From positions 1-52,382 of the forward strand of contig JAQRMR010000002.1 in assembly GCA_028599115.1 (NCBI GenBank): DNA of 52,382 nucleotides, read 5' to 3'. The position numbers were made by a program, and so were the translations under genes. Positions 1 to 52,382 of this stretch are shown one piece after another; position 1 is the first letter of the stretch; the number at the start of each line of letters is the position of its first letter. This DNA is from Methyloprofundus sp. (lineage in GTDB: Bacteria; Pseudomonadota; Gammaproteobacteria; Methylococcales; Methylomonadaceae). The notes beneath the pieces were generated by a model. The model had not been told where the DNA came from and searched no databases. It saw only the letters and a program-made list of their open reading frames with translations.

Positions 1-47
1 GCGATATAAAAGATAGCTTAAATAACAGAAGTTCTTAGCTTAATATT

Positions 48-170
48 GTAACTTCTCATTATCAACGGGTACTGGAACGCAGGTCTTTAGCCTGCCGCTG
101 AATCAATGCAGGCTAAAGACCAGCGTTCCATTTATTCATGAGTTCGATCCTGTGGATAATGAGAAGTTAC
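48..170. mobile_element. MITE-like element, long copy (123 bp)
   Basis: The element is bounded by perfect 16-bp inverted repeats (GTAACTTCTCATTATC at 48-63 and its complement at 155-170). It is flanked by a perfect 8-bp direct repeat TTAATATT (40-47 and 171-178), which reads as a target-site duplication. Outside positions 84-140 it matches the copy at 48582-48647 at 65 of 66 positions. It has no coding capacity, so it must be moved in trans. The GTAA tips and the 8-bp duplication fit what is known of IS66-family elements; that family link is inference. Positions 1-39 hold nothing I recognise, and 179-305 is the AT-rich leader of the next gene. Confidence 0.85.
73..130. repeat. 23-bp-arm palindrome nested in the MITE
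   Basis: Arms at 73-95 and 108-130 are complementary at 22 of 23 positions and are separated by a 12-base loop. Most of this palindrome lies in the 57-bp stretch (84-140) that the short MITE copy at 48582 lacks. It is either a second palindromic repeat inserted into the MITE or a part deleted from the short copy. Confidence 0.75.
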
Positions 171-305
171 TTAATATTTTTAGCAGTGATTGTTTTTAAA
201 GGATTTTTAATAATTACTTAAGCTTGTCATATTGTTTTCATAATTGCGCGTTAGTATGCATTTAGAGCTTTAGCTCATTTAAATTTTTAATATTGGAGAA
301 ACAAA

Positions 306-524
306 ATGCAAGTCAATAATTTAGATTATTTTATAGATGAAGTTGGTGGGGATGATTTATTTGATGATGAAATGCTTTTAGCAGGAGATACAATGGTTGT
401 TCCTGAGCCTGTACATTTTTTAGGAACATCGGACCGTAGAGCGAAGTATAGAAAAAGACAGGCAGAACTAAAAAAATCGAGAATGGCGGATTTGGACGAG
501 TATGAGATTGCTATGCAGGCATAG
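306..524 (+). CDS. small acidic/basic hypothetical protein
   Basis: This 72-residue protein is not recognised. The N-terminal half is strongly acidic (VGGDDLFDDEM) and the C-terminal half is basic (SDRRAKYRKRQAELKKSR), with no signal peptide or membrane segment, so it is probably cytoplasmic and might bind nucleic acid or protein. A good ribosome-binding site (TTGGAGAAACAAA) precedes the ATG, and a strong hairpin terminator follows 30 bases after the stop, so it looks like a genuine monocistronic gene. The long MITE copy ends about 135 bases upstream of its start. Confidence 0.6.
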   Translation: MQVNNLDYFIDEVGGDDLFDDEMLLAGDTMVVPEPVHFLGTSDRRAKYRKRQAELKKSRMADLDEYEIAMQA

Positions 525-544
525 CGATGATGATATTTTGGGTG

Positions 545-586
545 AAAAAAAGGGGCGTGTGTTAAATAACACAGCCCCTTTTTTTA
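545..586. terminator. bidirectional intrinsic terminator
   Basis: A GGGGC...GCCCC hairpin (552-578, with an inner TGTGTT/AACACA arm and one bulged G) is flanked by an A-tract on the left and a T-tract on the right. It can therefore end transcripts from both convergent genes (306-524 plus, 598-990 minus). Confidence 0.85.
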
Positions 587-597
587 TCAGTATTGAT

Positions 598-990
598 TTA
601 TCTTTTTAGTAGGTAATATAGGTACTTACATTTTAAAGTCATGAAATCATCTTTTAATTTAACCACTTTACAAGATTCTGTTTTAGGGCTGGAAGGCTGG
701 ATTTGTTTAATGATTAAGCCGTCAACAACTTCATAGGTTACTTTTACTTCAACAAAACCATTTAGCCTTGGATCAAACCCGAAAGAAGACATGGTGCCAT
801 TTTTATGGAATACCCATTTGTTCTTAAGTTTTTTATTATCAATTTTGTGTAGTGCAGCAGTTTCTGCAAAAACAGTCCATTTTCCTAAAATTTCAGAGTT
901 GTCATCAAGTAGTATTACTTTGCTTTTAGCATTTACATTAGAAATAGCTAAAAGAGCCGCTAGAGGTAAAAATTTAAGAAATGTCTTCAT
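598..990 (-). CDS. exported hypothetical protein
   Basis: This 130-residue protein starts with a clear signal peptide (MKTFLKFLPLAALLAISNVNA), so it is probably periplasmic. The mature part alternates lysine-rich and hydrophobic stretches (ILGKWTVFAETAALHKID, WVFHKNGTMSSFGFDP), which suggests a small beta-rich fold similar in size to lipocalin-like proteins; that is only an impression. There are two cysteines near the C-terminus (SCKVV, LKCKYL). It is convergent with the small gene at 306 and divergent from another small secreted protein at 1182. No family is recognised. Confidence 0.65.
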   Translation of the reverse strand: MKTFLKFLPLAALLAISNVNAKSKVILLDDNSEILGKWTVFAETAALHKIDNKKLKNKWVFHKNGTMSSFGFDPRLNGFVEVKVTYEVVDGLIIKQIQPSSPKTESCKVVKLKDDFMTLKCKYLYYLLKR

Positions 991-1156
991 TGTTTAATTC
1001 CCGTTTTAAGGTGAAGGGTGAAATATTTTCCGATTATAGCATGGAGATAGTTCTACTATAGAGGACTTTAAATCAAGTGATAGGTTTTATTTCTTTCCCA
1101 GGGTTAGGGTGGTAAAATGCAGTTTTGAAGCCAGTTTTCGCTTCATTATTAAAGAT

Positions 1157-1162
1157 TATAAT
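1157..1162 (+). promoter_or_regulatory. candidate -10 element of the 1182 gene
   Basis: TATAAT sits 20 bases before the ATG at 1182. No convincing -35 hexamer is found at 16-18 bases upstream, so only the -10 box can be claimed. Confidence 0.3.
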
Positions 1163-1181
1163 AATAAAGAAGGGTATAAGT

Positions 1182-1544
1182 ATGAAAATGAATAAATCAA
1201 TGCTGATTAATTTAGGTTTTTTTCTAGCAGTTGTGGCAGTTTTTGCAAGCCAAGTTGGTACGCAAACAACAAATACGTGGGAATATAAAACAATTGTTGG
1301 GGACTTAAAGCCAACAGCAGGCTGCAAAGACAAAGAGAAAGCGGAGAAAAGTGCTTCTACGGGCTACCGTTTTGAAAAATATACGGATATTTTATGTGAA
1401 ACTGAAGGCTATGGCTGGGGGTTGGAGGAAGTGATTGAGAGAGGCCAATTGGTATGTGATCTTTGTGGTGGTGATTATGAAGATTTAGAGAAATACCGTT
1501 GTGCAATGGAACAAGTTAAAGTGAAATGTAAAAAAATTGAATGA
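1182..1544 (+). CDS. small secreted cysteine-rich protein
   Basis: This unrecognised 120-residue protein has an N-terminal hydrophobic segment (MLINLGFFLAVVAVFAS) that is either a signal peptide or an anchor. The mature part contains six cysteines (GCKD, ILCET, VCDLC, YRCAM, VKCKK), an even number compatible with disulfides or with metal binding through the CxxC motif. The start is placed at ATG 1182 because it follows a GAAGGG ribosome-binding site. An in-frame TTG at 1125 would add 19 residues that lie in the promoter region and would place charged residues before the signal. A strong terminator follows the stop. Confidence 0.6.
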   Translation: MKMNKSMLINLGFFLAVVAVFASQVGTQTTNTWEYKTIVGDLKPTAGCKDKEKAEKSASTGYRFEKYTDILCETEGYGWGLEEVIERGQLVCDLCGGDYEDLEKYRCAMEQVKVKCKKIE

Positions 1545-1570
1545 TTTTTATTGATTTTTAAGTAAATAAA

Positions 1571-1598
1571 AAGGGGGCTTTTAAAGCCCCCTTTTTTT
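1571..1598. terminator. bidirectional intrinsic terminator
   Basis: A GGGGGC/GCCCCC stem (1573-1591) is flanked by A- and T-rich tracts between the convergent secreted-protein gene and the desaturase gene. It is suitable for both directions. Confidence 0.85.
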
Positions 1599-1601
1599 GT
1601 C

Positions 1602-2726
1602 TTAAGCTTTTTCAGGGCGCAACATAGATGTGCGGCCAACCATAATATCAATGGCTTTAAATAAGCGTTTGAAAACAGATTCCTGAATATAAGGAATACC
1701 ATGTTTTTTACAGATTTCCACGACTTTAGGTTGTGCCAGTTGGTACTGTGCCAATGAGGCATCAGGCCATAGATGGTGTTCTACTTGGTAGTTAAGCCAG
1801 CCATAGAAAAAGTCATTAAAGTTGCTACCTGTTGGGTAGTTAACTGAGCCTAAAATTTGGCGTAAATAATACTCACCTTTGCCTTTACCTTTTTCTTCAA
1901 ACATCATCACATCATCCCCAGCATGGTTAGGAACAATCACCAAGAATGTATGTAGATTAGTAAACACTTCAGCCATTAATGAGGTAAGTAATACACTCAT
2001 GGCTGCTGTTGTCCCTAGCGGTAAAAATAAAGCAGGGATGAAGGCAAAGCGGAATGTTGCATAAGGCAGGATGCTTTTAAACCATAATGCACGGCCTTCT
2101 TTACTAAATAAACTCCAAGCACTCAAGCGAGTAATATTTGGTTCAGGCTCGCGTTTTTGTCTGGCTTGGCTAATGCGTAATTCTTTATGTGTTCTTGGCG
2201 TGTAATAGATGATTTTCCAAAAGCCCATAAATAAAATAATCAGTAGGTAACGCAATGGCATGGGGATTTTAGATTCACGCAACCATTGTAGGTTATGTTC
2301 TAGTTGGTCGGGATCTAGTTTTTCACCTAAATTATAATGGTGCAAAATATCATGTTCTTGATGCCAGCCTTCAGGTGTAATCCAATCAGGCCAGTCAATA
2401 AAACGTCGCCAGCCTTGAGCAAATTTTTTGCTTGTGTAGCGATCTGGAACATTTTTAATTTTATCGTAGCCTTTATGCACAATAGGGTGCGTCATTTGTG
2501 TCCAGCGAGTAAAGCTTCCTTGGCTAATTAATAAAGCTGAAATTGGATTGGGTGCAATCCATGCTGTTGCATAACCTGCAAGGGAACAAACTCTTCCCCA
2601 AAGCTCCATTTTTTTAATATGCTGAAAATCATCTTCATTGGTGCTTTCGGTAATTTCTTTGTAAATAGCATCAAGGTCTTTTGCAAGCGCCTCTCTATCA
2701 GCATTTTTATAGCTGTTTAAGCTCAT
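1602..2726 (-). CDS. fatty acid desaturase (membrane di-iron)
   Basis: This 374-residue membrane protein carries the three histidine boxes of the membrane fatty acid desaturase family: HPIVH (residues 80-84), HDILHH (125-130) and QVEHH (near 315). The QxxHH third box is typical of front-end and related desaturases. The eight or so histidines bind two irons that insert a double bond into an acyl chain. Hydrophobic segments lie near residues 45-70, 160-175 and 225-265. It starts 8 bases after the hydroxypyruvate reductase stop, so it is probably co-transcribed with serine-pathway genes. Substrate and double-bond position cannot be told from sequence. Confidence 0.85.
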   Translation of the reverse strand: MSLNSYKNADREALAKDLDAIYKEITESTNEDDFQHIKKMELWGRVCSLAGYATAWIAPNPISALLISQGSFTRWTQMTHPIVHKGYDKIKNVPDRYTSKKFAQGWRRFIDWPDWITPEGWHQEHDILHHYNLGEKLDPDQLEHNLQWLRESKIPMPLRYLLIILFMGFWKIIYYTPRTHKELRISQARQKREPEPNITRLSAWSLFSKEGRALWFKSILPYATFRFAFIPALFLPLGTTAAMSVLLTSLMAEVFTNLHTFLVIVPNHAGDDVMMFEEKGKGKGEYYLRQILGSVNYPTGSNFNDFFYGWLNYQVEHHLWPDASLAQYQLAQPKVVEICKKHGIPYIQESVFKRLFKAIDIMVGRTSMLRPEKA

Positions 2727-2734
2727 TTGTGTTC

Positions 2735-3706
2735 CTAAGTAACTGGGTTGGGTAAGGGAGTGCCTGAGAAAAAGGCCTCTAAATTAAGTAAGGCTTTTTC
2801 CCCCATCGCTGTCCGCGTTGAAAGGGTGGCACTGCCTAAATGTGGTAATAATGACACGTTGTTTAAGGCTAATAGTTCGTCAGGAATATTAGGTTCGCCT
2901 TCATAAACATCTAAACCAGCCCCAGCAATCTGCTGATTTTTTAACGCATAGATTAATGCTTGTGTATCAACAACATCACCACGAGCCGTGTTAATCAAAT
3001 GAGCGCTTGCTTTCATGTGTTTTAAGCGTGCAGCATTTATCAAGTGATGCGTTTCTGCATTGCCGGGGCAGTGTACGGAAACAAAATCAGATTTTTCCAT
3101 TAATTCTTCAATACTATCGCAGCGGGTGGCTTGTAAATCATCGACGACATACTCATCTGCATCAGTTGGCTTAAAATAGAGAATATTCATATCAAAACCG
3201 TGATGTGCTTTACGTGCCATGGCTTGTGCAATGCGGCCAAAACCTATTAAGCCTAATGTTGCGCCGGTCACATTACTGCTTAACATGTGAGTCGGACACC
3301 ACCCATCCCATTGCTTGGCGCGAACTAAGCGATCACCTTCGGCACCACGACGAGCAGACATGAGTAATAATGTCATCGCAATATCGGCCGTGCTATGGGT
3401 CAATACGCCTGGCGTATTGGTTACGAGTATGTTTTCTGCTTTAGCGGTAGCAATATCAATATGGTTATAACCGACACCAAAGTTGGCTAAAATTTTACAG
3501 CGTTTATTGGCAACTTTTAAAACTTCAGCAGGAAAGGTATCGCAGACAGCGGGGCAGACTGCATCATAATTTTGTAAGGCTGTTTTAAATTCATCGGCAG
3601 TTAAAGGGCGGTCTTCTGTATTAAGAGTAACGTCATAACGTTCTTGTAATCTTTTTTCTACAGACTCAGGCCATCGGCGAGTAATAAAAACTTTAGCTTT
3701 GCTCAT
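2735..3706 (-). CDS. hprA: hydroxypyruvate reductase / glycerate dehydrogenase
   Basis: This 323-residue D-2-hydroxyacid dehydrogenase reduces hydroxypyruvate to D-glycerate with NAD(P)H. The nucleotide-binding motif GLIGFGRIAQAMA and the catalytic triad are visible: Arg in INTARGDVVD, Glu in DVYEGEP and His in LPHLGSAT. Other 2-ketoacids, such as glyoxylate, are possible substrates in this family. Its place directly after serine-glyoxylate aminotransferase supports the hydroxypyruvate assignment and a role in the serine pathway. A hairpin with a U-tract separates it from sgaA, so read-through is probably partial. The desaturase follows immediately. Confidence 0.88.
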   Translation of the reverse strand: MSKAKVFITRRWPESVEKRLQERYDVTLNTEDRPLTADEFKTALQNYDAVCPAVCDTFPAEVLKVANKRCKILANFGVGYNHIDIATAKAENILVTNTPGVLTHSTADIAMTLLLMSARRGAEGDRLVRAKQWDGWCPTHMLSSNVTGATLGLIGFGRIAQAMARKAHHGFDMNILYFKPTDADEYVVDDLQATRCDSIEELMEKSDFVSVHCPGNAETHHLINAARLKHMKASAHLINTARGDVVDTQALIYALKNQQIAGAGLDVYEGEPNIPDELLALNNVSLLPHLGSATLSTRTAMGEKALLNLEAFFSGTPLPNPVT

Positions 3707-3744
3707 GAATGAAGCCTTATTAAGAATAATTTCTTTTTGGTAAA

Positions 3745-3790
3745 CATAAAAAAGGCATCACGCCGTTTAAGCTGTGATGCCTTTTGTGTT
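3745..3790 (-). terminator. intrinsic terminator/attenuator between sgaA and hprA
   Basis: A perfect 12-bp stem (3751-3762 with 3775-3786, 12-base loop) is followed on the minus strand by a run of Ts. It lies directly after the sgaA stop and before hprA. Confidence 0.8.
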
Positions 3791-3805
3791 TTTTGCGCTT
3801 AAGAA

Positions 3806-4978
3806 TTAAGCTGCTGTCGATGTTGAACGATAATATTCAATCGCTGCTGCAACACCACTTCCAGGAGTGATGTCGAAGCCGCTGTCTAATAATGCCATTT
3901 CTACACCAGCAATCGCACCTAGCATAGATACATCATTCATATCACCAATATGGCCGATACGGAAAACTTTGCCCATGACTTCAGTTAAGCCAGCACCTAA
4001 AGAAATATCGTATTTGTTGAATGCAGTTGCAATCACATCACGCGCATCTTTATCTTCAGGAACAACGATAGCGGAAACAGTATCAGACTCGAAACCAGGT
4101 TCTGCACAAAGTTTTAAACCCCATGCGGCGATTGCTTTACGCGTCCCTTCTGCTAAACGATGATGACGCGCATAAACGTTTTCTAAGCCTTCTTCTAATA
4201 ATAAATCTAATGCAGCACGTAGGCCGTGCAGCATAGGCGTTGAAGGTGTGTAAGGTGTGTAACCTAAAGCATTTTGAGCCATTTGATCTTTAAGATCTAA
4301 GAAACAACGTGGGAAAGTTGCTGTTTCAGTTAAAGCGAGTGCTTTTTGGCTGAAAGCTAAAATTGCTAAACCCGCAGGTAGCATAAAGCCTTTTTGTGAT
4401 CCACTGATTGCAGCATCAACACCCCAGTCGTCCATTTTGAACTCAAGGCTGGCAATAGAACTGACGCCATCAACAAATAATAAAGCAGGGTGGCTTGATG
4501 CGTCCATTGCTTTACGAACACCAGCAAGGTCACTTGTTACACCTGTTGCAGTTTCGTTATGTGTTGCTAAAACTGCTTTAATTTCGTGCTTAGTATCTTC
4601 TTTTAGGCGATTTTCTAAGTGATCAAGAGGAATACCTTTACCCCATGTTACTTCATGAAATTCAACGTCTAAACCTAAACGCTGTGCCATGCTCATCCAT
4701 AAATGGCTGAATTGACCAAAACGATAAATAAGTACTTTATCGCCTGGGTTTAGCGTATTAGTGAATGCGATTTCCCAACCAGCAGTACCCGTTGCAGGGA
4801 ATACGAAAGCTTGGCCAGTTTCTGTACGAAAAATTTTCTTTAAATCTTCTAAAACAGGTGTTAATAATAATGGAAAAGTCGGTGCACGGTGATCTTCCAT
4901 AGGAAGGTGCATAGCACTTAATACTTCATGTGGAGAATTAGTTGGACCAGGGATATATAAATGATTGCGACCAGCCAT
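3806..4978 (-). CDS. sgaA: serine--glyoxylate aminotransferase
   Basis: This 390-residue fold-type I PLP enzyme of the class V aminotransferase family transfers the amino group of serine to glyoxylate, giving hydroxypyruvate and glycine. The PLP lysine lies in SGSQKGFMLPAG (near residue 200), the phosphate-binding region in PATGTAGWE and the NETATGV motif near residue 140. Alanine-glyoxylate aminotransferases share this fold, but the pairing with hydroxypyruvate reductase favours the serine-pathway enzyme. An AGAGG ribosome-binding site precedes the ATG, and the upstream region holds a -10 box within nested inverted repeats. Confidence 0.9.
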   Translation of the reverse strand: MAGRNHLYIPGPTNSPHEVLSAMHLPMEDHRAPTFPLLLTPVLEDLKKIFRTETGQAFVFPATGTAGWEIAFTNTLNPGDKVLIYRFGQFSHLWMSMAQRLGLDVEFHEVTWGKGIPLDHLENRLKEDTKHEIKAVLATHNETATGVTSDLAGVRKAMDASSHPALLFVDGVSSIASLEFKMDDWGVDAAISGSQKGFMLPAGLAILAFSQKALALTETATFPRCFLDLKDQMAQNALGYTPYTPSTPMLHGLRAALDLLLEEGLENVYARHHRLAEGTRKAIAAWGLKLCAEPGFESDTVSAIVVPEDKDARDVIATAFNKYDISLGAGLTEVMGKVFRIGHIGDMNDVSMLGAIAGVEMALLDSGFDITPGSGVAAAIEYYRSTSTAA

Positions 4979-4987
4979 CGAGAGCCT

Positions 4988-5054
4988 CTTGAATTAGATT
5001 AATTATAATAGAAAAATTCTATCAATTATGACGTATATAGGGTACTAATTCAAG
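4988..5054 (-). promoter_or_regulatory. sgaA promoter region with nested inverted repeats
   Basis: A minus-strand TATAAT (5002-5007) lies about 24 bases before the sgaA start. Just upstream is a palindrome, ATAGAA-N3-TTCTAT (5008-5022). The whole region is bracketed by a perfect 10-bp inverted repeat (CTTGAATTAG at 4988-4997, complement at 5045-5054). Such nesting could be a regulator site; no -35 of good quality is seen at the standard spacing. Confidence 0.4.
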
Positions 5055-5085
5055 TGATGGATTTGGCTCATGGTTTTATGGTAAC

Positions 5086-5886
5086 TCAGTCTTTCTTTGC
5101 ATCTGGGTAAAACAATTGTTCATTATGCTTTGTATACTGATTAATTATTTTTTGTCCTTCAGCACTGACTAAAAAATTGATGTATTTTTTTGCTAGTAAA
5201 TAACGGCTGTGTGGGTGCTTAGCAGGATTAACGGCCATAATGTGATAAGGGTTGAATAATGATTTATCACCTTGACTAGCAACAACTAAATCAATTTTAT
5301 CTTTGAAAGCAAGGTAAGTGCCGCGATCAGTGAGAGTATAGGCTTTCTTTTCATGTGCCATATTGAGAACAGCCCCCATGCCTTGTCCAACGGAGTTGTA
5401 CCATTCGCCGCTAGGTGTTAATTTTGCTTGTTTCCATAAAGTCATTTCTTTTTTATGTGTGCCTGAATCATCGCCTCTAGAAATAAATGAGGACTCTGTT
5501 CTAGAAATATAATTAAGTGCTTTTACAATGGAAAAATTAGGCTGAATCTTGGCAGGATTATTTTTAGGGCCAAGTAAAACAAAATCATTATGCATCACAG
5601 CTTTTCTGTCGAGACCATAGCCCTTTTTGATAAATTCGATTTCTGCGGCAGGGGCGTGAACAAATAAGGCATCCACATCACCATTTTCAGCTAACCGTAA
5701 GGCTTTCCCCGTACCAACAGCAACCACATTAATATGTATATTGCTTGATTTTGTAAAAGCTGGGTTAAGGGCGGCTAATAAGCCAGAATTTTCAGTACTG
5801 GTTGTGGTGGCAAGGTATAAAATATCAGCACTATAAGCATTGAGTGAAAAGCAGAAGAGTAAGGCGAGTTGCAATTGTTTTTTCAT
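5086..5886 (-). CDS. tupA: tungstate/molybdate-type ABC transporter substrate-binding protein
   Basis: This 266-residue periplasmic binding protein has a signal peptide (MKKQLQLALLFCFSLNAYS), followed by the TTTST oxyanion-binding motif near residue 30 and the ISRGDDSGTHKKE segment typical of TupA. TupA captures tungstate with high affinity for an ABC importer. It is transcribed away from the ATPase gene at 6124, and no permease gene lies between or beside them, so its partner must be encoded elsewhere. TupA is more likely than ModA because of the TTTST motif and the GDDSGTH segment. Confidence 0.85.
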   Translation of the reverse strand: MKKQLQLALLFCFSLNAYSADILYLATTTSTENSGLLAALNPAFTKSSNIHINVVAVGTGKALRLAENGDVDALFVHAPAAEIEFIKKGYGLDRKAVMHNDFVLLGPKNNPAKIQPNFSIVKALNYISRTESSFISRGDDSGTHKKEMTLWKQAKLTPSGEWYNSVGQGMGAVLNMAHEKKAYTLTDRGTYLAFKDKIDLVVASQGDKSLFNPYHIMAVNPAKHPHSRYLLAKKYINFLVSAEGQKIINQYTKHNEQLFYPDAKKD

Positions 5887-5972
5887 GGCTTATTCGGTGG
5901 TTTAATTGGGGCAATAGTAGGAGCGGGGATTTTACATAAAACTGGATTAAAGGTCTAACCATCAGTATAAAT

Positions 5973-5989
5973 GGTACGCAGTGCGTACC
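5973..5989. repeat. REP-like palindrome, copy 1
   Basis: GGTACGC-AGT-GCGTACC is a perfect 7-bp-arm hairpin, followed by TTACATAAATTCATG. A near-identical unit starts 53 bases further on. Two such hairpins in one intergenic gap are typical of REP-type repeats. Confidence 0.6.
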
Positions 5990-6025
5990 TTACATAAATT
6001 CATGTAGATATGATGGGACTGGTAG

Positions 6026-6042
6026 GGTATGCAGCGCATACC
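6026..6042. repeat. REP-like palindrome, copy 2
   Basis: GGTATGC-AGC-GCATACC has compensatory changes relative to copy 1 (C to T and G to A in opposite arms), so the pairing is conserved. It is followed by TTATTCATG, similar to the tail of copy 1. Confidence 0.6.
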
Positions 6043-6123
6043 TTATTCATGATATTTAAGCAGTGGCTATGCTAATATCAGTAAGATAAAAACTAAGCGG
6101 TATTATTTAAAAATGGATGATGA

Positions 6124-7122
6124 GTGAGCGACACAAACTATAGTTACCAGTTTAATCAGGTAGAATTTTCTTACTATGCCAATCAACCGTCATTATCCTT
6201 AGATAGGCTAGATATTGCTGCGGGGAAAACAACGGCACTGATTGGAGCTAATGGGTCGGGAAAAAGTACTTTATTAAATATACTGGCTTTTTTAGAACCG
6301 ATTAGCCAAGGTGAGTTATTGTTTAATCAGCAGCTGGTTAATAAAAAGCAATTAATTGATTACCGCCGACAAGTTGGCTTTCTCGCGCAGAAACCTTTTA
6401 TGCTTTATGGCACGGTGTATGACAATATTGATTTAGCTTTAAAAATACATAAAAAAAAGCAGCGATCTGAAAAAATAAAACAGATATTAAAGCAGGTGGA
6501 TATTAGCCATTGCGAGCAAAAAATTGCCAAGCAATTGTCGGGTGGTGAATTGCAAAAAGTCGCTTTAGCGCGCATGTTGGTTTTAGAGCCAAAGGTATTG
6601 TTGCTAGATGAACCATTTAGTTATTTAGACCAAAATAGTGCGGAGTCTTTAGAAAGTTTTTTGCACAGTTATAGTGAACAAACGGGTAATACGCTGATTT
6701 TTAGTACCCATGACAGATTGCAGGGCTATGCTTTAGCAGATAACGTGGTGGCTTTAGCGAGTGGCAAGCAAGTACTCACGCCATTAATTAATCTATTTCA
6801 TGGCAGGGTTAAAAACGGCAAATTTTATTCTGAACATTTATGTATCGACGTAGGTGGCGGCGCTATTCAAGGGCTGCATGCTTCAATCAAGCCTAGAGAT
6901 ATTATTTTATCCACGGATGAGCTGGGTAAAAATAGTATGCGTAATCGATTTCAAGGGCGCGTTGTGGTGATTGCCGAAGAGCGAGGTAATGTGCGTATTA
7001 ACATTGATGCCGGTGAAATATTTAAAGCGATTATTACTTTTCAGGCGCTAAAAGACTTGAATTTAGTATTAGGTGACCGTATTTGGGTTAACTTTAAATC
7101 AAATGCAGTGGTGGTATTTTGA
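6124..7122 (+). CDS. tupC: ABC transporter ATP-binding protein with TOBE domain (tungstate type)
   Basis: This 332-residue ATPase has Walker A GANGSGKST (near residue 42), signature LSGGELQKVALAR, Walker B VLLLDEP and the H-loop STHD. Residues from about 265 to the end resemble a TOBE/Mop-like oxyanion-binding domain (NRFQGRVVVIAEE), as in molybdate and tungstate importer ATPases. The start is GTG after a GGATGA ribosome-binding site; nearby ATGs are out of frame. The gene is divergent from tupA, supporting a tungstate importer, but a TupB permease is absent locally. It overlaps the next small gene by 4 bases. Confidence 0.8.
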   Translation: MSDTNYSYQFNQVEFSYYANQPSLSLDRLDIAAGKTTALIGANGSGKSTLLNILAFLEPISQGELLFNQQLVNKKQLIDYRRQVGFLAQKPFMLYGTVYDNIDLALKIHKKKQRSEKIKQILKQVDISHCEQKIAKQLSGGELQKVALARMLVLEPKVLLLDEPFSYLDQNSAESLESFLHSYSEQTGNTLIFSTHDRLQGYALADNVVALASGKQVLTPLINLFHGRVKNGKFYSEHLCIDVGGGAIQGLHASIKPRDIILSTDELGKNSMRNRFQGRVVVIAEERGNVRINIDAGEIFKAIITFQALKDLNLVLGDRIWVNFKSNAVVVF

Positions 7123-7316
7123 GTAAAAAAGACAAGAAGAAAAAAACCGAAGCTGAGGTTAAATTACCGGGGCCAATGCGTATGGTTTGGGGCGCTTTAG
7201 CGGCTTATTATTTACGCGATATTATTCACCCTGCTTTTACCTTTATTGCCATGATGATTTTAATGATGTTGCCTGTTTTAATAGCGAATAAGCTATTTCC
7301 TGACAAGAAACCTTAA
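7119..7316 (+). CDS. small single-span membrane protein
   Basis: This 65-residue protein of unknown function has a lysine-rich N-terminus (MSKKDKKKKTEAE) and a hydrophobic stretch near residues 36-57 (AFTFIAMMILMMLPVLIA). It starts at a TTG that overlaps the tupC stop (TTGA), which implies translational coupling with the ATPase. It is much too short to be the missing permease, which needs several membrane spans. It may be an accessory subunit or simply a passenger. Confidence 0.6.
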   Translation: MSKKDKKKKTEAEVKLPGPMRMVWGALAAYYLRDIIHPAFTFIAMMILMMLPVLIANKLFPDKKP

Positions 7317-7393
7317 TCAGGGATTCCTTAAAATTTAGGCAGTATTAACAACAATTTACGATAAGAACCATTCATTAAAACTAGGAGACGGCT

Positions 7394-7666
7394 ATGCCAA
7401 AATATATAATTGAAAGAAATATTCCAGGCGCTGGAAATTTAACAGCAACAGAGCTACAGCAAATTTCACAAAAGTCATGCAATGTATTGAGTGAAATAGG
7501 TCCTCAAATTCAGTGGCTAGAAAGCTTTGTTACTGCGGATAAAATCTACTGCGTTTATATTGCACCCAATGAACAAGTTGTCAGAGAACATGCAGAAAAG
7601 GGCGGTTTTCCAGCGGATTCTGTTGCAGAAGTTAAAACAATGATTGATCCTACAACGAGCGAGTGA
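7394..7666 (+). CDS. DUF4242 family protein
   Basis: This 90-residue protein resembles the DUF4242 family (MPKYIIERNIPGAG start, QWLESFVTADKIYCVYIAP core, ending with a gxPAD-type EVKTMIDP tail). A nickel-binding actinobacterial member is known, but function is not general to the family. The gene has a strong AGGAGA ribosome-binding site and stands alone between the tungstate locus and the copper efflux locus. The single cysteine and scattered histidines do not by themselves show metal binding. Confidence 0.7.
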   Translation: MPKYIIERNIPGAGNLTATELQQISQKSCNVLSEIGPQIQWLESFVTADKIYCVYIAPNEQVVREHAEKGGFPADSVAEVKTMIDPTTSE

Positions 7667-7732
7667 TGAGCTAGGGAGCTAAGGTATTTCAGCCAACCCC
7701 GTATTACTCAAGCTTCATACGGACTACTAATG

Positions 7733-7769
7733 CATCACTATTAGATATTTTTACTATCTAATGGTGATG
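7733..7769. terminator. hairpin between convergent genes
   Basis: A 15-bp stem (7733-7747 with 7755-7769, one non-Watson-Crick pair) with a T-rich loop lies between the DUF4242 gene and cusA. It lacks a strong U-tract, so it is a probable rather than certain terminator. Confidence 0.5.
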
Positions 7770-7779
7770 TATCCAAAAT

Positions 7780-10700
7780 TTAACTTAAATGATGCTTTTC
7801 TTGAAATTGCAAAACTAAACTGTAAATAACAGGAAAAACGAATAAACTCAGCAATAATACTGTCAACATACCGCCTAGTACTGGCGCCGCAATTCGCTGG
7901 GTGACATCTGCTCCTGTCCCTGTGCTTAACATAATGGGAATCAAACCAATCATGGTTGAAAAGGCAGTAATAACAACAGGCCTTACGCGCAATGCCGTTG
8001 CATTGCTAACGGCTTGTTGGATTTGCTCAGCGGATAATAAAGTTTGAGTTTGTTTGCGTAATTTAGTGATTTCAATATCAATAAAATTCAATACCATGAC
8101 ACCTGTTTCAGCGGCTGTACCTGCTAAGGCAATAAACCCTACGTAAACAGCAACCGATAAATTAAAATCATAAAAATAGATTATCCAAATACCGCCAATT
8201 AAGCCGAAAGGCACTGTTAACATGACGATGACAGGTTCTGTGATATTGCCAAAGGTAAGGTATAAAAGAAAAAAGATAAGAAATAAAGTAATTGGCACCA
8301 CAACTTGTAACCTTGCGGCAGCGCGTTGCATATATTCAAATTGACCTGACCAAGTCACTGTATAACCGCTAGGAATACTGACTTTATCCGCTAATAATTG
8401 CTGTGCTTTTTGCACAAAACCGCCAATATCAGAGCTATTAATATCAACATAGACCCAAGCATTAGGCCGTGCATTTTCACTTTTTATAAAAGGTGGGCCG
8501 CGTCTTAAATTAAGCGTAGACACCATTTTTAAAGGGACTTGCTGGCCTGCTGGTGTGGCAATTAGTACTCTATTTAGGCTCTCTAGGTTATCGCGCAATT
8601 CACGGGGATAACGTAAGTTAACAGGGTAGCGCTCTAAGCCTTCAACCGTTTCGGTTATATTCATGCCACCAATAGCCGTTTGGATCACATCCTGTACATC
8701 ACCGACAGTTAAACCATAACGGGCGGCAGCTTTGCGGTTAATATCGAAATCTAAATAATAGCCCCCTACAGCGCGATCACCAAAAGCCGATGTTGTTTCA
8801 GGCAAGGTTTTCATGGCTTGTTCAATGCGGCTGGTAATTTCTTGTAATACATTTAGATCAGGCCCTGATACCTTAATGCCAACGGGTGTTTTTATGCCGG
8901 TTGATAACATGTCTATGCGGGTTTTAATAGGCATTGTCCAAGCATTAGCCAACCCCGGAAAATGCATGGCTTGTTCCATTTCTTGCATTAATTCTTGAGT
9001 GGTTTTATCAGGGTCAGGCCAGAGCGATTTATCCTTTAAGCGCACGGTTGTTTCTAGCATGGAAAGCGGCGCTGCATCGGTGGCTGTTTCAGCGCGGCCG
9101 ATTTTGCCAAATACCGACTTTACCTCGGGGAATGTTTTTAAAATTTTATCTGTTTGTTGTAATAATTCCTTTGCTTTGGTTATTGATATACCCGGAAAGG
9201 TAATGGGCATATATAAAATATCACCTTCATCTAAAGGCGGCATAAATTCACTGCCTATTTTAGAGAGCGGGTAATAAGTAGAGCCTAGCAAGAGTAAGGC
9301 AATGATTAAACTCATGCTGCGAAAGCGCATGGCCAGATTTAATAGGGGTGTATGTAAGTGATGCAATAAGCGATTGGTCGGGTTTTTATGTTCAGGAATA
9401 ATATTGCCACGGATAAAGTAGCCCATTAAAACAGGTACAACGGTGACGGTTAAAATTGCCGCTGCCGCCATCGCGTAGGATTTAGTAAAGGCCAAAGGGC
9501 TAAATAATCGACCTTCTTGTGCCTGCATAGTAAAAATAGGAATAAAAGAAACAGTAATGATCAGCAGGGAAAAAAACAGGGCAGGGCCAACTTCTTTTGA
9601 GGCTGTGCTAATGGCCTGCCAGCGCTCATCTTTAGTGAGTTCTCGTTGGTGTTTTTCGCGTGCATCTGCTAAATGTTTATGTGCATTTTCCACCATGACA
9701 ATCGCGCCATCAACCATATCGCCAATAGCAATGGCAATACCACCTAAAGACATAATATTGGCATTAATCCCTTGGTAACGCATGAGTATAAAAGCAGCTA
9801 AAATACCCAGCGGTAAGCTAATAACAATCACTAATGATGAACGTAAATGGAGTAAAAATAGCCCGACTAAAATACTGACAATGATTAGCTCTTGAATTAA
9901 AGCAGTGTTCAGTGTTTTAACGGCGCGGCCTATTAAATCACTACGGTCATAGACAGGAACAATTTCTACGCCTTTAGGTAAACCGCGTTTAAGTTCCGCT
10001 AATTTTTCCTTAACCGCCGCAATGGTTGCTTGAGCATTTTCACCCGTGCGCATAACAATAATGCCGCCAGCCACTTCTCCTTCACCATTTAAATCTGCTA
10101 AACCTCGACGTAATTCAGGGCCGATATGGACATGAGCAACATCTTGTAAACGTATGGGGGTTCCGTTGTCATTAACGCCTAAAGGAATGCTGTTTAAATC
10201 TTCAATTGATTGAATATAACCTAAACCACGTACCATATATTCGGTTTCTGCCATTTCAAGCAAGCGGCCGCCGACATCATTATTAGAACGAATAATGGCT
10301 TGTTTTACTTTTGATAAAGGAATGCCATAAGCTTGCAGTGCATTAGGGTCTACTTCAACTTGATACTGTTTAACAAAACCGCCAATTGCAGCCACTTCAG
10401 CAATACCTTTGACGGCTTGTAAGGGGTAACGCAAATACCAGTCTTGTAGAGAGCGTAATTGTGCTAAATCGTATTGCCCTGTTTTATCAATTAATGCATA
10501 TTCATAAATCCAGCCAACCCCTGTTGCATCAGGACCTAGTGTAGGCGTAATACCTTGGGGTAATTTACCGCTAACATAGTTTAATGATTCCAATACCCGC
10601 GAGCGTGCCCAATATAAATCAGTTCCATCTTCAAAAATAATATAAACAAAAGATAAGCCGAAAAAAGAATAACCACGCACGATTTTAGAATGCGGCACGG

Positions 10701-10923
10701 CTAACATTGCAGTCGTTAAAGGGTAAGTGACTTGGTCTTCAACGACTTGTGGTGATTGCCCGGGTACTTCAGTAAAAACAATTACCTGAACATCAGATAA
10801 ATCAGGGATTGCATCTAGCGGTAAGTGCTTATAAGACCAATAGCCGCCTAAGCCGAGTAAGGCCGCTAAAATTAAAACTAACACACGGTTATTGATGCTC
10901 TGTTCAATAAGGCGACTAATCAT
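7780..10923 (-). CDS. cusA: Cu(I)/Ag(I) efflux RND pump, inner-membrane subunit
   Basis: This 1047-residue heavy-metal-efflux RND protein drives export of monovalent copper or silver with the proton gradient. It has the usual 12-span plan with two large periplasmic loops. The membrane segment GDMVDGAIVMVENAH carries the acidic proton-relay residues. Three methionines that I align with the CusA metal site are kept (ILYMP, PLSMLETT, RIDMLSTG), favouring Cu/Ag over the Zn/Co/Cd substrates of CzcA. The start overlaps the end of cusB by 8 bases (ATGATTAG). It is the last gene of a minus-strand cusC-cusB-cusA operon. Confidence 0.92.
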   Translation of the reverse strand: MISRLIEQSINNRVLVLILAALLGLGGYWSYKHLPLDAIPDLSDVQVIVFTEVPGQSPQVVEDQVTYPLTTAMLAVPHSKIVRGYSFFGLSFVYIIFEDGTDLYWARSRVLESLNYVSGKLPQGITPTLGPDATGVGWIYEYALIDKTGQYDLAQLRSLQDWYLRYPLQAVKGIAEVAAIGGFVKQYQVEVDPNALQAYGIPLSKVKQAIIRSNNDVGGRLLEMAETEYMVRGLGYIQSIEDLNSIPLGVNDNGTPIRLQDVAHVHIGPELRRGLADLNGEGEVAGGIIVMRTGENAQATIAAVKEKLAELKRGLPKGVEIVPVYDRSDLIGRAVKTLNTALIQELIIVSILVGLFLLHLRSSLVIVISLPLGILAAFILMRYQGINANIMSLGGIAIAIGDMVDGAIVMVENAHKHLADAREKHQRELTKDERWQAISTASKEVGPALFFSLLIITVSFIPIFTMQAQEGRLFSPLAFTKSYAMAAAAILTVTVVPVLMGYFIRGNIIPEHKNPTNRLLHHLHTPLLNLAMRFRSMSLIIALLLLGSTYYPLSKIGSEFMPPLDEGDILYMPITFPGISITKAKELLQQTDKILKTFPEVKSVFGKIGRAETATDAAPLSMLETTVRLKDKSLWPDPDKTTQELMQEMEQAMHFPGLANAWTMPIKTRIDMLSTGIKTPVGIKVSGPDLNVLQEITSRIEQAMKTLPETTSAFGDRAVGGYYLDFDINRKAAARYGLTVGDVQDVIQTAIGGMNITETVEGLERYPVNLRYPRELRDNLESLNRVLIATPAGQQVPLKMVSTLNLRRGPPFIKSENARPNAWVYVDINSSDIGGFVQKAQQLLADKVSIPSGYTVTWSGQFEYMQRAAARLQVVVPITLFLIFFLLYLTFGNITEPVIVMLTVPFGLIGGIWIIYFYDFNLSVAVYVGFIALAGTAAETGVMVLNFIDIEITKLRKQTQTLLSAEQIQQAVSNATALRVRPVVITAFSTMIGLIPIMLSTGTGADVTQRIAAPVLGGMLTVLLLSLFVFPVIYSLVLQFQEKHHLS

Positions 10924-12253
10924 GAGTCATCTCCGAGTGATTCATTTGAGTTTGCTCGGTAGCATGGGAAGCGTTTATCTCTTTTGTTTGATTTTCGTTA
11001 GCGAACATTTTAGCGGTGGCTTCGCGTAATTTTGATTCAGAATCAATTAAAAATTGTGCTGATGTCACTACGCGATCACCGACTTTTAAGCCTTTTAAAA
11101 TGCTAACCTTTCCGCCGGAGGCAAGGCCTAATGTGACTAAACGAGGTTCAAATTTTCCTGGTTCACGAACAATAAATACTTGCTGTCGTGTACCTGAGCG
11201 AATAACGGCTTCCTCAGGAATAACTAAGGCATTATCTTGAGCATTTGCATGGATAGTGACTTCTGCAAACATATCAGGTTTTAATAATAAATCTGGGTTA
11301 TCAAATACTAAACGTACTTTAATGGTACGGGTTTTTGCATCAGCATAGGGGTAGATATAAGTTAAGTATCCAGTAAATGTTTTTCCTGGAATACCAACGA
11401 GCTGCATTTCTACCGTATCGCCTTCTTTAACCCAAGGCAGTTCATATTCATAAATATCGGCATAAACCCAAATTTCACGTAAATCAGCAATCATATAAAT
11501 TTCAGTAGCAGGGGTAACAAACTGCCCCTCACGTGCGCCAATTTTCATGACAACACCTTCCTTGGGAGTATGAATATGGAGGCTTTTTCTGATTTTATGC
11601 TTAGATTTTAATTCATGTAATTGGTGCTCTGGGACATCGAGTAACTTTAAGCGTTCCAAGGTACTTTGCACTAACTCTTTTGCGCCGCGTCGAATATCAG
11701 CAATCGGGCTATTTTTTAATGCATTAAAGTTTTTTAAAGCAAGCACATACTCTTGTTGGGTGATCAATAATTGAGGCGAGTAAATACTCAGTAAATCAGT
11801 GTTTTTTTCAACCCATTGTCCTGTTTTATTCACCGTAAGGGATTCAATCCAGCCTTCCGTTTTAGGGTGTAAGTGCAGCATGCGTTCTTCATTGTAAGCA
11901 ACGCGCCCGACGGCTCTCACTTTATGAGATAGTGTGGCATAGTGTGCGGCAGCTGTACGTACCCCTATGTTTTGTGTCGTAATACCATCAATCTTTACGC
12001 TGCCGGGAGGCGCTTTATGAGTGCTTTCATCTTCCTCATAAACAGGAATATAATCCATACCCATTGGGCCTTTCATGGGAGCATCTGAAGTGACTTCGGC
12101 ATTCATAGGGCTGCGATAAAATAGAATTTTTTTGCTAGTCGCTGCGGGTTGCTCAATCATTTGATTGCTGTGATTATTCGCCAGCCAGTAGCCACCCGAT
12201 AAACCGCTTAATAAAATGAGTAATGCAATGATAAAAAGTGTCAGCTTATTCAT
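10916..12253 (-). CDS. cusB: Cu/Ag efflux RND periplasmic adaptor
   Basis: This membrane-fusion protein of about 445 residues links CusA to the outer-membrane channel. After an N-terminal membrane anchor (LTLFIIALLILLSGLSGGYWLA) comes a heavy-metal-binding segment (YRSPMNAE...GPMGMDYIPVY), then the barrel-sandwich and coiled-coil adaptor body. The C-terminal tail is Met/His-rich (ATEQTQMNHSEMTHD) and may bind copper. I start it at 12253 because GGAAGAAATTT precedes that ATG and the overlap with cusC is a compact 8 bases; an upstream ATG at 12271 would add six residues and lengthen the overlap. Confidence 0.9.
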   Translation of the reverse strand: MNKLTLFIIALLILLSGLSGGYWLANNHSNQMIEQPAATSKKILFYRSPMNAEVTSDAPMKGPMGMDYIPVYEEDESTHKAPPGSVKIDGITTQNIGVRTAAAHYATLSHKVRAVGRVAYNEERMLHLHPKTEGWIESLTVNKTGQWVEKNTDLLSIYSPQLLITQQEYVLALKNFNALKNSPIADIRRGAKELVQSTLERLKLLDVPEHQLHELKSKHKIRKSLHIHTPKEGVVMKIGAREGQFVTPATEIYMIADLREIWVYADIYEYELPWVKEGDTVEMQLVGIPGKTFTGYLTYIYPYADAKTRTIKVRLVFDNPDLLLKPDMFAEVTIHANAQDNALVIPEEAVIRSGTRQQVFIVREPGKFEPRLVTLGLASGGKVSILKGLKVGDRVVTSAQFLIDSESKLREATAKMFANENQTKEINASHATEQTQMNHSEMTHD

Positions 12254-13511
12254 AAATTTCTTCCTTGCCAATAATGGCGATTAGCTGAGCTGCAGCTTGT
12301 TTGGCTAAACTGAGAGTTTGCCAGTACTGAATTTCGTAGTTATATAAAGTAACCTGACTACGCACTAAATTTAAAAAATCGACTTTATTGACTTGATAGC
12401 CGGCCAGCATAGAGGCAACTGTTTGTTTTGCTTGCGGGATAATACCTTGCTTAAATAAAACCGCTTGTTGTTGGTGTTGTTGATATTCACTATAAGCACT
12501 CGAGATATCCGCGCGTGTTTGATTCCATTGCTCTTTTAATAAATAGCGCTGCTGAATCAATTCACTATTGTATTGGTCGATGGCTTTTTGTTGTTTGCTG
12601 GCCGCAAAAATCGGTACTGTCATACTAACTTTAACGCTTAGTAAATCAGCGCGTGTTTGCCCTAGTGTGTTATCAACACGGCCGCCATAAAATACACCCA
12701 CTTTAAAATCAGGTAATAAATCTTTTTTAGCTAATTTTAATCGAGATTGCGCGGCATGAATGTTTTCACGGCGCGAGCTTAATAAAGCACGGGTATTTTC
12801 AGCTGCGCTATATAACAGTGTTTCATTTTTTAAGGGTGCTAATGTTTCGGGGACTATTTTAGGTAACTGAATAAGTTGGTTAGCAGGCCTAGAGAGTAAA
12901 GCATTGAGTTGAGCTTGATACTTTTTAAGTATTGCTTCGGTCTTTATTTGCTTATCCAATAATTTAGATAACTCTAACTGTGCTAATAAAACATCTTGTT
13001 GTAAGCCTTCACCGACCTCATATTTTGTTCTAGCAATATTAATAAATTGGCGTAATAAATTTTGATTTAGGTGGATGATATTTAAACTACGGTGTAAATA
13101 AAAAAGCATCCACCAATTTTGTTTAACATGACTTAATAAACGCAAACGTAACTCAGTGACATCATATTTAGCCGCTTCTGCTTGATAATCTGCTGTTTCA
13201 GCACTTAAGCTTAATTTGCCAAAAAAAGGAATGCTTTGGCTAATCCCTCCTTGCATTTGAGTCATATTTTCTTGAGCCAGATCAAAGCTATCAACAGGCA
13301 TATTGAGAGCATTAAAGCTAATAACAGGGTCGGGTAGGCTGCTGACTTGTGCGGAAATTGTAGACATTGCACTATAGCGCGCCTGCATTTGCGCTAAATT
13401 AGGGTTCTCTTGCACAGCAATTTTTAAAGCCGAAGAGAGATGTAAAATGTCCGCTTTAGCAAAACTAGTGACACATAGAATAACGATAAACGTTACTTGA
13501 CGAGCTAACAT
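12246..13511 (-). CDS. cusC: outer-membrane efflux channel (TolC/CusC family)
   Basis: This 421-residue outer-membrane factor has a signal peptide (MLARQVTFIVILCVTSFAKA) and two repeats of the long-helix outer-membrane efflux protein domain (LAQMQARY...; LRLAKKDLLPDF...). It forms the exit duct of the CusCBA pump. No lipobox cysteine is visible at the signal peptide end, unlike E. coli CusC. It is the first of the three pump genes. A perfect 14-bp palindrome lies 28 bases upstream of its start. Confidence 0.88.
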   Translation of the reverse strand: MLARQVTFIVILCVTSFAKADILHLSSALKIAVQENPNLAQMQARYSAMSTISAQVSSLPDPVISFNALNMPVDSFDLAQENMTQMQGGISQSIPFFGKLSLSAETADYQAEAAKYDVTELRLRLLSHVKQNWWMLFYLHRSLNIIHLNQNLLRQFINIARTKYEVGEGLQQDVLLAQLELSKLLDKQIKTEAILKKYQAQLNALLSRPANQLIQLPKIVPETLAPLKNETLLYSAAENTRALLSSRRENIHAAQSRLKLAKKDLLPDFKVGVFYGGRVDNTLGQTRADLLSVKVSMTVPIFAASKQQKAIDQYNSELIQQRYLLKEQWNQTRADISSAYSEYQQHQQQAVLFKQGIIPQAKQTVASMLAGYQVNKVDFLNLVRSQVTLYNYEIQYWQTLSLAKQAAAQLIAIIGKEEIYE

Positions 13512-13538
13512 GGTGAAGTCCTAAAAAACAATAGAATG

Positions 13539-13552
13539 ACAGTTTAAACTGT
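13539..13552. promoter_or_regulatory. palindrome upstream of cusC
   Basis: ACAGTTTAAACTGT is a perfect 14-bp palindrome between the small exported-protein gene and cusC. It could be a repressor or activator site. It does not match the CueR or CusR boxes I know. Confidence 0.3.
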
Positions 13553-13623
13553 GATTAAACGAGGAATAGGGCGCTAATTAAGTTATTTTAAAGATTTAAT
13601 AGCTAAAAAAGGCGCAACTATCC

Positions 13624-13974
13624 TTATAAAGCTATTGATATAGGTGGTCTGAAAAGAGAGGGGTAGTTAGGTGTCGTTGAAGCGGTGACTATAAAGTCAT
13701 TGAACAGGCTAGTCGATGTGGCGTATAGGCTGTGGTGAGATGAGGGAATGCTGAATAGGCTACAAAAATGTGAACCACAACTTGTCGCATAATGGCAGCC
13801 GAGTTCAGATGATTGCTGACTGTCTTGTGCTGGAATATGATTATCTGTGCTGCTTAACTCTGTATTCATTAAGCGTTTAGACATATCCATACCTATACAA
13901 TGATCAAACGCAGAAACAACAGGCGTCATCAGTAGGGAGAGTATAAGAAAAAGGGAGAGTCTGTTTGGGTTCAT
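13624..13974 (-). CDS. small exported Cys/His/Met-rich protein of the copper locus
   Basis: This 116-residue protein has a signal peptide (NRLSLFLILSLLMTPVVSA). A short mature part has clustered soft-metal ligands: DHCIGMDMSKRLM, then CHYATSCGSHFCSLF. It ends in a proline- and serine-rich tail (PSLFRPPISIAL). It lies 112 bases upstream of cusC on the same strand, so it is probably co-regulated with the efflux pump. The layout resembles small periplasmic proteins often found before copper efflux genes (DUF2946- or CopL-like), but I cannot assign it firmly. The ATG at 13974 is chosen because it places the signal peptide at the N-terminus; the frame stays open to 14046. Confidence 0.6.
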   Translation of the reverse strand: MNPNRLSLFLILSLLMTPVVSAFDHCIGMDMSKRLMNTELSSTDNHIPAQDSQQSSELGCHYATSCGSHFCSLFSIPSSHHSLYATSTSLFNDFIVTASTTPNYPSLFRPPISIAL

Positions 13975-14100
13975 GTTTTTGTAAATAGCACTAAATGTGA
14001 TAATTATTGTAGCACAGGGATTTAAAGATGCAGCGTTTGAAAGCATCCTTTTCAGTGCTTATTGATGCAATTAATACAGACTGAAAGCAGCAAAATATGC

Positions 14101-14517
14101 TCATAAATGCTTAGGGCTTTCGGCAAACTTAGGCAAACCTGGGTCCATTATGTCCCAAGCTTGTGCAGATGAAACCCAAAAATCCATGTGCGGTTGATAG
14201 ATGCTTGGGTCATCAAGTGTCGCTGCGTTCACTGGCCTTATTTTATCACTCCCTGAGTTACGGCCAAATAGTGCTGTGCCACATTGAGGGCAAAAACCAC
14301 GGTTCATGGTATTTCCGCTATCTGCCAAAGTGGGATATTCTTTATAAGGCCCCGTGATCACCAGTGCATCGTAAAGAACAAATAATACCGGTGTATAAGC
14401 GGTTCCACCTGATTTTTGGCAAGTGCGACAATGACAGTTTCCTGCGCCTATAGGCTTAGCTGAAATTTCATAGCTTACGGCACCGCAGAGACAGCGTCCT
14501 GTTATTGGAAGTTTCAT
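14101..14517 (-). CDS. GFA/CENP-V family zinc protein
   Basis: This 138-residue protein has the cysteine pattern of the GFA family: CLCG near the N-terminus, NCHCRTC near residue 30 and CPQCG near residue 95, which bind zinc. Members were named after a glutathione-dependent formaldehyde-activating enzyme, but many have no proven activity. In a C1-using bacterium a role with formaldehyde adducts would be attractive, but the sequence does not show this. It is divergent from the acyltransferase/hydrolase fusion gene. Confidence 0.85.
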   Translation of the reverse strand: MKLPITGRCLCGAVSYEISAKPIGAGNCHCRTCQKSGGTAYTPVLFVLYDALVITGPYKEYPTLADSGNTMNRGFCPQCGTALFGRNSGSDKIRPVNAATLDDPSIYQPHMDFWVSSAQAWDIMDPGLPKFAESPKHL

Positions 14518-14642
14518 ATTATGCTCACTTTTATTGAATATAAATAATAAATATGCTAGCTTTAATCTTAAGGTAATAATGAATTAAGTTAGGGATATAG
14601 GTCAAGTAGTAATGGTTTAAATAATCGCGCTGGTAAAAGCTC

Positions 14643-16934
14643 ATGAATAATAATAAAAAGAATTATGATGACTTAAAGGATATTGATTTAAAGACTTATG
14701 ATTGGTCTATTAGAGTTCTGCGTTCATTGACAAAGATGCTTAAAGTTAGGTTAAAACTTCATGCGCATGAGCAAGCTTTACAGGGTGATATATTTTTATG
14801 TAATCACTTTTCTCGTTTTGAAACATTTATCCCGCAGTTTTTAATTTATGAAGAAACGGGGGAATATAGCTGTGCGATAGCTTCCAGTGAGTTCTTCGAG
14901 AATGACACAATTTTTGCTGATTATTTAAATAATATAGGAGTGATTCCTCACGATCATCAGAAACTTTTTGCTAACCTTGCAAAGCAAATTTTTCTGGGAC
15001 GAAAAGTGATTATTTTTCCTGAAGGTGGCATGGTTAAAGATCGCCGTGTTTTAGATAACCAAGGCAATTATAGTATTTATTCCCGAATCACTGGTGAAAG
15101 GCGCAAACAGCATACGGGGGCTGCTGTTTTAGCGCAGGGTATAGAGGCTTTTAAGGCAGCGATACGAAACGCGTATGCGAATAAAAATTATGCGCAGTTA
15201 CTGCTGTGGAAAGAAGAGTTAAAACTAGAGACTTTAGATCAGTTACTTGCTACTGCGCTTAAACCAACTTTGATTATTCCATCAAATATTACTTTTTATC
15301 CTATTAGAGCATCTAATAATTTTTTATTAAAAGGCGTGAGTTTTTTTGCCGATGGCTTAACGATTCGACAAACTGAAGAATTGTTGATTGAAGGGAATAT
15401 CGTGCTGAAAAATACGGATATGGATTTACGCATGGGAGCTGCTGTAGATCCGCATGATGTATGGCATTGGTGGAACAGGTATGTACTGGATGTTGTTGCT
15501 GCGGATTTTAAGTCATTAGATGAAATTTTTTCTTTGTATACCTCTCCTAACAGTTGGAAGAAAAAGTTATTAGCCTATTATTTTAGAAAGAATTCAAAAT
15601 TGACACGTAATCAATATATGGAAAAAATATATGAGAATGTGACCATTAACTTAAGTCACTTAGCATCAACTCTCATCATGTATTGTATGAAAAGTGGTCA
15701 ACAACAGATTAAAAAGTATTGTTTTTATCATACTCTGTATAACGCTATTAAAGAGTTACAGGTGATGACTGGAATTAATTTACATAGAAGCTTACTTAAC
15801 CCCGATGAGTATAACGGTTTAATTGCAGGGCAAAGTGAACGATTTGAGCATTTTATTACTGCGGCAGAAACATCAGGTCTTATCGTTTCATACCGTGATA
15901 ATTATCAGTTTTTACCTAAGCTGTGTGAGGAAAGTGATTTTGATGCGATTAGGATGGAAAATCTTATAGCTGTTTATAATAATGAGGTTGAGCCTATCAG
16001 TGTGGTGAGAAAAACACTGATTAAGGCCTATAAAAATTGTTCGAAAATATCTAAACAAAAATTAGCTGAATGGGCTTTTGATGATGAAATGATTTCTTTA
16101 GCATGGGATAAGCAGCGTTATTCTAGGTCTCGACATCATAACCTTAATAAGCAAGAAGTGGCTCATGAAAGTCCAGCTCCTTTTCTATTAAAGCCAAAGA
16201 AAAGCAATATGATTGGCGTGCTTTTAATTCATGGCTTATTAGCTTCACCAGCAGAGTTAAGAGGCATTGCGGAAGAGTTAAATCAGTTAGGTTATTACGT
16301 TTTAGGGGTACGATTAAAGGGGCATGGCACTTCACCTCATGATTTAAGAAAACAAACTTTTGAAGACTGGTTTGCTTCAGCTCAGAGAGGCTTAAGTATT
16401 CTCGATGCTTATTGTGATTCTGTCGTTGTTATAGGGTTTTCAGCGGGGGGGGCTTTGGCACTTAAACTTGCCGCAGAAAATACTGCTAAGGTGGTTGCCG
16501 TTGTTGCCGTGGCGGTTCCTGTTAAATTTGTAGATAAATCCTTTTTCTTTGTCCCTTTATTACATGGTACTAATCGATTGATAAATTGGGTTTCTTCAGC
16601 AAAAGGTATTAAGCCTTTTTTGGAAAACTATACAGAGCATGAAGGCATTAATTATAGGCATGTACCTGTGAAAAGCTTGTATGAGTTAAGGCGATTGGTA
16701 GATGAAGTAGTGGGAAATGATTTACCCAAAATCACACAGCCCACATTAATTATTTATGCAGATAATGACCCCATTGTTGATACTGAAAGTGCCAATATTA
16801 TGTTTGATAAATTGCAGTGCCAGCGTAAAGAAAAGCAGGTTGTACATGCTAATCGACATGGTATCTTAATGGAAAATATAGGCGGTACTTGGGAGTCTAT
16901 AATCGATTTTTTAAAAAATGAGTTTTCATCTTAA
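14643..16934 (+). CDS. acyltransferase / alpha-beta hydrolase fusion protein
   Basis: This 763-residue protein joins two lipid enzymes. Residues 40-240 resemble the glycerolipid acyltransferase family, with NHFSRFE near residue 54 (the HxxxxD box carries Glu instead of Asp) and FPEGG near 127. The middle part (about 330-500) resembles the C-terminal region of PlsB-type acyltransferases. Residues 520-763 form a monoacylglycerol-lipase-like alpha/beta hydrolase with LIHGLLAS, nucleophile elbow GFSAGG, DNDPIVD and HANRHG as the likely triad. It lies just before the beta-oxidation genes, which suggests acyl-chain turnover or remodelling. An 8-base G tract encodes part of the nucleophile elbow. 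Confidence 0.75.
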   Translation: MNNNKKNYDDLKDIDLKTYDWSIRVLRSLTKMLKVRLKLHAHEQALQGDIFLCNHFSRFETFIPQFLIYEETGEYSCAIASSEFFENDTIFADYLNNIGVIPHDHQKLFANLAKQIFLGRKVIIFPEGGMVKDRRVLDNQGNYSIYSRITGERRKQHTGAAVLAQGIEAFKAAIRNAYANKNYAQLLLWKEELKLETLDQLLATALKPTLIIPSNITFYPIRASNNFLLKGVSFFADGLTIRQTEELLIEGNIVLKNTDMDLRMGAAVDPHDVWHWWNRYVLDVVAADFKSLDEIFSLYTSPNSWKKKLLAYYFRKNSKLTRNQYMEKIYENVTINLSHLASTLIMYCMKSGQQQIKKYCFYHTLYNAIKELQVMTGINLHRSLLNPDEYNGLIAGQSERFEHFITAAETSGLIVSYRDNYQFLPKLCEESDFDAIRMENLIAVYNNEVEPISVVRKTLIKAYKNCSKISKQKLAEWAFDDEMISLAWDKQRYSRSRHHNLNKQEVAHESPAPFLLKPKKSNMIGVLLIHGLLASPAELRGIAEELNQLGYYVLGVRLKGHGTSPHDLRKQTFEDWFASAQRGLSILDAYCDSVVVIGFSAGGALALKLAAENTAKVVAVVAVAVPVKFVDKSFFFVPLLHGTNRLINWVSSAKGIKPFLENYTEHEGINYRHVPVKSLYELRRLVDEVVGNDLPKITQPTLIIYADNDPIVDTESANIMFDKLQCQRKEKQVVHANRHGILMENIGGTWESIIDFLKNEFSS

Positions 16935-17031
16935 TGTTAATTATTTTATATCAAGTAGATAATGAATTAGTTGTTGATAAATATAGCAAATAATTAGATT
17001 TTATATATCTGCTTTTAAAAGGAGATAGGTC

Positions 17032-18171
17032 ATGAAAAGTGTTGTTATTGCAGAGTATTGCAGATCACCATTTACACCTGTATTTAAAGGCCAGCTAGCT
17101 AAAGTGAGAGGGGATGATTTAGTTGCTCAAGTGATTAAAGGCTTAATGCTAAAATCAGGAATTAAAGCACAGGATATTGAAGATTTAATTTTAGGTTGTG
17201 CATTTCCTGAAGGTGAGCAAGGGATGAATATGGCACGATTAGTCGTGCACATGGCTAGCTTACCTATTTCAGTTGCAGGAATGACGGTGAATCGATTTTG
17301 TGGTTCCTCTATGCAAGCGATTCATATTGCTGCGGGAGCTATTCAAATGAATGCAGGCGAGGCTTTTATTTGTGCTGGGGTTGAATCCATGTCTCGTGTA
17401 CCGATGGGAGGATATAATTTTATGCCCAATCCTGAGCTATACAAATCATACCCTGAAGCTTATTTAAGTATGGGAGACACGGCTGAGAATTTGGCCAAAA
17501 AATATCAAATAAGTCGTAAAGAACAAGAAAAATTTGCTTTAGAAAGCCATCGTAAGGCACATGCAGCACAGCAGGGTGGCTTATTGACAGATGAAATCAT
17601 AGCCATAGAAACAGCCAAAGCAGGTTTGGTTTCTATGGATGGGTGTATCCGCCCTGATTCCAGTGCAGAAGGTTTGGCTGATTTGAAGCCAGCTTTTAGT
17701 GCAACTGGCAGCGTGACAGCCGGTACTTCTTCACCATTAACTGATGGTGCTGCTGCTGTGTTAGTTTGCAGTGAAGAATATGCAGACAGCCATGAGTTAA
17801 AGAAAATTGCGAGAATAAAAGCCATTGCCACTTCGGCTTGTGCCCCTGAAATTATGGGTATAGGTCCGGTTAATGCAACAAATAAAGCGTTACTGAGAGC
17901 AGGATTATCTTTAGATGAAATTGATGTAGTGGAGTTAAATGAAGCGTTTGCGGCACAATCTTTAGCTGTGTTACAGGACTTAGCTGTTCCAGCCTCCAAG
18001 TTAAATATAGATGGAGGAGCATTAAGCTTAGGTCATCCTTTAGGTGCAACAGGAGCAAGGATTGTCGGTAAGGCAGCGAGTTTGTTACAGCGCCAAAATA
18101 AGCAATATGCATTAGCAACACAATGTATCGGAGGTGGCCAAGGTATTGCAACTATATTGGAGGCAATCTGA
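17032..18171 (+). CDS. fadA: acetyl-CoA C-acyltransferase (3-ketoacyl-CoA thiolase)
   Basis: This 379-residue thiolase cleaves 3-ketoacyl-CoA to acetyl-CoA and a shortened acyl-CoA. The acyl-accepting cysteine is in VNRFCGSS (Cys 90), the histidine in LGHPLGATG and the second cysteine in CIGGGQG near the C-terminus. A strong AAAAGGAGATAGG ribosome-binding site precedes the start. Its stop overlaps the start of the next gene (TGATG). The order fadA-fadN-fadE uses the same three enzyme types as the Bacillus fadNAE operon. A biosynthetic acetyl-CoA acetyltransferase is less likely in this context. Confidence 0.88.
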   Translation: MKSVVIAEYCRSPFTPVFKGQLAKVRGDDLVAQVIKGLMLKSGIKAQDIEDLILGCAFPEGEQGMNMARLVVHMASLPISVAGMTVNRFCGSSMQAIHIAAGAIQMNAGEAFICAGVESMSRVPMGGYNFMPNPELYKSYPEAYLSMGDTAENLAKKYQISRKEQEKFALESHRKAHAAQQGGLLTDEIIAIETAKAGLVSMDGCIRPDSSAEGLADLKPAFSATGSVTAGTSSPLTDGAAAVLVCSEEYADSHELKKIARIKAIATSACAPEIMGIGPVNATNKALLRAGLSLDEIDVVELNEAFAAQSLAVLQDLAVPASKLNIDGGALSLGHPLGATGARIVGKAASLLQRQNKQYALATQCIGGGQGIATILEAI

Positions 18172-20498
18172 TGAATATTGAAAAAGTAGCAGTGATTGGT
18201 GCAGGGGTGATGGGGGCAAGTATTGCCGCGCATATAAGCAATGCAGGTATCCCTGTTTATTTATTAGATATTGTTCCAAAAGAGGATGGAACTAAGGTTA
18301 AAAACCGTAATGTGATTGCTGAAACAGCCGTTAAACAATTATTAAAGGCTAATCCAGCTCCGTTAATGCATAAAAAAAATGCCCGTTTAATTACTACGGG
18401 GAATATTGAAGATCATTTAGATTTGTTAGCAGAAGTCGACTGGGTGATTGAAGCGGTTATTGAAAATTTAGCGATTAAACAGCAGATTTATGCACAACTA
18501 GAAAAAATTTGCCATTCGGGTACGGTAATTTCATCAAATACCTCGACTCTGCCTTTACGCCAGTTAGTGGATGGATTGTCGACTGAGTTTCAAAGCCGTT
18601 TTATGATTACGCATTTTTTTAACCCACCTAGATATATGAGGTTATTAGAACTGGTCAGTAGCGATATTACGCAGGAGTCCCTTATTTCTTCTGTTAGAGT
18701 GTTTGCAGAAAAAAAACTAGGGAAAAGCTGTGTCGAATGCAAAGATACGATGGGCTTTATTGCTAACCGGATAGGTATTTATTGGGTGCAATGTGGCTTG
18801 CTGGAAGCCTTTAAACAAGGGCTAACGGTTGAAGAAGCTGATGCTGTTTTAGGCGCGCCTTTTGGCATTCCTAAAACGGGTGTTTTTGGGCTACTTGACT
18901 TGGTAGGGCTAGATTTAATTCCGCATATTATGGAAAGTATGAAGCAGCTACCTGCAGGGGATGCTTTTCATCAAATTAATGATATGCCAGAATTATTTAC
19001 CCAAATGATTAGTGACGGCTATACAGGTCGTAAAGGTAAAGGTGGATTTTATCGTTTAAATAAACAGGGTGGCAAAAGAGTTAAAGAATCGATTAGCTTA
19101 CAGACTGGTGAATATAGTAAAAGTGAAAGGCCTGTATTAGATTGTTTGAATATTGCGCGTAAGCAAGGCTTACAAGATTTTTTATCATTAGATGATAAAA
19201 ATGCAATCTATGCGTGGACGGTTATGTCTAAAACTTTATTGTATACCGCACGACTTATGCCTGAAATAGCCAATGATATTACTGCGGTCGATGAAGCGAT
19301 GCGCTTGGGGTATAACTGGCAATTTGGTCCTTTTGAGTTATTGGACAAAATTGGTCTTGAATGGTTTGTTAATAAAGTACAGCAGGATAATAGTGGCGAG
19401 CAGATCCCTGAAATTTTAAGCGCACAAAACTTTTATAAAACAGCATCGGGAGTGCTTGAATATCGCAGTTTATCGAATGAATACCTCCCTGTCCCTAGAG
19501 CGGAAGGTGTTTTATTACTGGCAGATATTAAATTACAAAAACAAGCTATTTTGGAAAATGATTCTGCTAGTTTATGGGATATAGGCGAGGGTGTTGCCTG
19601 TTTTGAATTTCATAGCAAAATGAATACCTTTGATAGAGATACCTTAGGGTTATTAAAACAAAGTATTAATAGGGTTGAGCAGGACTTTGTTGCATTAGTC
19701 ATCCACAATGATGCAGATAATTTTTCTGCCGGTGCTAACTTAAGTTTATTAATGACAGCCATAGATCAGCAAGACTGGAACAGTGTTGGTGATTTAATTC
19801 AACAAGGGCAGCAAACATTTTTAGCATTAAAATATGCGCCTTTTCCCGTGGTTGCAGCACCGACAGGTTTTGCTTTTGGCGGCGGTTGTGAAGTCCTATT
19901 ACATTGTGATGCGATACAAGCGCATGCTGAATTGTATACCGGTTTAGTAGAAGTGGGCGTTGGCCTAGTTCCTGGTTGGGGAGGCTGTAAAGAGTATTTA
20001 GGTCGCTGTTTACAGAACCAGTCAATAGGTGGGCCTATACCTCCTGTTGTTAAAGCTTTTCAGACCATTGCAATGGCACAAGTTTCAAAATCAGCTTTTG
20101 AAGCGAAAGATTTACTTTATTTGTCATATTCTGATGATATTACGATGAATAAAAATCATTTATTAGCTGATGCGAAAGCTAAGGCACTTGCTTTAAGCGA
20201 AAACTATAAACCACCTGAAGCAATAGACTATAAATTACCCGGCCATACTGCGAAAGTCTTATTAGATATGACGACAAAAGCGTTTAGAGCTGTGGGTAAA
20301 ATTACTGCTTATGATGTAGAGGTTGCGGATAGTTTAGCAACCGTTCTAACGGGAGGAGATTGCGATATGTTAGAGCCTTTATCTGAGCAAGCTGTATTAG
20401 ATTTAGAGCGCACCGTTTTTACTAGTATTGTGCAGCAAGAAGGCACATTGGCTAGACTTGAACATATGTTAAAAACAGGGAAACCATTAAGGAACTAA
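18171..20498 (+). CDS. fadN: 3-hydroxyacyl-CoA dehydrogenase / enoyl-CoA hydratase
   Basis: This protein of about 775 residues is a two-domain beta-oxidation enzyme with the dehydrogenase first: NAD motif AVIGAGVMGASIAAH and the FFNPPRYM segment, then a hydratase/crotonase domain with FSAGANLSL and AFGGGCEVLLHCDA (oxyanion loop and catalytic Glu) near residues 520-600. This order is that of FadN and not of E. coli FadB/FadJ, where the hydratase is N-terminal. The start is ATG 18171, after a TTGGAGG site and overlapping the fadA stop; an in-frame upstream start would lie inside fadA. Confidence 0.88.
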   Translation: MNIEKVAVIGAGVMGASIAAHISNAGIPVYLLDIVPKEDGTKVKNRNVIAETAVKQLLKANPAPLMHKKNARLITTGNIEDHLDLLAEVDWVIEAVIENLAIKQQIYAQLEKICHSGTVISSNTSTLPLRQLVDGLSTEFQSRFMITHFFNPPRYMRLLELVSSDITQESLISSVRVFAEKKLGKSCVECKDTMGFIANRIGIYWVQCGLLEAFKQGLTVEEADAVLGAPFGIPKTGVFGLLDLVGLDLIPHIMESMKQLPAGDAFHQINDMPELFTQMISDGYTGRKGKGGFYRLNKQGGKRVKESISLQTGEYSKSERPVLDCLNIARKQGLQDFLSLDDKNAIYAWTVMSKTLLYTARLMPEIANDITAVDEAMRLGYNWQFGPFELLDKIGLEWFVNKVQQDNSGEQIPEILSAQNFYKTASGVLEYRSLSNEYLPVPRAEGVLLLADIKLQKQAILENDSASLWDIGEGVACFEFHSKMNTFDRDTLGLLKQSINRVEQDFVALVIHNDADNFSAGANLSLLMTAIDQQDWNSVGDLIQQGQQTFLALKYAPFPVVAAPTGFAFGGGCEVLLHCDAIQAHAELYTGLVEVGVGLVPGWGGCKEYLGRCLQNQSIGGPIPPVVKAFQTIAMAQVSKSAFEAKDLLYLSYSDDITMNKNHLLADAKAKALALSENYKPPEAIDYKLPGHTAKVLLDMTTKAFRAVGKITAYDVEVADSLATVLTGGDCDMLEPLSEQAVLDLERTVFTSIVQQEGTLARLEHMLKTGKPLRN

Positions 20499-20558
20499 AG
20501 CGACATAATTGATTTAGTGGTATTCATTGAGACATGTAATAGTTGAGGAGAATATATC

Positions 20559-22949
20559 ATGATTTGGCTAAGCGTCTTTATTGCTTTACTTTGTCTGCTT
20601 ATTTATCGGCAGGTAAAGCTTTTAAAAAGCAGCATAGTAATAGGTTTGTTGTTAGTAGTATACAGTCTGCAACATTTTAATCTGGTTTTATGCTTAAGTT
20701 ATTTACTTATTTTCTTAGCTATTAATATTCCGTATTTACGGCGGTTAATCGTTAGTAAACCCGCTTTATTATGGATGAAGGCTGCTTTGCCTGAAATGTC
20801 TAAAACAGAGCAAGAAGCACTGGAAGCAGGGAATACTTGGTGGGATGCAGAGTTATTTTCAGGTAAGCCAAACTGGAAGGTTTTGCTAGATTTACCTAAG
20901 GCGACACTAAGCAAAGAAGAACAAGACTTTATCGATGGTCCAGTAGAAACATTATGCTCTATGCTTAATGACTGGGATATTACGCATAATCGACAGGATT
21001 TGCCCGAAGAGGTTTGGCAATATATTAAGCAGCAAAAATTTTGCGGCATGATCATTCCAAAACATTATGGTGGACTAGAGTTTTCTGACTATGCACATTC
21101 AGAAATTGTGATGAAAATTTCTAGCCGTAGTGCATCTGCCGCTGTAACGGTTATGGTGCCAAATTCACTAGGCCCGGCAAAGCTATTATTAGCATATGGC
21201 ACACAACAGCAAAAAGATTATTATTTACCGCGTTTGGCAAGTGGTAAAGAAATCCCTTGTTTTGCTTTAACCGGCCCTAATGCAGGAAGTGATGCAGGAG
21301 CAATGCCTGATACAGGGGTTGTTTGTTATGCGCCTTTTGAAGGTGAAAAACAGGTATTAGGTATCCGCTTAAACTGGGAAAAGCGTTACATTACACTAGG
21401 TCCAATTGCGACGGTGATAGGCTTAGCGTTTAAATTATTTGATCCTGATCATTTATTAGGCGCTAAAGAAAGCTTAGGGATTACCGTGGCGCTTATACCA
21501 ACGAATACAGCAGGCATTACCATTGGCAGTCGCCATTTTCCACTTAATGCCGCATTTCAAAATGGCCCTAACTGGGGTAAAGATGTTTTTATTCCTCTTG
21601 ATTGGATATTGGGCGGTGTTGAGCAAGCGGGTAACGGCTGGAAAATGTTAATGCAGTCACTAGCAACGGGGCGAGCGGTTTCTTTACCTGCATTAAGTGC
21701 GGGAACAGCAAAATTTACCAGTCGCAATATCGGCGCTTATGCGCGAATTCGTAAACAATTTAATTTGCCACTCGGTGAATTTGAAGGGATACAAGAACCG
21801 TTATCTCGTATTGCTGGGGAAACTTATATTATTAATGCAGCAAGAACAGTGACTGCCGCCGCTCTGGACGAAGGGCAAAAACCCTCGGTTATTTCAGCTA
21901 TTATTAAGTATGAGTTAACAGAGCGTATGCGCAGAATTGTTAATGATGGTATGGATATACAAGGAGGCTCGGGAATATGCTTAGGCCCCAATAATTATTT
22001 AGGTCGCTTATACCAAGTTATTCCTGTTTGTATTACGGTTGAAGGCGCGAATATTTTAACCAGAACGATGATGATATTTGGCCAGGGAGCAATGCGCTGT
22101 CACCCCTATATTTATCAAGAACTAACGGCTATCCATAACGCTGACAAAAGCGAAGCATTACAGCAATTTGATACAGTTTTGTTGAAACATATTGGCCATA
22201 TTATGCATAATAAATTGGCTAGTTTTTGGTTAGGAATCAGCGGCGCTCGTTTTGTTGCCGTACCAGGTAACAAGCACACCAAACAATACTATAGGGGAAT
22301 TGCTCGGTTGAGTGTAGATTTTGCATTGTTGACGGATTATGCACTAGTTGTATTAGGTGGCGAATTAAAACGAAAAGAGCGTATTTCAGGGCGCTTTGCC
22401 GATGCATTAAGCAACCTCTATTTATGCTCGACTGTATTAAAGTTTTATCAAGACCAAGGTTGCCCTGAAGAAGATTTACCACTCGTACACTGGGCTTGTC
22501 AGCACACGCTTTATCAAGCACAACAGGCATTATTTGTTTTATTCCAGTTATTACCTTTTAAAGTAATGAGTTCAGCGCTTAAAATGCTGACTTTTCCCAC
22601 TGGAGAAGTGTATTCTCCTCCTGGCGATAAATTGATTTCTCAAACGGCTACTATTTTATTAAATGATAGCCCCACGCGAGATCGGCTAACTCAGGGGATT
22701 TATATTAATGAGATAAAAGAGGATGCAACAGGGCGTATAGAGTGTGCTTTTAAGGCTGTTTTAGCCGCTATTCCCGTGGAACAAAAAATTCGTAAAGCAC
22801 AAAAATCTCAACAATTAGCAAAAGGCTTTAGTGATCAGATTTTACAACAAGCGATTGATAAACAAATCATTAATATGGAAGAGGCCGCTTTAATTACAGC
22901 CGCTGAAGATGCGCGAACTTTAGCTATTAAGGTGGATGATTTCTCATAG
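20559..22949 (+). CDS. fadE: acyl-CoA dehydrogenase, FadE type
   Basis: This 796-residue flavoprotein performs the first oxidation of acyl-CoA. Its length and layout match E. coli FadE (about 814 residues): an N-terminal hydrophobic membrane region (IWLSVFIALLCLLIY, IGLLLVVYSL), the acyl-CoA dehydrogenase core (LTGPNAGSDAGAMPD; VEGANILTRTMMIFGQGA) and a long FadE-specific C-terminal domain. It is the last gene of the fad block, about 60 bases after fadN with its own GAGGAG site. No acyl-CoA synthetase or electron-transfer flavoprotein gene accompanies it here. Confidence 0.9.
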   Translation: MIWLSVFIALLCLLIYRQVKLLKSSIVIGLLLVVYSLQHFNLVLCLSYLLIFLAINIPYLRRLIVSKPALLWMKAALPEMSKTEQEALEAGNTWWDAELFSGKPNWKVLLDLPKATLSKEEQDFIDGPVETLCSMLNDWDITHNRQDLPEEVWQYIKQQKFCGMIIPKHYGGLEFSDYAHSEIVMKISSRSASAAVTVMVPNSLGPAKLLLAYGTQQQKDYYLPRLASGKEIPCFALTGPNAGSDAGAMPDTGVVCYAPFEGEKQVLGIRLNWEKRYITLGPIATVIGLAFKLFDPDHLLGAKESLGITVALIPTNTAGITIGSRHFPLNAAFQNGPNWGKDVFIPLDWILGGVEQAGNGWKMLMQSLATGRAVSLPALSAGTAKFTSRNIGAYARIRKQFNLPLGEFEGIQEPLSRIAGETYIINAARTVTAAALDEGQKPSVISAIIKYELTERMRRIVNDGMDIQGGSGICLGPNNYLGRLYQVIPVCITVEGANILTRTMMIFGQGAMRCHPYIYQELTAIHNADKSEALQQFDTVLLKHIGHIMHNKLASFWLGISGARFVAVPGNKHTKQYYRGIARLSVDFALLTDYALVVLGGELKRKERISGRFADALSNLYLCSTVLKFYQDQGCPEEDLPLVHWACQHTLYQAQQALFVLFQLLPFKVMSSALKMLTFPTGEVYSPPGDKLISQTATILLNDSPTRDRLTQGIYINEIKEDATGRIECAFKAVLAAIPVEQKIRKAQKSQQLAKGFSDQILQQAIDKQIINMEEAALITAAEDARTLAIKVDDFS

Positions 22950-22999
22950 CTTAAAAATAAGGAATAAAGGATGGTTCATTGTTACATCGCTTCTAAAAC

Positions 23000-23040
23000 C
23001 TTGTAGCTCCGATTACGCTAGCGTTAATTGGAGCTACAAG
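23000..23040. repeat. 41-bp REP-like palindrome
   Basis: Perfect 11-bp outer arms (CTTGTAGCTCC and its complement) enclose a nearly symmetrical core with ACGCTAGCGT at the centre. It lies between convergent fadE and ridA and could act as a weak bidirectional terminator as well as being a dispersed repeat. Confidence 0.65.
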
Positions 23041-23112
23041 CTAAAGAGTAAGTGTTCTAGAGTGTTGCAATGTAGTATAAGGACAGCGTAGCGCGAACCT
23101 TTTTTAGCTTTA

Positions 23113-23493
23113 TTAAAGCTCCATCACTCCATCCATTTCAACTTCTACCCCTTTAGGTAGTGCGGCAACACCGATAGCGGCGCGTGCAGGGTAGGGTTGA
23201 GTAAAGTATTCGCCCATAATTTCATTGACGATAGGGAAGTGGGAGAGGTCGGTTAAAAATACATTTAATTTAACAATATTGTGTAAATCGCCACCAGCAG
23301 CTTCAGTAACTGCTCTTAGGTTATCAAAAACACGGCGGATATTAGCGCTAATGTCGCCTTCAACAAGTGTCATTGTTTCTGGGATTAAAGGAATTTGTCC
23401 TGATAAATAAACAGTATTACCGACTTTAACGGCTTGTGAGTAAGTACCAATTGCCTGAGGTGCTAAATCTGTATGAATAATTTGTTTTTTCAT
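23113..23493 (-). CDS. ridA: RidA family reactive-imine deaminase
   Basis: This 126-residue trimeric RidA protein hydrolyses reactive enamine/imine intermediates made by PLP enzymes such as threonine dehydratase. The family signature [19 protein letters not shown] near the C-terminus holds the catalytic arginine, and [16 protein letters not shown] is near the N-terminus. It follows spoT by 5 bases on the same strand, a pairing known from many gammaproteobacteria. Confidence 0.93.
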
Positions 23494-23498
23494 GAGTA

Positions 23499-25667
23499 TT
23501 AACCTTTAATTCGAGTGATTTTTAAAGTGATGGGTAATTTTTTAAGTTCGCGCATGATCGTTGCTAGGTGAACACGATTTTTAACCGAAAAAGTAATATG
23601 GTCAATTGAAGTGCGTGCATCTTGGTCAGCAATAGTAATATGCTCTATATTTGAGTTTAGCTTAGAAATAGTAGAGGCAATCATCGCTAAAGTGCCTGGT
23701 TGGTTGAGTATTTCTAAGCGAATGGATGTTTGGTATTCGCCTTCTAAATCATCCCCCCATTCAACTTCTAGCCAATCAGATGAATTTTTACGTTCATCAG
23801 TACTATTGTGGCATTCGGGGCGGTGAATACTAATCCCTTTGCCTGGATGAAAATAACCGATGATAGTATCGCCGGGGATAGGGTGGCAACATTTAGCTAA
23901 GCTAATAATGATGCCTTCAGTACCTTTGATAATAAGAGGTGTTCTTTCATGTTTTTCGCTGGTATCTAATTTAATGGCAGCGCTAATATCATCTTGAGTA
24001 AGCTGTTTGGCAATTAAAAATGGCATTTTATTACCTAAGCCAATTTCTTCGTATAAAGCATTAATGGTTGGGAGTTTTAAATTATTCAGTAATTGCTCAA
24101 ATAAATCATTACTAATATCCTTTAAATGTAACCTCATAGAAAGTAACTCTCCATTTAATAAGTTACGCCCTAAATTAATGGCTTCTTGCTGTTTAAAGTT
24201 TTTTAAATAAGAACGAATACCCGCACGTGCTTTTGTGGTAACGGCATAATTTAACCAGACAGGGCTAGGCTTAGCCCAATCAGATCTTGTTACTTCTACG
24301 GTAACGCCATTGGCTAATTTATCTTGTAAAGAGGCAAATTGTTTATCAATTTTTCCAGAGCTACAGGAGTTACCAATGTCGGTGTGTACGGCGTAAGCAA
24401 AATCTATCACACTCGCATTACGAGGAAGGGTAATAATTTTCCCTTGCGGGGTAAAGACAAAAATTTCTTGGGGAAATAAGTCAACTTTGAGATTATCAAT
24501 AAATTCTAGTGAATTTCCTGAGGTAGTCTGTAGTTCTAATAAGTCACGAATCCATTCGGTTGCATGGTTCTGGGGGGGGGGGTGTCCTTCGCTATCTGTT
24601 TTATACAACCAGTGTGCAGCAATACCTGATTCAGATAATCGGTGCATTTTATGAGTGCGAATTTGGATTTCAATAGGAACGCCGTAAGGGCCGATTAAAA
24701 CCGTATGTAAGGATTGGTAGCCATTTGCTTTGGGGATAGCAATATAGTCTTTAAATTTTCCAGGTACAGGTTTATACAGGTTATGGACGACGCCTAAAAT
24801 TCGGTAGCAGGAGTTAACATCCTCACAATAAATGCGGAAAGCATAAACATCAAAAATATCTGAAAAGGGTAGGTTTTTAGCACGCATTTTTTTATAAATG
24901 CTATAGAGAAGCTTTTCTCGCCCTTTAACGCTGCTGGCGATTTCCATTTGGTCTAGACGGTTTTCTAATGCGCTGGTAATGGTTTCAATAATCTCCCGAC
25001 GATGCCCGCGTGCTTTTTTAATATGAGCCAATAAAATATCGTGGCGCCGTGGGTACATTGCTTGAAAACTTAGGGTTTCAAGCTGATGCCGAATGCTATT
25101 CATGCCCAGGCGGTTAGCAATAGGTGTATAAATTTCTAGGGTTTCTTTGGCAATACGATATTTTTTTTCGGGGCGCATAACACCCAGAGTTTTCATGTTA
25201 TGCAGGCGGTCAGCGAGCTTGACCATAATGACACGCAAATCCTTAGCCATCGCTAAAAACATCTTACGAATGTTTTCTGCTTGTGCTTCTGCTTTGGTTT
25301 TGCAATTTAACTGGGTTAACTTTGTGACGCCATCGACTAATAAGGCGACATCATCGCCGAAGAGTTTTTGGATTTCTGCACAAGTCGCATCCGTATCTTC
25401 AGCAACATCATGCAAAATTGCTGCCATGATACCATGCACATCCATCTGCATTTCAGCCAAAATAATGGCAACTGAGAGAGGGTGACAAATATAAGCTTCG
25501 CCTGACTTTCTAAATTGGCCTAAATGATATTGTGCACTAAACTGGTAGGCATGCAGAATATCTGCAAGGTCATTTTCGGTGAGGTAATTTTGTACGAGTG
25601 ATTGTAATTGGTTGAGCAGTTGTTGCTCAGGCGTATTGATAATAACGCTTTTTGCCTGAGCACTCAT
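23499..25667 (-). CDS. spoT: bifunctional (p)ppGpp hydrolase/synthetase
   Basis: This 722-residue RelA/SpoT homologue makes and degrades the stringent alarmone (p)ppGpp. The N-terminal HD hydrolase motif is intact (ILHDVAEDT), the synthetase domain has [18 protein letters not shown] and EIQIRT, then come TGS ([13 protein letters not shown]) and the C-terminal ACT domain. The intact HD motif marks it as SpoT-like and not as the hydrolase-dead RelA. Codons 362-366, between synthetase and TGS, contain an uninterrupted run of 11 C on the coding strand. It lies between rpoZ and ridA, the common order. Confidence 0.95.
24572..24582. repeat. 11-base G/C homopolymer inside spoT
   Basis: Eleven consecutive G on the plus strand (C in spoT codons, encoding His-Pro-Pro-Pro-Gln). 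Loss of one base gives a TAG stop about a dozen codons on, and gain of one gives a TGA about nine codons on, so either slip would separate the catalytic half from the TGS-ACT half. Confidence 0.8.
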
Positions 25668-25676
25668 GGAAATTAC

Positions 25677-25928
25677 CTAGTTGAATGGTGTAGGGGTCGG
25701 TGTTTCTATAACAGGCTCTACAAATTGATGTAATGAGTCAATATTCTCTTTAGTAACATGACCTTCAGCAATTTCACGCAAAGCAACAACGGTTGATTTA
25801 TCTTTTTTACTGCTAATAAATTCTTCTGCGCCAGCTTCAAGTTGGCGAGCTCTTTTAGATGCTAATAAAACTAATTCGAAACGATTTTCGACGCTATCTA
25901 AACAATCTTCAACGGTAACACGAGCCAT
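25677..25928 (-). CDS. rpoZ: RNA polymerase omega subunit
   Basis: This 83-residue omega subunit helps assemble the beta-prime subunit of RNA polymerase and contributes a ppGpp-binding site. The conserved start [20 protein letters not shown] and the SKRARQL and ALREIAEG segments identify it. It lies 9 bases upstream of spoT on the same strand, the conserved arrangement. The usual upstream gmk gene is absent; pgk precedes it instead. Confidence 0.95.
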
Positions 25929-26052
25929 TTATATGCCTTTTTTTGAGAATAAAATTTTTTGACCGACTATTATAACCATTTATAGCGTAATAGTCTTGAT
26001 TTTTAAGGGTAAAAAAGCGTGGGTTTAAGTTAGCCTCACGCTTAACTCTTAA

Positions 26053-27225
26053 TTATTTTTTTGCTTCTAATGCGGTAATTGCGGGAAGTTCTTTACCTTC
26101 TAAAAATTCTAAGAATGCACCGCCACCAGTAGAGGTGTAAGAAACATCATTTTTAATACCGTATTTATCGATGGCTGCTAAGGTGTCGCCGCCGCCTGCA
26201 ATAGAAAACGCATCGCTTTTAGCAATGGCAGTGGCTAATGATTTTGTTCCTTCAGCAAACTGGTCAATTTCAAAAACGCCAACAGGGCCGTTCCAAACAA
26301 TGGTTTTTGCAGATCCTAGAATAGTTGCATATTGAGCTGCTGTTTCTGGGCCTATATCCAGCACCATGTCATCATCAGCAATTTCACTGACTTTTTTAAC
26401 GGTTGCTGTGGCAGATTCAGAAAATTCTTTTGCGCAAACAACATCAACAGGGACAGGAATATCAGAGTTGCTTGCTTTAGCTGCCGCGATGAGTGCTTTA
26501 GCATCATCAATTAAATCTGCTTCATATAAAGATTGTCCAACAGAGTAACCAGCAGCTGCAATAAAGGTATTGGCAATACCGCCACCAACAATCAATTGGT
26601 CAACTTTTGTGGCTAATGTTTTTAAGACGGTTAATTTAGTTGAAACTTTAGATCCACCAACAATTGCCACAACAGGGCTTTCTGGCTGGTTAAGTGACTT
26701 CCCTAAAGCATCTAATTCTGCTGATAATAACGGGCCTGCGCAAGCTACGTTAGCATGTTCAATCACGCTGTGTGTTGAAGCTTGTGCTCTATGTGCCGTA
26801 CCAAAAGCATCCATAACAAAAATGTCACATAAAGCGGCCATTTTTTTACCTAACTCAGGGCTATTTTTCTTTTCGCCTATATTAAAACGCACGTTTTCAC
26901 ATAAAATTACTTCACCAGGATTGATTTCAAGGCCATCAATCCAGTCTTTTTCTAAACGAACAGGTTTGTTAAGTAACTCAGATAAGCGTGTTGCAACAGG
27001 TTGAAGTGAAGCTGAAGAATCAAACTCACCTTCAGTTGGACGGCCTAAGTGAGACATTAAGATAACGGCTGCACCCGCTTTTAAAGCAAATTCTATAGCG
27101 GGTAAACTTGCTTGAATTCGGATATCACTACTGATAATGCCATCTTTCACAGGAACATTTAGATCTTGACGGATTAAAACGCGTTTGCCATTTAAATCTA
27201 AATCAGTCATTTTTTGTATGGGCAT
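26053..27225 (-). CDS. pgk: phosphoglycerate kinase
   Basis: This 390-residue glycolytic and gluconeogenic kinase interconverts 1,3-bisphosphoglycerate and 3-phosphoglycerate with ADP/ATP. It shows the substrate motif [11 protein letters not shown], the SHLGRP segment, and the C-terminal nucleotide-binding GGGDTLAAI and [13 protein letters not shown]. Two ATGs are possible: the one at 27231 directly abuts the GGAG site, whereas 27225 has a six-base spacer, so 27225 is chosen. It appears as a single gene here, without gap, pyk or fba beside it. Confidence 0.95.
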
Positions 27226-27274
27226 AATCATCTCCAGAGTAAGTGATAGTAGTGGTGTATTAATTTAATAAAGT

Positions 27275-27280
27275 ATTATA
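27275..27280 (-). promoter_or_regulatory. candidate pgk -10 box
   Basis: A minus-strand TATAAT lies 50 bases before the chosen pgk start. The -35 position (TAAGCA, 17-base spacer) is weak. Confidence 0.35.
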
Positions 27281-27355
27281 CCTTAACTAATACAGTATGC
27301 TTAAATGACTAAAAGTGAATGGAAGTATTTAATTTTATGTAAAAAGAGGTGAGTT

Positions 27356-27838
27356 ATGTCGATAGATAATCAAGAGTTTAAAAATGCATTAAAAATGTGG
27401 GCAAGTGGTGTAGCTGTTGTGACCGCTAATTCTGAGCAAGGTGAGCAGGGTATGACTGTGACATCATTTACCAGTGTTTCTATGGATCCTCCGCAAATTC
27501 TGGTTTGTTTGAATGGTGAAGCAGAAACGGGTGCCATTATTTCTTCGGGTGATGCTTTCGCTGTTAACGTATTATCTTCTGAGCAAGAGCATGTGTCTAA
27601 TGAGTTTGCCGGTGGTAGCAGTATGGAAGAGCGCTTTAAAAATGTTGCCTGGAAAAAAGGCGCGTTAGGGTTGCCTGTTTTTGATGATGCGCTGGTTGGG
27701 ATGGAGTGTACGTTAGTAGAAAAAGTTAAAGCAGGCTCGCACTGGGTTTTGATTGGTGAAATTCAAAATACGCAAATAAAAGAGGGTGACCCTGTGCTTT
27801 ATTTTAATTCTGGTTATCGACAGCTTGCTAGTAAGTAA
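27356..27838 (+). CDS. flavin reductase-like domain protein
   Basis: This 160-residue FMN-binding split-barrel protein belongs to the flavin reductase-like family, with the start FKNALKMWASGVAVVTA, GMTVTSFTSVSMDPPQILVC and a C-terminal LIGEIQ...VLYFNSGYRQL. Such proteins reduce free flavin with NAD(P)H for partner monooxygenases or metal reduction. No monooxygenase gene is adjacent, so the partner is unknown. It is divergent from pgk and followed by a good terminator. Confidence 0.85.
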   Translation: MSIDNQEFKNALKMWASGVAVVTANSEQGEQGMTVTSFTSVSMDPPQILVCLNGEAETGAIISSGDAFAVNVLSSEQEHVSNEFAGGSSMEERFKNVAWKKGALGLPVFDDALVGMECTLVEKVKAGSHWVLIGEIQNTQIKEGDPVLYFNSGYRQLASK

Positions 27839-27879
27839 ATGCTTATATTGCTAGCGTGAGAGTGGATGCAGGTAGTGTG

Positions 27880-27912
27880 AAGCAAGGTGCTTAATAAGTA
27901 CCTTGCTTTTGT
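27880..27912 (+). terminator. intrinsic terminator of the flavin reductase gene
   Basis: AAGCAAGGT (27880-27888) pairs perfectly with 27900-27908, extended by CTT/AAG after one non-Watson-Crick pair, and followed by TT. It lies just before the lexA promoter. Confidence 0.7.
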
Positions 27913-27937
27913 AAGATAGTGGAAAGATAAAAAAAAC

Positions 27938-27966
27938 TTGTTCTTCTTTTGTTCTCTTGGTATTAT
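27938..27966 (+). promoter_or_regulatory. lexA promoter with overlapping LexA operator
   Basis: TTGTTC (27938-27943) and TATTAT (27961-27966) are separated by exactly 17 bases, a good sigma-70 pair. Overlapping the -35 box and spacer is GTTC-N7-GTTC (27940-27954), the direct-repeat LexA box known from alphaproteobacteria and not the gammaproteobacterial CTG-N10-CAG type. Its position inside the promoter is what autorepression by LexA needs. Confidence 0.65.
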
Positions 27967-27994
27967 TTTAAGAAACAGAAGGAGAACAGATTGA

Positions 27995-28612
27995 ATGAAA
28001 GCGTTAACTAGAAAGCAGCAAGATATTTATGAGTTCTTACTCGTAAACCAAAAGAAACTCGCTTATCCCCCGACCCTAAGTGAATTGTGTTTAATGTTAG
28101 GGTTATCTTCTCGTGGTTCACTCCATAAGCATATAAAAGCCTTGATTGAGGCAGGCTTAGTTGAACCCATAGACAGAAAGCAAACAGGTATTCGTTTAAC
28201 TGAAAAAGCAAAGGAACCCCTACTTGATCAAGACGGTGGTTTACCCTTTGTGGGTCGTATAGCAGCAGGTAAACCTATTGAAGCAATAGAGAATGTTAGC
28301 TATCTCGCTATTCCTGAGCAAATTAAAACTAAGAACCCTTGTTACGTATTACAAGTAAAGGGGGACTCTATGATAGATGAAGGTATCTTTGATGGAGATT
28401 GGGTGGTTATTGAGCAGCGCTCCGAGGCAAGGAATGGAGAAATTGTCGTTGCTTTAATTGATAAATCTGAAGCGACCCTAAAATTCATAGAACAATATCC
28501 GCATGAAACTTTATTAATTCCTGCTAACTCAAGTATGGCGGCCATGCCATTTTTGCCAGAGCAAGTAGAAATTCAAGGGGTTTTAGTGGGGCAAATGCGT
28601 AGTTATACTTAA
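27995..28612 (+). CDS. lexA: LexA family SOS repressor
   Basis: This 205-residue repressor has an N-terminal winged helix (TLSELCLMLGLSSRGSLHKHI) and a C-terminal S24 self-cleavage domain: Ala-Gly cleavage site in RIAAGKP, nucleophile serine in GDSMIDEGIFDGD and lysine in SEATLKF. RecA filaments trigger its self-cleavage during DNA damage, releasing SOS genes. The recognition helix (SSRGSLHKHIKAL) differs from that of E. coli (SPNAAEEHLKAL), consistent with the unusual operator upstream. GGAG lies 10 bases before the ATG. A small membrane-protein gene follows after 15 bases. Confidence 0.93.
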   Translation: MKALTRKQQDIYEFLLVNQKKLAYPPTLSELCLMLGLSSRGSLHKHIKALIEAGLVEPIDRKQTGIRLTEKAKEPLLDQDGGLPFVGRIAAGKPIEAIENVSYLAIPEQIKTKNPCYVLQVKGDSMIDEGIFDGDWVVIEQRSEARNGEIVVALIDKSEATLKFIEQYPHETLLIPANSSMAAMPFLPEQVEIQGVLVGQMRSYT

Positions 28613-28627
28613 AACTGGAGAATAAAA

Positions 28628-28813
28628 ATGCAAGCAAGAATTCATATGCAAGATCAAGTGACGAATAGAATAGAATTGATTATGCAGGACAAAACAAAAT
28701 ACTATGCATCTGTTGAAAAAACAACGCTGCGTGATTGGTGTAAAGGTATTGTTACCGATGTTGCAACAATTTCTGTCGTGATAATTATTTTAGCGTTAGG
28801 TTCTGGTTGGTAA
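28628..28813 (+). CDS. LexA-linked tail-anchored mini-protein
   Basis: This 61-residue unrecognised protein has a polar N-terminus of about 45 residues (MQDQVTNRIELIMQDKTK...) and a C-terminal hydrophobic tail (VATISVVIIILALGSGW), so it is probably anchored in the inner membrane with its N-terminus in the cytoplasm. A CTGGAG ribosome-binding site precedes it. It starts 15 bases after lexA with no terminator between, so it should be induced with the SOS response. Small SOS proteins elsewhere (SulA-type division inhibitors, TisB-like peptides) occupy similar positions, but no sequence similarity to them is visible. Confidence 0.6.
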   Translation: MQARIHMQDQVTNRIELIMQDKTKYYASVEKTTLRDWCKGIVTDVATISVVIIILALGSGW

Positions 28814-28883
28814 ATAAATAAAGCTTTTATCCTGCTGGCAATCTGGTATCTTTAAATAGGTAATTGCAAGGTAGGTAAAGGTT

Positions 28884-29621
28884 ATGCAGCGGAAGGTTTT
28901 AATAGATTGGTTTTACACGCCTAAAGGTAGGCTGTTAAAAAAACAAGAAGCGGTTTATTTAAAGCAATCAATCACAGTAAGTTGTAAGCAAGTTATTGTA
29001 CAAATTGGTGCTTTAGGCTGGGAGGATGAGTACCTTGATTGTTCCGCTTATGAGCAGTTTTATGTGGTGGATGACGAACAGGCTGCGTGGTATGAAACAA
29101 AGCAAATTAGGTCATTAAGTCATGCGCTTCCCTTCAAACCAGAAACAGTTGATTTGGTGATTCTTCCTCATATTCTTGAGTTTTCAGCTTATAAACATGA
29201 GCTTTTAAGAGATGTTGACCGCGTATTGAAGCCCGAAGGTAAGTTAATTGTTTTGGGGTTTAATCCTTGGAATATTTATATCAACCTTCAGTATGTAAAA
29301 TATAGAAAGAAATTAGCTCCTTGGTTGCCTAGCCTTGTAAGTCGCACTAAAATTTCCGATTGGTTAAATTTGTTAAATTTTGAGACTGAAATTGCTTCAG
29401 GTTTTAATTTTGATAAATCAGCGGTCTTTATTTCTGATAGTAAAAAAAGAAAGCAAGAATTATTTGTTGCAGCTTATGCTGTAAAAGCCATTAAACGGTG
29501 CTATAGACTTATTCCGTTAAAAGCTGAAAAAAAGTATCGACAAGATTTAGCTATGGCTAAGCTTGTTGATTCTGTTGACATTCAAAAGAGCCATAATAAG
29601 AAATATGACGAAAATAGTTGA
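28884..29621 (+). CDS. SAM-dependent methyltransferase, YafS-like
   Basis: This 245-residue protein has a class I methyltransferase core with a weak glycine motif ([14 protein letters not shown] near residue 35), the acidic [19 protein letters not shown] segment and [15 protein letters not shown]. Its place directly before rnhA matches the yafS-rnhA neighbourhood of E. coli. The substrate is not known. Its 3' end overlaps rnhA by 17 bases. The glycine motif is less regular than usual, so activity is not certain. Confidence 0.75.
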
Positions 29622-30045
29622 AATTTATACCGACGGCGCCTGCCGTGGAAATCCTGGACCAGGAGGTTGGGGAGCTTGGCTGAAATATGCTGGGGCAGAA
29701 AAAGAATTGTGTGGAGGTGAAAAAGAAACAACCAATAATAGAATGGAATTAATGGCGGCAATTCAATCACTAGAAGCGCTGACTGCACCCTGCTCGATTA
29801 AATTGTATACCGATTCGAAATATGTTCTACAAGGCATAACGGAGTGGATGGGTAACTGGAAAAAACGCGGCTGGCAGACAGCGGCTAAAAAGCCCGTGAA
29901 AAATGAAGATTTATGGCGCCGCTTAGATACTGCAATACAAAAACATACCATTCATTGGTCGTGGGTTAAAGGTCATTCTGGTAATGAAGGCAATGAAAAG
30001 GCTGATATGTTAGCGAACAAAGGTATTGATTCGTTAGTGCTTTAA
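29605..30045 (+). CDS. rnhA: ribonuclease HI
   Basis: This 146-residue enzyme cuts the RNA strand of RNA-DNA hybrids, removing primers and R-loops. The catalytic acidic residues are in [25 protein letters not shown] and the C-terminal EKADMLA, with the loop histidine in VKGHSGNEG. Start 29605 ([11 protein letters not shown]) fits the family; a longer in-frame version starting within the methyltransferase gene would add 14 unrelated residues. In E. coli dnaQ is the next neighbour; here sbcB follows instead. Confidence 0.95.
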
Positions 30046-30086
30046 GTAGTGATTTTTAGCTGTAAATAGGTATTAGGGGAATAAAA

Positions 30087-31532
30087 ATGGTTGAGCAAAG
30101 TTTTTACTGGCATGACTATGAAACTTTTGGGGTTGATCCAAGGCGTGATAAGGCAGTGCAATTTGCCGGTGTTAGAACTGACTTTGACTTTAATGTGATT
30201 GGTGAACCGCTGGTTGTTTATTGTCAGTTAACGAATGATAGTTTGCCTCAGCCTGAAGCTTGTGTTGTAACAGGGATAACGCCACAGTTAGCTGCAGAGA
30301 AAGGAGTATGTGAAGCTGAATTTATTGCGGCAATTCATACTGAGATGTCTAAATCATCCACTTGTGCGCTAGGCTATAATAATTTACGGTTTGACGATGA
30401 GGTAACACGTAACCTGCTATATAGGAATTTTTATGATCCTTATGCGCGCGAGTGGCAGAAGGGAAATTCACGCTGGGATTTAATTGATTTAGTACGGACT
30501 ATGTATGCTTTAAGGCCGGATGGAATTAATTGGCCAGTTAACGAAGAAGGGCGGGTTAGTTTAAGGTTAGATCAGTTAACTATTGCAAATGGAATTGAGC
30601 ATGCTGGCGCGCATGATGCTTTATCTGATGTTTATGCAACGATAGAATTTGCAAAATTAATTAAGCAAACACAGCCAAAATTATTTCAGTTCTTACTGGA
30701 AAATAGGGGTAAAAAAGCTGTTTCTCAGTTATTGCAGTTAGGGAGCTACAAGCCTGTTATTCATGTTTCTGGCATGTATGGAACTGATAAGCAGTACTTG
30801 GCTGTTGTATTGCCTTTATGTCAGCACCCAAGCAATACTAACGGGGTTGTTGTTTATGATTTATCAGTGCCACCGGATGAATTACTGCAGCTATCAGCGG
30901 AAGAAATTCATACGCGATTGTTTACTGCAACAATTGATTTACCAGAAGGTGTTGAGCGAATCCCATTGAAAACCATACATATTAATAAATGCCCTGTTGT
31001 GGCGCCTTTAAATGTATTACGCCCTGAAGATGCATTAAGGTTGAATATTGATGTTCAGCAAGCAGTGGCAAATATAGAGCTTATTGAAAAATCTAGCTCA
31101 TTGCTGACTAAGCTTAAAGATGTTTTTACCATGACTGCGGATTACGCACCAGTTACTGACCCTGACTTAATGATTTATGCAGGCGGTTTTTTTACCTCAC
31201 GTGATAAAGCTGTTGCAGAAGAAATTCGAGAGTTAAAACTGGAGCAGTTGGCTGATTATGTTGTTTCGGCAGATGATAAAAGGCTACCAGAAATGTTTTT
31301 TAGGTATAAGGCGCGCAATTACCCTGAGACATTATCGGCTGCAGAAACCATTAAATGGCTAGATTTCTGTTGTTCACGATTGAGTGGTGAGGGTGCAACT
31401 AGTTTTCTTGGTTTTATAGAATATGAAGAAAAATTAGCAGAACTCAAGCAGAATGAGGGGGTTGATATTGGGGTGATTAATGCTTTGAAAGATTACGCGA
31501 AGGAATTAAAAATGAAGCTAAAAATAGGCTGA
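30087..31532 (+). CDS. sbcB: exodeoxyribonuclease I
   Basis: This 481-residue 3'-5' single-strand DNA exonuclease acts in recombination and mismatch repair. The DEDDh nuclease domain begins with WHDYETFGVDPRRD, then GYNNLRFDDEVTRNLLYRNF and the AHDALSDVYATI segment; the SH3-like and helical exonuclease I C-terminal domains follow (residues 200-480). It lies after rnhA, so two nucleic-acid-processing genes are paired. Its stop is 3 bases from the stop of the convergent RDD gene. Confidence 0.93.
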   Translation: MVEQSFYWHDYETFGVDPRRDKAVQFAGVRTDFDFNVIGEPLVVYCQLTNDSLPQPEACVVTGITPQLAAEKGVCEAEFIAAIHTEMSKSSTCALGYNNLRFDDEVTRNLLYRNFYDPYAREWQKGNSRWDLIDLVRTMYALRPDGINWPVNEEGRVSLRLDQLTIANGIEHAGAHDALSDVYATIEFAKLIKQTQPKLFQFLLENRGKKAVSQLLQLGSYKPVIHVSGMYGTDKQYLAVVLPLCQHPSNTNGVVVYDLSVPPDELLQLSAEEIHTRLFTATIDLPEGVERIPLKTIHINKCPVVAPLNVLRPEDALRLNIDVQQAVANIELIEKSSSLLTKLKDVFTMTADYAPVTDPDLMIYAGGFFTSRDKAVAEEIRELKLEQLADYVVSADDKRLPEMFFRYKARNYPETLSAAETIKWLDFCCSRLSGEGATSFLGFIEYEEKLAELKQNEGVDIGVINALKDYAKELKMKLKIG

Positions 31533-31535
31533 ATG

Positions 31536-32000
31536 TTATTTTTTGCTCGATTTGTTTTTTCTTATCAAGACAATACTAGATTTCGAATTTAAATCTTGCC
31601 ACGTTTTGCCTTCTTTTTGCCATAAGCGCCAAAAAATGCCTAAACCAAGTGCTAACCAAGAAAAGAGGGCAGTTAAAAAGCGAGTAAGCGCTTGATACCA
31701 AGTGATTTTGGTTTTTGTATCGCTGATTAGGTATAGGTTCCAAGCCTGCATTCCTAGGGTTTGTCCGCCATGTGTCCAAAACCAAGCTAGAAATATAAAG
31801 CTGATACTGAGTAGGTAAAGAGGGAAAAGAACGGGAGCCTGTATGGCATCGCCATTATTAAAAGGAAGTAGTAAAGCGGTCGCAAGAAAAAATAATGCAA
31901 TAATTAGCATAACATCATAAAAAATTGCGCCGATATATCGAAAAAAACCCGGCCTTTCAGGGGTTGAAAGGTCGGGTTTTTTGTTTGTTGGTTTTTTCAA
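31536..32000 (-). CDS. RDD family membrane protein
   Basis: This 154-residue protein has the RDD domain: RPGFFRYIGAIFYDVMLIIALFF at the start of the first span, a second span (LLSISFIFLAWFWT) and GGQTLGMQAWNLYLI, then a third span (ALFSWLALGLGIFW). Function of the family is mostly unknown; some members affect ion exchange or membrane insertion. The only plausible start I see is TTG at 32000, directly after the stop of the upstream small gene and in the same frame, without a clear ribosome-binding site. Codons about 8-20 overlap a terminator-shaped hairpin. Confidence 0.8.
   Translation of the reverse strand: MKKPTNKKPDLSTPERPGFFRYIGAIFYDVMLIIALFFLATALLLPFNNGDAIQAPVLFPLYLLSISFIFLAWFWTHGGQTLGMQAWNLYLISDTKTKITWYQALTRFLTALFSWLALGLGIFWRLWQKEGKTWQDLNSKSSIVLIRKNKSSKK
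31941..31982. terminator. terminator-shaped hairpin inside the RDD coding start
   Basis: A 12-bp stem (31948-31959 with 31965-31976, five-base loop) is extended by A/T pairs and flanked by A and T tracts on both sides. On the plus strand it pairs fully with one G-U; on the minus strand that pair is an A-C mismatch. It looks like a bidirectional intrinsic terminator yet lies within codons 7-20 of the RDD gene. Confidence 0.7.
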
Positions 32001-32180
32001 TTAAGCTTTAAAAAGCGCTAATTTTTGACCAATAAACATGCAGTACCCCATTAGTGCACCCAACATAATAAATGAGTAGAAAAAGGGTGGTTTATGGAAT
32101 AAAAGAATAAATAAGTCAGGAATAAAGATACTCGCTAACAAAGGATGGTCTAATAAGATTTCAGCAAATTTTTTAAGCAT
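32001..32180 (-). CDS. small two-span membrane protein
   Basis: This 59-residue unrecognised protein (MLKKFAEILLDHPLL...) has hydrophobic segments near residues 12-26 (LLASIFIPDLFILLF) and 32-49 (FFYSFIMLGALMGYCMFI). I start it at 32180 because GGGGGA precedes that ATG; an ATG at 32192 would add four residues but has no ribosome-binding site. The stop (TAA) is immediately followed in frame by the TTG of the RDD gene, so the two might be translated in a coupled way, or as a fusion on stop read-through. Confidence 0.55.
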   Translation of the reverse strand: MLKKFAEILLDHPLLASIFIPDLFILLFHKPPFFYSFIMLGALMGYCMFIGQKLALFKA

Positions 32181-32437
32181 GGCTTCCCCCATTGATGTTT
32201 ATTTTTAATAACTTAGCGTAGTGTTATTTTTGATTTTATAGCTAAGTATCAAGCAATTTGTACAATAATAAAATTTCTAAACTGCAATTCTACTATATAA
32301 TTTGAGTCATTGTAATAAGTTATCCATTAACAAGAGTGTCTATTAGTAAGTAAATAAGCCGCAAGTCCTTGCTTAGGCAGGTTTAACTACGTAAATGCTT
32401 ACTTTGAGGTAATAGATAGTTAATAAGGAAGAGAGCA

Positions 32438-33835
32438 ATTTTTAATTTTGTAAAAAAAATAATAGCTAAGTCTACTGGTAAACAGCCGGTTTCTGAGGGT
32501 GCCGAAGCTGAAGAGCTGGGTGTAGTAAAATCTAATGATTTGCAACCTAGAATTTATACTCGCACTGAGCATAATGTTTCGCGTAAGCAAATCAGCGAGC
32601 ACGCGCTTAAAGTTTTATATCGCTTAAAAAGTGAAGGCTATGAAGCTTATTTAGTGGGTGGTTGTGTTAGGGATATACTGCTGGGAAGGGAACCTAAAGA
32701 TTTTGATGTAGCCACAAATGCAACGCCGGAACAAGTTAAAAAAGCCTTCCGTAACTGCCGTTTAATTGGCCGCCGTTTTCGTTTGGCACATGTTGTTTTT
32801 GGACGTGAAATTATCGAAGTGGCAACTTTTCGTGGCTCTGGTGATAAGGATAAAGCAGCGCCTAAAGTTGATAGTGATGGGCGATTGTTGCGAGATAATA
32901 GTTACGGCACCATTGAAGAAGATGTCATGCGTCGTGATTTTACGGTTAATGCACTGTATTACAATATTAAAGATTTCTCTATTGTTGATTATGTGGGGGG
33001 TATGGATGACCACCGCGCAGGAAGTATGAAACTTATTGGTGACCCCGAAACACGCTTTCGTGAAGACCCAGTGCGTATGATTCGTTTGGTTAGATTTGCG
33101 GTTAAATTAGGGTTTTCTATTGATGCAAAGTGCGACCAGCCTATCAAGCAAATTGCAGACTTATTAGGCAATATTCCTGCGGCAAGGCTACACGATGAAG
33201 CGCTTAAATTGTTTTTATCGGGTAATGCATTGCAAACGTTTGAAATGCTAAGGCATTACGGTTTATTTGAGTACCTTTATCCAGGTGCTGAAAAGAGTTT
33301 AGCCTTTGAAGACCAGGGTTTTCCAAAGCAGTTTATTGTTAAAGCATTAGAAAATACGGATGCACGTATTGCGTCAGGAAAAAGTATTGCTCCTTATTTT
33401 TTGATCTCTACTTTTTTATGGGATTCAGTTTTAAGGATTGCGGATAAAAATTTAGCGAAGGGAATGCCTGAATCTATTGCTTACCAGCATGCCTCTAGCG
33501 AGGTTATTTCAAAGCAAGTTCAAAGTACTGCATTCCCTAAGCATATAGGCATGGCGATGCGTGATGTTTGGGGAATGCAGCCGCGTTTTTCTTATAGAAA
33601 TGGCAAGCGCGCTTTTAAACTTTTAGAGCATCCTAAATTTAGAGCTGCTTATGATTTCCTAGTGTTACGTGCTGAAACGGGCGGCGCAGATAAAGCCTTG
33701 GCTGAATGGTGGACAGAATTTCAAACAGCAGGTGAGTCTAAGAGAAATAAAATGGTGGCGAATCTAAATGGCACGTATCCAAAAAAACGCAGGCGTAGAC
33801 GTAAACCAGCTGCAAAAGGGAATAACAATGGCTAA
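32438..33835 (+). CDS. pcnB: poly(A) polymerase I, apparent ATT start
   Basis: This enzyme adds poly(A) tails to RNA and promotes decay. The nucleotidyltransferase domain is clear (LVGGCVRDILLGREPKDFDVA) with GRRFRLAHVVF and RRDFTVNALYYN; a basic tail ends in PKKRRRRRKPAAKG. No ATG or GTG lies upstream in frame; a TTG at 32540 would cut off the N-terminal arm. An ATT at 32438 follows AAGGAAGAGAG and gives MFNFVKKIIAKSTG, similar in length and first residues to E. coli PcnB (MFTRV...), which is known to start at AUU. I choose it on that basis; protein length is then 465 residues. Confidence 0.85.
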   Translation: MFNFVKKIIAKSTGKQPVSEGAEAEELGVVKSNDLQPRIYTRTEHNVSRKQISEHALKVLYRLKSEGYEAYLVGGCVRDILLGREPKDFDVATNATPEQVKKAFRNCRLIGRRFRLAHVVFGREIIEVATFRGSGDKDKAAPKVDSDGRLLRDNSYGTIEEDVMRRDFTVNALYYNIKDFSIVDYVGGMDDHRAGSMKLIGDPETRFREDPVRMIRLVRFAVKLGFSIDAKCDQPIKQIADLLGNIPAARLHDEALKLFLSGNALQTFEMLRHYGLFEYLYPGAEKSLAFEDQGFPKQFIVKALENTDARIASGKSIAPYFLISTFLWDSVLRIADKNLAKGMPESIAYQHASSEVISKQVQSTAFPKHIGMAMRDVWGMQPRFSYRNGKRAFKLLEHPKFRAAYDFLVLRAETGGADKALAEWWTEFQTAGESKRNKMVANLNGTYPKKRRRRRKPAAKGNNNG

Positions 33836-34319
33836 GGTAGTCGCTTATATTGGCTTAGGAAGCAACTTAGCAACACCTCAGGCGCAATTAAAAGCCGCGC
33901 GCTTAGCTATTGCTGCTTTAACCGGGACTGAGGAGGTTGGTTTTTCTAGTTTATACCGCAGCCCACCAATGGGGCCTCAAGATCAGCCTGATTATGTGAA
34001 TGCTGTAATGGCGATTAATACTGAGTTAAGTGCTATTGCATTGTTGCGTGATTTGCAAAAAATTGAGTTAGATCAAGGACGGGTCAGAAAGGATGAGCGC
34101 TGGGGTGCGCGAACTTTAGATTTAGATATCTTGCTGTATGGGTCTGAACTTATTGATGTGCCTGATTTAATTGTGCCGCATTATGGTATGGCTGTACGAG
34201 CCTTTGTTTTATACCCTTTACAAGAAATTGCACCTGATTTAACCATTCCAGGGCTAGGTTTGCTGAGTGATTGTGTTGCTCAGTGTCCTTTAGATGGGCT
34301 AGTGAGAATGTCTAAATGA
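33828..34319 (+). CDS. folK: 6-hydroxymethyl-dihydropterin pyrophosphokinase
   Basis: This 163-residue HPPK transfers pyrophosphate from ATP to hydroxymethyl-dihydropterin in folate synthesis. The signatures AYIGLGSNL at the start and RWGARTLDLDILLYG near residue 95 are present. Start 33828 overlaps the pcnB stop by 8 bases after an AAAAGGG site; a further upstream ATG would lie deep in pcnB. Folate also carries C1 units, but pcnB-folK-panB-panC is a common gammaproteobacterial order and not specific to C1 metabolism. Confidence 0.93.
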   Translation: MAKVVAYIGLGSNLATPQAQLKAARLAIAALTGTEEVGFSSLYRSPPMGPQDQPDYVNAVMAINTELSAIALLRDLQKIELDQGRVRKDERWGARTLDLDILLYGSELIDVPDLIVPHYGMAVRAFVLYPLQEIAPDLTIPGLGLLSDCVAQCPLDGLVRMSK

Positions 34320-35134
34320 CGCAGTATGCTGGTTCACTGGAGCAAGCCCCTAAAACGATTTTAGATTTGCAAGCAATGAAGCAAACAGGGGAAAAAATAA
34401 GCTGTCTTACAGCCTACGATGCTGCTTTTTCCACGCTATTTAGTCGCGCGGGAGTTGATGTTTTATTGGTGGGTGATTCATTAGGCATGGTTGTGCAGGG
34501 ACATAGTTCAACCTTACCGGTGACGATGCAAGATATGCTCTATCATACTCAGTTAGTCTCGCGGGGTAATAACGGTGCGTTTATTATTGCTGACTTGCCA
34601 TTTATGAGTACGTCGAGCCATTTGGAGGCAGCAAAAAATGCGGCTTTATTGATTCAGCAGGGTACTGCTCAAATGGTTAAGCTGGAAGGCGCTAGAGTTG
34701 AAACTATTCAGTTTATGGTGCAGCAAGGAATCCCGGTCTGTGCTCATTTAGGGCTTTTACCGCAGTCAATTAATCAGCTGGGTAAGTATTCAGTTCAGGG
34801 TAAAAGTTCGGCGGCAGCTAAGCAGTTATTGCAGGAGGCCATTGCGGTTGAGGCAGCAGGTGCGCAGTTATTGATTTTAGAATGTATTCCGGCGACTTTG
34901 GCGAAAGAAATTAGCCAGACATTAAAAATCCCTGTTATTGGAATAGGTGCTGGTATTGACTGTGATGGGCAGGTTTTGGTTGCATACGATATGTTAGGCC
35001 TTAATCTTGGGCAACAGGCTAAATTTACGAAAAACTTTATGCATGAATCAGGGTCTATTTTTAATGCCGTTCTTGCCTTTGTTGAGGAAGTTAAAGCAGG
35101 CACATTCCCCAGTTTAGAAGAAAGTTACCAATAA
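34316..35134 (+). CDS. panB: 3-methyl-2-oxobutanoate hydroxymethyltransferase
   Basis: This 272-residue enzyme takes a hydroxymethyl group from methylene-tetrahydrofolate to make ketopantoate, the first committed step to pantothenate. Seen: LTAYDAAFSTLFSRAG, VGDSLGMVVQGHSSTLPVT (metal and substrate binding), VKLEGA and IGIGAGIDCDGQVLV. It overlaps folK by 4 bases (ATGA) and is followed by panC after 2 bases, so the genes are translationally linked. Confidence 0.95.
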   Translation: MTQYAGSLEQAPKTILDLQAMKQTGEKISCLTAYDAAFSTLFSRAGVDVLLVGDSLGMVVQGHSSTLPVTMQDMLYHTQLVSRGNNGAFIIADLPFMSTSSHLEAAKNAALLIQQGTAQMVKLEGARVETIQFMVQQGIPVCAHLGLLPQSINQLGKYSVQGKSSAAAKQLLQEAIAVEAAGAQLLILECIPATLAKEISQTLKIPVIGIGAGIDCDGQVLVAYDMLGLNLGQQAKFTKNFMHESGSIFNAVLAFVEEVKAGTFPSLEESYQ

Positions 35135-35136
35135 AG

Positions 35137-35979
35137 ATGCAATGTATTAATAAAATTTTAAATTTACGTGAACAATTAAATCGCTGGCGATTAGCGGGTG
35201 ATGTGATTGCTTTTGTGCCCACGATGGGGAATTTGCATGAAGGCCACATGCAATTAGTTTCTCAGGCTAAAAAACAAGCTGACCGCGTTGTGGTGAGTTT
35301 ATTTGTTAACCCGACTCAGTTTGGCGAAGGGGAAGATTTTTCTACTTACCCACGGACAGAAGCGCAAGATAAGCAAAAGTTAGAATCTTTAAAGGTTGAT
35401 CTTTTGTTTATGCCTGAAGTGACGGAAATATATCCTAAAAAAAGTCTCACAACTGTGAGTGTTACTGGGGTTTCAGAGGGTTATTGTGGAGCTAAACGGG
35501 TAGGGCATTTTGATGGTGTTGCTACGGTTGTTAGTAAATTATTCAATATCGTTCAACCCAATAAAGCTTTTTTTGGTGAGAAGGATTTTCAGCAGTTAGC
35601 TGTTATTCGGGCAATGGTTTTAGACCTAAATTTACCTATAGAAATTATTCCTGTGCCGATTGTGCGCGAGAGTAATGGGCTTGCAATGAGCTCGCGAAAT
35701 GGGTATTTGACAGCAGAACAAAAAAACTTAGCCGCTCAACTATATGCTTCACTTATCATTGCTAAAGAAGAGCTTGTATTAGGTCAGGCAGAATACCTAG
35801 ATATTGAAAAGGAAGCGCGTGATAAGTTAACTCAATTAGGGTTTGAGCCTGAGTATTTTACTATTTGCCGACAAGAAGATTTAAAGCCAGCAGCTAAGAC
35901 TGATAAGCAGTTAGTTATCTTGCTTGCTGCTAAGTTAGGTCAAGTAAGGCTGATTGATAACTTGCAAATAAACTTGTAA
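35137..35979 (+). CDS. panC: pantothenate synthetase
   Basis: This 280-residue enzyme condenses pantoate with beta-alanine using ATP. The ATP-binding PTMGNLHEGHMQL (residues 28-40), FVNPTQFGEGEDF, FFGEKDFQQLAVI and RESNGLAMSSRNGYL motifs are all present. It is the last gene of the tightly packed pcnB-folK-panB-panC unit; panD follows after 129 bases with its own candidate promoter. Confidence 0.95.
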   Translation: MQCINKILNLREQLNRWRLAGDVIAFVPTMGNLHEGHMQLVSQAKKQADRVVVSLFVNPTQFGEGEDFSTYPRTEAQDKQKLESLKVDLLFMPEVTEIYPKKSLTTVSVTGVSEGYCGAKRVGHFDGVATVVSKLFNIVQPNKAFFGEKDFQQLAVIRAMVLDLNLPIEIIPVPIVRESNGLAMSSRNGYLTAEQKNLAAQLYASLIIAKEELVLGQAEYLDIEKEARDKLTQLGFEPEYFTICRQEDLKPAAKTDKQLVILLAAKLGQVRLIDNLQINL

Positions 35980-36062
35980 TTTATACGATATAAATTAGCT
36001 CAAGACTATTGCTAAGAACGGGCTAATAAATCTGAAAATAATACCCATGAAAACCTTAATTC

Positions 36063-36077
36063 GTTATAATAACGAGT
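36063..36077 (+). promoter_or_regulatory. candidate panD -10 box within a palindrome
   Basis: TATAAT (36065-36070) lies inside an AT-rich palindrome with arms of seven bases around a single central base (TCGTTAT-A-ATAACGA). The -35 position is weak. The palindrome may be fortuitous or a regulator site; the panD start is about 40 bases downstream. Confidence 0.35.
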
Positions 36078-36108
36078 TCTAAAGATTTTATAGATAAGAC
36101 AGATTAAT

Positions 36109-36489
36109 ATGCACACAACGATGCTTAAAGCAAAACTACACCGAGCAACCGTAACCCATGCTGAATTAGGTTATGAAGGTTCGTGCGCAATTGATGGCAA
36201 AATTCTTGATTACTCAGGAATTAGAGAATACGAGCAAATTCAAATTTACAATGTCAATAATGGCGAACGCTTTACCACTTACGCAATTAGAGCAGAAGAT
36301 GGTTCGGGTATTTTCTCTGTTAATGGTGCAGCTGCGCGTTTGGTTTGTCCTGGTGATTATATTATTGTTTGCGCTTATGCGACTTATAGTGAAGAAGAAC
36401 TAGAAAAATACGAACCCAATTTGATTTATTTTAATGATGATAATGAAATGGTCAGAACAAGTCATTCAATCCCTGTTCAAGCAGCATAA
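36109..36489 (+). CDS. panD: aspartate 1-decarboxylase proenzyme
   Basis: This 126-residue pyruvoyl enzyme makes beta-alanine from aspartate for PanC. The self-cleavage site Gly24-Ser25 is intact (YEGSCAID), as are [22 protein letters not shown] and the [10 protein letters not shown]-like [11 protein letters not shown]. Start 36109 puts the cleavage site at the same residue number as in E. coli PanD; Met 5 is an alternative. A hairpin (36504-36523) follows the stop. Confidence 0.95.
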
Positions 36490-36888
36490 TTTCGCTGTGT
36501 TTTGCCAACTTTCTCTTGTTGGCTTGTCTTAAATTACGAACTTATTGTATTTTTGTTTGCTAGGCGCGTGATTGCGCGTCGTAATAAATACTTAGTTGTT
36601 TCATGTCCTAAAATCACCCCGTTCTGCATTACCAATAGCGCATAAAACTACTCCGTTATTGTCTACCCCAATGGTTTAGTAACTGACGGGGTAAGTCGTT
36701 GTTTTTAAATAAAAGTAATGGTTCATTTTCGGTTGGTTTCCTAGCGCCTAAATCATCACTTCATCAACTTTATGTTCTGAATTTTTAGTGTAAATAATAC
36801 CGTTTTTTTAGTACAAAATAAGTAGTTAAGCTGATAAGATCATAAATCAAAGTTTTGCATAAATTAGTTTTTTGGTCACAGGGATTTT
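36490..36888. other. 399-base gap with a possible gene remnant
   Basis: No intact gene is visible. A short GCCAAC/GTTGGC hairpin (36504-36523, T-rich after) may end panD transcripts. On the minus strand two short overlapping open frames (36675-36601 reading TIGVDNNGVVLCAIGNAERG, and one ending at 36534 reading VMQNGVILGHETTKYLL) look protein-like but are frame-broken, which could be a decayed gene. ACCCCGT and its complement near 36616 and 36685 form a distant inverted repeat. The last 100 bases are the AT-rich leader of the chemoreceptor gene. Confidence 0.35.
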
Positions 36889-38874
36889 ATGAGCATTCGC
36901 AATAAATTAGTATTAAGTTTCTCCAGTTTAGTTATTATTTTACTTATTTCTGGTGGAGTGGGGTGGAAATACATTTCAGGTTTGAATGATAATATTAATG
37001 AGATTACCGATTGGAAAATACCTGCTGGGTTTATGGCTGTTGATGTCCATGCAGGTGCTTATGAAGCAACGATTGAGCAATTGCGTTATTTATTGCATGG
37101 AAAAGAAGAAACGCATCAAAAAGCAAAAGTAATTCTAGCAAAAATGGATAAGGACTTGGCTGCTATTGATAAGTTAGCTAGAACTTTTGATGACCAAGCA
37201 TTATTAAGTGATTCGGCAGCAGTGAAATCCAATGTTTCTGAATTTAGAATGCTTTATGAGCAAGGCGTTAAGGCGATAAAAAGTAATAAAAAATCTGTCG
37301 CTACAATGGTTTCTAGTGGTAATAGCGTTATCAAAGAAGCGGATGATTTTGCTGCAAAACAAGAGTATGAATATAAAAAGTTAATGAGCACAGGAGCGCC
37401 ATCTAGCACTCTTGATGTAAAGGTTAAAAAATACATTATTGTTAATAATATAAAATCATTAGCTTATAAAATCATTCAACATGAAAAGCAAGAGCGCCTT
37501 TATCAGGATCGCCAATATTTTAAATTAATGAAGGTCGAGCTGCCTAAATTGATGCGATTATATAAAAAACTAGAAAAACAAAGCTCAAATAAGCTTGAGT
37601 TACAGCAAATTAAAACCGCAAGATTAGCAACAAAAAAATACCAACAAGCAGCAGACAGCTGGATAGAGAATGATAATGCTTTGAAAGGTATTATTAAAAA
37701 AATGGACCAAATTTCCAGTGATGCCAGAAGTTCTGCATCGAATGCAGAAAATATGGCATGGCAACAAATCACGAGTAATGCAGAAATAATGGTGTCTGAT
37801 GTTAAACAGGCCAACTTTATTATTTTGATTAATTTAATCATTGGTTTGGTTTTAGGAGTATGGCTTGCGATATTTATTCCCCATTCAATTACCAAATCTA
37901 TTAATGAGTTAAGCCGGTTTGCTGCCTCTTTTGGTCGAGGTAACTTACAGGATAGAGCTAAACTGGCTGCAGATGATGAAATTGGAGTGATGGCTAAAGA
38001 ATTTAACCGGGCTGTAGGCAATATACAGAACATTATTTCTAGTGTTAGTGAGCATGCAAGAGATTTAGCAAACCATGCAGATGGGTTGTCAGCAACGGTT
38101 GCATCTAATGTGGATAGCGCACACCAGCAAAAAGAAAGTACTGAGCAAGTGGCAAGTGCTATTTCACAAATGTCTTCATCAGTTGTTGAGGTAGCGCAAA
38201 ATGCATCACAAGCTGCATCATCAGCTGCTGCTGCAGATACTCAAGCGAATGAGGGGAATAGAGTTGTAACAGGTGCTGTTAATTCTATTCATTCATTGGC
38301 AGGTGAAATTGATCAAGCAACGACAGTTATTCAGCAACTAGAAACGAATGTGGGAGATATTGGCGGAATTTTGGAAGTTATTCGTAATGTGTCTGAGCAA
38401 ACTAATTTATTAGCCTTAAATGCAGCAATTGAAGCTGCTCGAGCAGGCGAGCACGGGCGTGGTTTTGCTGTTGTTGCGGATGAGGTGCGAACCTTAGCGA
38501 GTAGAACTCAGTCTTCGACGAATGAAATTCAAGCAATGATTGAAAAACTTCAAAAGGGTGCTAAAAGTGCTGTTGTGGCAATGAGTTCTAGTCAAGAAAT
38601 TGCTAGTCAAAGTGTTGAGCAAGCTAGTAATTCAGGGCTTGCCTTAACATCTATTACGGATGCTATTTCTACGATTAATGATATGAATACACAAATAGCG
38701 CTGTCCGCTTCTCAGCAAAGTGTGGTAACTGGTGAAATTAAACAAAGCTTAATGACTATCAGTGGTATCGCGGATGCAAGTGTGAATGCGGCAGATAGTA
38801 CCTTAGCTTCAAGTCGTGATTTAGCAAGGCTCTCAAGTGAGCTAGAGGCGATAGTTGGGCAGTTTAAAGTTTAA
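36889..38874 (+). CDS. methyl-accepting chemotaxis protein
   Basis: This 661-residue chemoreceptor has membrane span 1 ([20 protein letters not shown]), a periplasmic helical sensor of about 280 residues, span 2 near 306-328 ([20 protein letters not shown]), a HAMP domain ([20 protein letters not shown]) and a cytoplasmic signalling hairpin whose tip is [19 protein letters not shown]. The long helical sensor suits a HBM- or 4HB-like ligand domain; the ligand is unknown. There is no C-terminal pentapeptide for CheR/CheB docking. No che or flagellar genes are nearby, so it is an orphan receptor in this window. Confidence 0.92.
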
Positions 38875-38883
38875 TTTAAAGCT

Positions 38884-38910
38884 TAAGGGGATTAGCTAGG
38901 ATCCCTTTTA
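38884..38910 (+). terminator. probable terminator of the chemoreceptor gene
   Basis: A GGGAT/ATCCC stem followed by TTTTA lies just after the stop. A second, longer hairpin (38915-38942, 12-bp arms with one G-T pair) follows without a T tract and sits between the two convergent genes. Confidence 0.5.
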
Positions 38911-38951
38911 CTAAATTCTAGGATGAGTGATCATTCTAGAATGGGTATTAT

Positions 38952-39737
38952 TTACAGTTCTTTAGCTAAGCTATTTAGCCACGCAAAAGACTCCTCAGTG
39001 GAGTGTAATGGTTTATATTCTGCACCTAGCCAACCGGTATAGTTCGATTTTTCAATGCTATTGAATATTGCCTTAAAATCAATTTCCCCTGTTCCTGGCT
39101 CATGTCTATTTGGACAATCTGCAAATTGAATATGACCGATTTTATCTGCATAGCTTGCAATAAAACTAGCAGGATCTTCATGCATTTTATAAAGGTGATA
39201 AATATCATATTGCATCAATAAATCAGGGTGGTTTATTTCACTCATGATGGCTAGCATTTGCTCGCTATTATGAATGATAAACCCAGGCATATCGTTTGTA
39301 TTGATGGCTTCAAAAACAGTTTTAATGCCTAAGGGTGAAAAACTCGCTAGCGCCAGCTGAAGGTTTTCTTTAAAAGTAGTTTGGTAGGATATGAGTTTCT
39401 CTTTATTAAAACAGCGCCCAGGGAGGATATTAATTGCCTCGGGTTTTAAAATCTTTGCGTATTCAACTGTTTCCGCTATAGCAGTTTGAAATTGTTGTTT
39501 TTTTTCAGGTACAGCCGCTAAACCTTCACCACCTTGCAGTAAGTCATCGGCAGAAACATTAAAAAGAACTAATTTTAGTTGCTGTTTCTTAAGTTCATTG
39601 TGTAATGTCAGTGCGTCAAGCTCATAGGGGAATTGGATTTCTACAGCGGTAAACCCTTGGTTTTTTGCCGCTTTAAAACGTTCAATTAAAGGAAGCTCGG
39701 TAAATAGCATGCTTAGGTTAGCGGTAAATTTAAGCAT
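38952..39737 (-). CDS. hyi: hydroxypyruvate isomerase
   Basis: This 261-residue TIM-barrel protein of the hydroxypyruvate isomerase family interconverts hydroxypyruvate and tartronate semialdehyde. Metal and substrate residues lie in FEAINTND, MQYDIYHLYKMHEDP, IQFADCPNRHEPGTGEI and LGAEYKP. Related sugar-phosphate isomerases share the fold, but the DCPNRHEPGTGEI segment is characteristic. The gene follows rsmA after one base, so it is expressed with pdxA and rsmA. Hydroxypyruvate is the product of the SgaA reaction encoded elsewhere in the window, so the two loci share a metabolite. Confidence 0.85.
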   Translation of the reverse strand: MLKFTANLSMLFTELPLIERFKAAKNQGFTAVEIQFPYELDALTLHNELKKQQLKLVLFNVSADDLLQGGEGLAAVPEKKQQFQTAIAETVEYAKILKPEAINILPGRCFNKEKLISYQTTFKENLQLALASFSPLGIKTVFEAINTNDMPGFIIHNSEQMLAIMSEINHPDLLMQYDIYHLYKMHEDPASFIASYADKIGHIQFADCPNRHEPGTGEIDFKAIFNSIEKSNYTGWLGAEYKPLHSTEESFAWLNSLAKEL

Positions 39738-39738
39738 T

Positions 39739-40539
39739 TTATTCTTCTATGACTAAGGGGTTTTCATCAATAAAATTACTTAATTTGGCAAAGTCAGCAA
39801 GAGAAATTATTTCTGCGCGCACTTTAGAGTCGATACCTAGTTGGGTGATGTGCTCTTCCAAAATCAACTTTTTTAAAGAATTACGTAAGGTTTTACGTCG
39901 CTGTGAAAAGGCAGCGGTAACAACAGTATTTAGTGATTTGACTGAGTTAATTTGAACGGGAGGCTCTGAAAATGGTTCTAAGCGCACAATAGAAGACATC
40001 ACTTTAGGCGCGGGGTCAAAGCTTTCAGGTGGAACATCAAATAAATGTTCAGTATGGCAGTAATATTGAATCATAACGCTTAAGCGACCATACTTTTTAC
40101 TGCCAGGTTCAGCGCAGATTCTATCAACCACTTCTTTTTGTAACATAAAAGTCATATCGGCAATACGCGGAATATTGCTTAATAAATGGAACATAAGAGG
40201 CGTTGAGATGTTGTAAGGTAAGTTGCCTAAGATATGCAGTTTTTCATTTTTTACGGCTAGACTAGAAAAATCAAAACGTAGGGCATCTGAACTATGAATG
40301 GTTAAGTTATCGTACTTATCAAATTTATAATCTAGAAATTTTACTAAGTCTCGATCTAACTCGACTACATCTAATAAAACACCACTCTCTAACATAGGTT
40401 CGGTTAAAGCGCCTTGCCCCGGGCCGATTTCTACCCAGTGTTGATCCTTAGAGTAGGAGAGGGAGCCTAAAATATTATCGATAATATAGTGGTCATGTAA
40501 AAAATTCTGCCCAAAACGTTTGCGTGCTTTATGTGCCAT
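39739..40539 (-). CDS. rsmA: 16S rRNA dimethyladenosine transferase
   Basis: This 266-residue enzyme (KsgA) dimethylates two adjacent adenines near the 3' end of 16S rRNA, a late quality step of small-subunit assembly. The KRFGQNFLHD start, SAM motif VEIGPGQGALTEPML and catalytic NLPYNIS are intact. It lies 9 bases after pdxA, the conserved gammaproteobacterial order. Confidence 0.95.
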   Translation of the reverse strand: MAHKARKRFGQNFLHDHYIIDNILGSLSYSKDQHWVEIGPGQGALTEPMLESGVLLDVVELDRDLVKFLDYKFDKYDNLTIHSSDALRFDFSSLAVKNEKLHILGNLPYNISTPLMFHLLSNIPRIADMTFMLQKEVVDRICAEPGSKKYGRLSVMIQYYCHTEHLFDVPPESFDPAPKVMSSIVRLEPFSEPPVQINSVKSLNTVVTAAFSQRRKTLRNSLKKLILEEHITQLGIDSKVRAEIISLADFAKLSNFIDENPLVIEE

Positions 40540-40548
40540 AGTGATAAT

Positions 40549-41535
40549 TTAAGAGTTATTAGCCATTTCGATGGCTGTTTGTAAGGCGAAAACTAAGCTA
40601 TTAACATTCGCTTGTCCTGTTGCCGCTAAATCTAATGCAGTTCCGTGATCAACTGAGGTTCTAATAATAGGTAAACCTAAGGTAATATTAACGGCGTTAC
40701 CAAAACCTTTGTATTTTAAAACCGGCAGCCCTTGGTCATGGTACATGGCAAGAACAGCATCTGCTGTTTTTAGGTATTTATCGGTAAATAAAGTGTCCGC
40801 AGGAAAAGGCCCTTGAACATTAATACCTTGTTTTTTGCAGCGCTTTAAAACAGGCTCAATGGTTTCAATTTCTTCATGACCTAAATGACCGCCTTCACCT
40901 GCATGCGGGTTTAAGCCACAGACTAAAATGCTTGGATTTTTGAGGCCAAAGCGATTTTTTAAGTCCTTATTTAATAATTCAATAACAGTCGAAAGGCTGG
41001 ATTGGGTAATCGCTGAACTGACTTGGGATAAAGGTAAGTGTGTGGTTGCTAATGCAACACGTAAACCTTCTGTTGCCAGCATCATCACAGGGTGACCAGT
41101 GGTAATATCAGCAATATATTCTGTGTGACCTGTAAACTCAATGCCTGCATCGTTGATGATGCCTTTATGCACAGGAGCCGTTACCATCGCTGAAAATAAG
41201 CCTGATAAGCAACCTTTACTGGCAACTTCAATCATCTTTAAAACGTAAGCAGCATTTTCTTTATTTAATTCTCCTGCGGTGCATTGTTCCGCTAAATAAC
41301 AAGGCAAAACAATAAGCAGGCCAGGTGTATGCGTGGTTACCTCACTGTCTGGGTCAAATAGCTGAACCGTTAAAGGGAGGTTTAATTGTGTAGCGCGCTG
41401 TTTAAGTAATTCGGGGTCAGCGAGGGTAATCAACTGGCAATCTAGTTGATTTTGTGCGAGTTGAATACATAAATCAGGTCCAATTCCAGCAGGTTCGCCA
41501 GAACTTAGAGCAATACGGTGAATTTTTTTGGGCAC
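40549..41535 (-). CDS. pdxA: 4-hydroxythreonine-4-phosphate dehydrogenase
   Basis: This 328-residue enzyme oxidises 4-phosphohydroxythreonine in pyridoxal phosphate synthesis. Family segments [35 protein letters not shown] and [15 protein letters not shown], including the metal-binding histidines, are intact. It is the first gene of the pdxA-rsmA-hyi unit. PLP is also the cofactor of SgaA and ArgD encoded in this window. Confidence 0.95.
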
Positions 41536-41663
41536 GGTATCTTGTATGTTAGTTAGTAATGGTTTATTTTAACATTAAACAGGCTGCACTATTTTGGGGA
41601 TTGTTATTATAATAGCAGTTATTAAAGGGTAGCTTTTTAAACTTAAATCTTTAGGGAATAAAC

Positions 41664-43970
41664 ATGCATAAAACATCAATTATCTCTCGCTTAGGGGCGT
41701 TTGTTGTTAACCATCCGTGGCGAGTTTTATTGATTGTATTAATAGTCATAGCAGGGAGCGCATCAGGGTTAAGAAGTTTAGAGTTTACTAATAATTACCG
41801 AGTGTATTTCAGTGAGGATAATCCACAATTATTAGCTTTTGATGCACTACAGAAGACCTATAGTAAAAGTGACAATGTCATGATAGCAATAGAGCCTAGA
41901 AATGGGGATATTTTTACAGCAGAAAACTTACACGTTATTACTGAGCTCACCAAGCTTGCGTGGCAGTTACCCTATTCTAGCCGTGTCGATTCCATTACTA
42001 ATTTTCAGCACACTATTGCGGTTGAAGATGATTTAAATGTGGATGACCTAGTTAGACACCCATTGAAAATGAGTGATGCACAAATACAACAGGTAAAAAA
42101 GGTTGCCTTAAATGAACCATTATTGAGAAACCGCCTTATTTCATTAACAGGTCATGTTGCAGCTATTAATGTGACGATGCAACTTCCTGGCAGCAACCCG
42201 ATGGAAGCAATGGAGATTGCAGAAGAGGTCAGGCAGTTAACAAAAGAATTCGCCATTAAATACCCTAATATTAAGCTACATTTAAGTGGTGTTGTTATGA
42301 TGAATAACGCTTTTGGCGAAGCATCATTAAAAGATAACGCCTCTTTATTGCCTATTATGTATGGTATTGTTTTATTGGTCTTACTTCTTTGCTTTAGGTC
42401 TTTTAGTGCGACAATTTCTGTGGTGGTATTGATTGTATTTTCAATAGTTGCCGCATTAGGTATCAGTATTTATTTAGGTGTTAAATTAACGCCTACCTCA
42501 GCAGGTGCTCCCACTATTATTTTAACCATGGCTGTGGCTGATTGTGTGCACTTATTAGTTACCTTTTTACATAATATGCGTTTAGGGCATGAGAAAAAAC
42601 AAGCAATGCAAGAGAGTTTACGCATTAATTTTCAGCCTATCTTTTTAACTAGTGCAACAACGGCTATTGGGTTTTTGAGCCTTAACTTTAGTGATGCCCC
42701 ACCTTTTAGAGATTTAGGTAACATTGTTGCTTTAGGGGTGTTTTTTGCTTTTATATTGTCCGTGATATTATTGCCAGCACTAATGATAATTATGCCAGTT
42801 AGAACTAAAGCGAAAGCCAATGAAAATGGCAAACAAATGCAGTGGCTTGCTAATTTTGTTATTAACAAGCGAAAAACTCTTTTAGTTGCGAACGGTGTTA
42901 TTGCTTTGCTATTAATGAGCTTTATTCCAAATAATGAAATTAATGATGAATTTGTCAAGTATTTTGATGAAACGATTGAGTTTAGACGAGCCAGTGACTT
43001 TCTTAATAAAAACTTGGGTGGTATTTATAATATCGAATTTTCTATTGATACTCAGGAAGCTGGTGGTATTAGCGAACCTAAATTTTTGCAAAAAATGGGA
43101 ACGTTCAAGCAGTGGTTAGAACGTCAGCCAGAAGTGGTGCATGTCAATAGCATTAGTGACACCTTTAAAAGACTTAATATGAATATGCATGCTGACCAAA
43201 CGGAATGGTATAAACTGCCAGAAGAACGTGAGTTAGCGGCACAATATTTATTACTTTATGAAATGTCTTTGCCTTATGGCTTAGACTTAAATGACCAGAT
43301 TAATATTGATAAATCGGGTATCCGCATTATTTTGAGCCTAAGAAACTTAAGTACCAATGAAATGTTAGCTGTAGAAGGGCGAATTTTAGATTGGATTGCC
43401 GTTAATTTAAATGAATATACAGTCAATGCGGCTAGCCCTGTTTTGATGTTTTCTCATATAGGCCAAAGAAATATTGTACGTATGCTAGCGGGTTCTTTAG
43501 TGGCACTAGTATTAATTTCTTTTATACTGATTGCTGCTTTTCGCTCATGGAAATTAGGTTTAATTAGTTTGATTCCTAATTTAATTCCAGCGGGTGTGGC
43601 ATTTGGTATTTGGGGATTAGTGGATGGTCGTGTGGGTTTAGGCTTATCCGTTGTCACAGGAATGACATTGGGAATTGTTGTGGATGATACGGTACATTTT
43701 ATTAGCAAATATCGGCGTGCAAGAATTGAGCAAGGTCTATCTTCAGAAGAAGCTGTCAGGTATGCTTTTTCGACCGTTGGCGTTGCCTTATGGGTGACAT
43801 CATTAGTTTTAGTTTGTGGTTTTATTGTATTGGCGCAATCTAGTTTTCAAATGAACAGTGGAATGGGCTTGATGACAGCCATTACAATTGCAGTCGCATT
43901 GTGGATGGACTTTTTATTTTTACCACCGATTTTGATGGCTTTAGATAAAGATAAAAAATCCGATAAGTAA
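41664..43970 (+). CDS. RND/MMPL-type lipid exporter family protein
   Basis: This 768-residue polytopic protein of the RND superfamily (MMPL/SSD branch, hydrophobe exporters) has two repeats, each with one span, a large periplasmic loop and five further spans. The first span is near residues 20-38 and the loop runs 40-225; spans cluster at 226-385, a seventh is near 403-420, a second loop to about 610, and spans 612-760. Charged residues sit in membrane segments (AVADCVHLL and GIVVDDTVHFI), likely for proton coupling. It leads a three-gene unit with a LolA-like protein and an outer-membrane barrel. Cargo is unknown; a lipid is the reasonable guess. Confidence 0.8.
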   Translation: MHKTSIISRLGAFVVNHPWRVLLIVLIVIAGSASGLRSLEFTNNYRVYFSEDNPQLLAFDALQKTYSKSDNVMIAIEPRNGDIFTAENLHVITELTKLAWQLPYSSRVDSITNFQHTIAVEDDLNVDDLVRHPLKMSDAQIQQVKKVALNEPLLRNRLISLTGHVAAINVTMQLPGSNPMEAMEIAEEVRQLTKEFAIKYPNIKLHLSGVVMMNNAFGEASLKDNASLLPIMYGIVLLVLLLCFRSFSATISVVVLIVFSIVAALGISIYLGVKLTPTSAGAPTIILTMAVADCVHLLVTFLHNMRLGHEKKQAMQESLRINFQPIFLTSATTAIGFLSLNFSDAPPFRDLGNIVALGVFFAFILSVILLPALMIIMPVRTKAKANENGKQMQWLANFVINKRKTLLVANGVIALLLMSFIPNNEINDEFVKYFDETIEFRRASDFLNKNLGGIYNIEFSIDTQEAGGISEPKFLQKMGTFKQWLERQPEVVHVNSISDTFKRLNMNMHADQTEWYKLPEERELAAQYLLLYEMSLPYGLDLNDQINIDKSGIRIILSLRNLSTNEMLAVEGRILDWIAVNLNEYTVNAASPVLMFSHIGQRNIVRMLAGSLVALVLISFILIAAFRSWKLGLISLIPNLIPAGVAFGIWGLVDGRVGLGLSVVTGMTLGIVVDDTVHFISKYRRARIEQGLSSEEAVRYAFSTVGVALWVTSLVLVCGFIVLAQSSFQMNSGMGLMTAITIAVALWMDFLFLPPILMALDKDKKSDK

Positions 43971-43993
43971 TATTTTAGTTTTAGGAAAAAAGA

Positions 43994-44767
43994 ATGAATA
44001 AAATAATAGTGAGTCTCTGTTTAGCACTGCTTTCTTCTGTCGGAATGGCAGAAACACAAACTGGCTTAGAAATTATGCAAGAAGTTAAGTTGCGTAATAC
44101 CGGTTGGCTGGATATGACGGCTGATTTAGAAATGGTGCTTACTAATAAGAATGGGGATGAACACCGGCGCAAATTAGCGATGAAAGTTCTCGAAATTGAA
44201 GAAGATGGGGATAAAAGTTTAAGTGTTTTTAATAGTCCTAGAGATGTTAAAGGGACTGCTTTTTTAAGTTTTACCCATGCTTTAGATGCCGATGAGCAAT
44301 GGTTGTATTTACCGGCTTTAAAAAGAGTGAAACGCATTTCATCAAGTAATAAGTCAGGGCCATTTTTAGGTAGTGAAATTGCTTTCGAAGATTTAAGTTC
44401 ATTTGAATTAGAAAAATACACTTATACTTATTTAAAGGATGAGTTACTAGACAGTATTGATTGCTTTGTTATCGAAAATAAACCGCAATATGAGTATTCT
44501 GGTTATGTACGCACGATTGTTTGGGTTGATAAACTGCGCTATATTCCCATGAAAATTGATTATTATGACCGTAAAAATACTTTATTAAAAACTCAGACAT
44601 TTAATGATTATCAGCAGTATTTAGATAAGTACTGGCGTGCTGATAGTATGCTGATGAAAAATTATGTAACTGGGAAAAGTACGCAATTATTTTGGCATAA
44701 CTATAAATTTTCAAGTGGCTTAACTGCGCGTCAGTTTGACAAAAATAGCTTGAAACGGTCACGCTAA
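43994..44767 (+). CDS. LolA-like outer-membrane lipoprotein-sorting family protein
   Basis: This 257-residue exported protein has a signal peptide (MNKIIVSLCLALLSSVGMA) and a half-barrel fold of the LolA/LolB-like family (COG2834 type), which can hold a lipid or an acyl chain in the periplasm. Segments WLYLPALKRVKRISSSNKSG and FLGSEIAFEDL are typical of the subgroup found beside MMPL-like pumps. It is not the housekeeping LolA, which is shorter. It lies 23 bases after the pump gene and 2 bases before the barrel gene, so the three are clearly one operon. Confidence 0.8.
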   Translation: MNKIIVSLCLALLSSVGMAETQTGLEIMQEVKLRNTGWLDMTADLEMVLTNKNGDEHRRKLAMKVLEIEEDGDKSLSVFNSPRDVKGTAFLSFTHALDADEQWLYLPALKRVKRISSSNKSGPFLGSEIAFEDLSSFELEKYTYTYLKDELLDSIDCFVIENKPQYEYSGYVRTIVWVDKLRYIPMKIDYYDRKNTLLKTQTFNDYQQYLDKYWRADSMLMKNYVTGKSTQLFWHNYKFSSGLTARQFDKNSLKRSR

Positions 44768-44769
44768 TA

Positions 44770-45981
44770 ATGACTTTATGCAGATTAAGAGTCTGCATTA
44801 TCTCCCCCTTTCTTTTATTTTTAGGGATCAGTTATTCTTCTGTTGCAAATGCATGGGAAATATCGGGTTATGTGGGTTTAGAGAGCCTCGCTTTTATTGA
44901 GGAGCCGCTATATAAAGAGCAGCATCAGCATTATATTTCAGGTGTAATCGAAGCCGAGCTTTATCATGAATGGGATAATGGATCACAAAGTTTTGCTTTC
45001 GTCCCTTATTTTAGAGGTTCGCAACACGATAGCCATCGTACTCACTTTGATATACGGGAGTTAACTTGGCTAAAAGCAGCAGAAGCCTGGGAATTGCGCT
45101 TAGGTATCCGTAAGGTTTTTTGGGGAGTTACAGAGTCTAATCACCTTGTTGATGTCATTAACCAGCGGGATACTGTCGAAAATAGTGATGGGGAAGATAA
45201 GTTAGGCCAGCCGATGATTAATTTAGCTTTAATCCAAGACTGGGGTACGGTTGACTTGTTTATATTGCCTTGGTTTAGAGAGCGTACTTTTACAGGAGAA
45301 GAAGGGCGTTTACGTCCAGAGCCTGCCGTTAGTGGGAATTTGGCTGAGTATGATAAAAATGGTTTTCAACGAGAGGTGGCCTATGCAATACGCTGGTCCC
45401 ATTCAATGGGAGATTGGGATATGGGCTTATCTCACTTTTATGGCACTAGCCGTGATCCGGTCTTTTTATTAAAACAAGCTGATAATGGCGCTGTTAATTT
45501 AATTCCATATTATCAAAATATTAATCAAACAGGGCTAGATATTCAAGCGACTTTAGATAGCTTGCTTTTAAAGTGGGAAGCGATCGTTCGTGTGAGCGAT
45601 ACTGAAACAGCTTTCGCTAGTACCGTAGGTTTTGAGTATACTTTTTTTAATATCATGAGCAGTGGTATCGACATCGGTTTATTATCAGAGTATTTATATG
45701 ATAGTCGTGGTAATACAGCACCTAATTTAACTCAGGATGATTTTTTTGTCGGTGCGCGCTTTGCTTTAAATGACATTCAAGATAGCCAATTATTAGCGGG
45801 TGTGATGATTGATAGAGTAACCCAAGCACAGTTCTATAATATAGAAGCCAGCCGACGATTTTTTGAAAGCTTTAGATTTGAGGTGGAAGCGAGATTTTTT
45901 AATGGGGCAAGCCCAAAAGATCCAGCGTATTTTTTACGACAAGATAGCCACTTTAGAATGGAGTTGAGTTATCATTTTTAG
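44770..45981 (+). CDS. outer-membrane beta-barrel protein of the pump operon
   Basis: This 403-residue protein has a signal peptide (ISPFLLFLGISYSSVANA) followed by alternating aromatic and polar beta-strands. It ends in RMELSYHF, with the terminal phenylalanine that the outer-membrane assembly machine recognises. The family is not recognised with certainty; it resembles uncharacterised barrels encoded next to RND and LolA-like genes. The TAATAATG junction with the LolA-like gene implies translational coupling. It would be the outer-membrane acceptor or exit of the route. Confidence 0.75.
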   Translation: MTLCRLRVCIISPFLLFLGISYSSVANAWEISGYVGLESLAFIEEPLYKEQHQHYISGVIEAELYHEWDNGSQSFAFVPYFRGSQHDSHRTHFDIRELTWLKAAEAWELRLGIRKVFWGVTESNHLVDVINQRDTVENSDGEDKLGQPMINLALIQDWGTVDLFILPWFRERTFTGEEGRLRPEPAVSGNLAEYDKNGFQREVAYAIRWSHSMGDWDMGLSHFYGTSRDPVFLLKQADNGAVNLIPYYQNINQTGLDIQATLDSLLLKWEAIVRVSDTETAFASTVGFEYTFFNIMSSGIDIGLLSEYLYDSRGNTAPNLTQDDFFVGARFALNDIQDSQLLAGVMIDRVTQAQFYNIEASRRFFESFRFEVEARFFNGASPKDPAYFLRQDSHFRMELSYHF

Positions 45982-46033
45982 GTGGTATTGATTAATAGTG
46001 AGAAAAGAATTTAGATTACCTGAATTCGTATAA

Positions 46034-46076
46034 TAAGAGCATAGAAATTAGGGTAATTAATATTTCTATGCTCTTA
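46034..46076. terminator. hairpin between convergent genes
   Basis: A perfect 15-bp stem (46034-46048 with 46062-46076, 13-base loop) lies between the barrel gene and ilvD. The U-tract is poor, but the stem is long and placed for both directions. Confidence 0.6.
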
Positions 46077-46088
46077 ATGAGTGTGGTT

Positions 46089-47774
46089 TTAGTTATCCGT
46101 TACTGCACCAGTTGATGCAGAGCTAACTAATTTAGCGTATTTAGCTAATACACCGCGTGTGTATTTAGGTGCAGGTTGTTGCCATTTTTCTAAACGAGCT
46201 GCAATTTCAGGCTCATCTACATGCAAGGTCAGTATTTTTGCTTCAGCATCAATAGTGATTTTGTCGCCATTGTTTACGATAGCTAAAGGGCCACCAACAT
46301 GAGCTTCTGGTGTAATATGCCCCACAACAAAACCATGTGTTCCACCAGAAAAACGTCCGTCAGTTACTAAGGCAACATCTTTGCCTAAACCTTTTCCCAT
46401 AATAGCTGAAGTAGGAGATAGCATTTCACGCATTCCTGGCCCACCTTGTGGCCCTTCGTAACGAATAACAATGACATCACCTTTAACAATATCGCCATTT
46501 AGGATGCCTTGTAGTGCTTCTTCTTCAGCATCATAAACTTTTGCTGTGCCAGTAAAGTGTAAACCTTCTTTGCCGGTGATTTTAGCAACAGAGCCTTCAG
46601 CAGCTAAGTTACCGTGCAAGATAACTAAATGGCTGTCTTTTTTGATGGGGTGATCAAGGGGTAAGATCATATCTTGGTCAATCGGGTAAGGTTTAACCGA
46701 AGCTAGATTTTCTGCCAAAGTTTTACCAGTGACTGTTAAGCAATCTCCATGTAACAGTCCGCGCTCAAGTAAAATCTTCATTAGCGGCTGAATACCACCG
46801 ATTTCAATTAATTCAGCCATTTGGTAGCGGCCGCTTGGCTTTAAATCTGCAACCATTGGAACCTTAGCGCCAATGCGCGTGAAATCTTCTAGTTTTAAAT
46901 CAACTTTAGCAGCATTGGCCATGGCTAGCATGTGTAATACTGCGTTAGTTGATCCACCTAAAGCAATAATCACGGTGATGGCATTTTCAAATGACTTTTT
47001 AGTCATAATATCGCTAGGTTTTGTATCATTAGCGATTAACTCTAAAAGGGCTGCACCTGCTCGCTCACAATCCTGACGTTTTTCATCGGAGATTGCTGCT
47101 TGGGCTGAGCTACCTGGCATACTCATACCGAGTGCTTCAATGGCTGATGCCATGGTATTTGCGGTATACATACCACCACAAGAGCCTGCACCTGGAATCG
47201 CTTTTTCCTCAATGGCTGCTAATTCTGCATCATCAATTAGGTTGTTAGCGCGTGCGCCTACAGCTTCAAAAACTGAAACAACATCTAATTTTTTCTCTTT
47301 ATGACAACCTGGAAGAATTGTTCCGCCATAAACAAAAATAGCAGGGCGGTCTAAGCGTGAAATACCAATCATGCAACCTGGCATGTTTTTATCACAGCCA
47401 CCAATTGCTAGTACACCATCAAACCCTTGGCAACCAACCACTGTCTCAATTGAGTCGGCGATGACTTCACGAGAAACTAATGAATATTTCATTCCTTCGG
47501 TTCCCATAGAGATACCGTCAGAAATGGTAATGGTATTAAAAACAACGGCTTTACCATTTGCAGCATTAACACCTGCAGCTGCATCATCCGCTAGCTTGTT
47601 GATGTGCATATTACAAGGTGTCACCATACTCCATGTAGAGGCGATACCTATTTGTGGTTTTTTGAAATCATCATTAGTAAAACCAACTGCGTGTAACATT
47701 GCGCGGCTAGGTGCGCGCTCCATGCCATCTACAACTTGTGATGAAAAAGGTCGGGTATTTTTATCGTTTGCCAT
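46089..47774 (-). CDS. ilvD: dihydroxy-acid dehydratase
   Basis: This 561-residue iron-sulfur enzyme makes the 2-ketoacid precursors of valine, isoleucine, leucine and pantothenate. Cluster and metal residues lie in [13 protein letters not shown] and [16 protein letters not shown]; the C-terminal [11 protein letters not shown] and [12 protein letters not shown] motifs are intact. Ketoisovalerate, formed by IlvD, is also the substrate of PanB encoded at 34.3 kb. It is apparently a single gene, downstream of the SH3 gene only in the sense of map order, with the SH3 gene reading in the same direction from further upstream. Confidence 0.96.
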
Positions 47775-47806
47775 GATTTTTGTTGTTTCTTGAAATAAAA
47801 GAGGGT

Positions 47807-47828
47807 TCCCCTAAAGTGAATTAGGGGA
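47807..47828 (-). terminator. hairpin after the SH3-domain gene
   Basis: TCCCCTAA (47807-47814) pairs perfectly with 47821-47828. On the minus strand it is followed by ACCCTCTTTTA, so it can end the SH3-domain transcript before ilvD. Confidence 0.6.
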
Positions 47829-47844
47829 GGAGTAGGGTGAGGCT

Positions 47845-48516
47845 TTAGAATGTATCCCAGTTACTTTGTGCTCTACGTTGCCAGCGTATTTTCGGAATTA
47901 AGAGACCAAAGAAAATACCGAGAAAAGAAAGGATGCCGCCGTATAAAAACCAGTCTTGGTTAGAGCTATCTTCTAAAGCTTGGTTTTTACGTTTAAGTTG
48001 TTGTAACTCGCGTTCAACATGGACAACACGTTCTTGTAATTCATTGCGTTGGCGTTGTAATTGGATTGCATTAGAGGCTGTTTTGCGTAAATTATTTAAC
48101 TCTTTATCGAGCTGGTTACGTTCTTTTTCTAGTGATTGATTGCTAGAAAGTGAACTTTTATTATCCGATTGTACGCTAGATAAATCAGCTTTTAATTGTT
48201 TGTTTTCGGCTGTTATCGTTTCGATTTTTTTATTCGCTCTTTCTAAAAACCAGCGGCCAATAGGTTGCTTTAATGTAAAACGGCTTGGAATATAGCCGAC
48301 AACACCGGAGTTTGTTTCTACTTTGCTGTAGCCATTGTCTTTGTTTGTTTCTAATAACTTAAGACGAGTACCGCTAGGTAGCATACGAAGAACTTTGTGT
48401 GAGCTACTTGCACCGCTACGTAATGTATATTTCATTGTATCAGTGACATAAACTGATTTTGCCAAAGCAATATTACTGCTGAGTAATGCGAAAAGAAGAT
48501 AAGCAAGATATTTCAC
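47845..48516 (-). CDS. SH3-domain membrane protein (TIGR04211 type)
   Basis: This 223-residue protein has a signal peptide (MKYLAYLLFALLSSNIALA), an SH3b domain (residues 22-85: VTDTMKYTLRSGASSSHKV, GVVGYIPSRF), a long coiled coil (about 95-180: KKIETITAENKQLKAD..., ERELQQLKRKNQ) and a C-terminal membrane anchor (WFLYGGILSFLGIFFGLLIP). It resembles E. coli YgiM and the TIGR04211 SH3 family, thought to act at the cell envelope. The periplasmic coiled coil could place the SH3 domain near the wall. Function is not established. Confidence 0.85.
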   Translation of the reverse strand: MKYLAYLLFALLSSNIALAKSVYVTDTMKYTLRSGASSSHKVLRMLPSGTRLKLLETNKDNGYSKVETNSGVVGYIPSRFTLKQPIGRWFLERANKKIETITAENKQLKADLSSVQSDNKSSLSSNQSLEKERNQLDKELNNLRKTASNAIQLQRQRNELQERVVHVERELQQLKRKNQALEDSSNQDWFLYGGILSFLGIFFGLLIPKIRWQRRAQSNWDTF

Positions 48517-48581
48517 AAAAAATCCTAATTGATAATTGATAACGAAGGTATTTACAATTCATAAGCTTACAGAGTATTAGT

Positions 48582-48647
48582 GTAACTTCTCATTATCAAC
48601 GGGCACTGGAACGCAGGAGTTCGATCCTGTGGATAATGAGAAGTTAC
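48582..48647. mobile_element. MITE-like element, short copy (66 bp)
   Basis: The same 16-bp terminal inverted repeats as at 48-170 lie at 48582-48597 and 48632-48647. A perfect 8-bp direct repeat GTATTAGT flanks it (48574-48581 and 48648-48655). It matches the long copy at 65 of 66 positions and lacks only the 57-bp inner palindrome region. It lies in the gap between argF and the SH3 gene. Confidence 0.85.
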
Positions 48648-48690
48648 GTATTAGTAAGCGTAAGTGAATTAATGGAACCAGTTTACGAAG

Positions 48691-49590
48691 TTATGCACAC
48701 ATTAGCAATTCTAACAGCGCTTTTTGTGCGTGCAGTCTATTTTCTGCTTCATTAAAAATAACACTTTGCTTACCATCAATAACTTCTGCTGTTACTTCTT
48801 CGCCGCGGTGGGCAGGTAAGCAGTGCATAAATAAAGCGTCTGGGTTGGCAACATCCATCAAAGCTTGTGTGACTTGGAAGTCTTTGAAAGCAATTTCTCG
48901 TAATTGCTGTTCCTCTTCTTGTCCCATGCTTGCCCAGACATCAGTAACAATTAGGTCAGATTTTTCTGATGCAGCTAAAGTTGTGCTAAATAATTTGACG
49001 CGATCGCCGGCTGATTTTACTATCTCTGCATCAGGTAGGTAGCCTTCTGGGCTGGCAATATTCAACTTGAAACCTAAACGGATGGCAGCATTAATATAAG
49101 AGTGACACATATTATTGCCATCACCAATCCAAGTAACAGTTTTTCCCTTGATGTCACCACGATGCTCAAAATACGTTTGCATGTCAGCAAGCAATTGGCA
49201 CGGGTGTAATAAATCAGTTAAGCCATTAATCACTGGCACGCTGGAGTGCTCCGCGAATTCTGCCACGGTTGCGTGGTCGTTAGTGCGCAGCATAATGGCA
49301 TCTACCATGCTAGAAATGACTTTAGCGCTGTCGCGGATGGGTTCACCTCGGCCTAATTGGGTGTCCCGTGGTGATAAGAATATTGAGCTGCCACCAAAAT
49401 GTGTCATGCCTGTTTCAAAAGAGATGCGGGTTCTGGTTGATGATTTTTCAAAAATCATCGCTAAAACTTGCCCTTTTAACGGAGTAAAGTCTGGGTTTCG
49501 GTTGTTTTTTAGCTCAATTGCGCGCTGGATTAAAGCGCGAAATTCATCACTAGAAAGGTCTAGTAAGCTGATAAAGTGTCTAGGTTTCAT
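48691..49590 (-). CDS. argF: ornithine carbamoyltransferase
   Basis: This 299-residue enzyme makes citrulline from ornithine and carbamoyl phosphate. The carbamoyl-phosphate motif [21 protein letters not shown] and the ornithine site [12 protein letters not shown] are intact. It starts 13 bases after argD on the same strand, so argD-argF form an arginine synthesis operon. Confidence 0.96.
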
Positions 49591-49603
49591 TTTATTATTT
49601 TTA

Positions 49604-50776
49604 TTATTGTATGTTCTGGTTGATAAGTGTAACTAAGGTAGCAACGAGTAAGTCTATTTGCTTATTATCTATAATAAGTGGGGGTAATAGACGAATAGTT
49701 GAGTTGTTAGTGACATTAATTAGCAGCCCAGCTTCTAAAGCGAGTTGAACAAGGTTGATGCATGGCGTGTCTAGTTCTATGCCAATCATCATTCCTTTGT
49801 TGCGGATTTCAATGAGATGTTGATTGTTTTTTAAAGCAGTCGCTAATTTATTCTTGATAAGTAAGCCTTTCTCTAAGGCTTGTTGGCAAATATTCTCATC
49901 TTCAATGGTTTTTACAACAGCTAATGCTGCACTGCTTGCAAGAAAATTGCCACCAAAAGTAGAGCCATGCTTGCCTGCTGTTAATAGAGTGGATGCTTTC
50001 CCCTTAGCTAAACAAGCGCCGATAGGTACGCCATTGCCTAGTGCTTTAGCGAGCGTGCAAACATCAGGAGTAATATTGTTGTGTTGAAATGCAAACCAAG
50101 CACCTGTTCTGGCGATACCTGTTTGAACTTCATCGACCATCATTAACAGATCATTTTGGTCACATACGGCACGGACTTCATTTAAATAACTGGCTGCTGG
50201 AATGTGCACGCCGCCTTCACCTTGGATTGGTTCCAAAAAGATAGCTGCAATGTTGTTGTGTTGCTTTAATGCGTCTTTTATTGCGTCAATATCATTAAAA
50301 TCAACATGAATAAAGCCTCCTAATAAAGGTGTAAAACCATCTTGTACTTTTGGGTTGCCTGTAGCAGATAGAGTGCCCATGGTACGGCCATGAAAGCTTT
50401 GCTTCATTACCAAAATAGCAGGGCTTTCTATACCTTTTTCATGGCCATAAAGGCGTGCTATTTTAATAGCTGCTTCATTCGCTTCGGCACCCGAATTGCA
50501 AAAAAAAGCATTGTCCATGTCGCTTAATTGGCAAAGCTTTGTCGCTAATTGTTCTTGGGGTTCTATGCCGTATAAATTAGAAGTGTGTAATAAAGTTTGG
50601 CTTTGTTTGCAGATGGCGGCATGAATCGCAGGGTGTGCGTGGCCTAAATTGCAAACAGCAATGCCAGATAAAGCATCTAGGTAACGAGTATTGTTTTGGT
50701 CCCATAACCACGCGCCTTCACCTTTAGTGAAAGTAACGGGTAAGCGCCCATAGGTAGGCATGATATGACTAGTCAT
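49604..50776 (-). CDS. argD: acetylornithine aminotransferase
   Basis: This 390-residue class III PLP aminotransferase makes N-acetylornithine, and may also act on succinyl-diaminopimelate. The PLP lysine is in [14 protein letters not shown] and the aspartate in [26 protein letters not shown] binds the phosphate. An alternative start five codons in (MPTYGRLP, 50761) cannot be excluded, since neither has a strong ribosome-binding site. It pairs with argF. Confidence 0.94.
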
Positions 50777-50948
50777 AGAAATAAGGAGAAAGCCCCCTAA
50801 ACTCTTTTTGAAAAAAGCGCTGATTATAAGGGAGGTAATATTTAATGAGCAAGAAAAAAATGAATTTATAGCAATAGCTTGTTTGTTAGATAAATCTTGA
50901 TAAAATTACTAGGTTTTTATTTTTAAGTTGTCGAGAAAGGTGAATATT

Positions 50949-51272
50949 ATGGATGTTGTAGAGAGAATTAAAGAGCAGTTATCGAGCCATAAGGTTGTGT
51001 TATTTATGAAGGGGACTCCGGATTTCCCTCAGTGTGGGTTTTCTGGGCAAGTTGCGCAAGTGATGCGCGCTTGTAATGCACAATTTGCATCATTTAATAT
51101 TTTTGAAGATCAAGAATTACGTGAAGCACTAAAAGAATACTCACAGTGGCCAACTTATCCGCAGTTATATATTGATAATGAGTTAGTCGGTGGCTGCGAT
51201 ATTATTATGGATTTATATAATAAAGGTGAATTACAAACGAAGCTAGCGGCTGTTGGTTGCGTAGCTGAATAA
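50949..51272 (+). CDS. grxD: monothiol glutaredoxin (CGFS type)
   Basis: This 107-residue glutaredoxin (Grx4 type) carries the CGFS active site in FPQCGFSGQ with KGTP, WPTYPQLYI and GGCDI for glutathione binding. Such proteins bind and deliver [2Fe-2S] clusters. The start is ATG 50949 after GAAAGG; an in-frame TTG at 50928 would add seven unrelated residues. A strong terminator follows. Confidence 0.94.
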   Translation: MDVVERIKEQLSSHKVVLFMKGTPDFPQCGFSGQVAQVMRACNAQFASFNIFEDQELREALKEYSQWPTYPQLYIDNELVGGCDIIMDLYNKGELQTKLAAVGCVAE

Positions 51273-51282
51273 ACTAGTATTC

Positions 51283-51320
51283 CCTTCAGGTTTACCTGAA
51301 GGGGGTTTATATTTTTTTAT
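51283..51320 (+). terminator. intrinsic terminator of grxD
   Basis: A 10-bp stem (CCCTTCAGGT and its complement, 51283-51304) is followed by a T-rich stretch with seven consecutive T. Confidence 0.85.
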
Positions 51321-51417
51321 TGATGCGCTATATAACTGTCAAGTGAGAGCATTTAATCTGTTAAAATGTCCGCACAAAAACTAAGTACTTAAATTCCTAT
51401 AGAGAGATACTTTACTA

Positions 51418-52269
51418 ATGCGTCGATTTTTATTGCTTATCTCATGCGTCCTATTTTTTTCTACCACAACAGCGTATGCAAAGCGCTATGCTTTAATTAT
51501 CGGTAATAGTCAGTATGGAAATGAAATTGGCAATTTGAGAAACCCGGTAAATGACGCGCAGGACATGTCAGCTTTGCTAAAGAAAAAAGGCTTCACTGTA
51601 AGTACTTTAACCAATGCAACGCAGCGTGAAATGAAGTCGAGTATTACTCAGTTTACTCAGCAATTAACAGAAAAAGGCTCCATGGGACTGTTCTTTTTTG
51701 CTGGGCATGGAATAGAAGTGGACGGGCATAACTTTTTAATTCCTATTGGCGCAAATATTCAAAGTGAATCGGATGTGCCTTATGAAGGCGTTGACTCAGG
51801 ACGAGTCATGGGCGGCATGGAGGCTTCAGGTAATAATTTAAATTTGATTATCTTAGATGCCTGTCGCAATAACCCTTATGCAAGAAGTTTTCGCTCTGCC
51901 AGTAAAGGCTTAGCCAGGATTGACCCACCGAAAGGTTCATTAATTCTTTATGCAACTTCACCAGGTGATGTGGCAGCTGATGGGGTAGGCAGAAATGGTT
52001 TGTTTACCCAGCATTTGTTGCAAGCGATAGATCAATCGCACGAGCCTGTCGAAAAAGTTTTTAAAATAACAGCGAATAAAGTATTCAATGAGTCGTCTAA
52101 AAAGCAACTGCCATGGCAGTCTGGGGTCATTTTAGGCGATTTTTACTTCTCTAAAAATAAGTCAAAAAAAGCAGACGTTAATACTAAAAATAATGAAAAT
52201 ATTTTTTGGGCTAGTATTCAAGACGAAACGCAGCCAAGCTTTTTCAATAGCTATTTAAAGCAATGTTAG
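51418..52269 (+). CDS. secreted caspase-like (C14) protease
   Basis: This 283-residue protein has a signal peptide (LLLISCVLFFSTTTAYA) and a caspase-like p20 domain: the RYALIIGNSQYGNE start, catalytic His in FFAGHGIEVDG and catalytic Cys in LDACRNNPY. Such bacterial orthocaspases usually cut after arginine or lysine and may act in stress or programmed death, but function here is unknown. No further domain follows the caspase fold; the tail is lysine- and asparagine-rich. The last 4 bases overlap the end of a convergent gene. Confidence 0.88.
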   Translation: MRRFLLLISCVLFFSTTTAYAKRYALIIGNSQYGNEIGNLRNPVNDAQDMSALLKKKGFTVSTLTNATQREMKSSITQFTQQLTEKGSMGLFFFAGHGIEVDGHNFLIPIGANIQSESDVPYEGVDSGRVMGGMEASGNNLNLIILDACRNNPYARSFRSASKGLARIDPPKGSLILYATSPGDVAADGVGRNGLFTQHLLQAIDQSHEPVEKVFKITANKVFNESSKKQLPWQSGVILGDFYFSKNKSKKADVNTKNNENIFWASIQDETQPSFFNSYLKQC

Positions 52270-52382
52270 GTTTCACCACGTTGTACCGTGATTTTTAAAA
52301 GGTCAGCTCGAAACATATCGGGGGATTTTATAAAGATTTCTGGATTTATTCTATACCAACATTGAACAGCCTCAAAGGGCGT
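52266..52382 (-). CDS. 3' end of a gene running off the window
   Basis: A minus-strand frame is open from the window edge to a TAA at 52266, giving 38 residues (ending FRADLLKITVQRGET). It overlaps the caspase gene's stop by 4 bases. The residues look protein-like but are too few to identify. It is called from the open frame alone, so it may be chance. Confidence 0.4.
   Translation of the reverse strand, partial: TPFEAVQCWYRINPEIFIKSPDMFRADLLKITVQRGET

Follow-up and report, generated by a model that had tools for sequence, protein, structure and literature searches.

The 52,382-nucleotide stretch of Methyloprofundus sp. DNA analysed here (the window) contains two short non-coding repeats of the same family, a copy of 123 bp close to its left edge and one of 66 bp between two genes near its right edge (Table 1). 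The source bacterium is a relative of the methane-eating symbionts of deep-sea mussels, and its draft assembly comprises 2,288,996 bp (2.29 Mb) in 121 contigs, of which the window is contig 34. In the following, C numbers denote contigs of this assembly (also referred to as G000), G numbers genomes of the family, and L numbers individual loci. Both repeats start with GTAACTTCTCATTATC and finish with its reverse complement, the inverted ends being perfect over 16 bp and 91% complementary when extended to 22 bp. Short, lacking a transposase gene, and bounded by terminal inverted repeats, they have the build of MITEs. The earlier note on this DNA had described two elements with perfect 16-bp inverted ends, each enclosed by its own perfect 8-bp flanks and agreeing with the other at 65 of 66 shared positions, and all of this was borne out. 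The 123-bp copy was predicted to fold at -66.2 kcal/mol (z -11), with a z of -7.9 for its core palindrome alone. A search of positions 1-400 against Rfam returned three matches, none of which reached the gathering score.

Table 1. Positions of the two MITE copies in the window, their parts, and their flanking duplications.
Feature	Position	Strand	Remarks
Left copy of 8-bp target duplication TTAATATT	40..47		Flank of the 48-170 element
123-bp MITE copy	48..170	+	Two differences from the family consensus
Left end of the 123-bp copy	48..69	+	Against the G155 IS66-family ends: first 16 bp identical, 20/22 overall
Core palindrome	73..130		Arms 73-95 and 108-130 (23 nt, 96% complementary), 12-nt loop
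Right end of the 123-bp copy	149..170	-	22/22 identical to both G155 IS66-family ends
Right copy of 8-bp target duplication TTAATATT	171..178		Flank of the 48-170 element
Left copy of 8-bp target duplication GTATTAGT	48574..48581		Flank of the 66-bp form
66-bp deletion form of the MITE	48582..48647	+	Between argF and the gene for a TIGR04211 SH3-domain protein
Deletion junction	48614..48617	+	One CAGG, against two at a distance of 57 bp in the matching 123-bp copies
Right copy of 8-bp target duplication GTATTAGT	48648..48655		Flank of the 66-bp form

When the genome was searched with the 16-bp end, allowing up to two mismatches, 82 sites were recovered as against a single site for the reversed control. 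The 123-bp query found at least 40 places of the size of the element, with 40 out of 57 candidates scored, and the 66-bp query 41 places, which were reduced to 39 loci upon removal of overlaps: C106b repeats, on a different contig, the left portion of the window's first copy (C34a), and C116a and C93 are compatible with a single locus split between two contigs. Further to these 39 loci, a copy running into N is present at C65:13030 and a fragment on C101. The MITE family is hence represented by about 40 loci in its own genome, this being a lower bound. An exact 22-mer had no match in a wider contig collection, which may not include the records of the organism itself or of very close kin. The 31 full-length copies show a mean pairwise difference of 5.3 of 123 positions, with one identical pair and two copies equal to the consensus (derived from 31 of the 32 rows of 123 bp, C121a being excluded), and hence nothing to suggest a burst in the very recent past. 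A 158-bp hybrid copy was also encountered (L066, C16:18649-18806), the left part of which carries a different palindrome, GGAACGAAGGCTTTAGCCTTC, and which has no target duplication.

Target duplications were counted at 36 of the 41 places, namely those with both flanks (C65, C116a, C93, C83, and C106b were left out). The direct repeats are 8/8 in 24 of them, 9/9 in one (C73a), and 7/8 in seven, giving perfect repeats at 25 places and 7/8 or better at 32; the four places without matching flanks (C42, C78, C121a, and C16) are all truncated or rearranged. In a mis-paired control, in which the left and right flanks of different copies were combined, 7/8 was attained by 2 of 1260 pairs and 8/8 by none. 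Together with the excess of end sites over the reversed control, this result excludes chance. At its positions 4-6, the duplicated sequence is predominantly A or T (in 23, 27, and 27 of 31 duplications).

At C67 and C85, the MITE lies inside an unrelated dispersed repeat, where it is flanked by GTTATTCC-like duplications (7/8 each), and the same repeat is found uninterrupted on C8 and C90 with a single GTTATTCC. These empty sites are paralogous copies of a repeat in the same genome rather than the same locus in a sister strain, and the comparison of C67 and C85 with C8 and C90 reads as an insertion event seen through paralogous sites. The dispersed repeat itself (AAGTTCGCTCGTTATTCCTTCTCCTGCTGGAGAAGG and its neighbours, L140-L143, at C8:11969, C67:11666, C85:10723, and C90:29310) is alignable over about 60-70 bp and was a MITE target in two of its copies. 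The earlier note had claimed the transposition of a very small non-coding element and had proposed that copies be counted throughout the genome, their 8-bp flanks read, and empty sites compared in related strains. The claim has held up on the copies, the duplications, and the empty sites alike, although the last of these came from repeat copies of the same genome and not from related strains.

The position of the repeats relative to genes was assessed on a model restricted to ORFs of at least 80 aa. Thirty-seven of 40 rows (39 loci) lie between modelled ORFs, where only 13% of random points in the same stretches fall (87% being inside ORFs). The remaining three touch the last codons of ORFs that stay open, with 336, 489, and 618 aa compared with 336, 489, and 620 aa in the modelled empty sites, and no row interrupts the body of a modelled ORF. 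Both neighbouring genes could be read for 29 rows, of which 21 are tandem, 6 convergent, and 2 divergent. Such a preference for intergenic DNA, in combination with the strong fold of the 123-bp copy, could be taken to mean that the repeats are retained as regulatory or mRNA-end hairpins and are not selfish mobile DNA. This is nonetheless improbable: insertion is shown by the target duplications and the related empty sites, every gene order is represented, and the avoidance of genes is equally to be expected from selection against gene damage. Moreover, a scan of positions 1-320 for promoters and terminators revealed no terminator and only two promoter-like sites, both of them outside the element.

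The origin of the ends was sought among 237 genomes of the family, several of which contain near-exact matches of 21-25 bp to the MITE ends. The donor-type protein, searched for in the same genomes, was matched in 22 of them; close relatives were present in G155 and G140, where the corresponding elements measure 1644-1648 bp from end to end. The G155 copy L132 (1644 bp, with an 8/8 duplication) encodes a protein of 525 aa and has no second ORF of 150 aa or more inside; the G140 element with an ORF listed encodes 526 aa. Both proteins pass PF03050 (69.9 bits for G155 and 68.7 bits for G140, the cut-off being 23.1), and their scores of 136.8 and 132.8 bits against the NCBIfam model NF033517 (IS66) are below its cut-off of 180. 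Duplications of 8/8 flank one of the two end-to-end G155 copies and nine of the 12 G140 copies read, the flanks being non-matching in the other G155 copy and in three G140 copies. By eye, the usual G140 ends differ from the MITE right end at 1-2 of 22 positions, and one G140 end is mostly GAAACTT. A single-ORF IS66-type DDE transposase, GTAA ends, and an 8-bp duplication were thus all found in the donor elements, as they are in the ISBst12 group of the IS66 family.

The MITE has its ends in common with this autonomous element (22/22 and 20/22 against G155), and when the G155 element was compared as DNA with the window's own genome, the matches within MITEs were confined to these ends. Similarity to the parent at the ends alone is the mark of a Type II MITE as defined in the review PMC10969869. 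A simple internal deletion of the IS was rejected as the origin of the MITE, there being no interior in common. G069, G071, and G095 contain IS66-family elements that are more distant and whose ends are similar in part, likewise with 8/8 duplications. In G196 (L094, 632-3313), two ends 2682 bp apart, each equal to the 22-bp right end of the MITE, enclose an IS66-family gene that an IS4-type insertion has broken.

Nothing in the window's own genome matched the donor protein, and the DNA of the G155 element matched only the MITE ends and a few stretches of 18-28 bp (40 of 59 candidates scored). A resident parent, which is usual for MITEs though not required, was consequently not seen in this draft of 121 contigs. 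The only PF03050 match is an IS66 gene on C56, part of a single-ORF IS66-family element (L072, 8227-9929) with an open frame of 435 aa and ends, GTAACTACTCAGCGTAA, near the published ISDge4 ends. Its protein is 25% identical to the donor protein over 227 aa, and as a direct parent it was rejected on account of ends and protein being too different. It might still be proposed that this resident element, with its related but different ends, now moves the MITE, given that its reading frame is open, that no other PF03050 match was found in the genome, and that its end agrees with the MITE at 10 of the first 11 positions. The agreement nevertheless drops to 13/20 overall, whereas the G155 ends reach 20-22 of 22, matching 8-bp flanks are lacking around the C56 copy itself, and the divergence among the MITE copies, with one identical pair in 31, also speaks against current activity of this sort, which we regard as unlikely. 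The genomes of endosymbiotic Methyloprofundus are described as IS-rich with mostly disrupted transposases (PMC8788690), a state that would fit the loss of a donor.

Taken together, the shared ends, the 8-bp duplications, some 40 dispersed copies, the related empty sites, and the IS66-family elements of sister genomes argue, at the level of sequence, that the repeats almost certainly form a MITE family which is non-autonomous and owes its mobility to the action in trans of an IS66-family transposase of the single-ORF (ISBst12-like) type. The IS66-type mobilisation surmised in the earlier note is thereby well supported, with the qualification that the full IS66 element with the same ends, which it had suggested looking for, was located in congeners and not in the genome itself. 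A single-ORF transposase of this type would have cut and joined the MITE ends, and its gene would either have been present formerly in the lineage and since lost or be hidden in an assembly gap.

The MITE family is new, but its general kind is already known. ISDge4, a member of the ISBst12 group of the IS66 family that was seen to transpose, has a single ORF between the ends GTGACTACTCAGCA and GTAACTGCTCAGCA and is accompanied by an 8-bp repeat (PMC12898284). As far as that account goes, the donor is similar in its single transposase ORF, in one end of the form GTAACTnCTCA, and in the 8-bp duplication, whereas its transposase is longer (about 525 aa as opposed to 449 aa), the window element has no ORF, and the ends diverge after position 11. 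MITEAba12 (111-114 bp), as described together with ISAba12, is likewise non-coding, has ends in common with a full IS, and is flanked by target duplications, but these are of 9 bp instead of 8 bp and its parent is co-resident, whereas that of the window MITE was not found in the assembly (PMC6382973). MITECca01 of a Cardinium symbiont is also distributed genome-wide and mostly in intergenic positions; unlike the window MITE, it is reported with 169 copies and derives from a still-resident IS982-family element (PMC9769881). MITEs derived from IS66 seem to be little described, in that none was found as the subject of a paper in the open-licence literature by title or start of abstract, and IS66 is absent from the main text of a 2024 review of prokaryotic MITEs (PMC10969869).

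The same IS66 ends were also found around other cores. Eleven short end-pairs were collected from five congeners (ten close pairs among the matches listed, plus L095), and seven of them enclose a palindrome of the CGTCATTCC...GGAATGACG type or near it (L205-L208, L210, L212, and L095). The other cores consist of a GGGCGGC hairpin (L214) and AT-rich DNA without a strong fold (L211 and L213), with no core at all in L209; z is -3.3 or lower in six of the ten pairs that have a core. The flanks of the 11 pairs match at 8/8 in three, 7/8 in three, 6/8 in three, and 4/8 in two. In four congeners, the window's IS66 ends surround a different, CGTC-like palindrome, which by inspection resembles in form the CGTC-tagged repetitive extragenic palindromes (REPs), a class characterised by a CGTC tag, a hairpin, a CCA-like tail, and many free copies. 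The published CGTC REPs are presented as having no known transposase and few, fortuitous associations with transposase genes (PMC3733652). The core of the window MITE is another palindrome, neither a CGTC nor a GTAG tag being visible by eye in its arms (TGGAACGCAGG...). With the L212 core as the query, G141, G143, G144, and G146 each yielded at least 35-52 matches over both strands, these being lower bounds as 40 of 55, 92, and 55 candidates were scored in three of the four genomes. At the 40 distinct places shown for G146, IS66-type ends are present at two (on both sides in each case) and absent at 38, with 0/40 in a wrong-orientation control. The CGTC-like palindrome of G146 therefore lacks IS66 ends at most of its places and is enclosed by them on occasion.

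In its own genome, the core palindrome of the window MITE was seen only within MITE copies or fragments; a search with a core 20-mer at up to three mismatches, outside the places already listed, gave only C65:13055 (the MITE copy that continues into N) and C101:4068, apparently a fragment of the MITE. Related palindromes are present in 10 of 17 other congeners (E 0.001), and 22 of their contexts were read (13 in G153, five in G156, two in G140, and one each in G155 and G152) by a local-alignment test of the flanks with 300 shuffles per flank. An IS66-type end lies on at least one side in eight of the 13 G153 contexts (p 0.01 or less, uncorrected), on both sides in one of these (L189), and on neither in five. 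None of the five G156 contexts has a clear IS66 end, L199 having one side at p 0.05. In G156, the loci L195 and L196 share another inverted repeat, TTAAGACGGGACAG / TTAAGAAGGGACAG, which was equalled in 0/300 shuffles, and L198 and L199 show weaker traces of this repeat or of another (p 0.07 and 0.04). At L204 of G152, the inverted repeat is CAGGAACGTGCACGACACAC, 20 bp long and with a single mismatch, and no significant inverted repeat was detected around the G155 context or the two G140 contexts. L195, L196, and L204 apparently represent other MITE families with ends unrelated to IS66. Within the genus, the window-type palindrome is thus found between at least three kinds of inverted ends. 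The genome also has seven PF01797 matches, and the five Y1 (IS200/RAYT-type) loci read (L180-L184, on C47, C115, and C121) include three within 11 kb on C47; these transposases were rejected as movers of the core, as no core-like 23-mer (up to seven mismatches) was present in the five of seven loci read.

A possible parallel to the two forms in the window is offered by the Correia elements of Neisseria, small MITEs that occur both at a longer size and in an internally deleted version. The 123-bp copies at C61, C121b, and C71b, less 57 bp, equal the 66-bp copy at 66/66 positions, so although the agreement between the window's two copies stands, they are not simple sisters. The break point of the 57 bp floats across the four letters CAGG, which are found on both sides. 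The simple reading is that the 66-bp copy would have arisen by a deletion between the two short CAGG repeats that bracket the hairpin, presumably through replication slippage, with removal of the hairpin. The deletion could have preceded or followed insertion at the present site; given its identity to three longer copies minus 57 bp, the 66-bp copy need not have jumped as a 66-mer and may have arisen in place. Least probable of all the alternatives, and in our judgement very unlikely, is an ancestral 66-bp MITE into which the palindrome was later inserted with duplication of CAGG: CAGG does bound the 57-bp difference on both sides in the matching copies, and related palindromes do occur outside IS66 ends in congeners, but the outer left arm TGGAACGCAGG is already present in the 66-bp form, so that the complementarity of an inserted right arm would be a coincidence, the form was seen once in the genome against 32 rows of 123 bp, and it shares with its three existing 123-bp counterparts even the minority base C at position 23.

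Under the preferred reading of a MITE mobilised in trans, a dispersed palindrome would have become enclosed by a pair of IS66 ends and would subsequently have spread as a passenger. The small set of contexts described above lends support to an exchange in which palindromes pass between inverted ends of the IS66 type and others. IS66-type ends enclose unrelated palindromes (the TGGAACGCAGG type, CGTC-like dimers, and the GGGCGGC hairpin), and the TGGAACGCAGG type is found elsewhere inside other inverted ends. On these grounds, we tentatively raise the possibility that, in this methanotroph genus, the ends of transposons and palindromic repeats behave as modules that can be exchanged, with IS66-type ends as a packaging cassette and one possible route for the spread of CGTC-type REPs. 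QMITE2 of Coxiella burnetii, a MITE containing a repetitive extragenic palindrome of the GTAG type, is an earlier example of a REP within a MITE (PMC10969869), so that the novelty would lie in the exchange of modules and not in the nesting; in the review's account of QMITE2, no mention was found of one set of ends holding different palindromes (PMC10969869). That a single set of ends can surround different palindromes is relevant to a question raised in PMC3733652, namely how CGTC REPs, which have no dedicated transposase by that account, come to move, though with two of 40 places in G146 hitchhiking could account for only a minority of the CGTC-like repeats. If the proposal is true, IS66-type ends would let repeats that have no transposase of their own move.
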